Assembly: GCA_017622845.1 (NCBI GenBank)
Contig: JAGAQJ010000047.1
Location: forward strand, 92,053 to 156,052
Source: Lachnospiraceae bacterium
GTDB lineage: Bacteria > Bacillota > Clostridia > Lachnospirales > Lachnospiraceae
Direction of reading: 5' to 3'
DNA: 64,000 nt
A model generated the notes under the pieces. The model had not been told where the DNA came from. It saw only the letters and a program-made list of their open reading frames with translations, and did no database searches. The stretch's first letter is position 1. Every line of letters starts with the position of its first letter. The position numbers and the translations under genes are program-made. Shown piece after piece: positions 1 to 64,000 of this stretch.

Positions 1-41
1 AAACCAATATGGCTGTACGCCGACCGAATGGAGGAACCGCT

Positions 42-1469
42 ATGAAAAATCAAGTGTTTAATCCCTATCTGCCAAGCTGGGAATATATTCCTGACGGCGA
101 GCCGCGTGTTTTCCATGACCGTCTGTATATTTATGGAAGTCATGACTGCTTTGGCGGAACAAAATATTGTGAAAATGATTATGTATGCTGGTCCGCACCG
201 ATAACTGACTTGTCCGACTGGCGCTATGAAGGCATCATTTACCGCAGAACTGACCATCCCAAGGATTCTGTACACAAGCGTACCTGCCTGTATGCCCCGG
301 ACGTGATACAAGCTCCGGACGGAAAATATTATCTGTATTATTCTATGTCAGATTCCTCAATCATTTCCGTTGCCGTGTGTGACACTCCTGCAGGAAGCTA
401 TCGGTATCTTGGCGATATCCATGACAAAGACGGCCGCATTATCGGAAACCTCCCTGGTGATTTCTATCAGTTTGACCCGAGTATTTTTATTGATGACGAT
501 AAGCGCATATATTTGTATTCCGGCTTTGCACCAAAGAAAAACATTGACGAAAACGGTCTTCTTTATCCAGGCTGTCATGTAACTGAGCTGGAGTCTGATA
601 TGCTGACTGCTAAGGGCAGACCTGCGTTAATCATCTCAAAGGAATGGAGGCAGGAGGAACAGGCTGCTTATTTTGAAGCGCCTTCCATGCGGAAGATTCA
701 TTCACTGTATTATTTAGTCTACTCTGCCAAAGCAACCGGTCTTTTTTATTATTTCAGCCGATATCCTGACCGTGATTTCCGATTTGGCGGCAGAATCCAT
801 TCAACGTCCGATATCGGGCTAAATAGCTTCACTGTCAATGCCCCCGCCTACCCTGTCGGAAATATCCATGGCGGTTTAGCCTGTGTCAATGACACATACT
901 ATATTTTCAGCCACCGCCATACCAACAATTCCTCTTATCAGCGTCAGGGCGTTGCCGAACCTGTTTATATTGACGGACAAGGGCATATTGCTCAGGCTGA
1001 GGCAACAAGCTGCGGCTTAAACGGAGGTCCTCTGCGCGGTGCCGGCACTTATCCGGCCTATATCGCCTGTCAGCTTTACCGAAGTACGCCTTCTGACTCT
1101 GACACCGCCCCTGCTTCCTGTATCACGCAGGACACAGAGGACATTGCAGCCCCGCCGTTCTGTGATAATCCGCCGGTGCAATATATACACGGCATTGATC
1201 ATCATACTATCATAGGCTATAAATACTTTTTTATGGAAGCGGCTGTTTCCGAAATCAGCCTTTGCATACGGGGAACTGCACACGGCACACTCCGCATCTG
1301 CATCAACGATGCAGACTGCTGTGTCAGCGCCGTATCTATTGATTTGCATTGCAAATCATGGATTTCACTCACTGCCAAAACTGACATTACTGTCGGAAAA
1401 TGTGCCTTATTTTTTGTTTATGAAGGAGCCGGAAGCTTTGACTTACAGCAATTCACTCTGATTCCGTAA
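42..1469 (+). CDS. GH43 family glycoside hydrolase, probable xylan/arabinan side-chain enzyme
   Basis: Predicted five-bladed beta-propeller glycosidase acting on plant arabinoxylo-oligosaccharides; no signal peptide, so probably cytoplasmic. The three GH43 acidic residues are recognisable: a base Asp near residue 18 (IPDGEP), the pKa-modulating Asp145 (FDPSIFID) and the acid Glu212 (FEAPSMRK). The C-terminal ~100 residues end in SFDLQQFTL, resembling a CBM6-type beta-sandwich. The ATG at 42 is chosen over one at 9 because GGAGG lies 7 bases upstream. It is followed after 81 bases by the GH120 gene, probably co-transcribed. The exact substrate (arabinose versus xylose) cannot be read from the sequence. 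Confidence 0.85.
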   Translation: MKNQVFNPYLPSWEYIPDGEPRVFHDRLYIYGSHDCFGGTKYCENDYVCWSAPITDLSDWRYEGIIYRRTDHPKDSVHKRTCLYAPDVIQAPDGKYYLYYSMSDSSIISVAVCDTPAGSYRYLGDIHDKDGRIIGNLPGDFYQFDPSIFIDDDKRIYLYSGFAPKKNIDENGLLYPGCHVTELESDMLTAKGRPALIISKEWRQEEQAAYFEAPSMRKIHSLYYLVYSAKATGLFYYFSRYPDRDFRFGGRIHSTSDIGLNSFTVNAPAYPVGNIHGGLACVNDTYYIFSHRHTNNSSYQRQGVAEPVYIDGQGHIAQAEATSCGLNGGPLRGAGTYPAYIACQLYRSTPSDSDTAPASCITQDTEDIAAPPFCDNPPVQYIHGIDHHTIIGYKYFFMEAAVSEISLCIRGTAHGTLRICINDADCCVSAVSIDLHCKSWISLTAKTDITVGKCALFFVYEGAGSFDLQQFTLIP

Positions 1470-1550
1470 TACAGTAATCATTAGAGCACGCTCAGAACAG
1501 ATAGATTGTTCATATATCATTCAAATATTCCTATAGGAGGTTTATCCATC

Positions 1551-3500
1551 ATGTCAAATATTTATCATGTATCAAAATCAGGAGCAGACAACAACTGCGG
1601 AAGTCAGACAGCTCCTTTTCTCACCATTCAAAAGGCAGCAGACATTGCCGCTGCCGGAGATACTGTTATTGTCCACGAAGGCACCTACCGGGAATGGGTC
1701 AGGCCGCGTTTCGGGGGTACCAGTGATGCAAACCGTATCACTTATCAGGCAGCAGAAAATGAGCATGTTGTAATCAAAGGCTCTGAACAGATTACGGGCT
1801 GGATTCCTTACCAGGGCACTGTTTGGAAAGCAGATGTTCCTAATACATTGTTCGGCAGTTTTAATCCGTTTTCCGAACAGATCATGGGCGATTGGGTTGT
1901 GGAGCCTTATGATGTGCCTGCGCACTTAGGCGATGTGTATCTGAATGGAAAATCCTTCTATGAAGCTTTTTCTCTTGATGATGTACAGAATCCTCAAGTG
2001 CGTACTGTATCACCCTATCCGACATGGGGCAGACAGGAAGAAACTATCCTGAATCCGCAGCAGACAATTTATCAGTGGTTTGCTGCCGTTTCCAGCGATA
2101 CGACAACGATTTATGCCAATTTTCACGGAGCCAATCCCAATGATGAGCTTGTCGAAATCAATGTGCGCCGCTCCTGCTTTTATCCTGATGCGACAGGTCT
2201 CAATTATATCACAGTAAGCGGATTTGAAATGGCACAGGCAGCAAGTCCATGGGCGCCGCCTACCGCTAATCAGCCCGGTATGCTTGGTCCAAACTGGTCA
2301 AAAGGCTGGATAATCGAGAATAATACCTTACACGATGCAAAGTGCGTCGCGGTCAGCCTTGGAAAAGAAGCTTCAACAGGAGACAATTTCTATACAAAGT
2401 GGAACAAAAAAGCAGGCTACCATTACCAGACAGAATCCGTATTCAAAGCCTTGAACATTGGATGGAGCAAAGAACTTATCGGCTCTCATATTGTCCGCAA
2501 TAATACTATTTACGACTGCGGCCAGGCCGGCATCGTCGGTCACATGGGCTGTGCCTTCAGCAAAATTTATCACAATGAAATTTACAATATTGCAGTGAAG
2601 CATGAATTTTACGGACACGAAATTGCAGGCATTAAGCTGCATGCAGCAATTGATACACAGATTTGTGAAAATTATATCCATCACTGCACGCTTGGCACAT
2701 GGCTTGACTGGCAGGCACAAGGCACACGTGTCAGCCGCAGCATTTACAGCAGCAATAACCGGGATTTTATGATTGAAGTGACTCATGGCCCATGCCTTGT
2801 AGATAATAATATTTTTACTGCTCCCTATACTTTTGATAATGCTGCGCAAGGTACTGCCTTCGTACATAATCTTATATGCGGCCATCACCACCATTATCCG
2901 GTTTTAGACCGCGCCACGCCGTATCACCTGCCGCACACGACAAAGCTTTCGGGCAATACTCCTGTCTATGGAAATGATGACCGCTGGTATCAGAATATCT
3001 TTATCGGCGGCTCCAATGAAAATTGGTGCTATGGTACAGCCGGCTATGACGAAGCGCCAGTCTCGCTGGAGGAATATATCGCACGCGTCATGGAGATTGG
3101 TCATGGCGATGTCCAGCTTTTTGCAAAGGTGCCGCAGCCCGCTTATATCAATGGAAATGTTTACCTGAATGGTGCTGAATCATTTGACAGAGAAGAGAAT
3201 CGGCTTATTTGCAGCGATAACCCTCACGCAGAACTTGCAGCACAGACTGACGGCGTTTATCTCGATATCTGCCTGCCGGAAGGATTTTCCGGGCTTCCGA
3301 CCACATTGATCACCACTGCTCTTTTAGGAATGACGCGCCTATCGGAACAAGCATACGAAAATCCGGACGGTTCTGCACTTACGATTGATACCGACCTCGT
3401 TTCCAAGCCCAGAAGCGGACACCCCGCAGCAGGACCATTAGAGGAGCTTCAACCCGGTATGAACCATATTTTGATTTGGAAAAATAAAATAACTCTCTAA
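1551..3500 (+). CDS. GH120-type beta-xylosidase (right-handed beta-helix)
   Basis: A 649-aa protein that I recognise as similar along its length to the GH120 beta-xylosidase XylC of Thermoanaerobacterium saccharolyticum. It would release xylose from xylo-oligosaccharides. It has a DUF1565-like start (GSQTAPFLTIQKAADIAAAGD), parallel beta-helix repeats (IVRNNTIYDCGQ, ICENYIHHC) and the pair Asp386 (WLDWQ) and Glu409 (IEVTHG). The spacing of 23 residues equals that of the nucleophile and acid/base pair as I recall it for XylC (382/405). No signal peptide is present, so oligosaccharides must be imported first. The start at 1551 has AGGAGG 10 bases upstream and is preferred over 1506. Confidence 0.85.
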   Translation: MSNIYHVSKSGADNNCGSQTAPFLTIQKAADIAAAGDTVIVHEGTYREWVRPRFGGTSDANRITYQAAENEHVVIKGSEQITGWIPYQGTVWKADVPNTLFGSFNPFSEQIMGDWVVEPYDVPAHLGDVYLNGKSFYEAFSLDDVQNPQVRTVSPYPTWGRQEETILNPQQTIYQWFAAVSSDTTTIYANFHGANPNDELVEINVRRSCFYPDATGLNYITVSGFEMAQAASPWAPPTANQPGMLGPNWSKGWIIENNTLHDAKCVAVSLGKEASTGDNFYTKWNKKAGYHYQTESVFKALNIGWSKELIGSHIVRNNTIYDCGQAGIVGHMGCAFSKIYHNEIYNIAVKHEFYGHEIAGIKLHAAIDTQICENYIHHCTLGTWLDWQAQGTRVSRSIYSSNNRDFMIEVTHGPCLVDNNIFTAPYTFDNAAQGTAFVHNLICGHHHHYPVLDRATPYHLPHTTKLSGNTPVYGNDDRWYQNIFIGGSNENWCYGTAGYDEAPVSLEEYIARVMEIGHGDVQLFAKVPQPAYINGNVYLNGAESFDREENRLICSDNPHAELAAQTDGVYLDICLPEGFSGLPTTLITTALLGMTRLSEQAYENPDGSALTIDTDLVSKPRSGHPAAGPLEELQPGMNHILIWKNKITL

Positions 3501-3503
3501 CAT

Positions 3504-3537
3504 TAAACCGGAGGCGTTTCTTTCCGCCTCCGGTTTA
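3504..3537. terminator. Hairpin between convergent genes
   Basis: A perfect 13-bp stem (TAAACCGGAGGCG with its complement) around an 8-base loop sits just after the GH120 stop codon and 58 bases from the stop of the convergent lipoprotein gene. The stem is strong but neither strand has a good T-tract, so it is either a weak bidirectional terminator or an mRNA 3'-end stabiliser. Confidence 0.6.
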
Positions 3538-3595
3538 TGATACACAGACTCATGCAGCAGAATCTGCTTTTAAACTGTTTCCTGCATTGATACTG

Positions 3596-4864
3596 TTACC
3601 GGGGCGGATTGCATTTGCTACAAGGCTCATAACCCATGCGTTTTGCCTCGTCCAGCGTGATTAAAATATCACTTTTCTTCAAATATTGGCAGCCCTCACG
3701 ATGATACTTTTCCCCTGTCTTGGTAATATGTACTTCTACCGCTGTCTGCTGAGCCGCTTTCCCACTGTCTGACTGTATCTGCTGTTGTCCTGACTGGTCA
3801 TTTTCTGACTGCTTCTGCTGCTCCGCTGCATCATTTTCTGACTGCTTCTGCTGCTCCGCTGCATCATTTTCTGACTGCTTCTGCTGCTCTTCCGGCTGCT
3901 CCTCTTTCCGCACCTGCTGCGCACTGTTCTGCGTCGGTTCTCCTGCTTTCCAGGTCTGCGAAGGAGCACAATTCCAAGTAATAGCTGTGCCGTCGGATTC
4001 AGCGACAATACTTCCCTGTTCATCTGTTCGGAACACCTGAATCCCCATACTTCGAAATGTATTCAAGGTCTGCGCATGCGGATGTCCGTAAGAATTCCCC
4101 TCCGCACAGCTAATAACTGCATAGGACGGTGATACCTTCTCCATAAAACTTTCTGACGAAGAAGACTTAGACCCATGATGCCCTGCCTGATAAACGTCCG
4201 CGGAAATATCAATTCCTGTCTGCATCATATCACACTCGGCATTTTCCTCTGCATCACCCGTAAACAAAAAACGGTTCTTTCCATTCTGCAGAAGAAGTGC
4301 AACAGAAGCATTATTGGGATCGCTGTATGATGCACACGGACCGAGAATTGTAAATGAAGCGTTTCCCAAGTCATAAACACTTCCGACAGCAGGCGTTGTA
4401 TAGGAAATATTCTTATTATCCAACGCCTGTATTAATTTTAAATATGTCTTATTGTCCTTCTCATAATTTGATACAAAGACTTTATCAATATCAAATTTTG
4501 TTATCATAACAGGTGCACCGCCGATATGATCTGAATCAGGGTGCGTTAAAACCAGATAATCCAGCCGGGTAATGCCCTGCTTCATCAGATAATTTTGAAG
4601 CATGGTTCCTTTGGAATCGTCTCCGGCATCAATTAGCATAGAAGCTTCGCCGCATTTAATTAATGTGGCATCCCCTTGCCCAACGTCAATGAAATGGACC
4701 TCCATTAGTCCGTCAGAAGACTGTGTTTCTGTTGTTTCTTCCACATCCGTCAGAGTCACTTCCCGTGATGTTAAACGATTATCCTCTGTCTCCCCACAGC
4801 CTGTCACCGCAAGACATATCATGCAATAAAGCACACCTATGAAAAGCCTTCTTATTTTTCTCAT
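3596..4864 (-). CDS. ComEC-like metallo-beta-lactamase-fold lipoprotein with C-terminal Ada-like zinc motif
   Basis: The N-terminus is a lipoprotein signal ending in LAVTGC (Cys23 lipidated), so the protein should be anchored outside the membrane. Residues about 50-290 form a metallo-beta-lactamase domain with THPDSDHIGG and TGDAEENAE, like the C-terminal domain of ComEC/Rec2, but the ComEC membrane channel is absent. A Glu/Gln/Lys-rich linker follows with an 11-residue repeat (EQQKQSENDAA, about 2.7 copies). The last ~40 residues carry HREGCQYL and EPCSKCNPP, an Ada/nuclease-type Cys cluster. Similar stand-alone proteins are common in Clostridia; the substrate (nucleic acid or another phosphodiester) is unproven. 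AGAGG lies 8 bases before the ATG. Confidence 0.75.
   Translation of the reverse strand: MRKIRRLFIGVLYCMICLAVTGCGETEDNRLTSREVTLTDVEETTETQSSDGLMEVHFIDVGQGDATLIKCGEASMLIDAGDDSKGTMLQNYLMKQGITRLDYLVLTHPDSDHIGGAPVMITKFDIDKVFVSNYEKDNKTYLKLIQALDNKNISYTTPAVGSVYDLGNASFTILGPCASYSDPNNASVALLLQNGKNRFLFTGDAEENAECDMMQTGIDISADVYQAGHHGSKSSSSESFMEKVSPSYAVISCAEGNSYGHPHAQTLNTFRSMGIQVFRTDEQGSIVAESDGTAITWNCAPSQTWKAGEPTQNSAQQVRKEEQPEEQQKQSENDAAEQQKQSENDAAEQQKQSENDQSGQQQIQSDSGKAAQQTAVEVHITKTGEKYHREGCQYLKKSDILITLDEAKRMGYEPCSKCNPPR
3798..3889 (-). repeat. 33-bp tandem repeat inside the lipoprotein linker
   Basis: Two complete and one partial nearly identical 33-bp units (3798-3830, 3831-3863, 3864-3889) encode the 11-residue EQQKQSENDAA repeats. 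The near-identity at DNA level points to recent slippage or unequal exchange, so copy number may vary between strains. Confidence 0.85.
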
Positions 4865-4907
4865 AACAATCGCCTCTTATCCTACGTTTTCTTATGGTCT
4901 TCCAAGA

Positions 4908-4951
4908 CAAAAACCCCTGCAAACAACATCTGCATGTCATTTACAAGGGTT
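4908..4951 (-). terminator. Terminator after tsf
   Basis: On the minus strand AACCCTTGTAAA pairs with TTTGCAGGGGTT (12 bp including G-U pairs) and is followed by TTTTTG, 47 bases beyond the tsf stop codon. This is a standard intrinsic terminator that should separate rpsB-tsf from the lipoprotein gene. Confidence 0.8.
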
Positions 4952-4997
4952 ACTGCCAACTTATCAATTATCAAAAAATCTGTTACAAAAATCCGGC

Positions 4998-5933
4998 TTA
5001 CATTCCAGCCTGAGCCGCAACCTCTGCTGCGAAGTCATCAACCTTCTTTTCAAGACCTTCGCCTGTCTCAAAACGAACAAACTTCTTAACCTTGATATCT
5101 GTACCATTAGCCTTAGCTACTGTGTCAATATACTGCTGAACAGTCTGCTTTCCATCCTCAGCCTTTACATATACCTGCTCAAGTAAGCATACTTCCTTAA
5201 GCTCTTTGTTGAGACGTCCATTTACAGCGCCCTCAATAACCTTCTCCGGCTTTCCTGCCATCTTAGGATCGTTCTTAATCTGCTCTGCAATAATTTCCTT
5301 CTCATGAGCCTTGTACTCCTCAGAAACCTCGTCTGAAGATACATACTTCGGATACAAAGCTGCAACCTGCATAGCAAGATTTGTAAGAGCTTCCTTAACT
5401 GCATCATTAACCACGGCTGTCTCAGCTTCTACAATAACGCCAATCTTTCCGCCGCCATGTGTATACGTTACAACACAACCATTCTCGGCTGTAACCTTCT
5501 CAAAACGTCTGATGCTTAACTTCTCGCCGATTACTGCAATCTTATCTACAAGCGCCTCACTTACTGTCTTAGAAGCATCTTCATTCCATGACTCTGCAAG
5601 GAATGCATCAATATCTGCAGCTGATGTAGAAAGCGCCTGCTTTGCTACTGCTGTTACAAAGTTCTGGAACTGCTCGTTCTTTGCAACAAAGTCTGTCTCA
5701 GAGTTAACCTCTACAACTGCTGCTACCTTATCTCCATCTGTAAGCACTTTGCAAAGACCTTCTGCTGCAATGCGGCTTGCCTTCTTCTCTGCCTTAGCCT
5801 GTCCGTTCTTTCTTAAGTACTCAACAGCCTCATCCATATTTCCGTTTGTTTCATTCAGTGCCTTCTTACAGTCCATCATTCCGGCACCGGTCATTTCTCT
5901 CAACTCTTTTACCATTGCTGCTGTAATAGCCAT
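4998..5933 (-). CDS. tsf: Elongation factor Ts
   Basis: EF-Ts, the guanine-nucleotide exchange factor that recycles EF-Tu-GDP in the cytoplasm. The N-terminal UBA-like segment (VKELREMTGAGMMDCKKAL) and the exchange-core signature (VNSETDFVAKNEQF) are both present, and 311 aa is a normal length. It lies 47 bases after rpsB in the usual rpsB-tsf pair. An intrinsic terminator follows. Confidence 0.98.
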   Translation of the reverse strand: MAITAAMVKELREMTGAGMMDCKKALNETNGNMDEAVEYLRKNGQAKAEKKASRIAAEGLCKVLTDGDKVAAVVEVNSETDFVAKNEQFQNFVTAVAKQALSTSAADIDAFLAESWNEDASKTVSEALVDKIAVIGEKLSIRRFEKVTAENGCVVTYTHGGGKIGVIVEAETAVVNDAVKEALTNLAMQVAALYPKYVSSDEVSEEYKAHEKEIIAEQIKNDPKMAGKPEKVIEGAVNGRLNKELKEVCLLEQVYVKAEDGKQTVQQYIDTVAKANGTDIKVKKFVRFETGEGLEKKVDDFAAEVAAQAGM

Positions 5934-5980
5934 TTTAAAGTCCTCCTGATTCCTATATGAAATTTATGTCAAATTCGCGA

Positions 5981-6718
5981 TTACTCAGCGTCTGCAGCTT
6001 CCTCAGCAGAATCTTCTGCTGCGTCTGCCATAACCTCACCCTGATTAGCCTCAATGACTGCATCTGCCATAGCAGATACAATTAACTTAACAGCTCTGAT
6101 TGCATCGTCATTACCCGGAATTACATAATCAAGTTCTTCAGGATCACAGTTTGTATCAGCAATGCCGATAAGAGGAATACCAAGTGTATGAGCCTCCTGT
6201 ACGCAGATTCTCTCCTTCTTAGGGTCTACTACGAAAATTGCGTCAGGAATCCTTGTCATGTTCTTGATACCGCCAAGGTTCTTCTCAAGCTTCTCCCATT
6301 CCTTCTTAATCTGGATAACTTCCTTCTTAGGAAGAACATCAAATGTTCCGTCTTCTGCCATTGTCTCGATAGCCTTTAATCTTGCGATTCTGCTTCTGAT
6401 TGTCTTGAAGTTTGTAAGCATACCGCCTAACCATCTCTCGTTGACATAGAACATGCCGCAGCGCTCTGCCTCTGTACGAACAGCATCCTGAGCCTGCTTC
6501 TTTGTACCTACGAAAAGGATTGTGCCGCCCTGTGCCGCGATATCTGCCACAGCCTTGTAAGCCTCGTCAACCTTACCTACAGATTTCTGTAAGTCGATAA
6601 TGTAGATACCATTTCTCTCTGTGAAGATATAAGGAGCCATCTTAGGGTTCCATCTTCTTGTCTGATGTCCGAAATGAACACCTGCCTCTAATAACTGCTT
6701 CATTGAAATAACGCTCAT
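5981..6718 (-). CDS. rpsB: 30S ribosomal protein S2
   Basis: Ribosomal protein S2 of the small subunit. The N-terminal signature [22 protein letters not shown] and the DPxxE segment ([14 protein letters not shown]) are diagnostic. The acidic, Ala/Glu-rich C-terminal tail gives 245 aa, normal for Clostridia. An AGGTAAG ribosome site precedes the ATG. It has its own promoter and a roughly 190-base leader, and starts the rpsB-tsf unit downstream of the flagellar cluster, as in Bacillus. Confidence 0.98.
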
Positions 6719-6906
6719 ATCTTACCTCCATTTTCTGCGGTGCCACCGCGCTTCCGTCTGCGTCATCTCTACGGGCTACCTTAAGCGTTAAACGGCATGG
6801 ACCGTAAATCAGCAAACGTGAATACTGTAATAATAAACTTATAAGAAGTTATTCTTGCTTCTTATAATATCCTTTGCCGGGCTGCAATACCCGAATACAG
6901 CCGCAA
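6719..6906 (-). promoter_or_regulatory. Structured 5' leader of rpsB
   Basis: About 190 untranslated bases separate the predicted start of transcription from the rpsB ATG. They hold several short hairpins: ATAAGAAG/CTTCTTAT (about 6840-6864), ACGG/CCGT, and a tight GCGGT-GGC-ACCGC hairpin (about 6738-6750) just before the ribosome-binding site. Autoregulation by S2 is known for rpsB in other bacteria; whether this leader works that way is inference. Confidence 0.4.
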
Positions 6907-6913
6907 CATGAAC

Positions 6914-6942
6914 AGTGTAACATAAAAAGAGTTCCTGTGCAA
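6914..6942 (-). promoter_or_regulatory. Putative sigma-A promoter of rpsB-tsf
   Basis: TTGCAC (6937-6942), a 17-base spacer and TACACT (6914-6919) on the minus strand. It lies between the MltG-like gene and rpsB, giving the ribosomal genes a promoter independent of the flagellar cluster. Confidence 0.55.
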
Positions 6943-6988
6943 GAGTTCTTTTTCATTTATTGGAATTACATCTAACAATTCCATTGAC

Positions 6989-7756
6989 TTAATTTGCTGT
7001 AAGCTTTTCTGCTATTTCCTGCCAACTGTCTGCAGCGCCGATACTCTTAATTCCCGGACTGATTCTTTGGTCATAACCATACTGCATTAAAAAAGCATTA
7101 TATGCTACTGCGTCTTCAATCAGACCTGCATTGTAAAGCTTTACTGCCACGGTTCCTGAATTGTCCTCCTGTCCGACGGCTATCTGAACCGCCTCAGCCG
7201 GCTGTACGCTTTCTTCTGTCGGCACCACCGTATTCTCTACTTTGGGCACCGATGTTACGTCTGATGAAGAAATCGCTCCCGGTACAATCCCTGCTGACGC
7301 CTGTTCTTCCGTTGGCAAGCTCCCTTCTGTCTCTGCTGCCTGCCCCGACTGCTCTGTTGACGGCTTCACATTTTCCGGTGCGGACTCCGGCGTCGTTCTT
7401 GATTCCGGAACCGATTCTGCCGCTTCTTCCGCCTGTACCTGCTGTTCTGACGACAACATTTCTTCTGTTTCTGCTGCTTGTTCGGATTCTACTGCCTCCT
7501 CAAGCACGGAACGAATCTCGGACTCCTTTTCCTCATCTCTGGCAGATGCCGATTCTGTCGTCGGCGCGGTCTCTGCGCTCTCAGAGTATTCCTCCGTTTC
7601 GTCCTCTTCTGCCAGAACCGGCTCTTCTCCGATTCCATATTCCTTAAGCACTGCAACTCTTGCATCTGCAACTGCACTTCTGCTGTAAGCTCCCATTACA
7701 GCCGCTGTGATAATGATTCCAAGCCCCATGCCTCTTAACATATACTTCAATTTCAT
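6989..7756 (-). CDS. Membrane-anchored acidic protein with MltG-like C-terminal segment
   Basis: A 255-aa protein with one N-terminal membrane anchor (LRGMGLGIIITAAVMGAY), then ~150 residues of Glu/Ser/Ala/Pro-rich low complexity, then a ~50-residue end (YNAGLIEDAVAYNAFLMQYGYDQRISPG) that resembles the LysM-like helper segment of YceG/MltG. The catalytic MltG domain is missing, so transglycosylase activity is not expected; a cell-wall or division role is a guess. It directly abuts the upstream DUF6115 gene (no gap), implying co-translation. Confidence 0.6.
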   Translation of the reverse strand: MKLKYMLRGMGLGIIITAAVMGAYSRSAVADARVAVLKEYGIGEEPVLAEEDETEEYSESAETAPTTESASARDEEKESEIRSVLEEAVESEQAAETEEMLSSEQQVQAEEAAESVPESRTTPESAPENVKPSTEQSGQAAETEGSLPTEEQASAGIVPGAISSSDVTSVPKVENTVVPTEESVQPAEAVQIAVGQEDNSGTVAVKLYNAGLIEDAVAYNAFLMQYGYDQRISPGIKSIGAADSWQEIAEKLTAN

Positions 7757-8911
7757 TTACACAGCCCCCTTGAACAGATTGATAACCAGCTTAACCTCTC
7801 CGACTCCAAGCCCCAGCTCTTTTGCAATATCCACACTGGAAACACCTTCCTTGTGAAGTCTGAGAATTCTGTCATTATTATTTTCCTTCGCATCCCCGGC
7901 AGAAGCCATAATGCTGTCCTGCTGCTTCATCATATTCACTGTGTTTTCGAAAGCGGCTGCCTGCGCTTCCTTTTTTACCGGCCGTTCTATATGAGGAGCC
8001 TGCTCCGCAAAGGAATAAACTTCTACGGGTCTGATATCTGCCGGCTTTACATCTACTACTGTCATATTCTCAGGACGCGAGCCAAATGTCTGCAAATCCG
8101 CTGCACTTACCGGACTTACATTAGGATTCTCTGCTACCGGTCTCATGTCATTGGAGGAAACAATATCTGCTGATACGATTTCTACGCTCTTTACAACTAA
8201 CGGTTTTAACTCTGTCGGCTTATCCTCTTTTGCCTTATATCCGGGCGGGACAGCAAGCGCATTCCGGTTCATGGAGCGCATATCCTGCTGATGGTACATC
8301 GCCATATCCTGCTGCATTGGCAGGATCAGCCTTGCCATCTGGCGGCGTGCTGCTTCCTTCTCACGCGCTTCTTTATTCTGTGCCGCATATTCCGGCGCTT
8401 GATTTCTCTTTGCAGCTCCCTTGCCGGCTGCTTCCTCCTGCTGCTCTCTTGCCTTTGCCTCAGTCTCCTCTTTTGCCCTGGCTGCGAGAGCAATTGCTGC
8501 TGCATTGGCGGCTTCCTCAGCCTCCTTTGCGGTTTTGTCCACATGCTTTACAGTCTCTTTCAGAAGATTATGCTTGTCATTCAGCATATCATAGAGAAAC
8601 ATGACTTCCTGATGGGATTTATTGATATCTGCAAGCACTGTCTCCGAATACTCACTGATTGCCATAATCTTTTCATTTGAAATGCGCTCTGATGCGCGTT
8701 CCGTTTTCTCCACCGCATATTCAAGCGTTTCATCAACCACTTCCGTGACACGTTCTCTGGCATCACCCATCTCTTTTTCTATGATGCTTCTGATAAGCTC
8801 CAAATCTACCTGCTGGCCTTTGTCTTCCTCCTCTGACTTTCCTTTTATCAAAAAACTGCCTGCAAAGGCTCCAATTCCAAATATAAGCAATGCCGCTTCT
8901 ATCCAATTCAT
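7757..8911 (-). CDS. DUF6115-type membrane-anchored coiled-coil protein
   Basis: Starts with a membrane segment (WIEAALLIFGIGAFAGSFLI), followed by a long charged helical region (residues ~30-190, probable coiled coil), a disordered middle, and a C-terminal helix-turn-helix-like motif (ILRLHKEGVSSVDIAKELGLGVGEVKLVINL) typical of DUF6115 proteins. These are often found next to flagellar genes in Lachnospiraceae; function unknown. Expected orientation is membrane-tethered with a cytoplasmic body. It is the middle gene of a three-gene unit read from the promoter at 9344-9372. Confidence 0.65.
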   Translation of the reverse strand: MNWIEAALLIFGIGAFAGSFLIKGKSEEEDKGQQVDLELIRSIIEKEMGDARERVTEVVDETLEYAVEKTERASERISNEKIMAISEYSETVLADINKSHQEVMFLYDMLNDKHNLLKETVKHVDKTAKEAEEAANAAAIALAARAKEETEAKAREQQEEAAGKGAAKRNQAPEYAAQNKEAREKEAARRQMARLILPMQQDMAMYHQQDMRSMNRNALAVPPGYKAKEDKPTELKPLVVKSVEIVSADIVSSNDMRPVAENPNVSPVSAADLQTFGSRPENMTVVDVKPADIRPVEVYSFAEQAPHIERPVKKEAQAAAFENTVNMMKQQDSIMASAGDAKENNNDRILRLHKEGVSSVDIAKELGLGVGEVKLVINLFKGAV

Positions 8912-8984
8912 CTGCTACCAAACCTTTCCAATATGTAATCCCGGCAGTCGTTCCATCCCTCAACAACTGCATCTTCACAAAGCA

Positions 8985-9296
8985 TCATATCTTCATATCA
9001 AAGCCGCCTTCCGGTTTTGCGACAACTCTTCCATCGCCTTTGAATTTTTTCCTCCTCTTTCCTCCATCACCGGAATACTCATTATGCCCCTTTTCCTTAG
9101 CATCAAAGCGTTCCTCCTTTAACAGGGTTTCATCTGCATGAACAACCTGTTTTGCTTTCTGCTGCTCCTTTTTTTCCTCCTGAATTTGTATATTTCCCTG
9201 ATCCACCATACCTTTTTCTACCTGCTTCACCTGATTATGCAGGACATTATCCGTCTGCTGGATACTTCCGTTAAGCAATATCGGACTGATTGCCAT
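8985..9296 (-). CDS. Small charged protein of unknown function
   Basis: A 103-aa hydrophilic protein without signal peptide or membrane segment; rich in Lys, Glu and Gln, with residues ~25-75 likely helical. GGAGGG stands 6 bases before the ATG, and a good promoter lies about 50 bases upstream, both favouring a real gene. First gene of the unit with DUF6115 and the MltG-like protein. I do not recognise a family. Confidence 0.6.
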   Translation of the reverse strand: MAISPILLNGSIQQTDNVLHNQVKQVEKGMVDQGNIQIQEEKKEQQKAKQVVHADETLLKEERFDAKEKGHNEYSGDGGKRRKKFKGDGRVVAKPEGGFDMKI

Positions 9297-9343
9297 TCTT
9301 ATCCCTCCCCTATGGATTTATCTGAATAAGCACACTTTGCTAT

Positions 9344-9372
9344 ATTTTAATATATTTTGGAAAAACAATCAA
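9344..9372 (-). promoter_or_regulatory. Putative sigma-A promoter of the 103-aa/DUF6115 unit
   Basis: TTGATT (9367-9372), 17-base spacer, TAAAAT (9344-9349) on the minus strand, directly after the fapA terminator. It suggests the three genes are transcribed apart from the flagellar operon. Confidence 0.6.
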
Positions 9373-9448
9373 CCTAATATTTCATTTGTTTTAGCGGATT
9401 AGGCAACGGCTCAGCCTGAATTGCCCTAAAATAACATAAAAATAAATT

Positions 9449-9472
9449 AGCCTCTACAAATTTGTAGAGGCT
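9449..9472 (-). terminator. Terminator palindrome containing the fapA stop codon
   Basis: AGCCTCTACAAA followed by its exact complement makes a perfect 24-base palindrome. The last codons and the TAG stop of fapA (9454-9456) lie within it. The minus-strand continuation AATTTATTTTTATG is T-rich. It marks the probable 3' end of the flagellar/chemotaxis transcript. Confidence 0.7.
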
Positions 9473-11043
9473 ACGTCCGCACCTTTTTTGATTAATCTGC
9501 AATATGTATACTCATTTTTGACATTCATCGTTGCACCGGAAATACTTACCGCAACGCCCTGATACATCGTACCGCGTACATCAATGTGGGCATTCTCATC
9601 ACCCTTCAGCCTTTTGTCAAGCTTCTCGATTTCCTTGAGTTCCTTCTGTATCTGAATCTGGGTTTCCGCAAGCATTTCCCGAATTGTTCCGGCATTATGA
9701 AGCTGTTCCGGCAGAAGCTTTACGCCTGCTTTCAGCTTTTGTGTTATATCCTCAAGAGTCTTTTTCATCTGAAGAACGGCTTTTGATTTTTCCCCGACGC
9801 TCTTTTGCAGCTCCGTAAGTTTCTTTTTTGCTTCCGGATCGCTTCCAACCTCTATAATGGTAGCAGCTCCCATCGGAGAACCGGCATTTTTCACATTCAC
9901 AGCGCTTTTGGCCACAGTTTTTCCGCCTGTAATCAATCCCTTTCCTGCCTCCACATTAACGCAGGTTCCTGCCGTCACTTTAGCATTTAAGATTTGCTCT
10001 GCTTCCACAAATCCCTCTGCCTCCACCTCAGCAGCAGATATGAATTTAGCGATAATATTCCCACCTGCCTTAAGCATGCCTTTATTCTGCCCATGCATGC
10101 CTCTGGCTATGACAATATTCCCGCCTGCCTCTATCACTGCCCCTTCTACAACACCCTGCACGAAAACATTGCTGTCAGTCTTGATGCTAAAATTTTCACA
10201 GACATTTCCTTTTACCTCTACATCTCCGTGATACTCTATGTTTCCTGTTGCTGTGCTCACGTCCTCCACGCTGTACACATCTGATACAAAAACCGTATCA
10301 TCTATCAGGGACACATGCCCGTCTACCATGCTAATCAATTTTAATCCGTCCTCTGATATTTCCAGATTTTTTCCATGCGCAAAGACTGCCTTTCTGACCT
10401 CTCTTGCAGATGTAACAGTTCCGTATACATCAATTCCGTCCTCACCCGCCTGCTCCGGTATAATTTCTGCGAGAACCTGCCCCTTCGTACATTGATGAAG
10501 CGTATTTAATTTAAAAAAGTCCACGCTTCCATCTGCTTTTAACTCGGGGCGTATATTATTGTTGGTATCGAAATGATAAATAATGGAAGCATCATGCCCG
10601 GGTACCGGCATTCTGCCTTTTGCAACTACGATATCCGTACAATATTGTTTATCCTCAAGAGCCTCTTTTATCGCTTCTTCGTCAATACCTGCCTTCACCC
10701 CCATTCTATTCAGCATTTCCATAACCTGTACCCTGCTCACGGCAAGTCCGCCCACACTTGGCGGATACATGCGTAAAACAGCTCTCATCTTATCCAATGA
10801 AACCTGAATAGAAAATTTTTCATCAACAGGCGGTATCCTCATCGGAGTTAAAAAAAGGACAATCTCCTCCTCACCCAATGAATAAAGGGCTGAATTGATT
10901 GCCATAACATCATAGGGTACGCCTATTCTGCTAAGATACTCCTTTAATTCGTTCACGCGTATCTTTTCTCCTGCCCCAATTGGAGGAGACAGCAGCAGGC
11001 TTACCCCCTTTTCACTGATCTGTATTTGAAAATATCCGTTCAT
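9454..11043 (-). CDS. fapA: FapA (DUF342) family polymer-forming protein
   Basis: A 529-aa DUF342 protein. FapA-type proteins are reported to affect flagellar assembly and cell-surface functions in several bacteria. The N-terminal domain (residues 1-170) precedes the Gly/Val-rich right-handed beta-helix (about 200-390; GDVEVKGNVCENFSI, AGGNIVIARGMHG, KAGGNIIAKF), then a C-terminal coiled coil (EKSKAVLQMKKTLEDITQKL). The gene is the last of the cluster, 30 bases after fliA, and its stop codon lies inside the terminator. Confidence 0.85.
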   Translation of the reverse strand: MNGYFQIQISEKGVSLLLSPPIGAGEKIRVNELKEYLSRIGVPYDVMAINSALYSLGEEEIVLFLTPMRIPPVDEKFSIQVSLDKMRAVLRMYPPSVGGLAVSRVQVMEMLNRMGVKAGIDEEAIKEALEDKQYCTDIVVAKGRMPVPGHDASIIYHFDTNNNIRPELKADGSVDFFKLNTLHQCTKGQVLAEIIPEQAGEDGIDVYGTVTSAREVRKAVFAHGKNLEISEDGLKLISMVDGHVSLIDDTVFVSDVYSVEDVSTATGNIEYHGDVEVKGNVCENFSIKTDSNVFVQGVVEGAVIEAGGNIVIARGMHGQNKGMLKAGGNIIAKFISAAEVEAEGFVEAEQILNAKVTAGTCVNVEAGKGLITGGKTVAKSAVNVKNAGSPMGAATIIEVGSDPEAKKKLTELQKSVGEKSKAVLQMKKTLEDITQKLKAGVKLLPEQLHNAGTIREMLAETQIQIQKELKEIEKLDKRLKGDENAHIDVRGTMYQGVAVSISGATMNVKNEYTYCRLIKKGADVASTNL

Positions 11044-11073
11044 TCGAGTTTTACCTCCGCTCGACCAGTGCGT

Positions 11074-11838
11074 CTACTGATCCAATATACCGATATAATT
11101 CCCCATTTTTGTCTTCATTTTCTGTAATGCCTTTGTATGCAGCTGTGATACTCTTGATTCCGAAACCTCCAGCACACGGCTGATTTCCTTCAGTGTCAAT
11201 TCCTCATAATAATATAAAAGGATTACTTTTTTCTCCTTATCCGTCAAAAGCTCCAATGCCTGTTCAAGCATCTCCTTAAGCTCACTTTTCTCAATCACAC
11301 CTTCAGGAGTATCGAATCCGGAACTGATACTTTTATCAGATGAAATGTCGTTCCCCTGTTCGACATACTCATTTAAGGAAACAATATTGTCTGCCTTCAC
11401 CTGATTCTGCCAATCTAAAAATTCGTCTTCACTAATGCCAATATGTAATGCAATCTCAGCATCCGTAGCAGGTCTTCCCTTCTTCTGCTCAAGCTCCTTC
11501 ATGGCGGCATCAATCTGCTTCTGACGCTGTCTGATCGTACGAGGAATCCAATCCATCTTTCTGATTTGATCAAGGATAGCGCCGCGGATACGCAGACTTG
11601 CGTAAGTCTCAAACTTGACCTCCTTGCCCATATCAAACTTATCAATCGCATCAATCAGTCCGAACACTCCGTAGCTTACCAAGTCTTCATACTCTACGTT
11701 ATAACCAAGATACATGCTAAGCCGTCCTGCCACTACCTTTACCAAAGGCGCATATTCCAGGATAAGCTTCTCTCTCAAATCCGGTGTTTTCAGTCTCGCG
11801 TAATCCTCCCAAAGTCTCTTGCGTGCTGATTCATTCAT
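11074..11838 (-). CDS. fliA: Flagellar sigma factor sigma-28 (FliA/SigD)
   Basis: Sigma-28 directs RNA polymerase to late flagellar and chemotaxis promoters. Region 2 (ILEYAPLVKVVAGRL, YEDLVSYGVFGLIDAIDKFD, RIRGAILDQIRKMDWIPRTIR) and region 4 (LTDKEKKVILLYYYEELTLKEISRVL) match the FliA/WhiG family; 254 aa is normal. It sits near the end of the cluster as sigD does in Bacillus. No FlgM anti-sigma gene is seen in this window. Confidence 0.95.
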   Translation of the reverse strand: MNESARKRLWEDYARLKTPDLREKLILEYAPLVKVVAGRLSMYLGYNVEYEDLVSYGVFGLIDAIDKFDMGKEVKFETYASLRIRGAILDQIRKMDWIPRTIRQRQKQIDAAMKELEQKKGRPATDAEIALHIGISEDEFLDWQNQVKADNIVSLNEYVEQGNDISSDKSISSGFDTPEGVIEKSELKEMLEQALELLTDKEKKVILLYYYEELTLKEISRVLEVSESRVSQLHTKALQKMKTKMGNYIGILDQ

Positions 11839-11895
11839 GTTATTCCCCCGTTATACACAATGTTGTCACAAATAACCAGTAATTCCCCTTGACTA

Positions 11896-12330
11896 TTATA
11901 CCCCGCCTTCTTTCGAAGCAGTATCATGATAGCCTTCCATCTCAGCGGTTGTGTTCTCAGCATCATATGCTTCCAGGTCCTTGTCAGAATACCCCTGTGT
12001 ATTGTCTGCCATAAAGCCATCCGCATCTACGCTTTCCTGCATCTGATCCTGCTCCTTGTCAGCAAAAGCCACCACACTTCCGGTAAGGTCACCATTCTTT
12101 TTTGCCTGTTTGATCATCTTGTCCAGATCATGTGCAGGTATGATACGGGGTCTGATAGATGCATAGAGATATCTTGCCACATCGCCTAAGATATAGAATA
12201 TCACCAGCACTATCAAAAGCCCCCACAGCATTGTTGTCAGCTCATATCCCCTTATGTACATGATAATAGACGCTATCGCACCTGCCAGAAGCATAAGAAA
12301 CGGTGTGATAAGACCTGTCTTATTTCCCAT
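11896..12330 (-). CDS. Two-helix membrane protein between cheD and fliA
   Basis: A 144-aa protein with two membrane segments (about residues 8-26, TPFLMLLAGAIASIIMYI, and 32-55, MLWGLLIVLVIFYILG), then a basic stretch (YASIRPRIIP) and an acidic, disordered tail of ~80 residues. No family recognised. It fills the position between cheD and the sigma factor, so it should be made with chemotaxis proteins, but no motility role is proven. Confidence 0.65.
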   Translation of the reverse strand: MGNKTGLITPFLMLLAGAIASIIMYIRGYELTTMLWGLLIVLVIFYILGDVARYLYASIRPRIIPAHDLDKMIKQAKKNGDLTGSVVAFADKEQDQMQESVDADGFMADNTQGYSDKDLEAYDAENTTAEMEGYHDTASKEGGV

Positions 12331-12354
12331 TTTATAATCCCCTTAATTATGTAG

Positions 12355-12840
12355 TCATATTGTCTTTTCAGGCTTTCCTGCCGAGCGGATAACCAAATCT
12401 CCCGTCTCCGGATAAAATATAATGGTACGACCATAATTAAGCCCTGTGTCCTGCGCTTTCAAAGGTATGCCCAGCTCCTTGAGCTTTTTCTTGCTTGCCT
12501 CTACGTTCCGCTCTCCGACACGTACCATATCTGATTTATTCTGGAATGCAAACATCTGTGCTCCGCCTGCAATCTTAGCCTCAAATCTTGCTTTCTTTCC
12601 GCCCATGGCTATTAATTTTTTCACAAGATCATCAATACCTGTATCGGCAAACTTCGCTCTGTTTGAATTATTCTCTATCTGCGTGCTGTCAGGCAGCATA
12701 GCATGTGCCAGCCCTCCGACTTTTGCAATCGGATCCCTTATGCAGATTCCCACACATGAGCCAAGTCCCAGCGTAGTAATACCATCAGGACTTTTGCACA
12801 CATTTAAGTCTGCCATTCCCACTTTTACTATATTCGCCAT
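12355..12840 (-). CDS. cheD: Chemoreceptor glutamine deamidase CheD
   Basis: CheD deamidates glutamines of chemoreceptors and binds CheC to form the Bacillus-type adaptation feedback loop. The catalytic Cys29 in LGSCVGI and His46 in AHAMLP are present, as is NRAKFADTGIDDL; 161 aa is full length. It follows cheC after 101 bases. Confidence 0.95.
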   Translation of the reverse strand: MANIVKVGMADLNVCKSPDGITTLGLGSCVGICIRDPIAKVGGLAHAMLPDSTQIENNSNRAKFADTGIDDLVKKLIAMGGKKARFEAKIAGGAQMFAFQNKSDMVRVGERNVEASKKKLKELGIPLKAQDTGLNYGRTIIFYPETGDLVIRSAGKPEKTI

Positions 12841-12941
12841 AGCTTACGATGCCCTTTCTCTGTATTCGTGCCATGAAAGCCAAAGACTTTCATAGTATGC
12901 CGCATGATGCAGTTTACTATGCCTTCTTACAAATAGATGCG

Positions 12942-13562
12942 TTATATCGGCAGTCCAAGTGCCCCCAGCATCTTTGAATAAGATTCCAAATCCGGCATCA
13001 AAATGAAATAACCGTTCAAATCCACTTCATCTGTAAAAACTGTCTGTATCAGCAAAATCTGATCCCCCATAATGCCAAACTCTATTGCCGGTACACTTAA
13101 AATTGCATTCAGCATATCAATATTCAAATCCGGAACTGATGGAAGCATCTTGAGATTAGTCATCTGCGCCAGCGAATTCAGATAAGCCCCGGTAATAATA
13201 TTACCGATTTCCTTCATTGCGGATATCTCAATCTCACTGAAATCACCCTCTGACGGCGGTGTTCCCATCAATTTTGACACGAGCGCCTTACCTGCACACT
13301 GTTCCAGTATGAACATAATGCTGCCTGTAATATCACCTTCCACCGCCAGATAAATGCCCACAACAATTTGTTCCTCTCCGCCCATAACCTCACCGACATC
13401 CTTGAAGTCAAGAAGCCTTACCTGCGGAACCTTCATATCCACCTTAGTCTGAAGCATCTGGGCAAGCGCCGTCGTCGCGTTGCCTGCCCCGATATTTCCC
13501 AGCTCTTTTAATACATCATAGTATTGTGTTGTAACTTTCTCAAAACTAATATTTTCCGACAT
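12942..13562 (-). CDS. cheC: CheY-P phosphatase CheC
   Basis: CheC removes phosphate from CheY-P and is stimulated by CheD. Two copies of the CheC/CheX/FliY active-site helix are seen (LKELGNIGAGNATTALAQML and MKEIGNIITGAYLNSLAQM), each keeping the key Glu and Asn. Length 206 aa is normal. It lies between cheW and cheD. Confidence 0.93.
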   Translation of the reverse strand: MSENISFEKVTTQYYDVLKELGNIGAGNATTALAQMLQTKVDMKVPQVRLLDFKDVGEVMGGEEQIVVGIYLAVEGDITGSIMFILEQCAGKALVSKLMGTPPSEGDFSEIEISAMKEIGNIITGAYLNSLAQMTNLKMLPSVPDLNIDMLNAILSVPAIEFGIMGDQILLIQTVFTDEVDLNGYFILMPDLESYSKMLGALGLPI

Positions 13563-13642
13563 GATAAATCCTAAGCCTTTCCTAAAATCGAGCAGGGAAT
13601 GCTTTTCTCCGCTGCCCGCATCAAAAGCTACACTATACTCTA

Positions 13643-14140
13643 TTATACGTCAACAACTTCTGCAAGTACCGCAGTGATATCAAGCAATGAAATCAGCTTT
13701 CCATCCGCCTTGCCTACACCGGAAAGATATCTCTCCTTATCATCCTTCTCATAGCTCATCCGCTCAGTATGTTCCTCATCAAGAGTGACAACCTCTTTTA
13801 CTTCATCAACCAATACGCCGATTGACTCGTGCTGGTCAAGCGTCAGGATAATGATACGTGTTTTCTTGGTAATCTCATCCTCAGGAAGTCCCATCTTCAG
13901 TCTCAGGCTTATCGTAGGAATAACCACGCCCCGCACATTGATAACTCCTTTAATATAATTGGATACCTTCGGAACTCTGGTTATCTTTGACATTCTGATA
14001 ATATTTGATATGTACTTAATGTCAATACCATACTGCTCGCCGCCAAGCTGCGTGACAATGTATTGTGTTGTATCATGTTCTACGGGACGGTTGAGGCTTT
14101 CATTCCGCATCTGCTCGTCCATTACTTTTATTTCATCCAT
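13643..14140 (-). CDS. cheW: Chemotaxis coupling protein CheW
   Basis: CheW couples chemoreceptors to CheA at the membrane array. The protein is a single CheW domain (QYIVTQLGGEQYGIDI, KGVINVRGVVIPTISLR, GVLVDEVKEVV) with a ~25-residue N-terminal extension; 165 aa. It follows cheA by 35 bases in the operon. Confidence 0.95.
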   Translation of the reverse strand: MDEIKVMDEQMRNESLNRPVEHDTTQYIVTQLGGEQYGIDIKYISNIIRMSKITRVPKVSNYIKGVINVRGVVIPTISLRLKMGLPEDEITKKTRIIILTLDQHESIGVLVDEVKEVVTLDEEHTERMSYEKDDKERYLSGVGKADGKLISLLDITAVLAEVVDV

Positions 14141-14175
14141 GTTCTATGCCCTGCCTTTCCTTTTCATAAATAGGA

Positions 14176-16293
14176 TTATATCAATGCATTGGTGTCAAGA
14201 ATCAGTGCCACTTCACCATTGCCTAAAATGGTAGCACCGCTTATCATCTTCGGCACCTTAATATACTTACCCATGGACTTGATAACTACCTCCTGCTGTC
14301 CGATAAGCTCATCTACTACCAGACCTGCCAGCTTGTCGCCTTTTTTCACGATAATAACAGTAAGGTTCTTATTTCCGTCGTCTTCTCTTGGCGGAATCTC
14401 AAGCACCTTGTTCAATCTGATAATAGGAATCACTGTTCCGCGAATATGAATAACTTCCTTTGCCTGTACAAGCTTGATATCATCCGGCGAAACATCCTCA
14501 ATGGTCTGAATGGAGCCAAGTGCAATCGCATACTTCTCATCTCCGATAACAACCATAAGCGCCTGTATAATTGCAAGCGTAAGAGGAAGTCTGATAATCC
14601 ACGATGAACCCTGCCCCAGGCGGTTCTTAACCTCAACCTCACCGCTTAATGACTCAATCTTAGATTTCACTACGTCAAGTCCTACGCCTCGTCCTGAAAC
14701 ATCGGAAACCTTCTTTGCTGTCGAGAAGCTTGGCAGGAACAAAAGGTCGATAACCTCCTTCTCTGTCATGGTATCAGCCTGCTCCGGCGTGATAATGCCG
14801 CGCTCAATTGCTTTACCCTTAACAGCTTCTATATTAATTCCGGCGCCGTCGTCTCTTACTTCAATCACAACATTGTTTCCATCCTGATAAGCATCAAGGA
14901 ATATCGAACCAACCTCCGGCTTACCATTCGCGACTCTGACATCATTTGGTTCCAGTCCGTGATCTGCGGAATTTCTAAGCATATGCATCAGCGGATCGCC
15001 GATTTCATCAACTACAGTACGGTCAAGCTCTGTATCCTCACCGGACATGTACAATTCCATCTTCTTGTCAAGCTTCTTTGACAAGTCTCTGATCATACGC
15101 GGGAACTTCGCCACAACGCTTTCTATAGGAACCATTCGAACCTTCATGACGGACTCATGAAGATTGGTTGTAACACTCTCCAGATACTCAATCTGCTCGT
15201 TTACAGAACTGCTATCGCCTTTGTTCTCTGCTGCTTCTGTTGCGGAAACCAAAGAGTTCTTTGCAATAATCAGCTCACTGACTAAATTCATGAGATTATC
15301 CAGTTTCTCAATATCGACTCTGACTGTCCTGTTTACAACCGGCTTTGCCGCCGTTTTAGCAGACGGCTTATTTCCTGATGCAATAGGAGAAGGCGCTGTG
15401 GGCGCTGCTGTGGGTGCCGGCGCTGCTGCCGTCTTTATTTCCTCTGCAGGCTTCTCTGCCGCCTTAACCTCTTCTGCAGGCTTCTCCGGCTCTGCCAATA
15501 CATACTCTTCACAGAACGCTTCTTCTATTTCAGATACGCTCTTTATCGCTGCCTTTACTTCGTCCTTCGTACTTTTTGAGATAAAGATAAGGCTGAATGT
15601 GAGATCAAATTTCTCATCCTCAATATCCTGTGCTGTCGGTGCCGAAACAATAATCTCACCAAGCTTCTCAAGCGCCTTAAATACCAAAAATGCCCTCGCT
15701 GCCTTCAGTACGCATGCTTCCTCAACATAAACAGTAATGCCGTATACTTTAAAGCCTTCTGCGTTTGCCTTCTCAACAAGCATTCTCTCCGTATCATTAA
15801 TTTTAATATCCTGCCATCTTTCTCTCTTGGCATTTGATTTATCAGAAACCGCTGCCGCTGAATCCGCCTTGTCAGAAGCCGCCGCACTGCCTGCTGCTTT
15901 CACTTCACCGCTGTTTTTTAAGATACTGTTCAGCGCATCAATTAAATTCTGATTGTCATTTGTTCCTTCTTCAGTTGTCTGCTGAATATTATTAACATAC
16001 TCCTCCAATGCATCCAGACACTTAAAAAGAACATCAATCATACCCGGCTGTACCTTAAAGGTTCCGTTTCTGACCTCTGAGAATACATTTTCCATGTCAT
16101 GCGTAAGCGTCTGCATTCTCTTATATCCCATCGTGCCTGCCATGCCCTTTAAGGAATGGGCTGCTCTGAAAATTTCATTGATGGTATCCATATTCTCAGG
16201 ATTCTGCTCCAGCTCCATAATCTGATCACTCAGATTTTGTAAATGTTCCTTTGACTCATCAAGGAAAATATCAAGATATTGACTTGTATCCAT
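14176..16293 (-). CDS. cheA: Chemotaxis histidine kinase CheA
   Basis: CheA phosphorylates CheY and CheB in response to receptor signals. Domains in order: P1 HPt with His46 (AAHSLKGMAG), CheY-binding P2 (~155-260), an Ala/Pro/Glu linker, P3 dimerisation (NRTVRVDIEKLDNLMNLVSELI), P4 ATPase (HMLRNSADHGLE, GRGVGLDVVKSKI) and CheW-like P5 ending at 705 aa. The ATG at 16293 has GGGGG 9 bases upstream and starts 2 bases after the cheB stop codon, which argues for translational coupling; the in-frame ATG at 16311 is less likely. Confidence 0.96.
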   Translation of the reverse strand: MDTSQYLDIFLDESKEHLQNLSDQIMELEQNPENMDTINEIFRAAHSLKGMAGTMGYKRMQTLTHDMENVFSEVRNGTFKVQPGMIDVLFKCLDALEEYVNNIQQTTEEGTNDNQNLIDALNSILKNSGEVKAAGSAAASDKADSAAAVSDKSNAKRERWQDIKINDTERMLVEKANAEGFKVYGITVYVEEACVLKAARAFLVFKALEKLGEIIVSAPTAQDIEDEKFDLTFSLIFISKSTKDEVKAAIKSVSEIEEAFCEEYVLAEPEKPAEEVKAAEKPAEEIKTAAAPAPTAAPTAPSPIASGNKPSAKTAAKPVVNRTVRVDIEKLDNLMNLVSELIIAKNSLVSATEAAENKGDSSSVNEQIEYLESVTTNLHESVMKVRMVPIESVVAKFPRMIRDLSKKLDKKMELYMSGEDTELDRTVVDEIGDPLMHMLRNSADHGLEPNDVRVANGKPEVGSIFLDAYQDGNNVVIEVRDDGAGINIEAVKGKAIERGIITPEQADTMTEKEVIDLLFLPSFSTAKKVSDVSGRGVGLDVVKSKIESLSGEVEVKNRLGQGSSWIIRLPLTLAIIQALMVVIGDEKYAIALGSIQTIEDVSPDDIKLVQAKEVIHIRGTVIPIIRLNKVLEIPPREDDGNKNLTVIIVKKGDKLAGLVVDELIGQQEVVIKSMGKYIKVPKMISGATILGNGEVALILDTNALI

Positions 16294-16294
16294 T

Positions 16295-17404
16295 CTACTT
16301 GACCCCCACATTCATTATTATTTCCTGGGCCACGTCATCAAGCGGCACTACCTGATCTACCAATCCGGAAGCAGCAATCGCCTTCGGCATACCGTATACT
16401 GTTGAGGTAGCTTCATCCTGTGCGATGACGTGTATCTTTTTTGAAGTTCCTAAATTCACGATTCCCTTTGTTCCGTCCGCTCCCATACCAGTCAGCACAA
16501 CACATATAATCTGGGAATAGCTGCTTGTTTTCAAGGATTCATACATATAATTGGCACATGGCTTTACGCCTTCTCTTGGAGGTTCATCAGTGTATGTAAT
16601 CGTCGGCTTCCCGCCTCTGGTAACCACATTCATGTGTTTTCCTCCCATGGATATGTATGCCACGCCATTTTCAAGCACATCACCTTCTGCCGCTTCCTTA
16701 ACCTTTATCTTGCTGAGTGAATTCAGCCTTTCAGCCAGAGATTGGGTAAATCCTTTTGGCATATGCTGAACAATCAGAACAGGTGCGGCAAGCTCTGCGG
16801 GAAGTCTTGGTATCACACTCTGCAGTGCCTTAGGCCCTCCTGTCGAGCAGGCAAGCGCTACAACCTTCTGTCCCCCCACAACCGGCTTGCTTTTTCTGAC
16901 AATGTTTACAAGCTTTTGTGTATTCTCATCCTGTTTTGTCCACGGTACAGCAGAGGCAGCCTGAATATTGGTCTGACGGCTTGATACCACTGCCTGAAGA
17001 GTCTCTAAGAATTTGTCCTTAAACTCATTTCCTTTTAGATAAACAATATTTGCCGGCTTCTCTATAAAATCAATTGCGCCAAGGTCAAGTGCTTCCATTG
17101 TGACAGATGCACCTTCTTTGGTATCCGTGCTTGCCATCATAATGCGTGCACGAATCTTATCCTTCTGCAGAATACGAAGAAGCTGGATTCCGTTTATCTT
17201 TGGCATATTCACATCAAGAACGACACCGTCATACTGATTCTTTTTCAGGAGTTCGTATGCCGCCTCACCGTCAAAAGCCTGCTCCACTACTTGGAACCGT
17301 TCATCTGAATTAATTATATCACACATAACTCTTCTCATAAGTGCAGAGTCATCAACAATAAGTATTTTTTTCTTCATTCTTGAAATATTTGAGTTAATTG
17401 TCAT
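16295..17404 (-). CDS. cheB: Chemoreceptor methylesterase/deamidase CheB
   Basis: CheB removes methyl groups from chemoreceptors after phosphorylation by CheA. A receiver domain with the phosphoacceptor Asp (VVLDVNMPKING) is joined to an esterase domain with the catalytic motifs ACSTGGP, VQHMPKGFT and TGMGADGTKG. The start is uncertain: TTG 17413, ATG 17404 or ATG 17377, none with a strong ribosome site; homologues usually start near KKKILIVDDSALMRR, favouring 17377 or slightly earlier. It overlaps the pilZ gene end by a few bases. No cheR is present in the window. Confidence 0.94.
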   Translation of the reverse strand: MTINSNISRMKKKILIVDDSALMRRVMCDIINSDERFQVVEQAFDGEAAYELLKKNQYDGVVLDVNMPKINGIQLLRILQKDKIRARIMMASTDTKEGASVTMEALDLGAIDFIEKPANIVYLKGNEFKDKFLETLQAVVSSRQTNIQAASAVPWTKQDENTQKLVNIVRKSKPVVGGQKVVALACSTGGPKALQSVIPRLPAELAAPVLIVQHMPKGFTQSLAERLNSLSKIKVKEAAEGDVLENGVAYISMGGKHMNVVTRGGKPTITYTDEPPREGVKPCANYMYESLKTSSYSQIICVVLTGMGADGTKGIVNLGTSKKIHVIAQDEATSTVYGMPKAIAASGLVDQVVPLDDVAQEIIMNVGVK

Positions 17405-18134
17405 ACGATTCAACGACCTTTACCATTTTTCTATTTTTTCTTTCCGCATCAAATATATATTTGATTATCTCCTCACGCACTGCGTTATCCATAAATTCAA
17501 ATTTAGCACGATTTTCGTACTCTTGAGGCCTGTTTTCTATTTCCTTTGAAAGGACTACCTTTGCAGCCAGCAGAAACGGCTTTTCCCTGTTTGCAGCAGG
17601 CAGACTGAAGCGCATCAGGACATGACTGCCTTCATGAAAGCGCTGTCTTGTTACAAACCGCGTACCGCCGCCGCTGATATCCACAATCACTCCTCTAATC
17701 ATATCTGTCCTTGCAGTCAGATTCACACTGCCTTTTTCCAGTGTGTCTGCCTCCTGCTGCGTCAGTTCCCGCACAGTCATTTCCAGCACACAGTTAAACC
17801 GGTAATATTCTTTTTTCTGGAATTTACGAAGGCTGCTGATTATTTCAGCGCCAAGAACATATGTCCCGTTTATCTTCTGTCTATCCACAATTCTGACATC
17901 TGCCCTGTACATACCGCTATGTGAAAAAAAGCATACGTCATATTCTCCGTCAACCGGAAGCAGAACCAGCTTCGCCTGCTCCGTCGGCATCACGATCTCA
18001 AGTCGTCCATCGTCCAGAACATCAAATACAGAAGTCTTATAGGTTTTTACTCCTTCTGTACCATCCGGAAGCACTACCTTGACGATTGATTTCATTTCAA
18101 GCTTATCTCCCGGCGATATCAATTTCTCTATCAT
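17394..18134 (-). CDS. YcgR/YpfA-type PilZ domain protein (flagellar brake)
   Basis: A 246-aa protein with an N-terminal YcgR-type domain (GDKLEMKSIV) and a C-terminal PilZ domain with the c-di-GMP-binding elements FNCVLEM (RxxxR region at YYRFNCVLEMTVR) and DISGGGTRF. Such proteins slow the motor when c-di-GMP rises. The ATG at 18134 has AGGAGG 5 bases upstream and is preferred over 18164. It lies between flhG and cheB, so c-di-GMP control is made together with the motor. Confidence 0.85.
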   Translation of the reverse strand: MIEKLISPGDKLEMKSIVKVVLPDGTEGVKTYKTSVFDVLDDGRLEIVMPTEQAKLVLLPVDGEYDVCFFSHSGMYRADVRIVDRQKINGTYVLGAEIISSLRKFQKKEYYRFNCVLEMTVRELTQQEADTLEKGSVNLTARTDMIRGVIVDISGGGTRFVTRQRFHEGSHVLMRFSLPAANREKPFLLAAKVVLSKEIENRPQEYENRAKFEFMDNAVREEIIKYIFDAERKNRKMVKVVESYDN

Positions 18135-18160
18135 AGACTCCTCCTGATCACATCTTCTGT

Positions 18161-19045
18161 TCACCCCATCTTTTTATTTCCTGCTACAATATGTGAAAAA
18201 AAGGCTGCCATTCCCCTCTTTACAAGTGACTTATCATATTTCTTATCCATAAGTGCATACGCTATCTTCTCATATGCCAGAGCTGACTTTGAATTCGGGC
18301 TTTGCATACTCACCGGTTTCTGCTGCATAACTGCATTTTCCAGATGGTAATCCTGCGGTATTGCCCCAAGGTACTCTATCGGAAGCTTCAGATATCTGTT
18401 GACCACTGTACTAAGCTTATTATACATCGCTTCTCCCTCTGCGTCACCTGATACCTTGTTTGCAATCACTTTAATCCTGGAATCATCTCTTGAAAATCTC
18501 GAATGACTGTTCAACGCCTTCAAAAGGGAATAAGAATCAGTAATAGAAGTAGGTTCCGGAGTTGCAACTACTAAAATCTCACCGCTTGCGACCAGAAAAT
18601 CCAGCACGGCATCGGAAATTCCGGCACCGGTATCTATAATAATAATATCAGCAATTGCATCAAGCTGTGCAAGATTTTGTATAATATAATTCAGATAATC
18701 CCTGCTTAAATTCGCCAATCCCGCAATGCCGGAGCCTCCTGATATAAATCCTATGTCCATGGGTCCCCATGTTATGATATCTGTGATGCTTTTTCCCTGG
18801 TAAATCAAGTCGCATAGATTGTGCTTTGGAACTGCACCGAACATGATTTCTATATTGGCAAGTCCAAAATCCGCATCCAGTATAATCACCCTTTTTCCCA
18901 TTTTCTTAAACTGACATGCAAGATTGATTGACGTGTTTGACTTTCCTACACCGCCCTTTCCGCTCGTTACGGTAATCACTCTTGCAAGCGGTCTTGGCGC
19001 CGGATTCATTTTAATAACATTTCTTAATTGTTCTGCCTGATCCAT
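18161..19045 (-). CDS. flhG: FlhG/FleN (YlxH) MinD-like ATPase
   Basis: FlhG is a MinD-family ATPase that controls flagellar number and placement together with FlhF. The deviant Walker A (TSGKGGVGKSN, residues ~28-37), DADFGLANIEIMFG, and the DTGAGISDAVLDFL Walker B region are clear; 294 aa is normal. It lies directly downstream of flhF (14-base gap). Confidence 0.95.
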   Translation of the reverse strand: MDQAEQLRNVIKMNPAPRPLARVITVTSGKGGVGKSNTSINLACQFKKMGKRVIILDADFGLANIEIMFGAVPKHNLCDLIYQGKSITDIITWGPMDIGFISGGSGIAGLANLSRDYLNYIIQNLAQLDAIADIIIIDTGAGISDAVLDFLVASGEILVVATPEPTSITDSYSLLKALNSHSRFSRDDSRIKVIANKVSGDAEGEAMYNKLSTVVNRYLKLPIEYLGAIPQDYHLENAVMQQKPVSMQSPNSKSALAYEKIAYALMDKKYDKSLVKRGMAAFFSHIVAGNKKMG

Positions 19046-19059
19046 ACATTAACCCCCTA

Positions 19060-20427
19060 TTAACGCCTTCCTCCAAGCAACTGCTTTACAGTTGACTGTG
19101 GATTGAAATACTCAATGTCATCCGGTACATTCTGACCATATGTCACATAGGAAAGCGCTGCACCCGTGTAAAGCTTGAGGTTATAAATGCTTCCTAATGT
19201 GGAGGTCTCATCAAGTTTCGTGAAGATTAATTTGTAATCGGCAATTTCCTTATAAGTATCTGCAATCTTCATCAAATCTTTATATTTTGTTGAGGCTGAC
19301 AGCACCAGGAAGACCTCTTTTGTAGCTGCTGTCTCTACGGAGCTGATTAAGTCACTCATGCTCTCGCACTGTGCTTCATTGTTTGGCGAGTGTCCCGTTG
19401 TATCTACCAATATATAATCATACTCCTGAAAATCGCTCACTGCTGCCGCGATTTCCTTTGCCGTGTATACTACCCGGAAAGGCACTTCCAAAATATTCGC
19501 ATAGGTTCTTAACTGCTCTGCTGCTGCAATTCTGTAAGTGTCTGCCGTGAGAAGCGCAACCTTTTTCTTATGCTCAACCCGGAAAGAGGATGCTATCTTC
19601 GCTATGGTTGTTGTCTTTCCTACACCTGTAGGACCCACAAAAAAGATTACCTTTGGCTTTTTCTCACCTTCCTCCATAACATACGGCTTTCCAAGCTTTA
19701 ATATCATTCTCTGATAAATTTCGGACAGCATAAAGTCCATCGTAACATCTGCCTTACAGTTCTTATCAATCTCATCAATGATTTCATTTGCATATTTCTC
19801 ATTCACTTCATTGTCAATCATCTTATTATACAGAAGTCTCAGGAAATTAATTCTTTCCTTATTTACTTCCGGCATCTGGCTTTCCTCACTCCTTGTGTCC
19901 TCTGCCGAAATTTTATTTTCCTGCTGTAAGAGCTGTTTTTCTATTAAATTCTGGAGATTGTCAAGCTTCTCCTCTAAACCGTTGCCTCTCAAATTATCTA
20001 TGGTTGGCTCTGCCTGCTTTACAGCAGGCTTCATAACTGCAACATTCGACGATTTTATTTCTGTCTTCTGCGCCGGAAAGGCAGAAAGCACATCCGCTAC
20101 CGCCTGTCCAACTGCCTTGACATCTTCGGCCGCTGCCCCTTGTCCTTCAGACTGCTTCATAGGAATAATTTTTCCCTGCCCTGCATTCATGCTCAGACTT
20201 ACTGCCACGCCATCTTTTTCCGTTTCCTTGACGGGATTCACACTATACTTTTCATTTTCTTCTTCCTTAGCTACAGTAACTTCTACCTTTGTTCCCTTAA
20301 AAATGCCAAGCATTCCTTTTCTTTTGATGGTCTTGACATTCATCTCTACAATCCCGTCACCAAGCTCTTTCTTTGCGCACTCCAGTGCGTCTTCCTTTGT
20401 TTTTCCCTGAAATTTCTTAATTATCAT
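19060..20427 (-). CDS. flhF: Flagellar SRP-like GTPase FlhF
   Basis: FlhF is an SRP-type GTPase that positions flagella. An N-terminal B domain (MIIKKFQGKTKEDALECAKKELG) and a disordered region precede the NG domain with G1 FVGPTGVGKTTTIAKIA, DTYRIAAAEQLRTYA, DTTGHSPNN and the TKLDET specificity loop. 455 aa. Its ATG overlaps the flhA stop codon by 4 bases, a sign of translational coupling. Confidence 0.96.
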   Translation of the reverse strand: MIIKKFQGKTKEDALECAKKELGDGIVEMNVKTIKRKGMLGIFKGTKVEVTVAKEEENEKYSVNPVKETEKDGVAVSLSMNAGQGKIIPMKQSEGQGAAAEDVKAVGQAVADVLSAFPAQKTEIKSSNVAVMKPAVKQAEPTIDNLRGNGLEEKLDNLQNLIEKQLLQQENKISAEDTRSEESQMPEVNKERINFLRLLYNKMIDNEVNEKYANEIIDEIDKNCKADVTMDFMLSEIYQRMILKLGKPYVMEEGEKKPKVIFFVGPTGVGKTTTIAKIASSFRVEHKKKVALLTADTYRIAAAEQLRTYANILEVPFRVVYTAKEIAAAVSDFQEYDYILVDTTGHSPNNEAQCESMSDLISSVETAATKEVFLVLSASTKYKDLMKIADTYKEIADYKLIFTKLDETSTLGSIYNLKLYTGAALSYVTYGQNVPDDIEYFNPQSTVKQLLGGRR

Positions 20428-22463
20428 GCTGTCACCATTCCTACTGATTGTAATTCAACATTTGAGTCTATCTCATTATATGATACCACTACCAAATCCT
20501 TATAATAATCCTCCGTCAGCCTCTTGAAATACATTCTGACAATCGGAGAGGTAATCACAATCGGATTTTTTCCAAGCTTCTCAAGCTTTCCAACCTCAGA
20601 TTCCACGGAAGCGATAATCGTTTTTGTCTTCTCCGGATCAAGCGTCAGGTATGCTCCCTGCTCTGTCTGTTTCACACTTCCCATAATTTCCTGCTCCAGA
20701 CCCGGATCAAGAGTTACTACGCTTGTCGTTTCATTCATCGGGAAGTATTTATTTGATATGGCACGCTTTAAGCTCTGCCTTACATATTCTGTTAAGATAT
20801 CCGTATCTCTCGTGGAAGCCGCATGGTCAGCAAGCGTCTCAAAAATTGTGACAAGGTCTCTTACGGATATGCCTTCCTTTAGAAGATTCTGCAATACCTT
20901 CTGGATATCTCCAAGTCCCAAAAGCTTCGGCACAAGCTCCTCCACAAGGGAAGGATTTGTTTCCTTGACATTGTTGACAAGATTCTGTACATCCTGCCTT
21001 GTAAGAAGGTCTGCAAGATACTGCCTGATAATCTCTGTCAAATGTGTTGCTATGATTGACGGCGGATCAACTACGGTATAGCCTACACTCTCTGCACGTT
21101 CTCTCTGGCTCTCTGTAATCCAGATCGCAGGCAGGTGGAAGGAAGGTTCAAAGGTCGGAATACCGGATATCTCTTCCTCCACGAAGCCGGGATTCATTGC
21201 CATATAGTGATCAAATAATATCTCACCTTCACTTACCTGAACTCCTTTTATCTTAATAATATACTGATTCGGATTTAACTGGATATTATCTCTCAGACGG
21301 ATAATCGGAACCACTGTACCAAGCTCCAAAGCAATCTGCCTGCGGATCATAACAACCCGGTCAAGCAGGTCGCCGCCCTGATTCACATCAGCAAGCGGTA
21401 TGATGCCATATCCAAACTCCAGTTCGATTGGGTCTACCTGCAGCAGGGAATTAACATTTTCCGGCTTCCTGATCTCGTCTGCCGTATCCTCCTCTGCGTC
21501 TGCCTCTGCCTCAATATTTGCCACCTCTATCGTAGAAGCAATCATACGTCCGCACACGATAAATATTACGCCTAAAACGACAAAAATCAAAGGATTCAGG
21601 GGTGTCACCAAGCCCAGAAATGCAAGCACCGCACCTACCATATAGAGTACTTTTGGTATGCCAAAGAGCTGATTGACAAGCACCGGACCAAAGTCGGCTT
21701 CCTTGGAACCCTTTGTAACAAGAATACCTGTTGACAATGAAATAAGGAGGGAGGGAATCTGGCTTACCAGACCATCACCAATCGTCAGAATAACATATTT
21801 ATCCAAAGCAGCGCCGATATCCATGTTCTGCCTTACGACGCCCATGATAATACCGCCCACAACATTAACGCCTGTTATAATAAGACCTGCCGTAGCGTCT
21901 CCTTTTACATATTTAACAGCACCATCCATAGAGCCAAAAAAGCTTGCCTCCTGCTGGAGCTTCTCTCTCTGCTTCTTTGCTTCTGCATCCGTGATGGCGC
22001 CTGTATTCAGGTCTGCATCGATAGCCATCTGTTTACCAGGCATGGCGTCCAGCGTGAATCTGGCTGTAACCTCAGCAACTCGCTCAGAACCTTTATTGAT
22101 AACGACAAACTGCACGATAATCAGGATAATAAATACAACAACACCGATAACAAGATCACCGCCGCCTACAAACTGTCCGAAAGTTGCGACTACGTTTCCC
22201 GGATCACCTGTTGACAGAATCAGACGGGTTGACGATACATTCAGCGCAATTCTGAAAATCGTCGTAAACAGCAAAATAGTCGGATAAAAGGATAAATCCA
22301 GGACCTCCTTTGCAAACATTGTAGTAAACAGGATCGTAAATGCCAGCGAAATATTTAACGCAAGCAGTACGTCCAGCAGCGTGCTGCTAATTGGTACAAT
22401 CAACATGATGATAGCGCTAAGTAAATATAAAGCTACACCTATGTCCGCTTTCTTCATCTTCAT
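20424..22463 (-). CDS. flhA: Flagellar export gate protein FlhA
   Basis: FlhA forms the nonameric gate of the flagellar type III export machine. About eight N-terminal membrane helices, the FHIPEP-family core (DAMPGKQMAIDADLNTGAI) and a ~330-residue cytoplasmic export-substrate domain are present; 679 aa. AGGGGG lies 10 bases before the ATG. The gene is separated from flhB by a 587-base region with a terminator and a tandem repeat array, unlike the tight spacing of its other neighbours. Confidence 0.97.
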   Translation of the reverse strand: MKMKKADIGVALYLLSAIIMLIVPISSTLLDVLLALNISLAFTILFTTMFAKEVLDLSFYPTILLFTTIFRIALNVSSTRLILSTGDPGNVVATFGQFVGGGDLVIGVVVFIILIIVQFVVINKGSERVAEVTARFTLDAMPGKQMAIDADLNTGAITDAEAKKQREKLQQEASFFGSMDGAVKYVKGDATAGLIITGVNVVGGIIMGVVRQNMDIGAALDKYVILTIGDGLVSQIPSLLISLSTGILVTKGSKEADFGPVLVNQLFGIPKVLYMVGAVLAFLGLVTPLNPLIFVVLGVIFIVCGRMIASTIEVANIEAEADAEEDTADEIRKPENVNSLLQVDPIELEFGYGIIPLADVNQGGDLLDRVVMIRRQIALELGTVVPIIRLRDNIQLNPNQYIIKIKGVQVSEGEILFDHYMAMNPGFVEEEISGIPTFEPSFHLPAIWITESQRERAESVGYTVVDPPSIIATHLTEIIRQYLADLLTRQDVQNLVNNVKETNPSLVEELVPKLLGLGDIQKVLQNLLKEGISVRDLVTIFETLADHAASTRDTDILTEYVRQSLKRAISNKYFPMNETTSVVTLDPGLEQEIMGSVKQTEQGAYLTLDPEKTKTIIASVESEVGKLEKLGKNPIVITSPIVRMYFKRLTEDYYKDLVVVSYNEIDSNVELQSVGMVTA

Positions 22464-22548
22464 GTCTTTGTTTCCCCCTTAACTCCTAAAAACTCCCTTT
22501 TTCTTTTTTAAATTTGAAAGCTTTGTTTCACTTTCCTTCCAATAGCTC

Positions 22549-22860
22549 GAAAGCTCCGCTTCCTCGTTACAATATCGGGTGAAAACAAGGTCTCGCACAG
22601 CTCGACTTTGTTTTCCTTCCGCTCTCGAAAGCTTCGCTTCCTCGTTACAATATCGGGTGAAAACAAGGTCTCGCATAGCTCGACTTTGTTTTCCTTCCGC
22701 TCTCGAAAGCTCCGCTTCCTCGCTACAATATCGGGTGAAAACAAGGTCTCGCATAGCTCGACTTTGTTTTCCTTCCGCTCTCGAAAGCTTCGCTTCCTCG
22801 TTACAATATCGGGTGAAAACAAGGTCTCGCATGGCTCGACTTTGTTTTCCTTCCGATATT
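22549..22860. repeat. Four tandem 78-bp hairpin-forming repeats
   Basis: Units at 22549-22626, 22627-22704, 22705-22782 and 22783-22860 are nearly identical. Each contains GAAAACAAGGTC ... GACTTTGTTTTC, a 12-bp stem (one G-U) with an 11-base loop. All differences I see between units are transitions outside the stem: one in the loop region, two in the linker. A degenerate partial unit seems to precede the array (22516-22548). Because 78 is a multiple of 3 and stops are absent, open frames of 104-117 codons run through it on both strands, but I read the array as non-coding. With the promoter candidate at 22865-22893 it would form most of the flhA 5' leader. Confidence 0.9.
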
Positions 22861-22864
22861 GTAA

Positions 22865-22893
22865 ATTATCTCACAATTTACATAATTTGTATA
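22865..22893 (-). promoter_or_regulatory. Possible promoter upstream of flhA with overlapping inverted repeat
   Basis: On the minus strand TATACA (22888-22893), a 17-base spacer and GATAAT (22865-22870); an alternative is TTTACA (22902-22907) with TATGTA (22879-22884). A perfect 8-bp inverted repeat TGTAAATT/AATTTACA (22860-22867, 22875-22882) overlaps it. Very AT-rich surroundings make chance matches likely. Confidence 0.4.
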
Positions 22894-22954
22894 TAATAAA
22901 ATGTAAAAATTTTTATTTTTTTTATTTTTTATACTTCTTACACAAATGAAACAG

Positions 22955-22993
22955 AAAAACTCTGTGCGTTTTTACCTGCAAACAGAGTTTTTT
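22955..22993. terminator. Terminator after flhB
   Basis: AAAAACTCTG pairs with CAGAGTTTTT around an 18-base loop; both strands have a T-tract. It lies 58 bases past the flhB stop codon and should end or reduce transcription before flhA. The 22464-23050 interval otherwise holds only the repeats and AT-rich sequence. Confidence 0.7.
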
Positions 22994-23050
22994 AATTTAC
23001 ATAATACATCTTTCCTGCAGTTTGCCCGGAAATATTATGTATACCCATAT

Positions 23051-24163
23051 TTATATTTTCCCTTGCATCTTGTATACCATCGCCAGTACTTCAGCAACTG
23101 CCTGGTACAGTTCCGGAGGAACCTCCTGTCCGATGTCCACATTGGCGTACAGCATACGGGCAAGCGGCTTGTTTTCTACAATCTCTACATGATTCTCTTT
23201 TGCAATTTCCTTGATCTTTTGCGCCACATAATCCGCGCCTTTCGCCAGAACAACCGGTGCCGATCCGATTGATGCATCATACTTAATCGCTACTGCAAAG
23301 TGCGTCGGGTTTGTGATCACGACATCTGCTCTCGGCACGTCCTGCATCATTCGCCTTTGAGACGCCTCTCGCATCTTACTCCTGATTTTTCCCTTAATCT
23401 GCGGGTCTCCTTCGGAATTCTTATACTCATCCTTTACCTCTTGCTTGGTCATCTTGATATCATCATTGAATTTTTTGCGCTGATAAAACAAGTCAACAAA
23501 TGCTATCACCATAAAAACAAGTGAAATCTTCAGCCCCATGTCGATAACAATGCTGCCGATCAGTTCAATTGCCTGATTGAGCGGCATTTCGTAAAATTTT
23601 ACAAGATATACCCAGTCATCCTTTATGGTTGAGTACACCACCGCCACAATGATAATCACCTTGGCAATTGATTTTAAAAGCTCTATGATTTTATCCTTGG
23701 AGAACAGCCTTTTCATTCCTGATACCGGATTCAGTTTGCTGAACTTGGGATGCAGCGGTTTCGTAGAAATCTGAAACTTGAACTGCAGCATGTTGATGCC
23801 GACTGCAAGGACAACGCCAACCACAAAAAAAGGAAGCAGTTGTGTCAGCAGCTCCACAAATACACCATTAAGCAGTATTCTGTAATCCTCTTTTACAATG
23901 CTGCCCCCCCAATAAGTCGTGTAAGCCGGAATCTTTTCATAAATTTCACTAAAAAGCTCCATAAAATTCTCGCCCATATGACCTATCCAGAACTTTAAAA
24001 TCAGAAAAAGCGCAATCAGCTCTACTCCGCTCGATAATTCTTTACTTTTCGGAACTTTACCTTCCTTACGGGTGTCCGTCTTCTTTTTGGCAGTCGGTTC
24101 CTCAGTTTTTTCACCGCCTGGTCCATCCTGCGCAAAAAACTGCAAATTGTATTCTAAAATCAC
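23051..24163 (-). CDS. flhB: Flagellar export switch protein FlhB
   Basis: FlhB is the substrate-specificity switch of the flagellar export gate. Four membrane helices lie in the N-terminal half, and the autocleavage motif NPTH starts at residue 285 (VVITNPTHFAVAIKYD); 370 aa. The GTG start at 24163 has GGAGGG 6 bases upstream and overlaps the fliR stop codon by 4 bases. Confidence 0.97.
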   Translation of the reverse strand: MILEYNLQFFAQDGPGGEKTEEPTAKKKTDTRKEGKVPKSKELSSGVELIALFLILKFWIGHMGENFMELFSEIYEKIPAYTTYWGGSIVKEDYRILLNGVFVELLTQLLPFFVVGVVLAVGINMLQFKFQISTKPLHPKFSKLNPVSGMKRLFSKDKIIELLKSIAKVIIIVAVVYSTIKDDWVYLVKFYEMPLNQAIELIGSIVIDMGLKISLVFMVIAFVDLFYQRKKFNDDIKMTKQEVKDEYKNSEGDPQIKGKIRSKMREASQRRMMQDVPRADVVITNPTHFAVAIKYDASIGSAPVVLAKGADYVAQKIKEIAKENHVEIVENKPLARMLYANVDIGQEVPPELYQAVAEVLAMVYKMQGKI

Positions 24164-24942
24164 ATCATGCCCTCCACCACTGAAACTACCATCTGCTGTA
24201 TCTGTGTCGATATAAAATTGCAGATATCAGGAAGCATCGTTACGGTTATCACAATCACGCTAAGCCCCGCCAAAAGCTTGAGCTGTATGCCGACAGAGAA
24301 CATATTCATCTGAGGTGCAAGCTTTGCCAGCAATCCAAGCACGATATTCATAAGCGTAATGCTTGCGAAAACCGGCAGGCATATCCGAAAACCGATAATA
24401 ATATAATTGCTCAAAAAAGTAATCAATGTCATCAGCAGTTTATCCGTATCGATATGAATGCCTGCTATCGGTATCAGTGTAAACGTCTCCATCAAAGCTT
24501 TCAAAAGATATCTGTGGAGTCCTGTTGTATACAAAATGAGCATAACACCATATTGTAATAAAACACCGGTTATGGAAGACTGTTCATTTGTGGTGGGATC
24601 AAACACATTTGCCATGGACAGCCCCACCTCCATATCTATAATTCTTCCTGCAAATAAAACAATGGAAGTACACAACTGAGCCGCTAATCCAATCAGCAGA
24701 CCCACTGACACTTCCTTCAAGACAATTATCCCATATCCAAGTACCGTATTGTATTCCGGATAGATGTGTTCCGGTCCAAACTGATACATAATATAAGCAA
24801 CGAACACACTCAGTCCGATTTTTGTCTGATTCGGCACGCCTCTGGTACTGAAAAAAGGTGCCGCAAACACAAAACTTGCAATCCGCATAAAGACAAGCAG
24901 AAAATATTCCAGTTCAGATAAGGGAAATGATAAGTCTACCAT
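24160..24942 (-). CDS. fliR: Flagellar export protein FliR
   Basis: FliR is an integral component of the FliPQR export channel. It has about six hydrophobic helices and family signatures (FFSTRGVPNQTKIGLSVFVAY, VGLLIGLAAQL); 260 aa, normal. It lies between fliQ and flhB in the standard fliPQR-flhB order. Confidence 0.95.
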   Translation of the reverse strand: MVDLSFPLSELEYFLLVFMRIASFVFAAPFFSTRGVPNQTKIGLSVFVAYIMYQFGPEHIYPEYNTVLGYGIIVLKEVSVGLLIGLAAQLCTSIVLFAGRIIDMEVGLSMANVFDPTTNEQSSITGVLLQYGVMLILYTTGLHRYLLKALMETFTLIPIAGIHIDTDKLLMTLITFLSNYIIIGFRICLPVFASITLMNIVLGLLAKLAPQMNMFSVGIQLKLLAGLSVIVITVTMLPDICNFISTQIQQMVVSVVEGMM

Positions 24943-24959
24943 ATATCGTCACTCCTCTG

Positions 24960-25229
24960 CTATCTGATATACACTGAAAAATTCTGCCACAAATCTGTCA
25001 TAAATGTTGTCATATTGTTTAACATCCAATGTCCCAGAACCATCAGACAGACAAACATTCCTACAATTTTGGGTACAAACGTAAGTGTCTGCTCCTGAAT
25101 CGATGTCACAGTCTGAAAAATACTGATTGCAAGACCAATAACTAAAGACACGATTAGTGGAGGCGCTGCTGTTTTCAGAATAACAAACAGCCCATCCTGC
25201 ATCATATCCGTAACCATTTCTATCGTCAT
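24960..25229 (-). CDS. fliQ: Flagellar export protein FliQ
   Basis: FliQ is a small membrane subunit of the export channel. It is 89 aa with two membrane helices and the family core (APPLIVSLVIGLAISIFQTVTSIQEQTL). It lies 23 bases after fliP and 17 before fliR. Confidence 0.95.
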   Translation of the reverse strand: MTIEMVTDMMQDGLFVILKTAAPPLIVSLVIGLAISIFQTVTSIQEQTLTFVPKIVGMFVCLMVLGHWMLNNMTTFMTDLWQNFSVYIR

Positions 25230-25252
25230 CTAATAACTTCGCCCTTTCTTTA

Positions 25253-26155
25253 TCAATAAAAAGTCCGAACCAGATTTACGATTACCAAATTCCAGCCATC
25301 CGCCAGTACAAACAATAAAATTTTAAACGGCATGGAAATTGTTGTAGGCGGAAGCATCATCATACCCATACTCATCAGCACAGATGCAACAACCATATCA
25401 ATTACGATAAATGGTATATAAATAACAAAGCCAATAATAAATGCAGTGCGCAGCTCACTGATAATAAAAGCAGGAACCAGTACGGAAGTAGGCACTTGTT
25501 CTTCGCTGGCACCGTCCCACGCTGTATTGGATATCTGCATAAATACATCGATATCCTTTACCTGAGTCTGTTCAAACATAAAATCCCTCAGCGGACCTGC
25601 TGCAGTTGTGCAAGCTTCCTCAAAGGTAAGCTCACCTGCATCATAAGGTACAATTGCCTCTGTATAAATCTCACTGAATACAGGCTGCATAATAAAAAAA
25701 GTCAAAAACAATGAAATTGCAATTAAGACCTGATTCGGCGGAGCTGACTGCGTATTCAATGCCTGTCTTGTGAAATGAAGTACAATCAGTATTCTCGTAA
25801 AAGAAGTGACCGTTATAAGAAGCATCGGTATAACGGCGATTGCTGTCAATATCAGCAGTATTCTCAGTGTACCGCTAAGCTCTCCGTTTCCACTCTCATA
25901 GGTAATTGAAAGATTATTTGCAATATTTAATTCCTTAAGGTCTTCCCCCGTCTGTGCAGAACCAGGCTCGTTAATATTTGTCCTGTTCTCATCTGTTTCC
26001 TGGTTATTGAGTATATGCTCCGCTGCAGCTTCATCTTCACTTGTAGCATTTGCCACCGCGATATCTGCTGCCAATATGGTAAATACCATAAAAAGCATAT
26101 ATGCAATTTTCCTAAGCTCCTGCTTTATATTGCAGCTTCTGCTCATGTTTCTCAT
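25253..26155 (-). CDS. fliP: Flagellar export protein FliP
   Basis: FliP forms the core of the export channel. A signal-like N-terminal helix (IAYMLFMVFTILAADIAVANA) and ~70 hydrophilic residues precede the FliP domain with TSFTRILIVLHFTRQAL and VIYIPFIVIDMVVASVLMSMGMMM. At 300 aa it is longer than typical because of the N-terminal part. AAGGA lies 9 bases before the ATG. Confidence 0.95.
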   Translation of the reverse strand: MRNMSRSCNIKQELRKIAYMLFMVFTILAADIAVANATSEDEAAAEHILNNQETDENRTNINEPGSAQTGEDLKELNIANNLSITYESGNGELSGTLRILLILTAIAVIPMLLITVTSFTRILIVLHFTRQALNTQSAPPNQVLIAISLFLTFFIMQPVFSEIYTEAIVPYDAGELTFEEACTTAAGPLRDFMFEQTQVKDIDVFMQISNTAWDGASEEQVPTSVLVPAFIISELRTAFIIGFVIYIPFIVIDMVVASVLMSMGMMMLPPTTISMPFKILLFVLADGWNLVIVNLVRTFY

Positions 26156-26178
26156 ATCATATTGTCCTTAAACAGCAT

Positions 26179-26541
26179 TTACTGCTTTCTGAATTTATCA
26201 AATACTTCCTTAAAATTCACATTTACTGCCTGACTTGTCTCTGCTTTTCGAAATTTTGAGATATCGTCGCCGGTCATTTCCCCAAGCAATGTGACTGTAT
26301 CCTTGCAGACCACATAAGAAAAATATTTTTCACCAATTCTTACAACCTGTATATATTTTGATGGCGCTATTTTAAATGTCTCAAGTATTTCCACATTAGA
26401 ACCTGCAAGTCTTCCCTTTTGAAGACCTGCAGTAAGCTTTGTGGAAAAATATGTAAGCGCCAAAACAAATATAAAAATCAATAATACTGTTAACAATTGT
26501 ACAATGGAGTCAAACCTGTTTGATGTCGATGATAAAAGCAT
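26179..26541 (-). CDS. fliO: FliO/FliZ-type export accessory protein
   Basis: A 120-aa protein with one N-terminal membrane helix (LLTVLLIFIFVLALTYF) and a short cytoplasmic domain (GSNVEILETFKIAPSKYIQVVRIG), the form of FliO/FliZ, which helps assemble FliP rings. The position between cheY and fliP is the usual one. The family is poorly conserved, so the name rests on topology and context. Confidence 0.85.
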   Translation of the reverse strand: MLLSSTSNRFDSIVQLLTVLLIFIFVLALTYFSTKLTAGLQKGRLAGSNVEILETFKIAPSKYIQVVRIGEKYFSYVVCKDTVTLLGEMTGDDISKFRKAETSQAVNVNFKEVFDKFRKQ

Positions 26542-26545
26542 ATTA

Positions 26546-26908
26546 CTAGCCTACAACCTTCTTAACCGCCTCTAAAACTCTCTCCGCCTGAAACGGCTTT
26601 ACAATAAAGTCCTTCGCGCCTGACTGAATTGCTTCAATAACCATTGCCTGCTGTCCCATAGCAGAGCACATGATAACATTTGCTCCCGGATCAAGTGCTT
26701 TAATTCCCTTAAGAGCCTGAATACCATCCATCTCAGGCATTGTGATATCAAGAAGTGTTAAATCAGGAGATGCCTCCTTATACTTATCAATTGCAATCTT
26801 GCCATTTTCAGCCTCAGCAGCGATTTCATAACCGTTTTTTGTCAAGATGTCCTTAATCATCATTCTCATGAAAGCAGCATCATCTACGATCAGAATTCTC
26901 TTTCCCAT
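26546..26908 (-). CDS. cheY: Chemotaxis response regulator CheY
   Basis: CheY is a stand-alone receiver that binds the switch when phosphorylated. Acidic pocket Asp9-Asp10, phosphoacceptor Asp54 (LLDITMPEMDG), switch Ser (MCSAMG) and Lys (IVKPF) are all present; 120 aa. It lies between fliY and fliO, as in Bacillus. Confidence 0.97.
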   Translation of the reverse strand: MGKRILIVDDAAFMRMMIKDILTKNGYEIAAEAENGKIAIDKYKEASPDLTLLDITMPEMDGIQALKGIKALDPGANVIMCSAMGQQAMVIEAIQSGAKDFIVKPFQAERVLEAVKKVVG

Positions 26909-26941
26909 ATTTAACCATGTCCTTTCTATATTTGAAATAGT

Positions 26942-28225
26942 TTATTTGATTATTTCCATAATTCTCACACCAAAGCTCTCCTCAATAACAACAACCTCTC
27001 CCTTTGCCACAAATTTGCCATTTACAAGCACATCGATCGGTTCTCCTGCAATCTTGTCAAGCTCTATGATAGTTCCGGGAGCAAATTCCAAAATATCGGA
27101 AATAGATTTGCTGGTTCTTCCCAGTTCTACTGTTACCTCCAAAGGAACATCCTTGATAAGACCAATACTCTCGGCGCTTACCATTTCTCCCTGTCCCTGT
27201 GAGAAGTTTTGGAACTGTGCCGGCTGAATATTTACATTTGGCATTCCGTACCCCGCAGGCATTCCGTACCCCGCAGGCATTCCGTATCCGCCCTGCGGCA
27301 TTCCCATATTCATCTGCGGCATATTGTATCCGCCCTGCGGCATTCCCATATTCATCTGCGGCTGCATCCCCATGTTCATACCGCCCTGTGGCATTCCCAT
27401 GTTCATCTGCGGCTGCATTCCCATGTCCATAGCCGGCGCCGCCGGTGCAGGTGCAGGTGTCGATGACGGAGCAGGTGATGGTGCTGCTGGCGCCGGAGCA
27501 GGTGATGGTGCCGGTTCTCCCATCTGTTGAGCCATAAAAGTATCATAAATTGATTTTGCAAAATCAAGCGGATATAACTGCATCAATGTAGAATCTACCA
27601 AATCATCAATCTGCATTCTGAAAGAAATTTTAACAAATCGTTCCTCAAGGAACGGTGAAAGGTCTCTTGGTTCCCTTGAATGCAAATCAACAAGGCTTGC
27701 CTCTGGCGGACTGATATCAATTGTCTTTCCAAGCATGGAAGAAAGCGAGGTGGACGATGAACCCATCATCTGATTCATAGCCTCTGAAATCGCACTTAAA
27801 TGCAGTTCACTCAGCTCGCCATCAATATTGGTACCGTCACCGCCCATCATTAAGTCAGTGATAACCTTAACATCATGCTCTTTTAAAACTAATATATTCG
27901 TACCGTTTAAACCAACCGTATATTTAATCTGTATAAATACACAGGGCTTCTCATAATCGCTGAGCACATCCTCCCAAGTACACATTTGTACAACAGGTGT
28001 TGTAATATTTACTTTTTTATTGACAAGTGAATAAAGCGTCGTAGCTGAAGTACCCATACTAATGTTGGCTACCTCTCCTATCGCATCTTTCTCTATATCG
28101 GTGAGATCATCCCCCGTGGAAGCGTCCATCGTCGCTGCCGCAGTATCTGCTGCTCCGGAATCGGCTGATAAGTCTACTCCATTCAACAATGCATTGATTT
28201 CATCCTGAGATAGCATTCCATCCAT
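26942..28225 (-). CDS. fliY: Flagellar motor switch phosphatase FliY
   Basis: FliY combines a CheC-like CheY-P phosphatase with a FliN-type C-ring domain. It starts with a CheY-binding-like peptide (MLSQDEINALL), then two phosphatase helices (DAIGEVANISMGTSATTL, AISEAMNQMMGSSSTSL). A Pro/Ala then Met/Gly/Pro/Gln-rich linker (~residues 240-330; repeated NMGMPQGG) leads to the C-terminal SpoA/FliN domain (VPLEVTVELGRTSKSISDIL). 427 aa, longer than the Bacillus protein because of the linker. Confidence 0.95.
   Translation of the reverse strand: MDGMLSQDEINALLNGVDLSADSGAADTAAATMDASTGDDLTDIEKDAIGEVANISMGTSATTLYSLVNKKVNITTPVVQMCTWEDVLSDYEKPCVFIQIKYTVGLNGTNILVLKEHDVKVITDLMMGGDGTNIDGELSELHLSAISEAMNQMMGSSSTSLSSMLGKTIDISPPEASLVDLHSREPRDLSPFLEERFVKISFRMQIDDLVDSTLMQLYPLDFAKSIYDTFMAQQMGEPAPSPAPAPAAPSPAPSSTPAPAPAAPAMDMGMQPQMNMGMPQGGMNMGMQPQMNMGMPQGGYNMPQMNMGMPQGGYGMPAGYGMPAGYGMPNVNIQPAQFQNFSQGQGEMVSAESIGLIKDVPLEVTVELGRTSKSISDILEFAPGTIIELDKIAGEPIDVLVNGKFVAKGEVVVIEESFGVRIMEIIK
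27230..27440 (-). repeat. Repeats encoding the Met/Gly-rich FliY linker
   Basis: Imperfect short repeats encode variants of MGMPQGGYNMPQ and AGYGMP; for example two adjacent 21-bp copies encode AGYGMPAGYGMP near 27240-27285. They would form a flexible linker whose length may differ between strains. Confidence 0.75.
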
Positions 28226-28229
28226 TGTC

Positions 28230-29210
28230 TTATTCCTCCTCCCTGATTACTGATGTTACCCTTACTGCATATGCCTCTTTGCTTGCTCCCGGCACTGCAC
28301 TGAATTTCTTAATATCTCCCACATATACATCAAGCTCATCATCTATTCTTGAATCCAGTCGTATGATATCACCTACCTGTATATTGACAAAGTCATGAAC
28401 CGTAATAACACTCTTGCCAAGCACTGCCTTAATCGGCACATCCACTCTGCGCACCATGGACTCAATAAACTGTTCATAGTCTTCGTCATCCATCTTCTGC
28501 ATGCTCGAATACCAGAACTTGGTATTCAACCTGTCCATAACAGACTCCAGTGTAAAAAACGGAAGACACACATTCATCAAACCTTCGACATCGCCTATCT
28601 TAACATTCATGGTAACAAGCGCCACCATATCGCTTGGCGAAATAATCTGAGCAAACTGCGGATTTGTTTCTATTCTCTCCAAATACGGATTGACCTCCGC
28701 AACATTTTTCCATGGTTCTCTGAGGAGCTGCATACAGATAACCATGATTCGTTCAATAATGCTCATCTCAATTTCAGAAAAGTCTCTTGCCTTCTCAAGG
28801 GCTTCTCCTCTGCCACCCAGCATACGGTCTATAATCGCATATCCCAATCCACTTGTCAACTCCATAATAATGGAACCGGGCATCGGTGAGAAATTAACGA
28901 CTGTAAGCAATACCGGGTTCGACAAAGCATTCGAAAACTCTGCAAAGGTTACGGTCTCTGAACTTGCCACACTTACCTGAACATTTTTTCTCAAATATAC
29001 AGGCAAATTGGTCGATAACAATCTTCCATAATGATCGAAAATCATATTTAATGTTCTCAGATGCTCCTTTGAGAATTTAGCAGGCCTGCTAAAGTCATAA
29101 TTTTTGACTTGCCGCTCATCCTTCTCCTGCATATCCTCCACATCCAGTTCACCGGAGCTTAACGCTGCCAGCAGACTGTCAATTTCGCTTTGAGATAATA
29201 CCTCTCCCAT
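28230..29210 (-). CDS. fliM: Flagellar motor switch protein FliM
   Basis: FliM is the C-ring protein that receives CheY-P. The N-terminal CheY-binding motif (LSQSEIDSLLAAL), the GGRG middle-domain loop (MLGGRGEALEKARDFSEIE) and a C-terminal SpoA domain are present. The ATG at 29210 is chosen because AGGGGG lies 11 bases upstream; a GTG 12 bases earlier overlaps that site. It is 4 bases upstream of fliY. Confidence 0.96.
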   Translation of the reverse strand: MGEVLSQSEIDSLLAALSSGELDVEDMQEKDERQVKNYDFSRPAKFSKEHLRTLNMIFDHYGRLLSTNLPVYLRKNVQVSVASSETVTFAEFSNALSNPVLLTVVNFSPMPGSIIMELTSGLGYAIIDRMLGGRGEALEKARDFSEIEMSIIERIMVICMQLLREPWKNVAEVNPYLERIETNPQFAQIISPSDMVALVTMNVKIGDVEGLMNVCLPFFTLESVMDRLNTKFWYSSMQKMDDEDYEQFIESMVRRVDVPIKAVLGKSVITVHDFVNIQVGDIIRLDSRIDDELDVYVGDIKKFSAVPGASKEAYAVRVTSVIREEE

Positions 29211-29283
29211 GTAGTTAATCACCCCCTACATATAATTACTAATTACTCCTATATCAATTAATTCCCCTTCATTTATATCCGCT

Positions 29284-29796
29284 CTATGAATATAAAAAGT
29301 TAAATGATACGCTGTAGATAAAGTCCGAACCAAAAAGCTCCTGAACTCTGGTCAGTATCTCTGACTTAATCTGGTCTGTATTGCTTCTTGCCTCATCCAT
29401 CGTGTAATCTCCCATTACTGAGAATACAATATCCTTAATCAAGCCTTCTTTTTCCGTCATCGTCTCCGAATAAGTAGCATAATCCTCATGTTTTGTGTTC
29501 ATCGATAAGGAAACGTTTCCTACTGCATAATGGCTCTTTCCGTCTTCGTCATTTTTCAGAGGAATTGTAAGCTCTTCTGAAATATTAAATACTGCTGTAT
29601 CAGCCATGGACGGAACTCCGGAAAGTTCTGACTGGGGAAGTCCGTCAATCTCCAGTCCTATAATTGTCGATATATCCGACACCAGCGCCGCTGTTTTTCT
29701 GGAAGCGCCTGACACGCTCACCATCATAATAGCTGTCAATACAATATTCACAACCAGCAATGCTAAAATAATAATAGATAACAGATTTCGTCTCAT
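29284..29796 (-). CDS. fliL: Flagellar basal body protein FliL
   Basis: FliL is a single-pass protein that surrounds the stator. One N-terminal membrane helix (LLSIIILALLVVNIVLTAIMMV) is followed by a periplasmic-type domain ending in a helix (VQELFGSDFIYSVSFNFLYS); 170 aa. It lies between motB and fliM. Confidence 0.92.
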   Translation of the reverse strand: MRRNLLSIIILALLVVNIVLTAIMMVSVSGASRKTAALVSDISTIIGLEIDGLPQSELSGVPSMADTAVFNISEELTIPLKNDEDGKSHYAVGNVSLSMNTKHEDYATYSETMTEKEGLIKDIVFSVMGDYTMDEARSNTDQIKSEILTRVQELFGSDFIYSVSFNFLYS

Positions 29797-29813
29797 TTTT
29801 AGTCCCCTTTCAA

Positions 29814-30707
29814 TTAATGCCCGCTTAATGAATTATATATTTTAATCTCGACACGCCTGTTCTTAGCCCTTCCCTCAGGTGTCGCATTGTCAGCGATCGG
29901 CATATATTCTCCCCTGCCGGAGTGCTTCATCACTCCCGGGTCCAACGACGCATTTTCCTTTAGGTAATTAAAGACTGCAAGCGCTCTGTAGCTGCTGAGC
30001 ACATCATTATTTTCATATCTTCCGCCGTTCAGGGGAACAGAATCCGTATGTCCTTCTATCTCAATATCCGATTCCGCATACTTGGAAAGAATCACGCCGA
30101 CCTTATTGAGAACCGGTATCGCATCCTGCTTAATGTCAGCTTTTCCTGAATCAAACAAAAATGCTCCGTTTAATGTCAGGCGTACATAATCCGAATTAAA
30201 ATCCACCTCTACCTTATCAGACATCATGCTCTCTGCAAACGCTTCCTCGATTTTCTCGGCAAGCTCCTCCGACAGCCTCATTTTTTCCTCTTCCAGTTCG
30301 GCAAGCGCCTCCTGCAGCTCCCTGACCTCTTCTTTGTCTGCCCCAAGCTGCTCGGCAAGCTCTTCCAGTTCTGCGTCAGAAACATCTGCTGCATTCGCAT
30401 CAAATTCCACTGCATCAGAATCCGACTCTGCCACCTTACCTGTAGAATTTATGTACTCATCCAATTGATTGAGCTGGCTCACACCATTGCTGATTAAGAT
30501 ACCATCCCCGATTGCCTGCGCACCGCCCTTAAAAATGCTGAAATTTGACTGAAAAGATAATGCCATCTCCTCAAACTTCGCTGCGTTCACGTCCGACATG
30601 GCAAAGAGCATAACAAAGAAACACATCAGCAATGTCATCATATCAGAAAAAGTAGCCTGCCATTCCGGCAATCCCTGCTTTACTTCTTCCTGCTTCTTTC
30701 TCGCCAT
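29814..30707 (-). CDS. motB: Flagellar stator protein MotB
   Basis: MotB is the stator subunit anchored to peptidoglycan. One membrane helix carries the proton-relay Asp22 (TFSDMMTLLMCFFVMLFAM); a long acidic coiled-coil region (~115-160) precedes the OmpA-like domain (EGHTDSVPLNG, NRRVEIKI). 297 aa. Its start overlaps the motA stop codon by 1 base. Confidence 0.96.
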   Translation of the reverse strand: MARKKQEEVKQGLPEWQATFSDMMTLLMCFFVMLFAMSDVNAAKFEEMALSFQSNFSIFKGGAQAIGDGILISNGVSQLNQLDEYINSTGKVAESDSDAVEFDANAADVSDAELEELAEQLGADKEEVRELQEALAELEEEKMRLSEELAEKIEEAFAESMMSDKVEVDFNSDYVRLTLNGAFLFDSGKADIKQDAIPVLNKVGVILSKYAESDIEIEGHTDSVPLNGGRYENNDVLSSYRALAVFNYLKENASLDPGVMKHSGRGEYMPIADNATPEGRAKNRRVEIKIYNSLSGH

Positions 30708-31504
30708 TAAGCTTCACCTCCAGCACGCTCTTCCGCACCTGATGTCCTGTCTTTCGGAGACAGGAATGATTTTAACTTTTCCTCGATTACACGCGGGTTT
30801 TCACCTGCCTGTATTGACAAAAGCCCCTCAATCATGATTGCCTTTGCCTGCACTTCTATCGCATTATTTGCCTTGAGCTTATTGGCTGTCGGCGTACATA
30901 CCCAGTTTGCAAGCATAGAGCCGTAGAAGGTTGTAATCAAAGCAACCGCCATGGCAGGTCCAAGCGTAGACGGGTCTGTCATATGCTGCAGCATGATAAT
31001 CAAGCCGACAAGCGTACCAATCATACCCCATGCAGGTCCCATGGAAGCGCAGGTCTCCCAAAAACCGATTTTGTCCTTATGACGTGCCTCGATGCTGTCC
31101 AGCTCTGTCTCTAAAATGCCGCGCACCAGCTCAGGGTCCGTACCGTCAACGATCAGCATAATCCCTTTTTTCATAAATTCATCATCAAGGTTTCCCGCTG
31201 CTTCTTCCAGAGAAAGAAGTCCTTCTTTTCTGGCTATATTGGACAATTCAATAATTTTAGTAATCATCTCGGGAATATTGACTTTCACTGTCTTAAATGC
31301 CAATGTAAAACTTTTCAGTCCGGCTATAAAATCTGACATTGAGACAGACATCATGGTAGACATGAAGGCTCCGCCGAATGTAATCAAGGCAGATGAGCCA
31401 CTCATAAAGAATCCGATGGCTGCAAAGCCATCGTCACCAGATACAATACCGAATACTACTAATATGAAGCAGGCTATAAAACCTATCAACGATGCTAAAT
31501 CCAC
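30707..31504 (-). CDS. motA: Flagellar stator protein MotA
   Basis: MotA is the ion-channel stator subunit with four membrane helices (LASLIGFIACFILVVFGIV, GSSALITFGGAFMSTMM, SMGPAWGMIGTLVGLIIMLQ, AVALITTFYGSMLANW). The GTG at 31504 (VDLASLIGF) is preferred because AAGGGG lies 9 bases upstream and homologues start there; an ATG at 31537 with a weak AGGG is possible. In Bacillus motAB lies elsewhere; here it is inside the cluster, with its own promoter and CodY box. Confidence 0.95.
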   Translation of the reverse strand: MDLASLIGFIACFILVVFGIVSGDDGFAAIGFFMSGSSALITFGGAFMSTMMSVSMSDFIAGLKSFTLAFKTVKVNIPEMITKIIELSNIARKEGLLSLEEAAGNLDDEFMKKGIMLIVDGTDPELVRGILETELDSIEARHKDKIGFWETCASMGPAWGMIGTLVGLIIMLQHMTDPSTLGPAMAVALITTFYGSMLANWVCTPTANKLKANNAIEVQAKAIMIEGLLSIQAGENPRVIEEKLKSFLSPKDRTSGAEERAGGEA

Positions 31505-31571
31505 TTTTACACACCCCTTTTTTATTTTTGAAGACATAGTAAACCCTATGTCCTCTTTTTCCCATAGTTAT

Positions 31572-31600
31572 ATAATACTGTAAGGTTACATAAATTGCAA
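31572..31600 (-). promoter_or_regulatory. Putative sigma-A promoter of motA
   Basis: TTGCAA (31595-31600), 17-base spacer, TATTAT (31572-31577) on the minus strand, about 60 bases before the favoured motA start. It would let motAB and the downstream export and switch genes be transcribed independently of flgB. Confidence 0.65.
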
Positions 31601-31601
31601 C

Positions 31602-31616
31602 AATTTTCTGAAAATT
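31602..31616 (-). promoter_or_regulatory. CodY box, exact consensus match
   Basis: AATTTTCTGAAAATT matches the published CodY consensus AATTTTCWGAAAATT at all 15 positions. It begins one base upstream of the motA -35 element and ends two bases short of the flbD stop codon. codY is encoded 15 kb away in the same cluster. Confidence 0.75.
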
Positions 31617-31617
31617 T

Positions 31618-31827
31618 TCACAAATTTTGATTACCGTTCAATCCCTGCTGAAAATATTCCTGCCTCGTTAATTTTACTAAATTTTTGACTTCATGTCTAC
31701 TTTCTTTTATGATTATCTTCTTTCCATCTGTCAATGTAATGACTGTATCGGGAGTTTCCTCCACCATTTCGATCAAACTGGTATTTACCAGAATCTTTGC
31801 ACCGTTTAATTTTGTCACTTCAATCAT
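31618..31827 (-). CDS. flbD: FlbD/SwrD family flagellar protein
   Basis: A 69-aa protein of the FlbD family (MIEVTKLNG, LVNTSLIEMVEETPDTVITLTDGKKIIIKES). In Bacillus the equivalent SwrD raises stator power. The ATG at 31827 has GGAAGG 9 bases upstream; the ATG at 31836 directly abuts that site and is less likely. In Bacillus it directly follows flgE; here a glycosyltransferase and a palindrome come between. Confidence 0.9.
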   Translation of the reverse strand: MIEVTKLNGAKILVNTSLIEMVEETPDTVITLTDGKKIIIKESRHEVKNLVKLTRQEYFQQGLNGNQNL

Positions 31828-31883
31828 ATTTTCCATCCTTCCTTTACTGCATTCCCCCGTGATGCGTACGCTTTCTTATTTTA

Positions 31884-32016
31884 GCGCCAGTGTACGGGGA
31901 AACAGCCTCAGACCAGTGTCTTGTCTCGTTGATATTTGGCAAAACTACGCAGATGGACGGATAGGCACGTAGGTTTGGCTAATTATCAATAAGACAAGAC
32001 ACCAGGTACACTGACG
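31884..32016. repeat. 133-bp long imperfect palindrome
   Basis: Outer arms GCGCCAGTGTAC and GTACACTGACGC (11 of 12 pairs) and inner arms of ~38-40 bases (31912-31949 with 31968-32007; shared core GTGTCTTGTCT) fold into one long hairpin with an 18-base apical loop and a 16-base one-sided bulge. It occupies most of the gap between the glycosyltransferase and flbD. It has no open frame and no T-tract. It may be a MITE relic or a structured RNA. Confidence 0.7.
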
Positions 32017-32051
32017 CCGGCATTGCAATTTTAATATGTCATTCCTCCGGA

Positions 32052-33131
32052 TTATGCAGGGAATACAATCTGTTTACCGTGCTGCTTCCCATATTCGACC
32101 AGCTTGTTCTTATACTCCTCCAGCTTCTCTGTCTCTCCCGCTTCTTTATATAATGCAAAAATTCTGGCGAAGGCATCAAATGCATCATCCTCCAGTTTAT
32201 CCAAATCCGCTGCGTCCGTGATGCTTGTCAGATATCTGACAGCGTTCTCCTTATCACAGCAGATATCTGCTGCTTTCCCAAACAAATATTTGAGTTTTGT
32301 TGTCTTTAAATATTCTTTGTTCATATCAAGCAGTCTGTAAGCGTCATTGACATTGCCGATTTTCATAAGACATTCTGTATAAGTCTCAAGGCAGAGCGGC
32401 AGAAATCTTTTTTCAGGATTGCGGTTCACCTCCAGGCACATGTCATATGCTTCAACAGCCTGTTCATACTCCTGCAGAATCTTATATGACTGCCCCATTT
32501 GAAAATAAACATAATCGTCCATTCCCTCATATTCTCCTAATGATCTCCTTAGAAGCTTCAGATTTCTTCCCTGCTTTTCGTTCATTTCTTCTTTTGATAT
32601 GTCATAGCCATAGTGCTTTACCTTAGCCGGAACAGGAAAGGTTTCGAGCAGAATCTCATCATAATGTTCTGCTTTTGCGGGCGTAATCTGCTCATGAATC
32701 CTAAATTTGTATTCATAATAATTTTTATTATAAAACCGCGGAATTTCATCTGTCCGGATCATTTCCTTTGCATTATTCTGATATACATTCATAATCCCCA
32801 GGACTCCGACACATTTAGGATATTTCTGCATGCATATACGCAGTTTTCCAATATCCATATCCTGAACCTGCTCATCGCAATCCAGTACAAATATCCAATT
32901 ATTTGACGCTTTTGATGCTGCAAAATTTCTTGCCGCACTAAAATCATCTGTCCAGGCAAAATCATAAACCTTATCTGTATACCTTTCTGCAAGCTTCTTC
33001 GTACTGTCTGACGATCCTGTATCAACTACTATAAGCTCCATATCATAGCGCAGCAAGCTTTTTAAACAGTTTTCTATGTGTCTTTCTTCATTTTTTGCTA
33101 TGATGCATGCTGAAATCGGTATTCCTGCCAT
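32052..33131 (-). CDS. GT2 family glycosyltransferase with C-terminal helical repeats
   Basis: A 359-aa cytoplasmic protein with a GT-A domain (IIAKNEERHIENCL, VVDTGSSDSTKK, DFSAARN) and the metal-binding Asp84-x-Asp86 (VLDCDEQV), followed by TPR-like repeats (YFQMGQSYKILQEYEQAVEAYDMCLE). It resembles the SunS-like class that transfers sugars to peptides. Placed inside the flagellar cluster between flgE and flbD, it may glycosylate flagellin or hook protein, but that is inference. The flgE terminator lies upstream, so it probably has its own promoter, which I could not identify. Confidence 0.8.
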   Translation of the reverse strand: MAGIPISACIIAKNEERHIENCLKSLLRYDMELIVVDTGSSDSTKKLAERYTDKVYDFAWTDDFSAARNFAASKASNNWIFVLDCDEQVQDMDIGKLRICMQKYPKCVGVLGIMNVYQNNAKEMIRTDEIPRFYNKNYYEYKFRIHEQITPAKAEHYDEILLETFPVPAKVKHYGYDISKEEMNEKQGRNLKLLRRSLGEYEGMDDYVYFQMGQSYKILQEYEQAVEAYDMCLEVNRNPEKRFLPLCLETYTECLMKIGNVNDAYRLLDMNKEYLKTTKLKYLFGKAADICCDKENAVRYLTSITDAADLDKLEDDAFDAFARIFALYKEAGETEKLEEYKNKLVEYGKQHGKQIVFPA

Positions 33132-33240
33132 TTTATTTTCCTAACCTTTCTGTCTTCATGATAAAGCATCTGCCGCACTGTCTGTGTGTCGTTCCTGTCC
33201 TTTTGCATTTTGCACGCGTGAATGCTGCCATTTATGCCGA

Positions 33241-33277
33241 AAAAAAGGCTTGAAGATCAAATCACATCTTCAAGCCT
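33241..33277 (-). terminator. Strong terminator after flgE
   Basis: On the minus strand AGGCTTGAAGAT and its exact complement form a 12-bp stem with an 8-base loop followed by TTTTTT, 9 bases past the flgE stop codon. It should end the flgB-to-flgE transcript before the glycosyltransferase. Confidence 0.88.
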
Positions 33278-33285
33278 GTTTTCTG

Positions 33286-35271
33286 TTATCTCTTAAGATT
33301 TACAAGCTCCTCCAGCAAAGTATCTGAGGTTGTAATAATTCGGCTGTTTGCCTGGAAACCTCTTTGTGTAGTAATCATGTCCGTAAACTGCTGGGAAAGG
33401 TCTACGTTTGACATTTCAAGCACGCCGGTTGTCATGTATCCGGTACCGCTTGCTTTGATGTCCACGCCCACGCCGTCAAAATCACCGGAGTTGGCGGTTG
33501 CTGAGTAGAGGTTATCTCCTTCATTCTGAAGACCCATTGCATTCGCAAAGGTCGCTACTGCAATCTGGGCAATGGACTTTGACATGCCATTGCTGTAATT
33601 TGCCGTAATCACACCATCTGTTCCGATTGATACGCCTGTCAGGCTTCCTACCTTACGTCCGTCATCTCTCAGACCCGAAACTGTTGACTTGCCGCCGTTT
33701 TCGACATTTTTTGTCGTAGACATATCAAAGCTCACATCAGAGAAGTAAGAGTTTAATGCGCTGAGATTCAGTGTAAACGCCGTATTTCCCTCAGAACCCA
33801 CATAGGAGAAATCGCCATCTGAAATATCATATACAACATTAAAGCTTGTGTTGTCTCCGAGATTGGTGGTATCAATCTCATCGCCATTTGAATCTGTCAT
33901 GCTGATCAGCTCAATCGTATAAGACCCGTCTATTTTCTCCGCGAGCGTTGTATCCTCAACGGAAGTATATTGTGCCTGCACTTTAGGCGAAGCATCTGTT
34001 GCAAGCAGCTTTGAAATATCTGTGTAGTCTAAACCAAGCACTGTATCATTGCCGTCTGTACTTCTGAATTCATACTGGTTATCTGTTCCATCTGTATAAG
34101 TCTTCTCTATAACAAGCAGACCGTCCGAAACTGCTGCATCTAAATCAGCCGATGCGTTCAGCGCCGGAGCAGCGCCATACAATGCTGCCATCGCCTCCGT
34201 GCTTATATCAATCGTGCCGTATGCTACATTTGAAGCTGTCGCTCCGCCTGCATTCTTATATGCCACATAACCTGTGTCGCCGGAGAAGTGGACTCTTACC
34301 TCACTGTCTTTCAGAGTAGATGCATCTCCTAAATCCGTTATATTATATTCAGTCAAAAAGGCATCAGAAATTGTAATCGTTACGTCATCCTCCGTACCAT
34401 CCGTATGCTGACCGTTTCTTACACCTGCCTTATTTGTTTTCGCTTCTTCTTCCAATGCTTTCAGCAAAGCACTGGGTAAACCGGTCGCTTTGATTTCCGT
34501 TCCATCAGCCTTAAAGTATGTCAGCGTTGAGATGTCTTCACATGCGATTGATCCCGGCAATTGATATAACCGCTCTGTATTGGTCACATTCTTTGTCGAT
34601 GTCACATTATTGGTTACCGGCTTAATGCCGAACTTCAGGTTGTATTCATAACCTCTGTTGTCAAGTGTCTGAACATTTAAAATTCTGCCGTTTTCCGTGT
34701 CAAGGTTATCGTCATGCATATCAACAATACCGGAGATGGAAGCGGCTGTCGTGTATGCTGCCGGATAGGTTGAATTTTCCCTTGACATTATCTGTATCGG
34801 CTTTACGGAGTCCTGAATAATTGCGCCTGTATTGGCATCTGTGTTTGTCCAGCCCTGTACGATATAACCTGTGCTGCCCATGCAGAGATAGCCTGCTGCA
34901 TCAACGTTGAAGGACCCGTCTCTTGTAAAATACTGGTTCGTGCCATCGCTGACTACAAAAAACGCTTCGCCTGTTAACTTAAGATCGAAAGGATTGCCTG
35001 TTGACTGCGTTGCACCCTCTGTCGTAATACTGGTATTGATTGCGCCTGTCTTAACGCCAAGACCAATCTGTCTGGGGTTTGTTCCGGCTGTACCGTTGTC
35101 AGTGTTTGGTCCTGTAGCTGCCTGTGTTGTCTGATAAAGCATATCGGAAAAGTTGATTGACTTTGCCTTATATGCTGTTGTATTTACGTTTGCAATATTG
35201 TTACCAATAACGTCCATTCTTGTCTGGTGTGTTCTTAAACCTGATACACCAGAGTAAAGTGATCTCATCAT
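33286..35271 (-). CDS. flgE: Flagellar hook protein FlgE
   Basis: FlgE polymerises into the hook. N-terminal D0/D1 (MMRSLYSGVSGLRTHQTRMDVIGNNIANVNTTAYKA region) and C-terminal D0 (DMITTQRGFQANSRIITTSDTLLEELVNLKR region) frame a large variable D2/D3 insert of ~400 residues; 661 aa, at the long end for hook proteins. Last gene before the strong terminator. Confidence 0.95.
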   Translation of the reverse strand: MMRSLYSGVSGLRTHQTRMDVIGNNIANVNTTAYKAKSINFSDMLYQTTQAATGPNTDNGTAGTNPRQIGLGVKTGAINTSITTEGATQSTGNPFDLKLTGEAFFVVSDGTNQYFTRDGSFNVDAAGYLCMGSTGYIVQGWTNTDANTGAIIQDSVKPIQIMSRENSTYPAAYTTAASISGIVDMHDDNLDTENGRILNVQTLDNRGYEYNLKFGIKPVTNNVTSTKNVTNTERLYQLPGSIACEDISTLTYFKADGTEIKATGLPSALLKALEEEAKTNKAGVRNGQHTDGTEDDVTITISDAFLTEYNITDLGDASTLKDSEVRVHFSGDTGYVAYKNAGGATASNVAYGTIDISTEAMAALYGAAPALNASADLDAAVSDGLLVIEKTYTDGTDNQYEFRSTDGNDTVLGLDYTDISKLLATDASPKVQAQYTSVEDTTLAEKIDGSYTIELISMTDSNGDEIDTTNLGDNTSFNVVYDISDGDFSYVGSEGNTAFTLNLSALNSYFSDVSFDMSTTKNVENGGKSTVSGLRDDGRKVGSLTGVSIGTDGVITANYSNGMSKSIAQIAVATFANAMGLQNEGDNLYSATANSGDFDGVGVDIKASGTGYMTTGVLEMSNVDLSQQFTDMITTQRGFQANSRIITTSDTLLEELVNLKR

Positions 35272-35388
35272 AATTAAATGACCTCCTAAATCTTATTGCC
35301 GTCTCTGTCAATAATCCATGCGCTTCCCTATCTGTCATTCAAGGGATATAAGCCTCCTTAAAAGGTCCGGCTTTTGATACATGACAGC

Positions 35389-35796
35389 CTATATAATCAC
35401 GGCTCCATCAATATTTGTAAAAATATTTTCGTCTGTTTCTGTCTGATCCATTGCTGTTATTACGGTATTGCTCTTTGTATTGACGATAAATGCAAGCTGA
35501 TCTACAAGTACCAGAGAATCCCTGATTCCTTTCTCACCTGCTTTCTTCGTACCGTCATTCAGCCTTTCCAGCTGCTCGTCGGTCAGCTCAATATTCCTGT
35601 CGCTCAGTCTGTTCGCCGCATGCTTGGAAAACTTCACGGCTTCCTGTTCCTGAGTTGTCTGAACCTGCTGTTTTAAAAGGATTTCCCCGAAGCTCATGCC
35701 CTGAGCAGACCTGCTGCCTGTGTTGACCTTCTGCTGTTTTAAATACTGTTCCTGCAGCTGTTCCATGGAAAGGAATTGACTATTGCTAATATTCAT
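35389..35796 (-). CDS. TIGR02530-type flagellar operon protein
   Basis: A 135-aa protein with the conserved core FSKHAANRLSDRNIELTDEQLERLNDGTKKAGEKGIRDSLV, found between flgD and flgE in many Firmicutes. The later part (LVLVDQLAFIVNTKSNTVITAMD) looks like a beta hairpin. Role unknown, presumed in hook assembly from position. Confidence 0.85.
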   Translation of the reverse strand: MNISNSQFLSMEQLQEQYLKQQKVNTGSRSAQGMSFGEILLKQQVQTTQEQEAVKFSKHAANRLSDRNIELTDEQLERLNDGTKKAGEKGIRDSLVLVDQLAFIVNTKSNTVITAMDQTETDENIFTNIDGAVII

Positions 35797-35829
35797 CCTA
35801 CATTCCTCCCTGTCATAAAATACCCGGTT

Positions 35830-36987
35830 TTATTCTACTGCCGCATTGTTTTCTGTATCACGGTTTTCCGTGCTGCCAGAATCTTTGCTGTCATCAGTGA
35901 CAACTGTATTTTCAACGCTTCCTGTACTGTCAGTCTCACTGCTGTCTGTGTTTCCTGTACTGTCAGTCTCACTGCTATCTGCATTTTCCGTGCTGTCTGT
36001 CTTGCTGCTGTCGGTGCTTTCTGTACTATCAGCCTTACTGCTGCCGGTGCCTTCTGTACTATCCGTTTTGCTGCTGTCGGTACTTTCCGCGCCGTCTCCA
36101 GTACTGTCAGTCTTATCAGCTTCTGTATTGTCAGTCTGATTGCTGCTGACGTTTTCCGTGCTGTTTACAGCATCATTATTTCCGCTGCTTTGAGTTGTCT
36201 GCTCCTTGTCCGCAGCCACTGTCAGAAGATTCAGCTTGTCAATAATCGCATTCATCTTTGTATTAAAGCTTTCCAGAATGTCATTTAATGATGTCTGTTC
36301 CTCGGCTTCCTCTGCTTCAGTTGACTTAAATTCAACACCATAATCCTTCATCTTGGCAACCCACTGAACTAATGTATTCAGCTCTTCTGATGCATATGTC
36401 ACCATGAATTTCTTCTGATAATCATCCATCTCAAAGTTATACTGCTCATAAAGCTTGGTAATCACATCTGCATAAGACTTGTCAGCATACTTGATATTAG
36501 GCAGCGCATTGATATTGGCTGCAAACTCTGAATAAATATCGTATGCCTTAGAATATTCATCGCTTACAACGCTGTCCAAATCACTAAGAGAATATTTTTC
36601 ATCATCAATTACAAGAATCGGCTTACTGTCTTCCATGAGAACATAGTCAACAACACCTTGCTTATAAGAGACATCTCCTGTACTCTCACTGGTTACCTTC
36701 ATGATAACTTCCTTGCCAATCAGCTCGTTTGCACGAAGCATGTCAACGGACTCCGCCATCTCTGTCATCTTTTCAACCTGTGTGAAGGTCGCATATTGTG
36801 AAACCCACTCCGTATTGCTTGTCGGCTCCAACGGGTCCTGATTCTGCATCTCTGCCACCAGAAGCGTCAGAAACATATCGCTGTCTACCGTACTATTGTC
36901 TTTCCCCTTTTTGGTAAGGGAATCTCCTGATGTGGTTTGTGTCTGTAAGGTACCGTCTTCCCCTACGGGTGCGATTAAACTTCCCAT
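35830..36987 (-). CDS. flgD: Hook-capping scaffold protein FlgD with acidic Ser/Thr-rich tail
   Basis: FlgD caps the growing hook. The N-terminal FlgD signature (DMFLTLLVAEMQNQDPLEP, QYATFTQVEKMTEMAESV) and a CESTGD-like middle domain (VKGKEVIMKV position: LIGKEVIMKVTSE) are present. The protein is 385 aa because ~110 C-terminal residues form a Ser/Thr/Asp/Glu repeat tail (units like DSSKTDSTEST) absent from typical FlgD. The order fliK-flgD-orf-flgE is standard. Confidence 0.92.
   Translation of the reverse strand: MGSLIAPVGEDGTLQTQTTSGDSLTKKGKDNSTVDSDMFLTLLVAEMQNQDPLEPTSNTEWVSQYATFTQVEKMTEMAESVDMLRANELIGKEVIMKVTSESTGDVSYKQGVVDYVLMEDSKPILVIDDEKYSLSDLDSVVSDEYSKAYDIYSEFAANINALPNIKYADKSYADVITKLYEQYNFEMDDYQKKFMVTYASEELNTLVQWVAKMKDYGVEFKSTEAEEAEEQTSLNDILESFNTKMNAIIDKLNLLTVAADKEQTTQSSGNNDAVNSTENVSSNQTDNTEADKTDSTGDGAESTDSSKTDSTEGTGSSKADSTESTDSSKTDSTENADSSETDSTGNTDSSETDSTGSVENTVVTDDSKDSGSTENRDTENNAAVE
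35880..36140 (-). repeat. Tandem repeats encoding the FlgD tail
   Basis: Imperfect ~30-bp repeats (for example the stretches coding TDSSETDSTGN and TDSSKTDSTES) encode an acidic Ser/Thr-rich tail. The similarity at DNA level suggests expansion by slippage; copy number may vary between strains. Confidence 0.75.
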
Positions 36988-37020
36988 TGCTCCACCTCTC
37001 TTCCATTTCTTTGTTAAATA

Positions 37021-38475
37021 CTATGCCATCAAATCCATCGTATTTCCGTTCGCTGTCATTATTTCCATGGCGATTCTGGTTGCATCATCTGCTCCCTGCA
37101 TTTCTTCCATCAGTTCATCGCCACTTTCAAATGCCTTGAGATTGATGTTTCCTCTGCGCACTCCCTGGATATGTTCTGCCTGCTGCTCCTGTGACTGCTG
37201 TTGACCCTGATGATTATCTCCTTCCAGGTTTCTCTCCATCTGATGACTAGCCACAGAGACCTCGATTGCTTCAATCCTGACACCCTGCTCCTCAAGGTTT
37301 GCCCTAAGCTGTGATGCCTGTGCTTCTATAGCAGCCTTTACTGCCTCATTCTGTGTTGTAAACTCTGCTGTCACTATTCCACCCTTTGTTGTCAGTGATA
37401 CATTCACTGTACCAAGGCTTGCGGGATGAAGCTGCAGTTCCATCTCTGTGAGATTTTCACCTTTTACGATTTTTACCATATCAGCAAGCTGGCGCATAAT
37501 ATTTTCAGTGCTCTCGGAGGTAAACTTCTCAATCCCCTCACCTGATGCATTGATGGCATCGCTCAGTTCATTTTGGAAATTCTGCGATAAGTTCTGCTGT
37601 CCGAAGCTCTTGGAATCACTATTGTCGTTTCCCTGCTGCTTCTGCACCTGTACCTTTGCATCACCCTCTGTCGGGTTTTCCTGCTGATTCTCCGGAAGCT
37701 CTTCTGTCTGTTCCTTGATGATTACAGTTTCTTTTTCTGAAACAGGCTGATCCTGATTTTTGGGCAAAGCAATCCCTGCCTCCTGCTCCATTTCCTGCAT
37801 CTGACCCGAAAGATTTTGATTTTCAAGCTCCTTAAGCTTCTCAAGTACCGCTTCCAGCTCTTCACCTGTAAGACCTGTATCTTCCAACAGACTGTTTACC
37901 TGTGTATTCACCATCTCTGAGATATCCTGCAATGCTGTATAAAGCTCCTCATTTGCGACAAGGCTGATTGAAGAATCCTCACCTGCTATCGCAGTTACGA
38001 GCTGTGCCATATTTGCAGAATCCAATAAATCCAGCGGCTGCATTCCGATGTCCTCCATACCGCTTAACAGTTCCTCATCTGATATGCCAAGAATTTCCTT
38101 GATCTGCTCAATAATTTGGGAAAGTGCATCTGCAATTTCCTCTGCAGTCATCTCATCAGCGGGCTCCCTGTCCTCAGATATCTCTTTTGCCGACACCTCT
38201 TCCTGAGGCGTTTCCTTGATATCCTCTCTTTTTTGGGAGCTTTTAATCTCCTTTGAATCCTCCGGCTCATGAACCTGCTCCGTATCCTTTAAGTCCGCAG
38301 CAGTCTTATTATCAGACTGTTCATACTTTGGCTGCTCAAGCTTCTGTGCTGTCTTATTAAGGACATCACCAAAATCCTGAGTCTTCGCAGCGCCCCTTTT
38401 GCTATTCGCTGCTGCAGTGAGTGCAGGATTGAAGTCAAGGGTTCTGCTGCCTACGGTTGTTCCCGTCATTGTCAT
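37021..38475 (-). CDS. fliK: Flagellar hook-length control protein FliK
   Basis: FliK measures hook length and switches export specificity through FlhB. A long disordered acidic N-terminal part leads to the C-terminal Flg_hook domain (LTEMELQLHPASLGTVNVSL, QLRANLEEQGVRIEAIEVSV). 484 aa. It lies between the motE-like gene and flgD. Confidence 0.92.
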   Translation of the reverse strand: MTMTGTTVGSRTLDFNPALTAAANSKRGAAKTQDFGDVLNKTAQKLEQPKYEQSDNKTAADLKDTEQVHEPEDSKEIKSSQKREDIKETPQEEVSAKEISEDREPADEMTAEEIADALSQIIEQIKEILGISDEELLSGMEDIGMQPLDLLDSANMAQLVTAIAGEDSSISLVANEELYTALQDISEMVNTQVNSLLEDTGLTGEELEAVLEKLKELENQNLSGQMQEMEQEAGIALPKNQDQPVSEKETVIIKEQTEELPENQQENPTEGDAKVQVQKQQGNDNSDSKSFGQQNLSQNFQNELSDAINASGEGIEKFTSESTENIMRQLADMVKIVKGENLTEMELQLHPASLGTVNVSLTTKGGIVTAEFTTQNEAVKAAIEAQASQLRANLEEQGVRIEAIEVSVASHQMERNLEGDNHQGQQQSQEQQAEHIQGVRRGNINLKAFESGDELMEEMQGADDATRIAMEIMTANGNTMDLMA

Positions 38476-38557
38476 TCCTCCTCTCTTAAGTTTTCAAGGT
38501 ACCTTTATGTAATTTCATTGGGTCACATAAAATATATCGGTAAAATGATGCATTTCT

Positions 38558-39460
38558 TTAGTTATTTGGGTTCATAATTTTAGTAATGCGTGCTGCTACG
38601 GCTGAATCCATCTCTCCCATAATAGCTCCTCTGGAAGCTGCTGAAAGGTTCGACAGAATCTCGGCTGCAAGGTCCAGATTATCTGTCATGGCACCAAGAA
38701 TTTTAGCTGCGCTTGCTGCATCCATGTTGCTGAAGGTTGCCACATAATCTTTCATCTTATTGCTGACTGCTTCCTCCTGCACAACCTGCTTATACAGCGC
38801 CTCTGCAGTCGTCGGGTCCATTTCTTCATAATAAGCGCGGTATTCCTCTGCTCCGGGACCATTCTCCGCATAGACCACCTCTTCATAAAACTGCTCCTTG
38901 ATGCGCTGAAATTCTACCTGACTATCCTCAAAGGTCTGTAAGCGCTGTACCTCTGCTTTTAATGCCTCAATCTGCTCGGCATATGTAGCATTGGTATTTT
39001 GTGCCTGTTCAAGCTGTTTCTCAAGCTCTGTAATCTGATCAACCGCATCTTTGATGCTGCTGTAGCCTCCATAGGATTTATCCCCGGTCGTCTCCGTGTC
39101 TGTCTCGTTCGGAAGAATCTTGTTGATTACAGGCACATCCTTTAAAAGCGGAGTCAGTACATTGGAGCCGAATCCGCCTACGTCCATTTTCACCAACAGA
39201 CATAAGATTCCAAGCCAGATAACGATAATAAATATCGTGACAATCACCACGGAAGCGTTGCCCCCGTCAATCTGCTCGTCCAGTTCCCTTTCCTGTTCCT
39301 CCAGCTCTCTTGCGCGTTTTCTGGCTTCTTTTTTCTGGTTCTTCTGTTCCTTTTTAAACGCCTTCTGACTTTCCTTAAGCTGCTTAAGCTGCATCTCCGG
39401 TGCGTCCGGGCTTACATTTTGGTCCTTGCGTGCCATATCGTAACCATACCTTTCTGTCAT
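38558..39460 (-). CDS. MotE/YlxF-like protein with MgtE-N-type domain
   Basis: A 300-aa protein with a charged N-terminal helix, one membrane segment (VVIVTIFIIVIWLGILCLLV, ~residues 70-90), a coiled coil (~133-180) and a C-terminal MgtE-N/FliG-like domain (YVATFSNMDAASAAKILGAM). This is the form of MotE/YlxF proteins found between fliJ and fliK. Start 39460 has AAGGG 5 bases upstream; ATG 39436 is an alternative. Confidence 0.85.
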   Translation of the reverse strand: MTERYGYDMARKDQNVSPDAPEMQLKQLKESQKAFKKEQKNQKKEARKRARELEEQERELDEQIDGGNASVVIVTIFIIVIWLGILCLLVKMDVGGFGSNVLTPLLKDVPVINKILPNETDTETTGDKSYGGYSSIKDAVDQITELEKQLEQAQNTNATYAEQIEALKAEVQRLQTFEDSQVEFQRIKEQFYEEVVYAENGPGAEEYRAYYEEMDPTTAEALYKQVVQEEAVSNKMKDYVATFSNMDAASAAKILGAMTDNLDLAAEILSNLSAASRGAIMGEMDSAVAARITKIMNPNN

Positions 39461-39513
39461 TTATACCCTTGCGTGCCTCAGCGCGCATAAAATCAATGGT
39501 CTGAAAGCTGCTT

Positions 39514-39972
39514 TCAGTTTTTTTCCTCCATTAACTTCTGTCCATATGTATATGAGGTAAGCTGGTCAATCTCTTTGCTCTCTGCCGCCTGCTCTTCTTT
39601 CAGGAACTCCTCAAATGCGTTTTCCTTGAGCTTCTCATGCGCTTTTCGCTCCTGCATAAGCTCCTGCAGCGCCGCTCTCGCCTTCTCAACCGCCTTGGCA
39701 GCACGCGCAATCTCCTTCATTTGACCGGCAATATATTCGTCCATTTTCAGAACTGCCATTTTATTCTCGCGAATCTTTCTCACGTCAATCAGTTCCATGC
39801 GGAGTTTTACGCCCTCCTGCATGTAATAATACTTTCTGGCCTGAAGCTCATCAAGCTTCTTTTTCTCAGCTTCCAGCCGCATATTCGCTTCTGCGAAATC
39901 CTGCTTTGCCCTGTTTTCAAGCTTCTCTTTAATATCCAGAATCCCCTGCATCTTGTAACGGAAAACTGCCAT
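39514..39972 (-). CDS. fliJ: Flagellar export chaperone FliJ
   Basis: FliJ is a coiled-coil protein that links the FliI ATPase to the export gate. The 152-aa sequence is helical nearly throughout (FRYKMQGILDIKEKLENRAK start is typical of FliJ). It lies 14 bases after fliI. Confidence 0.9.
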   Translation of the reverse strand: MAVFRYKMQGILDIKEKLENRAKQDFAEANMRLEAEKKKLDELQARKYYYMQEGVKLRMELIDVRKIRENKMAVLKMDEYIAGQMKEIARAAKAVEKARAALQELMQERKAHEKLKENAFEEFLKEEQAAESKEIDQLTSYTYGQKLMEEKN

Positions 39973-39986
39973 TGCATTCCCACCTT

Positions 39987-41312
39987 TTAGCTATCCTTAA
40001 ACATTTCTTCCAGCTGCGCTACAGTCTCTTCAAAGCTGAACTTATCCTCTGTTGACTGCAGCAGATATTCATTTACCTCGTCAATCTTGTTGATTGCCCT
40101 GTCAATATTAGGATTGCTCCCTTTCTTGTAAGCTCCGATATTAATCAAATCCTCTGCTTCATTATAGGTCGCCATAATATTCTTGAGCTTGCCTGCTGCT
40201 GCTTTATGCTCCTTTGATGCGACCATTGACATACATCTTGAGATACTCTGCAGCACATCAATTGCCGGATAATGGTTTCTGTTTGCAAGCTTTCTTGTCA
40301 GCATAATATGTCCGTCAAGAATACTTCTCGCTGTATCTGTAATCGGCTCGTTAAAGTCCTCACCTTCTACAAGGACTGTGTACAGCCCTGTTATAGAGCC
40401 TCTCTCCGAGCATCCTGCACGCTCGAGAAGCTTAGGCATCTCTGAGTAAACGCTTGGCGGATATCCTCGTGTTACAGGCGGCTCGCCTGTTGCCAGTCCG
40501 ATTTCTCTCTGCGCCATAGAGAAACGCGTCAGGGAATCCATCATAAGAAGTACATCTTTTCCCTGATCCCTAAAATATTCCGCTATCGCGGTAGCTGTCT
40601 TGGCAGCCTTGTTTCTCTCAAGCGCCGGTCTGTCCGAGGTCGCCACCACGACAATTGAACGGCGCATACCCTCTTCGCCAAGGTCGCGTTCGATAAACTC
40701 CCTCACCTCACGTCCGCGCTCTCCAATCAAAGCAATGACATTAATATCAGCCTTTGTATTTCTGGCAAACATTCCCATCAATGTCGATTTGCCAACGCCG
40801 GAACCGGCAAAGATTCCGATACGCTGTCCCTTTCCAACTGTAATCAGTCCGTCTACCGCCTTCACTCCAAGCGAAAGCACTTCACTGATAATAGTTCTGC
40901 TCATAGGATCAGGCGGCGGCGCTTCCAGCGGATACCGTTTAGTAGAAGCCGGGTCCGGCACGAAGCCGTCAATGCATCTTCCAAGCCCGTCAACGGTTTT
41001 CCCCAGAAGGCTTTCCCCTACTGATACGCTAAGCGGATAATTCATATTTTCCACAATGCAGCCGAGCCCGATTCCTTCTGTGTCCTCATACGGCATAAGC
41101 AGTGTTTTCTTATCCTTGAATCCGACTACCTCCGCAAGGATTCCGTGCTTTTTCTCGGAATCTGTATAGATTTTGCACATATCACCCATCTTGGCGTCCG
41201 GTCCGGAAGATTCAATGGTAAGTCCCACCACGTTTTCCACCTTGCCAAGCTTTTTAAAAAAGCTTTTATTCAGTACTGTCTGATATTTGTCAAAGGAAAT
41301 ACCGATTTCCAT
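39987..41312 (-). CDS. fliI: Flagellum-specific ATPase FliI
   Basis: FliI is the F1-like hexameric ATPase of flagellar export. Walker A GSGVGKST, GERGREVREF, Walker B VLLMMDSLTRFSMAQREI and the ATPase signature around PPSVYSEMPKLLERAG are present; 441 aa. It lies in fliH-fliI-fliJ order. Confidence 0.97.
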   Translation of the reverse strand: MEIGISFDKYQTVLNKSFFKKLGKVENVVGLTIESSGPDAKMGDMCKIYTDSEKKHGILAEVVGFKDKKTLLMPYEDTEGIGLGCIVENMNYPLSVSVGESLLGKTVDGLGRCIDGFVPDPASTKRYPLEAPPPDPMSRTIISEVLSLGVKAVDGLITVGKGQRIGIFAGSGVGKSTLMGMFARNTKADINVIALIGERGREVREFIERDLGEEGMRRSIVVVATSDRPALERNKAAKTATAIAEYFRDQGKDVLLMMDSLTRFSMAQREIGLATGEPPVTRGYPPSVYSEMPKLLERAGCSERGSITGLYTVLVEGEDFNEPITDTARSILDGHIMLTRKLANRNHYPAIDVLQSISRCMSMVASKEHKAAAGKLKNIMATYNEAEDLINIGAYKKGSNPNIDRAINKIDEVNEYLLQSTEDKFSFEETVAQLEEMFKDS

Positions 41313-41340
41313 TTATTTCATCCCTTTAATTTTCTCTGTT

Positions 41341-42279
41341 TTAAGGCTCATAAGACAACAGTCTCAGCTCCTCATTCAATGCCTCAAGCTGTGTTCCCAG
41401 ACTACAGTCAAACACGCCGTTTCCGGTCTCAATCATGCATTCGTTCTTACCCAGTGTTGCATCTTCCAGAAGCTCAACATTTTCCAGCGCGATATTCGTT
41501 CCCTTAATCAGCTCCCTTTTCTGCATGCTTGCAAAAGGATAGTCTTCCTTGGACACATGAATCAAATAAGTGCCTCCGCCTTCAATATTCCTCATGGTGT
41601 TTTGTATGAGATATACGATCAGCTCTCTGGAGTTTTTAAGACTCACATGAAACAGATGTTCGTAAATACCCGTCAGCGTGTCAATAAATCTCGGCTCCAT
41701 TTCGTTAAGCTTCTGCTGATATTCTTCTTCCATTGCCGCAATCTTTTTGTCTGCTTCGGCAAGCGCCTGCTTCCTTGCCTCGGATACGCTGTCAAGTCCA
41801 TCCTGATGGCCCTGGGCATAGCCGTCATTCTGTCCCTTTTCAAATCCCTCCTGATAGCCCTGATTTCTGCCTTCCTCTACAGCCTGAACTCTTGCCCGTT
41901 CGATCTCGGCAAGCGCTTCCTGTTTCATCTCTTCAATCTGCGCCTGTGCCTCTGCTACCAGTTCCTCATATGCAGGCTTCGGCTGCTGTTCGGGTACAGA
42001 AGCCTCTGCCCCCTTTACCTCCTCGCCGGAGTCCTGCTCTCCTCCGATAATGTGACCTTCACCGTCACGAATCAGTTCCGCTACTTCTACGGCATTTATC
42101 CCTTGTGTAAAGCCGTCTGCAAAATCAGGCTCTTCCCCGCACTGTCTGGCAAGTTCCACTGCAAGCTCTTTCAGTCTTGCCTCTGCGCGCGCATTGGAAT
42201 CTATAATTCTTGTGTTGGCCGGGTTTACAACAACCCAGCCCGATTTTAGTACGCCACCATTAGACAACGATTTCGTCAC
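41341..42279 (-). CDS. fliH: Flagellar export ATPase regulator FliH
   Basis: FliH controls FliI and docks it to the C-ring. The protein contains GxxxG-rich repeats typical of FliH (EGRNQGYQEGFEKGQNDGYAQGHQDG) and the C-terminal domain (LIQNTMRNIEGGGTYLIHVS). The GTG at 42279 is chosen: GAGG lies 5 bases upstream and it overlaps the fliG stop by 20 bases. Translation of the longer frame to 42363 would only reread the fliG tail. Confidence 0.88.
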   Translation of the reverse strand: MTKSLSNGGVLKSGWVVVNPANTRIIDSNARAEARLKELAVELARQCGEEPDFADGFTQGINAVEVAELIRDGEGHIIGGEQDSGEEVKGAEASVPEQQPKPAYEELVAEAQAQIEEMKQEALAEIERARVQAVEEGRNQGYQEGFEKGQNDGYAQGHQDGLDSVSEARKQALAEADKKIAAMEEEYQQKLNEMEPRFIDTLTGIYEHLFHVSLKNSRELIVYLIQNTMRNIEGGGTYLIHVSKEDYPFASMQKRELIKGTNIALENVELLEDATLGKNECMIETGNGVFDCSLGTQLEALNEELRLLSYEP

Positions 42280-43270
42280 CTCCGCCTCGAGAAATAACAA
42301 TTTCTGCTGAATCCTCAAGCTTTCTGATAATATTAACAATCTTCTGCTGGGCTTCCTCAACATCCTTCATTCTGACAGGGCCCATAAATTCCATATCTTC
42401 CTTAATCATTTCGGCAAGACGCTTAGACATATTGCTGAAAATTGCATTCTGTACTTCCTCTGTAGAACCCTTACATGCAATAGCAAGGTCGTTGTTGTCG
42501 ACATCTCGGAGCACACGCTGAATCGCACGGTCGTCGAGAAGCAGAATATCCTCGAATACGAACATCTTCTTTCTGATCTCGTCGGCAAGCTCCGGCTCCT
42601 CCATCTCGAGTGTTTCCATGATATGTTTCTCTGTTCCTCTGTCTACAGTATTTAAAATATCCACGACTGCATCCACACCGCCGATAATCGTGTAATCCTG
42701 ATTGACCAGTGATGAAAGCTTTGACTCCAGTACACGCTCTACTTCCTTGATGACATCCGGGCTTGTTCTGTCCATCGTCGCAATACGCCTTGCTACCTCT
42801 GCCTGCTTTTCAGGCACCAGCGCTCCAAGAATCGTAGCCGCCTGACCGGCTGACAGATAGGATAATATCAGTGCAATGGTTTGAGGATGCTCATCCTGAA
42901 TAAAGTTTAACAACTGCGATGCATCTGTTTTCTTCACAAACTCGAAAGGCTTTACCTGCAATGATGCCGTCAGTTTTCCGATAACATCCAGCGCCTTCTC
43001 CGTTCCAAGAGCCTTCTCCAAAAGCTCCTTGGCATATCCGATACCGCCCTCTGCAATGTACTGCTGTGCCAGACACACCTCATAAAACTCATTAATAACC
43101 TTTTCCTTCACCTGCGGTGTGACACTTTTTGTATTCGCAATTTCAAGCGTCAGATCCTCAATCTCATCTTCCTTTAAATGCTTGAATATCAGGGAAGACT
43201 TTTCAGGTCCGAGGGCTATCAGTAAGATAGCCGCTTTCTGTATTCCCTTTAATTCTTCCTTTTCAGCCAT
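42260..43270 (-). CDS. fliG: Flagellar motor switch protein FliG
   Basis: FliG is the torque-generating C-ring protein. N-terminal FliF-binding domain (KAAILLIALGPEKSSLIFKHL), middle-domain EHPQ motif (DEHPQTIALIL) and C-terminal torque domain with the charged helix (MSKRLAEMIKEDMEFMGPVR) are present; 336 aa, full length. It is 6 bases after fliF. Confidence 0.97.
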   Translation of the reverse strand: MAEKEELKGIQKAAILLIALGPEKSSLIFKHLKEDEIEDLTLEIANTKSVTPQVKEKVINEFYEVCLAQQYIAEGGIGYAKELLEKALGTEKALDVIGKLTASLQVKPFEFVKKTDASQLLNFIQDEHPQTIALILSYLSAGQAATILGALVPEKQAEVARRIATMDRTSPDVIKEVERVLESKLSSLVNQDYTIIGGVDAVVDILNTVDRGTEKHIMETLEMEEPELADEIRKKMFVFEDILLLDDRAIQRVLRDVDNNDLAIACKGSTEEVQNAIFSNMSKRLAEMIKEDMEFMGPVRMKDVEEAQQKIVNIIRKLEDSAEIVISRGGGDEIVV

Positions 43271-43276
43271 TATAAG

Positions 43277-44890
43277 TTACCCCCAATCCTCATCAAGCCA
43301 GTTTCTCAATAGTGTAGCCACTGCTTCCGGATTTTCTTCCACAAAGCTCTCAATCAGTTTTCTTGCCTCAGACTTCTGTTCTGTCTCAATGCTTTCAAGC
43401 TCTTCCATCTGATTTGACTGCAGCAGGTCTTCCACTGAAAGTTCTTCCTCTTCCTCGACCTCTCTCTTGGTTCTCAGGCTCATGATTACCACGAATGCCA
43501 GAAGTGCAAGGATGATTACAATCAATACAATCTGAATAATATCCTTTGCTTCTACACTTGTGCTTACGGCATCAATGAACTGAACCTCCTCGTATGCAAC
43601 AAAGCTTACATTATTATCAGGAATTCCTGTAGCATTTGCTACCATGCTAATCAAATCATCATCTATTGTAAGCTTCACCCTCTCATTATTGGCAAGCTTA
43701 TATTCTTCCCATGTGATACCGTCCAGAAGCCCCTGAAGCCTTACATCTTCCTCCCTTACCAGACGATATTTTACTGCAGCTACGGATACTGAACTGTTAT
43801 TATAAACAATTGTTCCTGTAGCATCTGTTGTTGTGACAATTTTCTCATTTGGAAGATAATCGCTCTTCCTCTCATATGTACTGCTGTTTGTGCCTGTTGA
43901 CTCATCGATCATGTAGTCGGTCTCTGAGTTTGAATCCGTTCCCGGCACTCCGCCTACTCCGTCAGTGGCATTGGACTGATATACCTCCTCATGGGAAAGC
44001 ACGCCCTGTTCCTGTCCATCTGCCGGTGTATAGTTATGTTCCACTGTCTCTCTCTGTGAGAAATCCATAGAAATATTGGTAGCCACCTCAATCTGATTGA
44101 ACTCATTTGTTCCAAGAAGCACCTGTCTTACTTCATTCTTAATCAGGCTCTCCGCTTCCTGTTTGAGCATCATCATTGTATCAGCCTTTTCAATTGTTGA
44201 ATATGTTTTTTCAATCGGGAACCAGATATTTCCCTCTACATCTGTAATAGTCACATTGTCCGTGCTGTCATTTCCAAGCCCTGTTGCAACCATTCTTGCA
44301 ATTGCTGCTGCATTATCCTCTGTAAATTCCGCGCCGTCATTCAGCTCCAGGAGGACACTTGCATAGGTCTCAAGGTTTTGAGCAATCAACGTACCGTTAT
44401 CTTCCGGAATTGTAAGCTGGCAGGATGCTGTTTTGACTGCCTTCATGCTTTCAACATCTTCTTCAATCTGTGTTTCCAGGTAAAGCTTATAGCGTTTCTG
44501 CTTATCGGCCTCTGTTGTCGAAAAGCTTCCATCCAACACATCGTCGATTGTGTATGCCGCTGTCGGAATATTATTCGCGCCAAGCAGAAGATTTGCATCG
44601 GATTCCTGTGTGCTGAGCACATCAAAATGCAGTCCGTCTGCCGACACCTTATAATCAAGCCCCTGTCCGTCAAGCAAATCTCTGACCGAAGCTGCTTCTT
44701 TGGTAGATTCACAGTTAACAATATTTACATACTGTTTTCTTGTAAGCACTGCTACCAATATTGCAATGGCAAGCAGAATCACAACCACAATACCGATAAT
44801 CAATGTCTTCTGTTTTGGCTGGAATTTATTCCACCATTCCTTAATCCTTTCTAACAGCTTTTTCCCAAAATCCAATACCTTGTCAACCAT
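43277..44890 (-). CDS. fliF: Flagellar MS-ring protein FliF
   Basis: FliF builds the MS ring in the membrane. Two membrane helices (LIIGIVVVILLAIAILVAVL near 30-50 and IIQIVLIVIILALLAFVVIM near 455-475) enclose the ring-building domains (SCQLTIPEDNGTLIA). The C-terminal FliG-binding tail (LIESFVEENPEAVATLLRNWLDEDWG region) is intact. 537 aa. Confidence 0.96.
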   Translation of the reverse strand: MVDKVLDFGKKLLERIKEWWNKFQPKQKTLIIGIVVVILLAIAILVAVLTRKQYVNIVNCESTKEAASVRDLLDGQGLDYKVSADGLHFDVLSTQESDANLLLGANNIPTAAYTIDDVLDGSFSTTEADKQKRYKLYLETQIEEDVESMKAVKTASCQLTIPEDNGTLIAQNLETYASVLLELNDGAEFTEDNAAAIARMVATGLGNDSTDNVTITDVEGNIWFPIEKTYSTIEKADTMMMLKQEAESLIKNEVRQVLLGTNEFNQIEVATNISMDFSQRETVEHNYTPADGQEQGVLSHEEVYQSNATDGVGGVPGTDSNSETDYMIDESTGTNSSTYERKSDYLPNEKIVTTTDATGTIVYNNSSVSVAAVKYRLVREEDVRLQGLLDGITWEEYKLANNERVKLTIDDDLISMVANATGIPDNNVSFVAYEEVQFIDAVSTSVEAKDIIQIVLIVIILALLAFVVIMSLRTKREVEEEEELSVEDLLQSNQMEELESIETEQKSEARKLIESFVEENPEAVATLLRNWLDEDWG

Positions 44891-44982
44891 TTCAGTGTCT
44901 CCTTATCCCATTCAATTCCCCTTGGGCAGCAGTTCAGGCAAGCCTGAGCCGTTACCCTTGTAATCCTTTTTATTAGATTCTG

Positions 44983-45321
44983 CTAAATCTGTATCTGCAT
45001 AATCTCCTTATAAGCATCTAAAAGCTTATCTCTCAATGCAACCGTATAGTTCAGCGCTGTTTCAGCCTTTCCTACTGCAATGGTCAAGTCATGCGTATTT
45101 TCTGAAATCCCCATTGCCCATTTCAACTGTTCATTTTCCTTGTCAGACAATGCATTATTGGTATCCGTAATATTGCTTACTGCTGCATTCAGAAACGTTC
45201 CGAACAGATTCTGGCTCTCCTCCCCGCCGTCTGCCGTCTTGTTTCCATATAAAGTATTCTTCACCGCATCAGAACTTACATTATATAAGCTGTTGATGTC
45301 ATTCGATGCTGTTACTGTCAT
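44983..45321 (-). CDS. fliE: Flagellar hook-basal body protein FliE
   Basis: FliE joins the MS ring to the rod. 112 aa with the family signature at the C-terminus (DLTIAVGKAETALNYTVALRDKLLDAYKEIMQIQI region). It lies between flgC and fliF in the usual order. Confidence 0.93.
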   Translation of the reverse strand: MTVTASNDINSLYNVSSDAVKNTLYGNKTADGGEESQNLFGTFLNAAVSNITDTNNALSDKENEQLKWAMGISENTHDLTIAVGKAETALNYTVALRDKLLDAYKEIMQIQI

Positions 45322-45356
45322 GATTGTTTCCCCCTATACTCTCCTAATCATTTTCC

Positions 45357-45851
45357 TTAATTACTCATCTCAAGACCCTTAAGCGCCATCGCCTTTGTCG
45401 CCTCAAATGCTGCCTGATTTGCTTCATAGCCCCGGCTTGCATCAATCATATTGGTCATTTCCGTAATGACATTGACGTTTGGATAATGAACATATCCGTT
45501 TTCATCTGCATCAGGATGCTCCGGATCATAGGTCATCACTTCCTCTGTCCATGTATCCTCATACACGCCGCCGATCTTTACGCCGGTTCCGGGACTTGAC
45601 AATTCCGCTGAGTTTGTACAGCCAAGCGGTCTGCCGCTGAGATTGCTGAACGCTGTGTCCAGCATGTGTGAAAACTGTCTGTTCTTAGTATCTGTCTTTT
45701 CCTGAAAGGTCACAACCTTTCTGACATACGGCGTACCGTCCTCTGTCCTTGTCGTATTTGCATTTGCCATATTCTGCGAAATGATATCCATGCGGTATCT
45801 TTCCGCCGACATTCCCGATGCGCTGATATCAAACGAATCAAATATTCCCAT
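45357..45851 (-). CDS. flgC: Flagellar proximal rod protein FlgC
   Basis: FlgC is a rod protein. The N-terminal motif (FDISASGMSAERYRMDIISQNMANANT region) and C-terminal motif (MIDASRGYEANQAAFEATKAM region) of the rod/hook family are both present; 164 aa. It lies 11 bases after flgB. Confidence 0.96.
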   Translation of the reverse strand: MGIFDSFDISASGMSAERYRMDIISQNMANANTTRTEDGTPYVRKVVTFQEKTDTKNRQFSHMLDTAFSNLSGRPLGCTNSAELSSPGTGVKIGGVYEDTWTEEVMTYDPEHPDADENGYVHYPNVNVITEMTNMIDASRGYEANQAAFEATKAMALKGLEMSN

Positions 45852-45862
45852 TCAAATCCCCC

Positions 45863-46255
45863 CTACTTCATTACAGACTTCAATGCTGAAAAATCCTTGT
45901 TCAGCAGGTCCATCAGACCATTGTATTTAATCTGATTTTTTGCAAGTATCGCATTCTCATTATTAATATCCACATTATTTCCGTCATACCGATAGGACAG
46001 CTCTGCATAATCCGTATAAGTCTCAGGTGTCAGGGCCTCCAAATCAAGATTTTTCACTCTTGCATCCACTGATTCCTGATCAGACCTTGTAAATGCATGC
46101 TTCAGTTCTGTCTCAAAGCGGATATCTTTTCTCTTGTAATTGGGAGTGTTCACATTAGCAATATTATTATTAATAATATCATTTCTTGCAGCAGCCGCAT
46201 CTAATGAGGTTCCCAAAACATTAATGTAATCAAATACATTTGAACTGCTTAACAT
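45863..46255 (-). CDS. flgB: Flagellar proximal rod protein FlgB
   Basis: FlgB is a proximal rod protein and the first gene of the flagellar cluster. Its N-terminal motif (AAARNDIINNNIANVNTPNYKR region) is typical. The ATG at 46255 has AGGAGGA about 6 bases upstream and gives 130 aa; a frame opening at 46294 is upstream of that site. A promoter with a CodY-like box lies ~80 bases upstream. Confidence 0.95.
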   Translation of the reverse strand: MLSSSNVFDYINVLGTSLDAAAARNDIINNNIANVNTPNYKRKDIRFETELKHAFTRSDQESVDARVKNLDLEALTPETYTDYAELSYRYDGNNVDINNENAILAKNQIKYNGLMDLLNKDFSALKSVMK

Positions 46256-46283
46256 CTTTGCTCCTCCTATTCCAGTCTGTAAT

Positions 46284-46317
46284 ATGTAAATCAATTGTCG
46301 TCAAAACAAATTTACAT
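46284..46317. promoter_or_regulatory. Inverted repeat in the flgB leader
   Basis: ATGTAAAT (46284-46291) and ATTTACAT (46310-46317), extendable by one base pair, form a 9-bp inverted repeat with an 18-base spacer, in the untranslated leader of flgB. The same octamer recurs at 46396-46403 and 46419-46426 upstream of the promoter (23 bases apart). Confidence 0.4.
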
Positions 46318-46339
46318 AATGTATTATCTTTCTTACTCT

Positions 46340-46367
46340 ATTATAGATTATTTTCAGAATATTTCAA
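46340..46367 (-). promoter_or_regulatory. Putative sigma-A promoter of the flagellar cluster (flgB)
   Basis: TTGAAA (46362-46367), 16-base spacer, consensus TATAAT (46340-46345) on the minus strand, giving a leader of ~78 bases before flgB. It lies between the codY terminator and flgB. This is the best promoter match in the window. Confidence 0.78.
46349..46363 (-). promoter_or_regulatory. CodY-box-like site inside the flgB promoter
   Basis: On the minus strand AATATTCTGAAAATA matches the CodY consensus AATTTTCWGAAAATT at 13 of 15 positions. It fills the spacer and overlaps the -35 edge, where a bound protein would block RNA polymerase. CodY repression of the fla/che promoter is established in Bacillus subtilis. 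Confidence 0.65.
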
Positions 46368-46449
46368 GTATTATTTTTATTATTTCTGTTATATTATGTA
46401 AATTTTATTGTTTCAGTTATGTAAATCACTAATTTTTTCGTTTTAGAGC

Positions 46450-46490
46450 AAAAAAAGACTTATCTTTTTCTAACAGATAAGCCTTTTTTA
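46450..46490. terminator. Terminator between codY and flgB
   Basis: AGGCTTATCT pairs with AGATAAGTCT on the minus strand (10 bp, one G-U), followed by TTTTTT, 46 bases after the codY stop codon; the plus strand also has a T-tract. It separates codY from the flagellar promoter. Confidence 0.85.
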
Positions 46491-46529
46491 AAACTTTTTA
46501 TTCTTTTTAATTATTTCAAACAATTCATG

Positions 46530-47315
46530 TTATTTATTAAGCTGGCGTTTGAGCGCTTCCACTTCTTCAAACACAACATCATTGAGAACCTTGATATATG
46601 TTCCTTTCATACCGGAAGACCGCGATTCGATAACTCCTGCGCTCTCAAACTTGCGGAGCGCATTGACAATCACGCTTCGCGTAATGCCTACGCGGTCAGC
46701 AATCTTGCTGGCCACAAGAATCCCTTCTGTACCATTAAGCTCATCAAAAATATGTGTGATAGCCTCCATTTCCGAGAACGATAATGTTGAGATCGCTGAT
46801 TTCACAACTGCCACCTTACGGCTTTCCTCAGCGCTCTCCTCACTGACAGCGCGAAGCATTTCAAGTCCTACAACCGTCACACCATATTCGCACAAAATAA
46901 TGTCATCAATATCATACTGTTCATTACACTTATATATAAACAAGGTTCCTAAACGTTCTCCTGCAATCTCAATCGGAGTGATGACAGCCTGAAATTTTCG
47001 TACATCGGTGCTTTCAAAGCCAAGCGTTGCAAGATTGACATTTTCTTTTGTCGAAAGCACGCCAAGAAGCCGTTCATTTAACATCGGATCGATAAAGCCG
47101 CCTACGTTATCATCTACCAGTTCCTTTAATTCCTCTACGCCTTCGCAATTGCCGACACCTAAAACCTTGCCTTTTTTGCTGATTACGAGTACATTGGAAT
47201 CCACGATATCACGGATTACCTTGCAGATATCATTGAAAACCACCTTGCTGGAATTATTATTGTGTAAAAGCTTTCCTATTTTTCTAGTTTTGTCTAATAA
47301 TTGTACACTACTCAT
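46530..47315 (-). CDS. codY: Global nutrient regulator CodY
   Basis: CodY senses branched-chain amino acids and, in many species, GTP, and represses or activates starvation genes. A GAF-type sensor domain (~1-150) and the invariant winged-helix region (ILVASKIADRVGITRSVIVNALRKF, SRSSGMKGTYIKVLN) are present; 261 aa. The ATG at 47315 has TTGGAGG 6 bases upstream; an upstream in-frame extension to 47381 lies in the leader. Its position directly before flgB is conserved with Bacillus. Confidence 0.97.
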   Translation of the reverse strand: MSSVQLLDKTRKIGKLLHNNNSSKVVFNDICKVIRDIVDSNVLVISKKGKVLGVGNCEGVEELKELVDDNVGGFIDPMLNERLLGVLSTKENVNLATLGFESTDVRKFQAVITPIEIAGERLGTLFIYKCNEQYDIDDIILCEYGVTVVGLEMLRAVSEESAEESRKVAVVKSAISTLSFSEMEAITHIFDELNGTEGILVASKIADRVGITRSVIVNALRKFESAGVIESRSSGMKGTYIKVLNDVVFEEVEALKRQLNK

Positions 47316-47341
47316 AGCAAACCTCCAAGTTCCTTGAACCT

Positions 47342-47373
47342 TAGTAATTGTTGCATGTAATAAACAATTACTA
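47342..47373 (-). promoter_or_regulatory. Hairpin in the codY leader
   Basis: TAGTAATTGTT and its exact complement form an 11-bp stem with a 10-base loop, 27 bases before the codY ATG and downstream of the predicted promoter. A second small inverted repeat (AAGTTCC/GGAACTT) follows towards the ribosome site. No T-tract, so mRNA stability or translation control is more likely than termination. Confidence 0.5.
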
Positions 47374-47412
47374 TCCTTCAATTTCTCCGCAAAAAATCCT
47401 TTTATAACGTAA

Positions 47413-47441
47413 ATTTTATCACAGGGCAGTCAATTTTTCAA
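47413..47441 (-). promoter_or_regulatory. Putative sigma-A promoter of codY
   Basis: TTGAAA (47436-47441), 17-base spacer, TAAAAT (47413-47418) on the minus strand, ~100 bases before the codY start, between the topA hairpin and codY. Confidence 0.6.
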
Positions 47442-47541
47442 TAGTTGCCGCAAATAATTCAAGAATCCTTCACAATTTCATAAAAATTTTATAATTGTAT
47501 AATTATTCGATTTATTAGGAAAAATGCAATAATAAATTGAA

Positions 47542-47575
47542 AATTTCCGGTTTAACCTCAGCCAAACCGGAAATT
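47542..47575 (-). terminator. Terminator-like hairpin after topA
   Basis: AATTTCCGGTTT with its exact complement forms a 12-bp stem around a 10-base loop, 33 bases past the topA stop codon; the minus-strand tail TTCAATTTATT is only moderately T-rich. Confidence 0.65.
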
Positions 47576-47607
47576 CTGCAGAAATGTTTATTGGTTACTG
47601 TGTTCAC

Positions 47608-49683
47608 TTATTGTGCACTTTCTATTTTCTTCACAAATCCGCACTGTTCGTCGGCGCATACCAGCTTGTTTCCCTTTATAAGCATGATGCCTCCGCACCG
47701 TTCGCATTTTTCCTTTGACGGCTTCTGCCATACCATAAAATCACACTCCGGAATCGCCTCGCATCCGTAATACTTCCTGCCTTTTTTCGTCTTACGTATG
47801 ACGATCTCCTTACCGCACTTCGGACATGCGACGCCTATTTTCTCAAAATAAGGCTTGGTACTTCTGCACTCGGGAAATCCCGGGCATGCAAGGAATTTGC
47901 CGTGAGGACCGTACTTTATGACCATGTTTCTGCCGCATACGTCGCATATCTCATCAGACACCTCATCAGCAATCTCTACCTCGTCAAGCTCCTTCTCCGC
48001 CTTCTTCACGGCCTCATCAAGGTCCGGATAAAAGTTTGCCACAACTGTCTTCCAGCTTATCGCGCCGTCCTCTACCTTATCTAACAGCGCTTCAAGATTT
48101 GCAGTAAAGTTGACATCTACGATAGACGGAAATGCGTCCTTCATCATATTATTTACCACTTCGCCAAGCTCGGACACATAGAGATTTTTCTCCTCCTTTA
48201 TGACATAGCGCCTTGCAATAATTGTCGTTATCGTGGGGGAATATGTGCTGGGACGGCCTATGCCCAGTTCCTCAAGCGCTCTTACCAGGGACGCCTCAGT
48301 GTAATGTGCGGGGGGCTGTGTAAAGTGCTGCCTGGGGTCTAAAGCTTCCAATGTCAGCTTTGTATCTTGTGTAATATCCTTAATAAGCGTGTTTGGCTCT
48401 GCTTTCTCATCGTCTGCTTCCTTATATACGCTCATAAAACCTTCAAATACAAGCTTAGAAGCTGCTACCGTAAAACGGTGCTTATCTGCATCAATCTTCA
48501 CAGAAGTCGTCTCATACTTTGCCGGTGTCATACGGCTTGCAGTGAACCGCTTCCAGATAAGCTGATACAGGCGGAACTGGTCCCGGCTTAAGGATTCCTT
48601 GATATCCGCCGGAGTATTGCTAATGTCAGTCGGGCGGATTGCTTCATGTGCATCCTGAATCTTTTGCTCCTTTTTCTTCTCAAGCACCGTCTCTGCTGCA
48701 TACTCTGCTCCATAGTTCTTGACGATGTATTCCTTAGAAACTGCCACTGCCTCATCTGAAACCCGGGTCGAATCTGTTCTCAAATAAGTGATAATACCAA
48801 CCGTTCCCTGTCCCTTAAGCTCCACGCCCTCATAGAGCTGCTGTGCCAGACGCATCGTCTTTTGCGTGGAGAAATTGAGCACTTTGCTTGCTTCCTGCTG
48901 AAGCGTGGAGGTCGTAAAGGGCAGCGGAGCCTTTTTCACGCGTTCACCTTTTTTAATATCAGCAACAGTAAAGCTTGCATGTTCAAGCTCTTTTAGAAGC
49001 TGCTCCATCTCTTCCTTAGAAGAAATCTCTGCTTTTTTGTCAGCAGCCCCATAATATTTTGCAATGAGCGGCTTCTTCTCGCCCTTAATATTCAAAGCAG
49101 CATCAAGTGTCCAGTATTCCTCCGGAATAAATGCATTAATCTCCTCTTCTCTGTCGCATATAATGCGGAGCGCAACCGACTGCACACGTCCCGCACTCAG
49201 GCCTCTCTTGATCTTTGTCCATAAAAGAGGGGAGATACGGTAACCAACCATTCTGTCAAGCATACGCCTTGCCTGCTGTGCATCCACCAGATTCATGTCG
49301 ATTTCTCTTGGATTTTTCAGAGACTCCTTTACTGCATTCTTCGTAATCTCATTAAAAGTGATGCGGTATACCTTTTTATCCTCAAGCTTTAAGGCAATAT
49401 ACAGATGCCACGAGATTGCCTCTCCTTCCCGGTCAGGGTCCGTTGCAAGATATATCTTTTCGGCTTTTTTCACTTCTTTTCTCAGCTTTGCCAAAATATC
49501 GCCCTTGCCCCGAATGGTTATATATTTCGGTTCATAATCATTTGCCGCATCAAATCCCAGCTGGCTCTTAGGCATATCACGTACATGACCGTTGCTTGCC
49601 AATACTTCATAATTCGCACCCAGGAATTTCTTGATTGTCTTTACCTTTGCGGGTGACTCTACTATTACCAAATACTTTGCCAT
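47608..49683 (-). CDS. topA: DNA topoisomerase I
   Basis: Type IA topoisomerase that relaxes negative supercoils. TOPRIM domain (YLVIVESPAKVKTIKKFLG, ATDPDREGEAISWHL), catalytic Tyr in GIITYLRTDSTRVS, and three C-terminal Cys4 zinc modules (CDVCGRNMV, CPKCGKEIV, CERCGGIML) are present; 691 aa. The ATG at 49683 has AGAGG 7 bases upstream and homologues start there (MAKYLVIVESPAK); the frame to 49743 is not used. Confidence 0.97.
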   Translation of the reverse strand: MAKYLVIVESPAKVKTIKKFLGANYEVLASNGHVRDMPKSQLGFDAANDYEPKYITIRGKGDILAKLRKEVKKAEKIYLATDPDREGEAISWHLYIALKLEDKKVYRITFNEITKNAVKESLKNPREIDMNLVDAQQARRMLDRMVGYRISPLLWTKIKRGLSAGRVQSVALRIICDREEEINAFIPEEYWTLDAALNIKGEKKPLIAKYYGAADKKAEISSKEEMEQLLKELEHASFTVADIKKGERVKKAPLPFTTSTLQQEASKVLNFSTQKTMRLAQQLYEGVELKGQGTVGIITYLRTDSTRVSDEAVAVSKEYIVKNYGAEYAAETVLEKKKEQKIQDAHEAIRPTDISNTPADIKESLSRDQFRLYQLIWKRFTASRMTPAKYETTSVKIDADKHRFTVAASKLVFEGFMSVYKEADDEKAEPNTLIKDITQDTKLTLEALDPRQHFTQPPAHYTEASLVRALEELGIGRPSTYSPTITTIIARRYVIKEEKNLYVSELGEVVNNMMKDAFPSIVDVNFTANLEALLDKVEDGAISWKTVVANFYPDLDEAVKKAEKELDEVEIADEVSDEICDVCGRNMVIKYGPHGKFLACPGFPECRSTKPYFEKIGVACPKCGKEIVIRKTKKGRKYYGCEAIPECDFMVWQKPSKEKCERCGGIMLIKGNKLVCADEQCGFVKKIESAQ

Positions 49684-49780
49684 ACTGTTACCTCTTATCT
49701 TATAATTAAAAATTTCATTGTAGTGATTTTGTACTTTCATCATTACGATTCATTATCACTTTTGTGCTTTACAGTTCACC

Positions 49781-49809
49781 ACTATAACCCAATTTTTAAA
49801 TCGTGGCAA
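49781..49809 (-). promoter_or_regulatory. Putative sigma-A promoter of topA
   Basis: TTGCCA (49804-49809), 17-base spacer, TATAGT (49781-49786) on the minus strand, in the gap between dprA and topA, giving a ~90-base leader. Confidence 0.6.
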
Positions 49810-49878
49810 GTAATATTTTATAAAATTTACCAAATATTGTTACAGTTTTCCCTTTGAATTTCCTGTTGTATCTTTTCA

Positions 49879-51048
49879 TCACTGCCTGTCCAGTGCCGCT
49901 TTAGCAGACAGACAGTACTGCCCGTTTTGGCATACTGAGACTCCCTTTAATTCAAGCTCTACAAAGCCCTGGCAAATCTGCGGCAGCGTGTAAGCTTTTC
50001 CATTTTCCCTAAGCCTCCTGATAATTTCCTCCCGTGAAGCAGGCATAATATCCATCAGGCTGTATAACTCCTGCGCAGTCTTTGAAAGGCTAAGCTCCTG
50101 CCTGTCCGTTTTTCTGTCCTGCGGTTTCTTAACCTGCCAGTGCATATCCTCTATAATGTCCTCCGGCGCAACTGCCGCTGCCGCTCCCTGCCTCAGCAGT
50201 CTGTTGCAGCCCGTGCTCAGCGTATCCGTACATCTGCCCGGCACCACATAAACCTCTTTTCCCTGCTCTAATGCCGTATCTACCGTAATCAGCGTTCCGC
50301 TTTTTTCCCGCGCTTCCACCACAAGCACCACATCGGAAAGTGCACTGATAATGCGGTTTCTCGGCGGAAAAAGCGCTGGCCTTGGTTCCATTCCGGGAGG
50401 ATATTCCGACAGAATGCCTCCTTTTTCCACAAGCTGTCTGTAAAGCGCTTCATTGGATTTTGGATAGATAATGTCTGCGCCGCACCCAAGAACTGCATAA
50501 GAGCTGCCTCCTGCTTTCAGCGCCGCGCTCTGGCTGATGCCGTCTATGCCCATTGCCATACCGCTTATAATCGTTACGCCCTGTAATGCCAAAGCCTCTG
50601 AAAAACGCTCTGCCATGCATCTTCCATATTCACTGCACTTTCTTGCGCCAATCACAGCCACCGCCGGAGCTTTCTCGTCAGGCAGCTTTCCCTTGTAAAA
50701 CAATCCAAAGGGAGGATCAGGAATATTGGCAAGTCCGGATGGATAATCATTTGACAGACAACAGGTATAGCTGATCCCAAGACCAGCCAGGCTGCTCCAT
50801 ATGCGCTGAGGATCACATTGCCTTCTGTGCTGCAGAAACCTCCTGCAGTTTTGTAAGCCTATGGCAGATGCGATGCGCTCTTCGGACATCTCATAGATAT
50901 CCCTGACATTTCCTGCTGTCTCAAGAAGTCTGTATTTTGCTTCCCTCGTAAGCCAATATATTGTATCCAGCCAGCATGCATATATTCTCTGTTCCAATTC
51001 TATTGACTGCTGCCCTGCATTATTCCTGTTTTCCGCTATTTCTCTCAT
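49879..51048 (-). CDS. dprA: DNA-processing protein DprA
   Basis: DprA binds incoming single-stranded DNA and loads RecA. An N-terminal SAM/HhH-like domain, the Rossmann-like core (AVIGARKCSEYGRCMAERF, SGMAMGIDGISQSAAL, GGILSEYPPGMEP, PPRNRIISALSDVVLVVEA, SGTLITVDTALEQGK) and a C-terminal winged-helix domain are present; 389 aa. No strong ribosome site is seen; the start lies 8 bases after a possible 32-codon frame. Bacillus has the same dprA-topA order. Confidence 0.95.
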   Translation of the reverse strand: MREIAENRNNAGQQSIELEQRIYACWLDTIYWLTREAKYRLLETAGNVRDIYEMSEERIASAIGLQNCRRFLQHRRQCDPQRIWSSLAGLGISYTCCLSNDYPSGLANIPDPPFGLFYKGKLPDEKAPAVAVIGARKCSEYGRCMAERFSEALALQGVTIISGMAMGIDGISQSAALKAGGSSYAVLGCGADIIYPKSNEALYRQLVEKGGILSEYPPGMEPRPALFPPRNRIISALSDVVLVVEAREKSGTLITVDTALEQGKEVYVVPGRCTDTLSTGCNRLLRQGAAAAVAPEDIIEDMHWQVKKPQDRKTDRQELSLSKTAQELYSLMDIMPASREEIIRRLRENGKAYTLPQICQGFVELELKGVSVCQNGQYCLSAKAALDRQ

Positions 51049-51056
51049 TTCAATTT

Positions 51057-51155
51057 CTAAATTCCGTTTCTTCTATAATTAATGTACTGTCCGGCAAAAA
51101 ATAATTCCAGATCGTTTTCAATCAGACTGCACACCGCCACCAATCCGGACTGCAT
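51057..51155 (-). CDS. Possible 32-residue small protein between comM and dprA
   Basis: An ATG-started frame (MQSGLVAVCSLIENDL...) of 32 codons ends 8 bases before the dprA ATG, which fits translational coupling to a dprA that lacks its own strong ribosome site. The mixed hydrophobic and acidic composition is protein-like, but the frame is short and has no clear ribosome site itself. Confidence 0.25.
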   Translation of the reverse strand: MQSGLVAVCSLIENDLELFFAGQYINYRRNGI

Positions 51156-51181
51156 ATTAGCCAGCCGGCTTTGTTTATTTA

Positions 51182-52720
51182 CTACGTATAATATTTACTG
51201 TTTGTCCTGTAACATACTGCCTCGCTCAAATGTTCGGTATTGATTTCTTCCTTTTGGTCCAGATCGGCTATCGTCCTTGCGACCTTTATGATTTTATGGT
51301 ATGCACGCGCTGACAGGTTCATACAGCGAAACACCTCCTCCATCATCGCCTGCTCATCTGTACCAAGCTTACAGTATTTCCGGATATCACCTGTTCCAAG
51401 CTCCGCATTGAATTGGTACCGCGTATTTCTGTAGCGGTGTTTCTGACGTTCTCTTGCTTCCATGACCCGTGCCTTGATTTGTCTGCTGTTCTCATTACTC
51501 ATGTCAGAGGACAACTGCCTGATATCTACTCTGGGAGCCTCTGTCATGACATCTATTCTGTCCAATATCGGACCTGATATCCTTGAAAGATATTTTTTGA
51601 TTTCTATTTCTGAGCAGGTACATTTGTTCCTGTCCGGAAAATATCCGCAAGGACATGGATTCATGGCCGCCACCAGCATAAAATCCGCCGGATAGACAAA
51701 GCTCCCATAGGCTCTGGCAATGTGAATACGCTTGTCCTCCAATGGCTGCCTGAGAATCTCAAGCACATTGCGCCGAAATTCAGGAAGCTCGTCCATGAAC
51801 AGTACACCCCTGTGCGCCAGCGATATCACCCCCGGCTTAGGAATACGTCCTCCCCCTGCAAGCGCCTGTTCAGAAATCGTGTGGTGCGGGTCCAGAAACG
51901 GGCGTTTTGTAATCAATGCCTTTTTCTTGTCAAGCACTCCTGCTACGCTGTATATGGTAGACACTTCAAGACTTTCATCCATCGACAAATCCGGCAGAAT
52001 CGTCGGAATCCGCTTTGCAATCATTGTCTTTCCCGAGCCTGGCGGTCCGATCATCAGGATATGATGAAAACCTGCCGCCGCTACCTCTACTGCACGTTTC
52101 ACTGCCTCCTGACCATTGATATCTGCAAAATCCACATCTGTATCCGTTTCCTCAAAACTGTCCATGCGTGTCTGACCGGCAGGCGCTATCCTTTGTGCCT
52201 TACGCTCCTCCACCTCTCTCAGATAGGCAATCGTTTCCGATAAATGAGCGACTCCGATAATTTCAATTCCATCAATAACCGCTCCTTCCCTTACATTTTC
52301 CATCGGTACAATACATCTTTTTATCCTCTCCCTTTTTGCCTTCCTTACAATCGGAAGAATCCCCTTGACCGCCCTGACCTCCCCATCAAGTCCAAGCTCT
52401 CCTACAATCAATGTATTTTGAATTCCTTCCTCCGGTATCAGCCCTAACGACACAAGCATGCCGACTGCAATCGGTAAATCATAGGCAGCACCCTCCTTAC
52501 GCATCTCTGCCGGAGATATGCTGACTGTGATTCGCATCGGCGGAATCTCAATAAATATATTTTTGAGCGCAACTCTGACACGTTCCCTCGCCTCACGCAC
52601 CTCATTATTCAGCTGCCCTACCATCTCTAAGCCCGGAAGTCCCTTTGATGCGTCAACCTCCACTGCTGCAAGCACGCTCTCAATTCCGTTTAAGGCGCCT
52701 GTTATCACTCTGCTGTACAT
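51182..52720 (-). CDS. comM: YifB/ComM family Mg-chelatase-like AAA+ ATPase
   Basis: ComM-type helicases drive branch migration during integration of transforming DNA. An N-terminal Lon-like fold (ITVSISPAEMRKEGAAYDLPIAVG) precedes the AAA+ domain with Walker A GPPGSGKTMIAKRIP, Walker B VLFMDELPEF and a Mg-chelatase C-terminal domain (LSARAYHKIIKVARTIADL). 512 aa, full length. With dprA downstream it suggests a DNA-uptake-related unit. Confidence 0.93.
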   Translation of the reverse strand: MYSRVITGALNGIESVLAAVEVDASKGLPGLEMVGQLNNEVREARERVRVALKNIFIEIPPMRITVSISPAEMRKEGAAYDLPIAVGMLVSLGLIPEEGIQNTLIVGELGLDGEVRAVKGILPIVRKAKRERIKRCIVPMENVREGAVIDGIEIIGVAHLSETIAYLREVEERKAQRIAPAGQTRMDSFEETDTDVDFADINGQEAVKRAVEVAAAGFHHILMIGPPGSGKTMIAKRIPTILPDLSMDESLEVSTIYSVAGVLDKKKALITKRPFLDPHHTISEQALAGGGRIPKPGVISLAHRGVLFMDELPEFRRNVLEILRQPLEDKRIHIARAYGSFVYPADFMLVAAMNPCPCGYFPDRNKCTCSEIEIKKYLSRISGPILDRIDVMTEAPRVDIRQLSSDMSNENSRQIKARVMEARERQKHRYRNTRYQFNAELGTGDIRKYCKLGTDEQAMMEEVFRCMNLSARAYHKIIKVARTIADLDQKEEINTEHLSEAVCYRTNSKYYT

Positions 52721-52756
52721 TCTTCACTGCTCCTTTGCCTGTATAACTGTTTTAGG

Positions 52757-52785
52757 AATATATCACAGGCGGAAACGAATTACAA
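52757..52785 (-). promoter_or_regulatory. Putative sigma-A promoter of comM
   Basis: TTGTAA (52780-52785), 17-base spacer, TATATT (52757-52762) on the minus strand, with the 15-bp direct repeats immediately upstream. Confidence 0.5.
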
Positions 52786-52788
52786 TGC

Positions 52789-52824
52789 AAATGTAAAAAA
52801 TAGACCTTGAAATGTAAAAAATAG
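52789..52824 (-). promoter_or_regulatory. Two 15-bp direct repeats upstream of comM
   Basis: AAATGTAAAAAATAG occurs at 52789-52803 and again at 52810-52824, exactly 21 bases (two helical turns) apart, just upstream of the comM -35 element. The arrangement resembles tandem sites of an activator; the factor is unknown. Confidence 0.45.
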
Positions 52825-52830
52825 CACAAA

Positions 52831-53490
52831 TCAATACAAGTTGGCTTCTGCCAGCCCCTCTTTCAGTTTGCTAAGGGCTTTTTTCTCTATTCGTGATACA
52901 TAGCTTCTCGAAATACCGAGCAGGTTTCCAATGTCCCTCTGCGTCATCTCTTCACCGGTAAAGCTTTTCCCCAGCATTCCATACCGCATTTTGATAATTT
53001 CACGTTCCCTGTCGTCCAGCCGTTCTTCAATCAGCGAAGACAGACATTTCATCTTTGCCAGCATATCCATGTCTTCCACCACATCACGCTGTTCCTGCTC
53101 GCACACATCAATCAGATTAATCTCATTTCCTTCCTTATCTGTTCCAATCGGTTCATATAAGGATATCTCACGCGTCACCTTTTTTCTTGCCCGAAACATC
53201 ATCAGAAGCTCATTATCGATACATTTTGCAGCATAGGTGGCAAGCCTGCTTCCCTTCTCTGCCTTAAAGGTATTTACTGCCTTTATAAGTCCTATGGTGC
53301 CTATTGATATCAAATCCTCCATATCCTCCCCACAACCCATGTATTTTTTGGACACATGTGCCACAAGGCGCAAATTTCTCTCGATCAATATCTGTCTTGC
53401 CTTATGGGCGGCTTCTAAATCCCCACCGTTCATTATTTCCAGATATGCAGTCTCCTCCTTGGCAGATAACGGTTGCTCAAAGGTCTTCAA
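52831..53490 (-). CDS. sigK: Sporulation sigma factor SigK (short form)
   Basis: Sigma-K directs late mother-cell sporulation genes. Regions 2 (NLRLVAHVSKKY, EDLISIGTIGLIKAVNTF, ATYAAKCIDNELLM) and 4 (MTQRDIGNLLGISRSYVSRIEKKAL) and the SLYEPIGTDKEGNEI segment resemble SigK. The protein begins directly at KTFEQPLS and lacks the ~20-residue pro-sequence of Bacillus pro-sigma-K. The start is a TTG with GGGGG 6 bases upstream, and no in-frame ATG precedes it. SigE or a related sigma-70 member is the alternative. 219 aa. Confidence 0.75.
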   Translation of the reverse strand: MKTFEQPLSAKEETAYLEIMNGGDLEAAHKARQILIERNLRLVAHVSKKYMGCGEDMEDLISIGTIGLIKAVNTFKAEKGSRLATYAAKCIDNELLMMFRARKKVTREISLYEPIGTDKEGNEINLIDVCEQEQRDVVEDMDMLAKMKCLSSLIEERLDDREREIIKMRYGMLGKSFTGEEMTQRDIGNLLGISRSYVSRIEKKALSKLKEGLAEANLY

Positions 53491-53785
53491 GAAACACCCC
53501 CGGGACTCATTTATTTTATTGTATGAACTGCTCTGCCTTTAAGTGCCTTTCCAAATAAAAAATAGCATGGGACTTCAGCCTCCTTGTTTATGGCAAAAGT
53601 GCTTGCAAAATACAGCCATTTACATTACTATATTATAATGAATTTATTTTATATATCATTTTGTTTGGCTCTCATCTGCGCCCGGTTTACAAGAACACAC
53701 ACAGGCAGGACAGCGTAACTTTTGAGGCGTGTGCGTCCTTATAAACTGAGGGCAACAGAATACACATTGAAGGAAGGAATTTGTA

Positions 53786-54562
53786 ATGGCTGTAAAATAT
53801 TACGATATTGGCTTGAATTTGTTCTGCAGGCAATTTCCAAATCCTGAAAAAATTTTACAGGATGCTGCTGATGCAGGAGTTTCCTGTATTCTGACCGGAA
53901 CAGACAGCGCTGAAAACAAAAAGATAGATGCCTTTGTCCAAACGCATGACGCATTCGGAACAGCAGGCATTCACCCTCATAACGCAGATTCTGCAAAGCA
54001 GGAAGACTTTCAATTCATAGAGAAAATATTAGTTGAAAATCCAAAAATTGTTGCTGTCGGAGAATGTGGATTAGATTTTGACCGTATGTTTTCCACGAAG
54101 GAAAATCAGATACGTTGTCTTGAAAAACATATTGTTCTGGCAGAAAAACTGGACAAGCCATTATTTTTGCATGAACGCATGGCGGCAGAAGAATTGATAC
54201 GAAGATTTAAGAAGCATCCGGATATCTGCAAAAAGTCAGTAGTACATTGCTTTACGGGTAATAAAGAAACATTGCGCAAATATCTTGATATGGGATTTTC
54301 TATTGGTATTACCGGATGGATTTGTGACGACCGGCGTGCGAAAGAATTGCGTGATGCAGTGAAACTTATTCCGCTGAACCGAATTTTGATCGAGACAGAT
54401 GCCCCCTATCTAACCCCGAGAAATGTATCAGGCTTAAGCCGGACAAATGTGCCGCAGAATATTTTATATGTAGTCAAAGACCTTGCTCAATACATGAGTA
54501 TTTCTGAATCTGTCTTGATAGAAAATGCAAAGAAAAATACCGAAAGGATTTTTGGAATTTAA
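53786..54562 (+). CDS. TatD family metal-dependent hydrolase
   Basis: TatD-type TIM-barrel nuclease. Motifs: AGIHPHNAD, VAVGECGLDFDRMFS, FLHERMA, VVHCFTGNKE and LIETDAPYLTPRN supply the metal ligands; 258 aa. The first metal HxH is replaced by DIGLN near the start. GGAAGGA lies 7 bases before the ATG. Monocistronic or followed by the thioesterase (113-base gap). The 295 bases upstream hold no gene I can support. Confidence 0.9.
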   Translation: MAVKYYDIGLNLFCRQFPNPEKILQDAADAGVSCILTGTDSAENKKIDAFVQTHDAFGTAGIHPHNADSAKQEDFQFIEKILVENPKIVAVGECGLDFDRMFSTKENQIRCLEKHIVLAEKLDKPLFLHERMAAEELIRRFKKHPDICKKSVVHCFTGNKETLRKYLDMGFSIGITGWICDDRRAKELRDAVKLIPLNRILIETDAPYLTPRNVSGLSRTNVPQNILYVVKDLAQYMSISESVLIENAKKNTERIFGI

Positions 54563-54674
54563 ATGAACTGTCTGATTTCCCTAAGAAAAAGACTACAGTT
54601 TATAAAACCAGTTGAAAATTATGAAAAATGGTTAAAATATATTCTATGCGTTAGCAGAAAGAAGGGGAACCACA

Positions 54675-55085
54675 ATGAATTATGATGCAATTAAAAATCA
54701 TTTTTACGGAACTTTAGGTTTTATACAGCTTCTTAATATGAGAATCACTGAAATTTCAGAAGGATACTGTAAAGGTGAGATGCCGCTCAGACCGGAGATA
54801 TTAAATCCGCTTGGCACAGTACACGGAGGATGCACCTTTGCACTGGCTGATACCATCGGCGGCAGCGCCGCTCTTACTCATGGAGGCAGCGTCGTGACTG
54901 TTGACAGCACGATACACTATCTCGCACCTGCCTGTGACACGGAAAAGCTCATTGCAGAGGCAAAAGAAGTCAAATACGGCTCCAAAATTGCTGTTTATGA
55001 GGTAAACGTATACAAAGCAGACGGCACGATTGTTGCCACCTCCATGCAGTCCTACTTTATCCTGTCTGACAGTTCAAACAAGTAA
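54675..55085 (+). CDS. PaaI-type hotdog-fold acyl-CoA thioesterase
   Basis: A 136-aa hotdog thioesterase with the family core NPLGTVHGGCTFALADTIGGSAA, where Gly-Gly and the following Asp form the active site, and VTVDSTIHYLAPACDTEKL. It hydrolyses acyl- or aryl-CoA esters in the cytoplasm. It converges on a phenylacetate-CoA-ligase-type gene, so the two may act on the same aryl-CoA pool. An AAGGGG ribosome site precedes the ATG. Confidence 0.88.
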   Translation: MNYDAIKNHFYGTLGFIQLLNMRITEISEGYCKGEMPLRPEILNPLGTVHGGCTFALADTIGGSAALTHGGSVVTVDSTIHYLAPACDTEKLIAEAKEVKYGSKIAVYEVNVYKADGTIVATSMQSYFILSDSSNK

Positions 55086-55123
55086 CCCCCTGCGATTCTA
55101 TACGGAAAAAAATCCGTGTGCAT

Positions 55124-55156
55124 AAAAAACTGCGAAGCATCGACCCGCAGTTTTTT
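55124..55156. terminator. Bidirectional terminator between the thioesterase and paaK
   Basis: AAAAAACTGCG and CGCAGTTTTTT pair around an 11-base loop, with T-tracts on both strands; it serves both convergent genes. Confidence 0.88.
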
Positions 55157-55169
55157 ATCATGAATCCCA

Positions 55170-56474
55170 TTATTTATATAAGTCTCTCTTATCCACAACA
55201 CGGACAGCCTTGCCTTCACTTCTTGTAATCGTCTTCGGCTCTACAATCTTTACTTCTACTTTGATGCCAAGCATTGATTTTAAGCCTGCTACAATCATCT
55301 TTTCTCTCTGTGCTGTATTAAATTCTGCATCTGCTGCCATCTCGGGTGTCTTTTCAACCTGTACTTCAATCGTGTCATTATTTCCAATGCGGTCAACAAC
55401 AATCTGGTAGTTTGCCTGATAACCCTGATTCAAAAGAACTGCTTCAATCTGTGAGGGCCATACATTAACACCCTTAACAACCATCATATCATCGCTTCTT
55501 CCCATCGGCTTATGCATACGGATATGGGTGCGTCCGCAGGAACATTTCTTTCGGGTCAGATAACAGAGGTCGCGGGTACGGTATCTCAAGAGAGGAAATG
55601 CCTTCTTGGTAATACATGTAAATACAAGCTCTCCGACTTCACCCTCCGGAAGCACCTCGCCTGTCTCAGGGTTGATGATTTCAGGAATAAAGTGATCCTC
55701 CTGCACATGCATACCCTGCTGCTCCTCGCACTCGAAGGAAACGCCCGGACCGGAAATCTCTGTCAGTCCATAGATATCATATGCCTTGATGCCAAGAGAT
55801 TTTTCGATGTTTCTTCTCATCTCCTCAGTCCAAGGCTCTGCCCCGAAGATGCCTGCCTTCAGCTTGATTTTATCCCTGAGACCTCTTTCATTGATTGCCT
55901 CTCCGAGGTTTGCTGCATAAGACGGTGTACAGCAGAGAATCGTGGAACCGAGGTCTGTCATAAACTGAAGCTGCCTGTCTGTATTTCCTGATGACATAGG
56001 CAGCGTCAGGCAGCCTACCTTGTGTGAACCGCCGTTTAAACCGGGACCTCCTGTAAATAATCCATAGCCATAACATACATGGCACACATCTTCCTTCGTA
56101 CCGCCTGCCGCAACAATAGCTCTCGCGCAGCACTCCTCCCATATATCAATATCAGCCTGTGTGTAAAATGCTACAACACGACGGCCTGTTGTACCGCTTG
56201 TTGACTGAATCCTTACGCATTCCGATAAGGGCACTCCCAAAAGTCCATACGGATACTGGTCTCTCAAATCATCCTTATTAATAAACGGCAGCTTATATAA
56301 GTCCCCGATACCCTTGATGTCTTCGGGCGTTATGCCTGCCTCATCCATCTTGTCATGATAAAACTTCACATTTTCATATACATATTTTACCTGCTCAGTA
56401 AGTCTCTCGCTCTGTAGAGCCTGTATCTGCTCTACCGGCATTGTTTCAATTTCCGGTTGATAGTAATTTGCCAT
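55170..56474 (-). CDS. paaK: Phenylacetate-CoA ligase family adenylate-forming enzyme
   Basis: PaaK-type ANL enzyme that makes aryl-acetyl-CoA from the acid, ATP and CoA. The AMP-binding motif STSGTTGRRVVAFYT, YGLTEISGPG, RYRTRDL and the PaaK C-terminal domain (GRSDDMMVVKGVNVWPSQIE) are present; 434 aa. The ATG at 56474 has AAGGAG 7 bases upstream; the longer frame to 56537 runs through an operator-like palindrome and is rejected. In gut Clostridia such enzymes often serve amino-acid-derived aryl acids. Confidence 0.92.
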   Translation of the reverse strand: MANYYQPEIETMPVEQIQALQSERLTEQVKYVYENVKFYHDKMDEAGITPEDIKGIGDLYKLPFINKDDLRDQYPYGLLGVPLSECVRIQSTSGTTGRRVVAFYTQADIDIWEECCARAIVAAGGTKEDVCHVCYGYGLFTGGPGLNGGSHKVGCLTLPMSSGNTDRQLQFMTDLGSTILCCTPSYAANLGEAINERGLRDKIKLKAGIFGAEPWTEEMRRNIEKSLGIKAYDIYGLTEISGPGVSFECEEQQGMHVQEDHFIPEIINPETGEVLPEGEVGELVFTCITKKAFPLLRYRTRDLCYLTRKKCSCGRTHIRMHKPMGRSDDMMVVKGVNVWPSQIEAVLLNQGYQANYQIVVDRIGNNDTIEVQVEKTPEMAADAEFNTAQREKMIVAGLKSMLGIKVEVKIVEPKTITRSEGKAVRVVDKRDLYK

Positions 56475-56493
56475 GTTAATTCTCCTTCGCTTT

Positions 56494-56528
56494 AATGTGT
56501 TAAAGTTGTATTCAAAGTTTAACACATT
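56494..56528 (-). promoter_or_regulatory. Operator-like inverted repeat upstream of paaK
   Basis: AATGTGTTAAA (56494-56504) and its exact complement TTTAACACATT (56518-56528) form a perfect 11-bp inverted repeat with a 13-base spacer, 20 bases before the paaK ATG. A weak promoter (TTGAAC, 17 bases, TGAATA) overlaps it. It could be a repressor operator or a leader hairpin. Confidence 0.5.
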
Positions 56529-56734
56529 TTTGTTCAATTGTTAATAAAAAAATGAAAATTCTCTAATAAGTATTGTATCTTTTTTATAATTTCTGTTTTA
56601 AACTTACCATATGGCAATTATTTATTATATTGTAAATGAGCACATTTTCCGTTCTGAAGCAATTTTTTTTGCCCATTTTTCAAATATGTTTCTTCACATA
56701 TTATAACATGTTAAGTAAAAGGAGTTTCAAGTAT

Positions 56735-58294
56735 ATGCGTTACAGCAATCCAATTATTTCGGGTTTTCATCCTGATCCAAGTATATGCAGAGTCGGCAAT
56801 GACTTCTATCTGGTAACCAGCAGCTTTGAATATTTTCCGGGGCTTCCGCTTTTTCACAGCACTGACCTCGTTCATTGGGAGCAAATCAATTATATCCTCA
56901 ACCGAAACAGCCAGTTTACCTTAGCCACAGAGGCCCCTAACTGTCTCGGCATCTATGCGCCTACGATACGATATCATGACGGAGTCTATTATTGTGTTGT
57001 CACAAATGTGGGCGGTCCGTCAGGCGGCAATTTCTTTGTCTATACAACAGACCCCTATGGAGAATGGTCCGAGCCTGTCAGACTTCCTTTTAGCGGGATT
57101 GACCCTTCTCTGTTTTTTGATGATGACGGCAGGGTATACTACAGCGGCACTGACACGGGCATATTTATCTCCGAACTGACGCTCACAAAAACAACGTCTG
57201 CCGATGGCAGCATAACCGTCACCTGTGAGAAAGTCGGCGAACAGGTGTACGCATGGAACGGCTCCGGCGGCAATAATCCTGAGGGACCGCATCTTTATAA
57301 AGTGAACGGAATGTACTATCTGATGATTGCAGAAGGCGGCACCGAATACTGTCATATGGTAACGATAGCAAGAAGCAGCTCCGTATATGGTCCTTATGAG
57401 GACTGCCCTCATAATCCGATTCTCACGAACCGCAGCACGGAGCTTCCAATTAAAGCGGCAGGACATGCTGACCTGGTTGAAGACCAAAACGGCAGCTGGT
57501 GGGCTGTATGTCTCGGAATCCGCCCTTTATCCTATCCCTTTCGGCACAATATGGGACGCGAAACCATGCTGGTGCCTGTCTTATGGAAACAGGGCTGGCC
57601 TGTGATGGGCGCCAATCAAAACGGACATGTTGATGCAGAAATCGAAACCTTGCTGCTTCCATGTACGGAGGCAGCATATCAGAGTGATTTCAAGAGTCAT
57701 TACTATATTCCCGGAAGCAATGTAACGGATTATTTCAATACCTCCTCCATGCACCCGTCATGGAACACTATTTACAATCCTGATGACAGCCTGTATGATT
57801 TTACTGCAAACGGGCTGGTATTGCATGGAAATCAATACGGCATCTCAAGCAGCAGTCCGAAATCCATACTCTGCAGACGTCAGGAGCATTTTGACTTTAC
57901 CGCACAATTGATACTCTCCATGGAAAAAATTCCGGAAAACGGCGAAGCAGGCATTTCAATTTATATGAACAACAACCATCATTATGAAGCTGCCATGACG
58001 ATGTTAAACGGAAAACGCGCGCTCATCATCAGACGTCAGATTGGCAGGCTGAAAGCGATAGAAAATATCGTAGATTACCCGAAAGAAACTGTTATTCTGC
58101 AGCTTACCGGTTCACGCGAGGAATACTCTTTTGGCTATCAATCTGCCGAAGATACGGATTTCACAGCGCTTGGGTCTGGTGAAGCCCAATACCTGACAAC
58201 AGAGACAGGCGGCTGCTTCACAGGAAACTTTATTGCCATCTATGCTTCCAATGCAGATGCCGTCTGCAGACAATTTACCTATGCTGCAAAATAA
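56735..58294 (+). CDS. GH43 family beta-xylosidase/alpha-L-arabinofuranosidase
   Basis: A 519-aa intracellular GH43 enzyme of the beta-xylosidase/arabinofuranosidase type (GH43_11/12-like). Catalytic residues are visible: base Asp14 (GFHPDPSI), pKa Asp123 (GIDPSLFFDDD) and acid Glu183 (NNPEGPHLYK). A C-terminal concanavalin-like beta-sandwich (~330-519; CRRQEHFDFTAQL, GEAGISIYMNNNHHYE) follows. The ATG at 56735 has AAGGAG 10 bases upstream and homologues start MRYxNPI; the frame from 56636 is not used. It complements the GH43/GH120 pair at the window start. Confidence 0.93.
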   Translation: MRYSNPIISGFHPDPSICRVGNDFYLVTSSFEYFPGLPLFHSTDLVHWEQINYILNRNSQFTLATEAPNCLGIYAPTIRYHDGVYYCVVTNVGGPSGGNFFVYTTDPYGEWSEPVRLPFSGIDPSLFFDDDGRVYYSGTDTGIFISELTLTKTTSADGSITVTCEKVGEQVYAWNGSGGNNPEGPHLYKVNGMYYLMIAEGGTEYCHMVTIARSSSVYGPYEDCPHNPILTNRSTELPIKAAGHADLVEDQNGSWWAVCLGIRPLSYPFRHNMGRETMLVPVLWKQGWPVMGANQNGHVDAEIETLLLPCTEAAYQSDFKSHYYIPGSNVTDYFNTSSMHPSWNTIYNPDDSLYDFTANGLVLHGNQYGISSSSPKSILCRRQEHFDFTAQLILSMEKIPENGEAGISIYMNNNHHYEAAMTMLNGKRALIIRRQIGRLKAIENIVDYPKETVILQLTGSREEYSFGYQSAEDTDFTALGSGEAQYLTTETGGCFTGNFIAIYASNADAVCRQFTYAAK

Positions 58295-58307
58295 AAATAT
58301 CGTTCCC

Positions 58308-58352
58308 CTGCCCGATTTACAGCTTACAAAGATAAAACCTTCAATCGGGCAG
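58308..58352. terminator. Terminator between the second GH43 gene and queA
   Basis: CTGCCCGAT and ATCGGGCAG form a 9-bp stem, extended outward by CGTTC/GAACG after a small internal loop; the plus strand continues CTTTTT and the minus strand has ATTTTTATTTT. It serves both convergent genes. Confidence 0.78.
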
Positions 58353-58368
58353 AAGAACGACTTTTTCC

Positions 58369-59403
58369 TTACTTAATAAAGCAGGCGTCTCCAAAAGAAA
58401 AAAATCTGTACTTCTTCTCTACCGCTTCCTGATATGCATTCAGTACATGCTCGCGCCCTGCAAGCGCTGATACCAGCATAATCAGTGTAGATTCCGGCAG
58501 ATGAAAATTGGTTATCAGGTTATCAAGCACTTTAAACTGATATCCGGGATAGATAAAGATTTCCGTGTTATCACTTCCTGCAATCACCTTGCCCTCTGCG
58601 TTGGCAGCGCTTTCTATCGTGCGGCAGCTCGTTGTTCCCACACAGATGACCCTTCCTCCGGCTTCCTTTGTACTGTTGATGATATCTGCTGCTTCCTGCG
58701 TTACCTGATAAAATTCAGAATGCATGTGGTGGTTCAACAGATTGTCCTCTTTCACAGGCCGGAAGGTTCCAAGTCCGACGTGAAGCGTAACATAGGCAAT
58801 TTTTACGCCCTTTTCCTCAACCTTTTTTAACAAATCCCTGGTAAAGTGAAGTCCTGCCGTTGGAGCCGCGGCAGAGCCTTCATACTTTGCATACACTGTC
58901 TGATAGCGGTTCTTATCTGCAAGCTTATGTGTGATATACGGCGGCAGGGGCATTTCCCCAAGCCTGTCAAGAACCTCTTCAAAAATTCCGTCATAAGAAA
59001 ACTGTATCAGTCTGTTTCCTTCGTCAACAACATCAATCACTTTTCCGGTTAACAATCCGTCTCCAAAGCTGATAACTGCACCTTGTCTTGCCTTTTTTCC
59101 GGGTTTTACAAGAGTCTCCCACACATCATTTTCACGGCGCTTGAGCAGGAGCACTTCTATCGCCGCTCCTGTCTCTGCCTTGGTACCCATGAGCCGTGCC
59201 GGAATGACTTTGGTATTGTTAAGCACCAGACAATCTCCCTCATGAAGATAATCTACAATATCCGTAAATACCTTGTGCTCTATCTCTCCTGTCACTTTGT
59301 CAAGCACCAGAAGCCTTGAGCTTGACCTGTCCTCAAGAGGGTCCTGTGCGATTAACTCTGGCGGCAGCTCAAAATAAAAATCCTTTTTTAAAAGCTCTTC
59401 CAT
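58369..59403 (-). CDS. queA: tRNA queuosine synthesis enzyme QueA
   Basis: QueA transfers and isomerises the ribosyl part of S-adenosylmethionine onto preQ1 in tRNA, forming epoxyqueuosine. Signatures: [75 protein letters not shown]; 344 aa. The ATG at 59403 has AAGGA 6 bases upstream. It lies 31 bases after pheT and probably shares the pheS promoter and T-box. Confidence 0.96.
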
Positions 59404-59434
59404 ATCCAATCCTTAATTATCAAATATATTAGTC

Positions 59435-61855
59435 CTACGCACGAAGCTCAATGCCGAGGCTCTCCAAACCGTTCAATATCTTCTTCATTGCACCTGAAAC
59501 ATCACTTTCCTCAAGGGTCCTGTCCTTTGCCCTGAACGTGATAGAATAAGCAACAGACTTATAGCCTGCCTTAATCTGGCTTCCTTCGTAGATATCAAAC
59601 AACTGGTAATCCTCCAGTATTTTTCCGCCGCGCTGCTCGATAACCTTCTCAATATCTCCCACCAGAATGTTCTTTGGCACAACCATACTGATATCACGTG
59701 ACACTGCAGGATACTTCGCAATTCCCTCATACTTTCTGTCGAAGGAAGCAAACGGCAATACCTCCGGCATATCAAGCACTGCAATATATACCTTGGTATC
59801 AATATCATAATTGTCGGCAACCTCAGGGTGAATCTCACCTAAGTATCCGATAACCGTATCTTTATATTGAATCAACGCCTGACGTCCCGGGTGAAGGAAG
59901 GGCTTCTCTGCATTCGGATTATAAGTAGTCTTCTTTGTCATGCCGATGCTCTCAAGAAATTCCTCGACAACCCCCTTCATAGTGAAGAAGTCGCCGTCTC
60001 CATACATACCAAGCGTGAACTGCATTCTCTCATCAGGATAATCCTCAACCGGTAAGCTCTTTGGAATATAGATATTTCCAAGCTCATAGAGACGCACATT
60101 CTTATTTCGACGATTGTAGTTTGTAGCAAGTGATGTCAAAATACCGTTCAGAGATATGGTCCGCATAATCGAGAAATCCTCTCCTAACGGATTGGAAATC
60201 GTCACTGTCTTTCTAAGCTCACTGTCAGCCGGAATGAGAAGCTTGTCAAATACCTTCGGACTTTCAAAAGAATAGCTCATTCCCTGTGAAAAACCGCAGT
60301 ACTCAGCGATATCTCTTGCCTTCTCCTCAATTCTTAACTTAAACGGAAGCTTACCGGTCGTTGCCTCACCGCTTGGAAGTGTTGTCGGAATCTTATCATA
60401 GCCATAAAATCTTGCAACCTCCTCTGCAATGTCTGCAAAGCACTCAATATCCTGTCTAAAGGAGGGGGCTGTAATCATATTAGTATTTTCATCATATACA
60501 AGCTCCAAACGCTCAAAAATCTGAAGCATTTCCTCTGTTGAAATATCTGTTCCAAGAAACTTATTGATTCTTTCCGGCTCAAACGGAATCTGCTTTAATT
60601 CCTTCAAAGGCTCTTTCACATCAACAATACCGCCGACAACCTCGCCGCATCCAAGCTCCTCGATAAGCTGACACGCTCTGTTGATTGCGTCCTCGGCGTT
60701 TCTTGGGTCAAGCCCCTTCTCAAAAATACCGGAAGCATCTGTTCTAAGTCCTACTCTCTTTGATGATTTTCTGATGTTTGCCCCATTAAAGGTTGCTGCC
60801 TCAAACAATACGGTCTGCACATCATCTGTAATCTTGGAATTTTCTCCGCCCATGATACCTGCCAAGCCGATTTCCTTCTCAGCATCGCAGATCATCAGCA
60901 TCTCTGAATCAAGCTTTCTTATCTGTCCGTCAAGTGTCTGGAATTCATCTCCGTCCTTTGCACGTCTTACAATTATCTTATTTCCTGCTACGTTGTCAAG
61001 GTCATAAGCATGCATCGGCTGTCCGTACTCCATCATGACATAGTTTGTGATATCGACCAGATTGTTGATGGGTCTGATGCCGCATGCCGCAAGCCTTCTC
61101 TGCAGCCATTCGGGAGACGGAGCAATCTTAATATTCTTACATACTCGTGCACAGTAACGTGTGCAAAGGTCCGTGTCCTTCACTTCTACGGAAATGTAGC
61201 TGTTCACGTCTTCCTGATTTCCTTTAACCTCGACTGCAGGCGGCACAAAAGGTTTTTTAAAGGTAGCGGCGGCCTCTCTTGCAATACCTAAGATGCTGTA
61301 GCAGTCAACACGATTTGAGGTTACCTCATACTCCACAACCGTATCATGAAGTCCGAGCGCCTCAATCGCATCTTCTCCGGGTGTTACAGGCTTCTTAAAT
61401 ACGTAAACTCCATCCTCCGGCGCCTCAGGATACATGTCCCGGCTTGAACCAAGCTCCTCAATCGCACACATCATACCATGTGACTCAACACCACGAAGCT
61501 TTCCTGCCTTGATTTTGATGCCATTCTCCGGAAGAGGACCGCCGTCGTGTCCGCCTGCAACCCGTCCGCCGTCAAGAACGGTAGGAACATAATCTCCTTC
61601 CTTCAGATTCTGCGCACCTGTTACAATCTGTATTGTCTCAGAGCCTACATTGACCTGACAAATAACAAGCTTATCTGCATCCGGGTGGCGCTCAATCTTT
61701 TCAATATGTCCTACAACAATCTTCTCGAGGTTTTTATCAAGCCTCTCAAATCCTTCTACCTTCGTTCCTGAGAGCGTCATCGCATCACAGTATTCTCTGT
61801 CCTCACAGGAAAGCTCAGGTACATATGCTTTTATCCACGATAATGGTGTATTCAT
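59435..61855 (-). CDS. pheT: Phenylalanyl-tRNA synthetase beta subunit
   Basis: PheT forms the alpha2-beta2 PheRS with PheS. The tRNA-binding EMAP-type domain (VGHIEKIERHPDADKLVICQVNVG), B3/4 editing domain, B5 domain and C-terminal anticodon-binding FDX-ACB domain (KYPAVSRDISMVVPKNI, RAKDRTLEESDVSGAMKKIL) are present; 806 aa. The ATG at 61855 has GGAGG 5 bases upstream; the TTG at 61867 overlaps that site. Confidence 0.97.
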   Translation of the reverse strand: MNTPLSWIKAYVPELSCEDREYCDAMTLSGTKVEGFERLDKNLEKIVVGHIEKIERHPDADKLVICQVNVGSETIQIVTGAQNLKEGDYVPTVLDGGRVAGGHDGGPLPENGIKIKAGKLRGVESHGMMCAIEELGSSRDMYPEAPEDGVYVFKKPVTPGEDAIEALGLHDTVVEYEVTSNRVDCYSILGIAREAAATFKKPFVPPAVEVKGNQEDVNSYISVEVKDTDLCTRYCARVCKNIKIAPSPEWLQRRLAACGIRPINNLVDITNYVMMEYGQPMHAYDLDNVAGNKIIVRRAKDGDEFQTLDGQIRKLDSEMLMICDAEKEIGLAGIMGGENSKITDDVQTVLFEAATFNGANIRKSSKRVGLRTDASGIFEKGLDPRNAEDAINRACQLIEELGCGEVVGGIVDVKEPLKELKQIPFEPERINKFLGTDISTEEMLQIFERLELVYDENTNMITAPSFRQDIECFADIAEEVARFYGYDKIPTTLPSGEATTGKLPFKLRIEEKARDIAEYCGFSQGMSYSFESPKVFDKLLIPADSELRKTVTISNPLGEDFSIMRTISLNGILTSLATNYNRRNKNVRLYELGNIYIPKSLPVEDYPDERMQFTLGMYGDGDFFTMKGVVEEFLESIGMTKKTTYNPNAEKPFLHPGRQALIQYKDTVIGYLGEIHPEVADNYDIDTKVYIAVLDMPEVLPFASFDRKYEGIAKYPAVSRDISMVVPKNILVGDIEKVIEQRGGKILEDYQLFDIYEGSQIKAGYKSVAYSITFRAKDRTLEESDVSGAMKKILNGLESLGIELRA

Positions 61856-61870
61856 TTTATCCTCCAATCT

Positions 61871-61886
61871 ATGACACGCGTGTCAT
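61871..61886. repeat. Perfect 16-bp palindrome upstream of pheT
   Basis: ATGACACGCGTGTCAT is its own complement and lies 16 bases before the pheT ATG. As RNA it could form a 6-bp hairpin with a CGCG loop close to the ribosome site; as DNA it resembles a dimeric operator. Confidence 0.55.
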
Positions 61887-61948
61887 ATTTTCATCTATTT
61901 TCCTAATTATCCAGTACTTTTCCAGTGTACGGAATCATTTTACATATT

Positions 61949-61970
61949 TTGTAACATTTTCGTGTTACAA
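61949..61970. repeat. Hairpin just after pheS
   Basis: TTGTAACA and TGTTACAA form an 8-bp inverted repeat with a 6-base loop, 24 bases after the pheS stop codon. There is no T-tract, so it may be an mRNA processing or stability element in the 138-base pheS-pheT gap. Confidence 0.5.
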
Positions 61971-61993
61971 GACTCAAGCCATACGGAAACATT

Positions 61994-63013
61994 TTAGAAC
62001 TGCTTTAAGAACCTGATATCGTTCTCATATAAGAGACGCATATCGTCAATCTCATACTTCAAAAGAGCAATTCTCTCAAGACCTACGCCAAATGCAAAGC
62101 CTGTGTATTCCTCAGGGTCAATGCTGCACATTTTCAGCACCTTCGGGTGAACCATGCCACAGCCGAGAATCTCAATCCAGCCTTCACCCTTGCAGAAACG
62201 GCAGCCGCTTCCGCCGCACTTAAAGCATGATACGTCCATCTCAGCCGACGGCTCTGTGAACGGGAAATGATGCGGTCTGAACTTTACCTTTGTATCCTCG
62301 CCGAAAAGCTCCTTTGCAAACTCCGCAAGTGTGCCCTTTAAGTCGGAAAATGTAATGTTCTTGTCAATGACAAGTCCTTCAATCTGGTGGAAGGACGGAG
62401 AATGTGTCGCATCTACCTCATCCGCTCTGAACACGCGTCCGGGAGCAATCATTCTGATTGGAAGCTTCCCTTTCTCCATCTCATGAACCTGTACGCCGGA
62501 GGTCTGTGTCCTGAGCAGAATATCACTGTTGATATAAAAGGTGTCCTGTTCATCTTTTGCAGGATGGTCAGCCGGAATATTCAGCGCCTCAAAATTGTAG
62601 TAGTCCTTTTCTACCTCGGGTCCCTCTACAACCTCATATCCCATACCGATAAAAATTCTTTCTACTTCTTCCAGTGCAATGGTATTCGGATGGCGGTGTC
62701 CCACATTATTTTTCTGTGCAGGAAGTGTTACATCAATCACCTCTGCCTTCATCTTAGCCTCACGAAGCTTCTTCTCCATATTCGTTCTGGCCTCGTCCAG
62801 CACCCTCTCGATTTCCTCTCTCGCCTCATTTACAAGCTGCCCTATCTTTGGTCTGTCCTCCGGCGCTACATCCTTCATACCCTTCAATACGGCTGTCAGC
62901 TCGCCCTTTTTACCCAAAAAGTTGACACGCACGTCATTTAACTTGTCCAATGCTTCGCTTTCATTAATCTGGCGAATCGCCTCAGCCTTAATCTGCTCTA
63001 ATCTTTCTTTCAT
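61994..63013 (-). CDS. pheS: Phenylalanyl-tRNA synthetase alpha subunit
   Basis: Catalytic alpha subunit of PheRS (class II). N-terminal coiled coil (~1-90), motif 2/3 regions ([55 protein letters not shown]) are present; 339 aa. The ATG at 63013 has AGGAG 7 bases upstream; the ATG at 63019 is too close to it. Expression is governed by the T-box leader upstream. Confidence 0.97.
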
Positions 63014-63043
63014 CACCATTCTCCTTTACTATTCAGTACCTTC

Positions 63044-63156
63044 ATAGTTACGAGAACAAATTCATGCATAATCACCTTCGGTGATGAATTTGTTCCTGCT
63101 AAATATACGTTTTCTTCGGCAAACGCAGTAAATGCGTATGCCTGCTAAATAGTTAC
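63044..63156 (-). repeat. Hairpin block with flanking direct repeats between T-box and pheS
   Basis: ATAGTTAC at 63044-63051 and 63149-63156 flanks ~97 bases that hold two hairpins: GAACAAATTCA...TGAATTTGTTC with an inner TCACC/GGTGA stem (63054-63095), and GGCAAACGCA...TGCGTATGCC (63118-63142). CCTGCTAAATA is also repeated directly (63095-63105, 63141-63151). It looks like an inserted small repeat element within the leader. Confidence 0.5.
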
Positions 63157-63166
63157 TAATAAACCA

Positions 63167-63207
63167 CAAAAAAATCCCTCGCAGAAATATAAATATTCTG
63201 CAAGGGA
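63167..63207 (-). terminator. T-box-controlled terminator
   Basis: TCCCTTGCAGAATATT pairs with the complementary stretch ending TCTGCGAGGGA, followed by TTTTTTT on the minus strand. It competes with the antiterminator that contains the T-box sequence. Confidence 0.9.
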
Positions 63208-63555
63208 CGAATAAACCGCGGTACCACCCATGTTCCTGTATCTGTTGTCAGACACACAGCAATCCAGCCATGTACATTCATAAAATCGTCGGATTGTACA
63301 GACTTCCTGCATAGTCAAACTGTAAATCAAATACAGGCTCTCAAAAGACTTAACGTGTCTTAACGTCTTTTCCTACTATTTTATCCGATTGTATCTCATC
63401 AGACAGCAGTTCAAAAAAGCTGCTCCGGTGGGAAATTCGATGTCATATCTGAACTGTGGGAGGCTTCCAGCCGATGACCTCCGCTCTCTGGCAGAAAATA
63501 TGATTCTACTTTGCACCTTCATCGCATTTGATATTGTAACTATAAAATAATTCTA
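63168..63555 (-). promoter_or_regulatory. T-box leader (tRNA-Phe sensing) of pheST-queA
   Basis: A T-box riboswitch reads uncharged tRNA-Phe and prevents termination. The minus strand holds the antiterminator T-box GGGTGGTACCGCGG (63216-63229), a stem I region with AGAGAGCGG and GGCTGGAAGCC, and a likely specifier UUC (Phe) at 63432-63434 within GAATTTCCC, placed between pairing GGTG and CACC. The intrinsic terminator follows (63167-63207). The specifier choice is inferred from a hand fold and from the downstream pheS. Confidence 0.9.
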
Positions 63556-63561
63556 AAAATA

Positions 63562-63590
63562 ATATTATGCGATATTCTTCCAAAAGTCAA
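63562..63590 (-). promoter_or_regulatory. Putative sigma-A promoter of pheST
   Basis: TTGACT (63585-63590), 17-base spacer, TAATAT (63562-63567) on the minus strand, just upstream of the T-box leader. Confidence 0.7.
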
Positions 63591-63619
63591 GTATGAAATT
63601 CCGAAATATAATTGTTTCA

Positions 63620-63925
63620 TCGACAGTTCAGCCTTTTATGTATTAACGTCTGGACGAAAACGGCAGATAATATCCCTCCGGCTGCCATTGGTTCCAAATG
63701 GGAATTTCCTAATACGATGAAACAAGGCTTTCTAATGAGGACGGAGCCGGCTCGAGTCGGCATCCATGCCTCCGTCTCGCCTAAATTTGCGTCCATGCAA
63801 ATTTGCTCTTGGATATCTATCATCGTATAAGGAAATATCGCCATTCTTCACCGGGCAGCCTACGGGATACTATCTGCCATTTTCTGTTCAGTGAAACCAT
63901 AAAATGGAACAGTTGTCAGTACACA
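63620..63925. repeat. ~300-bp imperfect palindrome, MITE-like
   Basis: Left arm 63655-63720 (GAAAACGGCAGATAATATCC ... TTCCTAATACGATGA) pairs with right arm 63821-63886 (TCATCGTATAAGGAA ... GGATACTATCTGCCATTTTC) with few mismatches; weaker pairing continues outward to about 63620 and 63925. The centre holds two more hairpins (GACGGAG/CTCCGTC; AAATTTGC/GCAAATTT at 63783-63804). A 75-codon minus frame (63617-63844) covers it but the DNA folding explains it better. The rest of 63541-64000 shows no gene. Confidence 0.7.
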
Positions 63926-64000
63926 GAAGTCCAGCTAATAAATGTCAATAGATAAATGAAAAATATTTTTCTTCTAAAAAAGGGCAGACTTTCCCCTTGG

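Follow-up and report, generated by a model that had tools for sequence, protein, structure and literature searches.

Introduction

The BOX elements of S. pneumoniae are described as dispersed intergenic repeats with a folded RNA form and variable tandem modules, in which large copies hold open frames on both strands and which are partly co-transcribed with their neighbours (PMC3049150). REPs are described as hairpins of 20–40 bp that are associated with RAYTs, carry GTAG or CGTC as an unpaired tag and lie mainly on the downstream side of genes; the edge of GTAG REPs supplies stop codons, and both clusters and tandem copies occur (PMC3733652). The bcr repeats of the B. cereus group are intergenic with conserved folds, some being MITE-like, and about half are transcribed in UTRs or operons, with bcr3 correlated with mRNA decay (PMC3446304).

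An array of four hairpin units occupies the flhB–flhA gap of the window, by which is meant the whole 64,000-nucleotide stretch of Lachnospiraceae DNA that was analysed, and its diverged relatives, here called R1 elements, allow comparison with these systems. BOX is the nearest in architecture: R1 elements are likewise dispersed, folded and tandem, and the window array has open frames on both strands, but BOX repeats only the middle boxB between boxA and boxC (PMC3049150). In R1 arrays the repeat comprises the entire unit, with no separate end modules apparent by eye, BOX being known here by description. With REP, REPIN and BIME sequences R1 shares extragenic hairpins, stop codons at the element edge and tandem copies (PMC3733652), but it spans 70 positions with 25 pairs and its GTAA-like foot lies mostly inside the outer stem, whereas the REP tag is unpaired. 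Like bcr repeats, R1 elements are Gram-positive intergenic repeats with conserved folds, and the account of bcr against which they were compared, taken by description, makes no mention of tandem leader arrays at −10 boxes (PMC3446304). The best reading of its class is a REP/BOX-like hairpin in a loose sense, and not a coding sequence, a metabolite riboswitch or a RAYT-type REP. From sequence comparison, we put a probability of about 0.6 on the array being a tandemly multiplied, non-autonomous hairpin DNA element inserted at the flhA transcription start. Full-text literature on repeats, structured RNAs, mRNA decay and GCGAAGC, covered by titles and the starts of abstracts and with few subscription journals, gave no description recognised as the R1 family.

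The flhB–flhA array

Both flanking genes lie on the minus strand in the ORF list (flhB at 23051–24163; Table 1), the name flhA resting on the first-pass annotation and on what we take to be its usual identity. The gap between them holds a 78-bp unit repeated 4.0 times head to tail at 96% match with no indels (TRF, 22546–22855), and a 24-mer of the unit was found four times at up to three mismatches, compared with 0.00 expected in shuffles. On the flhA strand, each unit comprises two hairpins, the core and a second, small one. The copy nearest flhB (copy 1) forms one long imperfect palindrome in which TTACAATATCGG pairs with CCGATATTGTAA, and copies 2–4 are missing the 5′ arm of this outer stem. 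By eye, TATTGGAAGGAAAG at the 3′ end of the array is a direct repeat of TATCGGAAGGAAA at its 5′ end.

Table 1. Positions of the array, its parts and the adjoining flhA signals in the window.
Feature	Position	Strand	Basis
flhA, downstream of array	20424..22463	-	679-aa ORF
Ribosome-binding region, purine-rich, AGGAGTTAAGGGGG	22474..22487	-	sequence
Partial extra unit start TATTGGAAGGAAAG, bounds 3′ end of array	22531..22544	-	by-eye sequence comparison
Four 78-bp tandem units	22546..22857	-	TRF, sequence
Second small hairpin, copy 4	22546..22566	-	sequence
Second small hairpin, other copies	22624..22644, 22702..22722, 22780..22800	-	sequence
Core hairpin copy 4, outer stem reduced	22563..22632	-	R1 match, 66.4 bits
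Core hairpin copy 3, outer stem reduced	22641..22710	-	R1 match, 68 bits
Core hairpin copy 2, outer stem reduced	22719..22788	-	R1 match, 67.2 bits
Core hairpin copy 1, 5′-most on flhA strand, full outer stem	22797..22866	-	R1 match, 83.6 bits
Putative −10 box GATAAT, TG before it, abuts copy 1	22865..22870	-	promoter consensus scan, genus conservation
−35-like TATACA, 17-base spacer to −10	22888..22893	-	scan; surrounding stretch conserved in genus

In the register 22549–22860, the copies differ internally at four columns (22556, 22567, 22598 and 22599, with their equivalents), which fall in the linker and in the loops of the core and second hairpins, and comparison of the four copies column by column agrees with the first-pass annotation that the stem is invariant. 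That annotation had also called all differences transitions, which is correct for the four internal columns but not for the far end, where three more columns differ (22856 C/A, 22858 C/A and 22860 C/T) because copy 4 in this register runs into unique flank. A single unit folds to −22.4 kcal/mol on the plus strand (z −3.38; 2 of 200 shuffles as good) and to −22.5 kcal/mol on the minus, flhA strand, where the value is unremarkable (z −1.67; 12 of 200 as good); for the core hairpin alone, z is −3.85 on the plus and −2.94 on the minus strand. No Rfam family reached its gathering score in the window stretch or in 13 related loci, the best sub-threshold match in the window being frnS (28.1 bits vs. 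60).

A minus-strand inverted repeat, ACTCTGTTTGC...GCACAGAGTTTTT, follows flhB at about 22950–22995, is found in similar form in many genus mates and is probably the flhB terminator, and a terminator scan restricted to short loops did not report it. Other tandem repeats reported by TRF in the window, with units of 18–51 bp, lie at 3798–3889, 27240–27431 and 35917–36087.

Open frames of 104–117 codons run along both strands of the array, and the minus-strand repeat frames 22479–22832 and 22508–22822 pass the curated cut-offs of two protein families, Pfam ANAPC15 (32 vs. 27 bits) and NCBIfam RsaX20_sORF (32.1 vs. 30). It is nevertheless barely credible that the 117-codon frame encodes a repetitive small protein. 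With a unit length divisible by 3, any frame open in one copy will also be open in the others, and the two matches, to unrelated families, are probably artefacts of repetition. In related arrays outside the window, where units are spaced 89–128 bp apart, only 17 of 44 spacings are multiples of 3 and 27 are not; on this ground the coding reading was rejected, and the view of the first-pass annotation that the array is non-coding was upheld. Spurious repeat frames of this kind are an annotation trap.

A dispersed family of hairpin elements

Searches with DNA alone found little, as the 78-mer has no close match in its own genome beyond the array, and a search of 60 relatives, its own genome included, yielded no more than 26 matching bases in a single other genome. 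Among 397 genomes of the family, weak matches appeared in 20 others, a few of them arrays with a period of 106–114. A 16-base piece of the unit occurred in 66 stretches of genome contigs, which is close to chance by our own estimate, with the best extensions reaching about 25 bases; plasmid and phage collections contained no match to the repeat, and viral contigs none to one exact core pattern.

The covariance model R1 was built on diverged relatives, with 18 seed sequences of which two came from the window. It matched in 67 of 397 family genomes (E ≤ 0.001), 14 of 38 genus genomes (E ≤ 0.01), 34 of 392 order genomes (E ≤ 1e-4; 26 from the same family and 8 from three other families) and 3 of 398 phylum genomes, all three in the window's own family; each tally includes the window's own genome, and those over many genomes are lower bounds, with 12 candidates scored per genome. 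Scoring more candidates in six genomes rich in the element yielded 13, 23, 26, 28, 48 and 51 matches (E ≤ 1e-4), counts that include a few opposite-strand matches of the same element. Within genomes, mean identity between elements is 0.61–0.92 vs. 0.22–0.37 in the outer flanks, and in G146 (51 matches) an identical element occupies unrelated loci (L207 and L208). By these model matches, the window array belongs to a dispersed, multi-copy family of hairpin elements. As to the concern that the unit might be found nowhere else, it holds for the 78-mer within its own genome but not for the R1 family, which is multi-copy and dispersed across relatives.

Contigs of G146 and G229 often end at R1 elements (e.g., L209–L211, L226 and L237–L240), and copy numbers from draft genomes are underestimates because assemblies break there. 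A nearly identical element, scoring 82.2 bits in every case, occurs in five genera (L119 and L122–L125, in G399, G067, G340, G290 and G084), and at L081–L084 and L079, which belong to this near-identical set, flanking bases are shared as well; either unusual conservation or transfer could account for it.

Placement at promoters and stop codons

Placement was read in 60 regions from the six rich genomes together with further loci, giving 93 array loci with 141 counted copies, which are not independent because 60 of them come from six genomes. L077, L098 and L100 repeat other loci and were excluded from the counts of placement, spacing, stem pairing, loop motifs and direct repeats; counts of −10 boxes use 90 of the 93 loci, those of direct repeats use 85, and neighbouring genes are mechanical ORF calls. 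The next gene lies in the sense direction at 70 of the 82 loci with one called and faces the opposite way at 12, five of which have an opposite-strand TATAAT-like box at the edge and seven do not. Between co-directional genes, 46 elements are sense and 7 antisense; 19 loci lie between divergent genes, and 5 of the 77 with both neighbours called lie between convergent ones, whereas BOX is described as over-represented there (PMC3049150).

A TATAAT-like box (at least 5/6) stands just before or overlaps the model start in 62 of 90 loci, compared with 4–12 in equal control windows further upstream; one offset accounts for 47 of the 62, a second for 14 and a third for 1. A −35-like hexamer accompanies it in 31 of these 62 loci, against 3 at a control spacing, and TG precedes the −10 box in 31 loci. 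In 20 of 90 loci, the stop codon of the preceding gene lies at the element edge, four of these also having a −10 box, and 12 of 90 have neither. Some elements of the stop-codon type follow a gene that we take, by eye, to be groEL-like. As far as sequence can tell, R1 thus has a near-fixed −10 offset or a stop-codon site, and its side differs from that of REPs, which are described as lying mostly downstream of genes (PMC3733652): the next gene is in sense in 70/82, a −10 box is at the edge in 62/90 and a stop codon in 20/90.

Such placement at starts, together with orientation, a strong covariation and a conserved internal loop in the core (see below), would suit a cis-regulatory leader RNA proper, riboswitch-like or protein-bound, that is maintained for regulation and is no mobile repeat. 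That reading is nonetheless improbable. The 30 downstream proteins scanned, from 41, are unrelated in function, with Pfam matches of unrelated kinds in 28 and none in 2; no Rfam family was reached at gathering score; and within one genus the element is present at some and absent from other orthologous flhA and leuB–ilvD sites. A riboswitch regulon was rejected on the diversity of the 28 sets of Pfam matches, with none in the remaining 2. No transposase was present among the 30 scanned proteins.

Copy number per locus is 1 in 61 loci, 2 in 19, 3 in 11, 4 in the window and 5 in one, with spacings of 78 to 128 bp across all arrays. The arrays are polar, as later copies (n = 48) keep a mean of 3.5 of 6 outer-stem pairs, compared with 5.7 in first or single copies (n = 93), and, among 32 arrays, the outer stem of the first (5′) copy is the best in 26, equal in 5 and worse in 1.

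Fold, covariation and strand bias

Covariation was read from the best 150 (137 distinct) of 205 R1 matches, fitted to the model; some of the 205 are on the opposite strand, the loci were chosen among high-scoring matches, and weak further copies are missed because the alignment stops at the best 150 (L143, one of the searched sources, ranked below these). In these 150 rows, 91.5% of cells pair, and 21 of 25 pairs have changes on both sides, in 529 cells, values that 0 of 500 shuffles reach and for which slid versions give 28–74 cells. When the 18 seeds were aligned without structure, 14 pairs already showed changes on both sides. The core hairpin has a conserved asymmetric internal loop, and the second-hairpin stretch of the 93 related loci folds to −7.8 vs. 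−3.4 kcal/mol in mononucleotide shuffles, being lower in 91 of 93.

The fold has a preferred strand: in the two main stems, the flhA strand has 68 G.U pairs vs. 17 A.C mismatches. On this strand, 87 of 145 core loops are three-base GNA loops, which also occur in 58 of 93 second-hairpin windows. All 103 occurrences of GCGNAGC in 138 distinct elements are on the sense strand, while 48 kb of upstream flank holds 8 and 8 on the two strands, although the fold and loop counts are not independent because the elements are related by descent. As judged from the alignments, R1 is a covarying and strand-biased fold. The outer pairs 4-66 to 7-63 are formed in 58–60 of 60 promoter-type copies, and three of these four pairs occur as several pair types. 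Given a transcription start some seven bases past the −10 box, they would lie upstream of the transcript.

The placement, orientation and strand bias of R1 suit a leader RNA, while the outer pairs and GNA loops suit a folded single DNA strand. It is possible, but on balance unlikely, that R1 works purely as a site in folded single-stranded DNA and has no function as RNA. It would then be a substrate of recombination or transposition, MITE-like or attC-like in its working, whose presence in leaders is a by-product of insertion location. The outer pairs are kept though they lie upstream of the expected start, the strand bias in G.U pairs over A.C mismatches would suit a single DNA strand equally well as RNA, and the loop motif, so one-sided by strand, includes GCGAAGC, reported to form a DNA mini-hairpin of extraordinary stability with a melting temperature of 78 °C (PMC4686876). 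The bias in orientation relative to the next gene, with 46 sense and 7 antisense between co-directional genes, is unexplained by such a site itself, and the search for Y1_Tnp found no enzyme for it. Integron attC sites likewise form arrays in which DNA sites fold strand-specifically and keep conserved bases unpaired; R1 differs in that an R-box consensus was not apparent by eye and no cassettes lie between copies. In terms of MITE terminal inverted repeats, the R1 core is a palindrome, but the second hairpin falls outside the core.

The flhA promoter and its leaders across the genus

The first 150 amino acids of FlhA matched in 32 of 38 genus genomes, of which 30 loci were read, and a promoter motif ending in GATAAT was recognised at 21 of these 30. 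The consensus scan taken alone is weak support for a promoter, because it gives 3 sites vs. 1.4 expected in shuffles. A transcription start at about 22858 is predicted, and the flhA leader that the first-pass annotation had proposed from this point gains from the recurrence of the promoter at the 21 loci and from the scan. An AAGGGGG or GAAGGGGG-like stretch precedes the start codon in many genus flhA loci too.

Behind the promoter, the leaders vary widely. Nine of the 21 loci have leaders of 48–70 nt with little structure (L250, L252, L254–L256, L258 and L260–L262), and others have hairpins of other sequence (e.g., L248, L249, L251, L257 and L264), among them L257 with a perfect stem of 26 bp and L248 with stems of great length. 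One diverged copy of the R1 element is present in L253 (G006; 36.7 bits), L263 apparently holds a remnant, and L249 compared with L254/L255 looks like the clean insertion of a different hairpin. The same promoter is followed by varying leaders, and therefore the promoter belongs to the host, with hairpins that come and go behind it; the flhB–flhA gap of this genus looks like a hot spot for them. Read from these loci, the R1 element is present in some species and absent in others behind the same flhA promoter. The variable copy number suspected by the first-pass annotation thus holds between species, with four copies in the window and one diverged copy in G006 behind the same promoter, the comparison covering species only, at one genome per species.

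Possible insertion marks and the search for a mobilising enzyme

The window's genome carries a second, diverged R1 copy straight after the stop codon of what we take, from protein sequence, to be leuB and before what we take to be ilvD, and 29 other genus leuB–ilvD loci gave no R1 match. This copy lies between ATTTAATAGC and ATTCAATAGC, which could represent a duplicated target. Direct repeats scoring at least 9 were found at 12 of 85 loci, compared with 4.6% in mismatched controls, many of them containing TATAAT, and target-site duplication at R1 elements is suggestive only. Another hairpin-rich insertion lies right after the leuB stop in L302 (G024), bounded by AGAATATAG, a direct repeat of 9 bases in which the stop codon is contained, and L309 (G014) has the short form.

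The first-pass annotation had proposed a REP/BIME-like element, which fits loosely, as R1 is a dispersed hairpin repeat, but fails in the strict RAYT sense. A REP/BIME element of a RAYT (Y1 transposase) system would share with R1 the dispersed imperfect hairpin, GTAA at its foot and the edge stop codons of some loci, as in GTAG REPs (PMC3733652). Against this, Y1_Tnp (PF01797) was missing from 7 of the 10 genomes searched (repeat-rich ones and the window's own), with G146 and the window's genome among the seven, and no R1 match was found around the four Y1_Tnp matches in the remaining three; the size, paired foot and 5′ placement of R1 differ from those of REPs as well. That R1 belongs to such a system is very improbable, and RAYT as a present-day partner was rejected in the genomes searched.

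Proposed course of events and significance

On the preferred reading of a mobile, non-autonomous hairpin, an R1-type element would have inserted at the flhA start, behind the host promoter at 22865–22893, and slippage, or recombination between the direct repeats at either end of the array (TATCGGAAGGAAA and TATTGGAAGGAAA), may then have added copies. Transcription from the conserved −10 box would start within the first hairpin and produce a leader of about 395 nt containing four cores. The structured 5′ end might slow 5′-end-dependent decay of flhA mRNA or serve as a processing site, and would not work through ribosome access: folding gave mean unpaired probabilities for the ribosome-binding region of 0.69, 0.76, 0.75, 0.75 and 0.79 with 4, 3, 2, 1 and 0 units, so that access hardly changes with copy number, and sequestration by the array was dropped for want of a strong sign. 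An action of the array on flhA mRNA through decay or processing at its structured 5′ end is put forward tentatively, at somewhat less than even odds. An effect on stability is weakened by the B. cereus account, in which 5′ structure is not globally correlated with mRNA stability (PMC3446304), and an RNA role leaves the conserved outer pairs unexplained because these lie upstream of the expected start. A bolder and rather unlikely extension is that the mobile hairpin targets starts, its GNA-capped single-stranded fold being inserted strand-specifically beside the −10 box at DNA opened by the polymerase. If this were true, the element would install itself as the 5′ end of a host message and then multiply in tandem.

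Reports of small dispersed hairpin repeats such as REP and BOX place most of them behind genes or between convergent genes, and R1 sits mostly at promoters; its near-fixed offset and prevailing orientation would expose either a new choice of insertion site or a reusable 5′-end module of mRNA. Both ideas are directly testable because the flhB–flhA gap of one genus offers natural pairs with and without the element before a flagellar export gene. Spurious frames and assembly breaks at R1 arrays also matter for annotation. More broadly, R1 elements may show small DNA elements reshaping the beginnings of bacterial messages.
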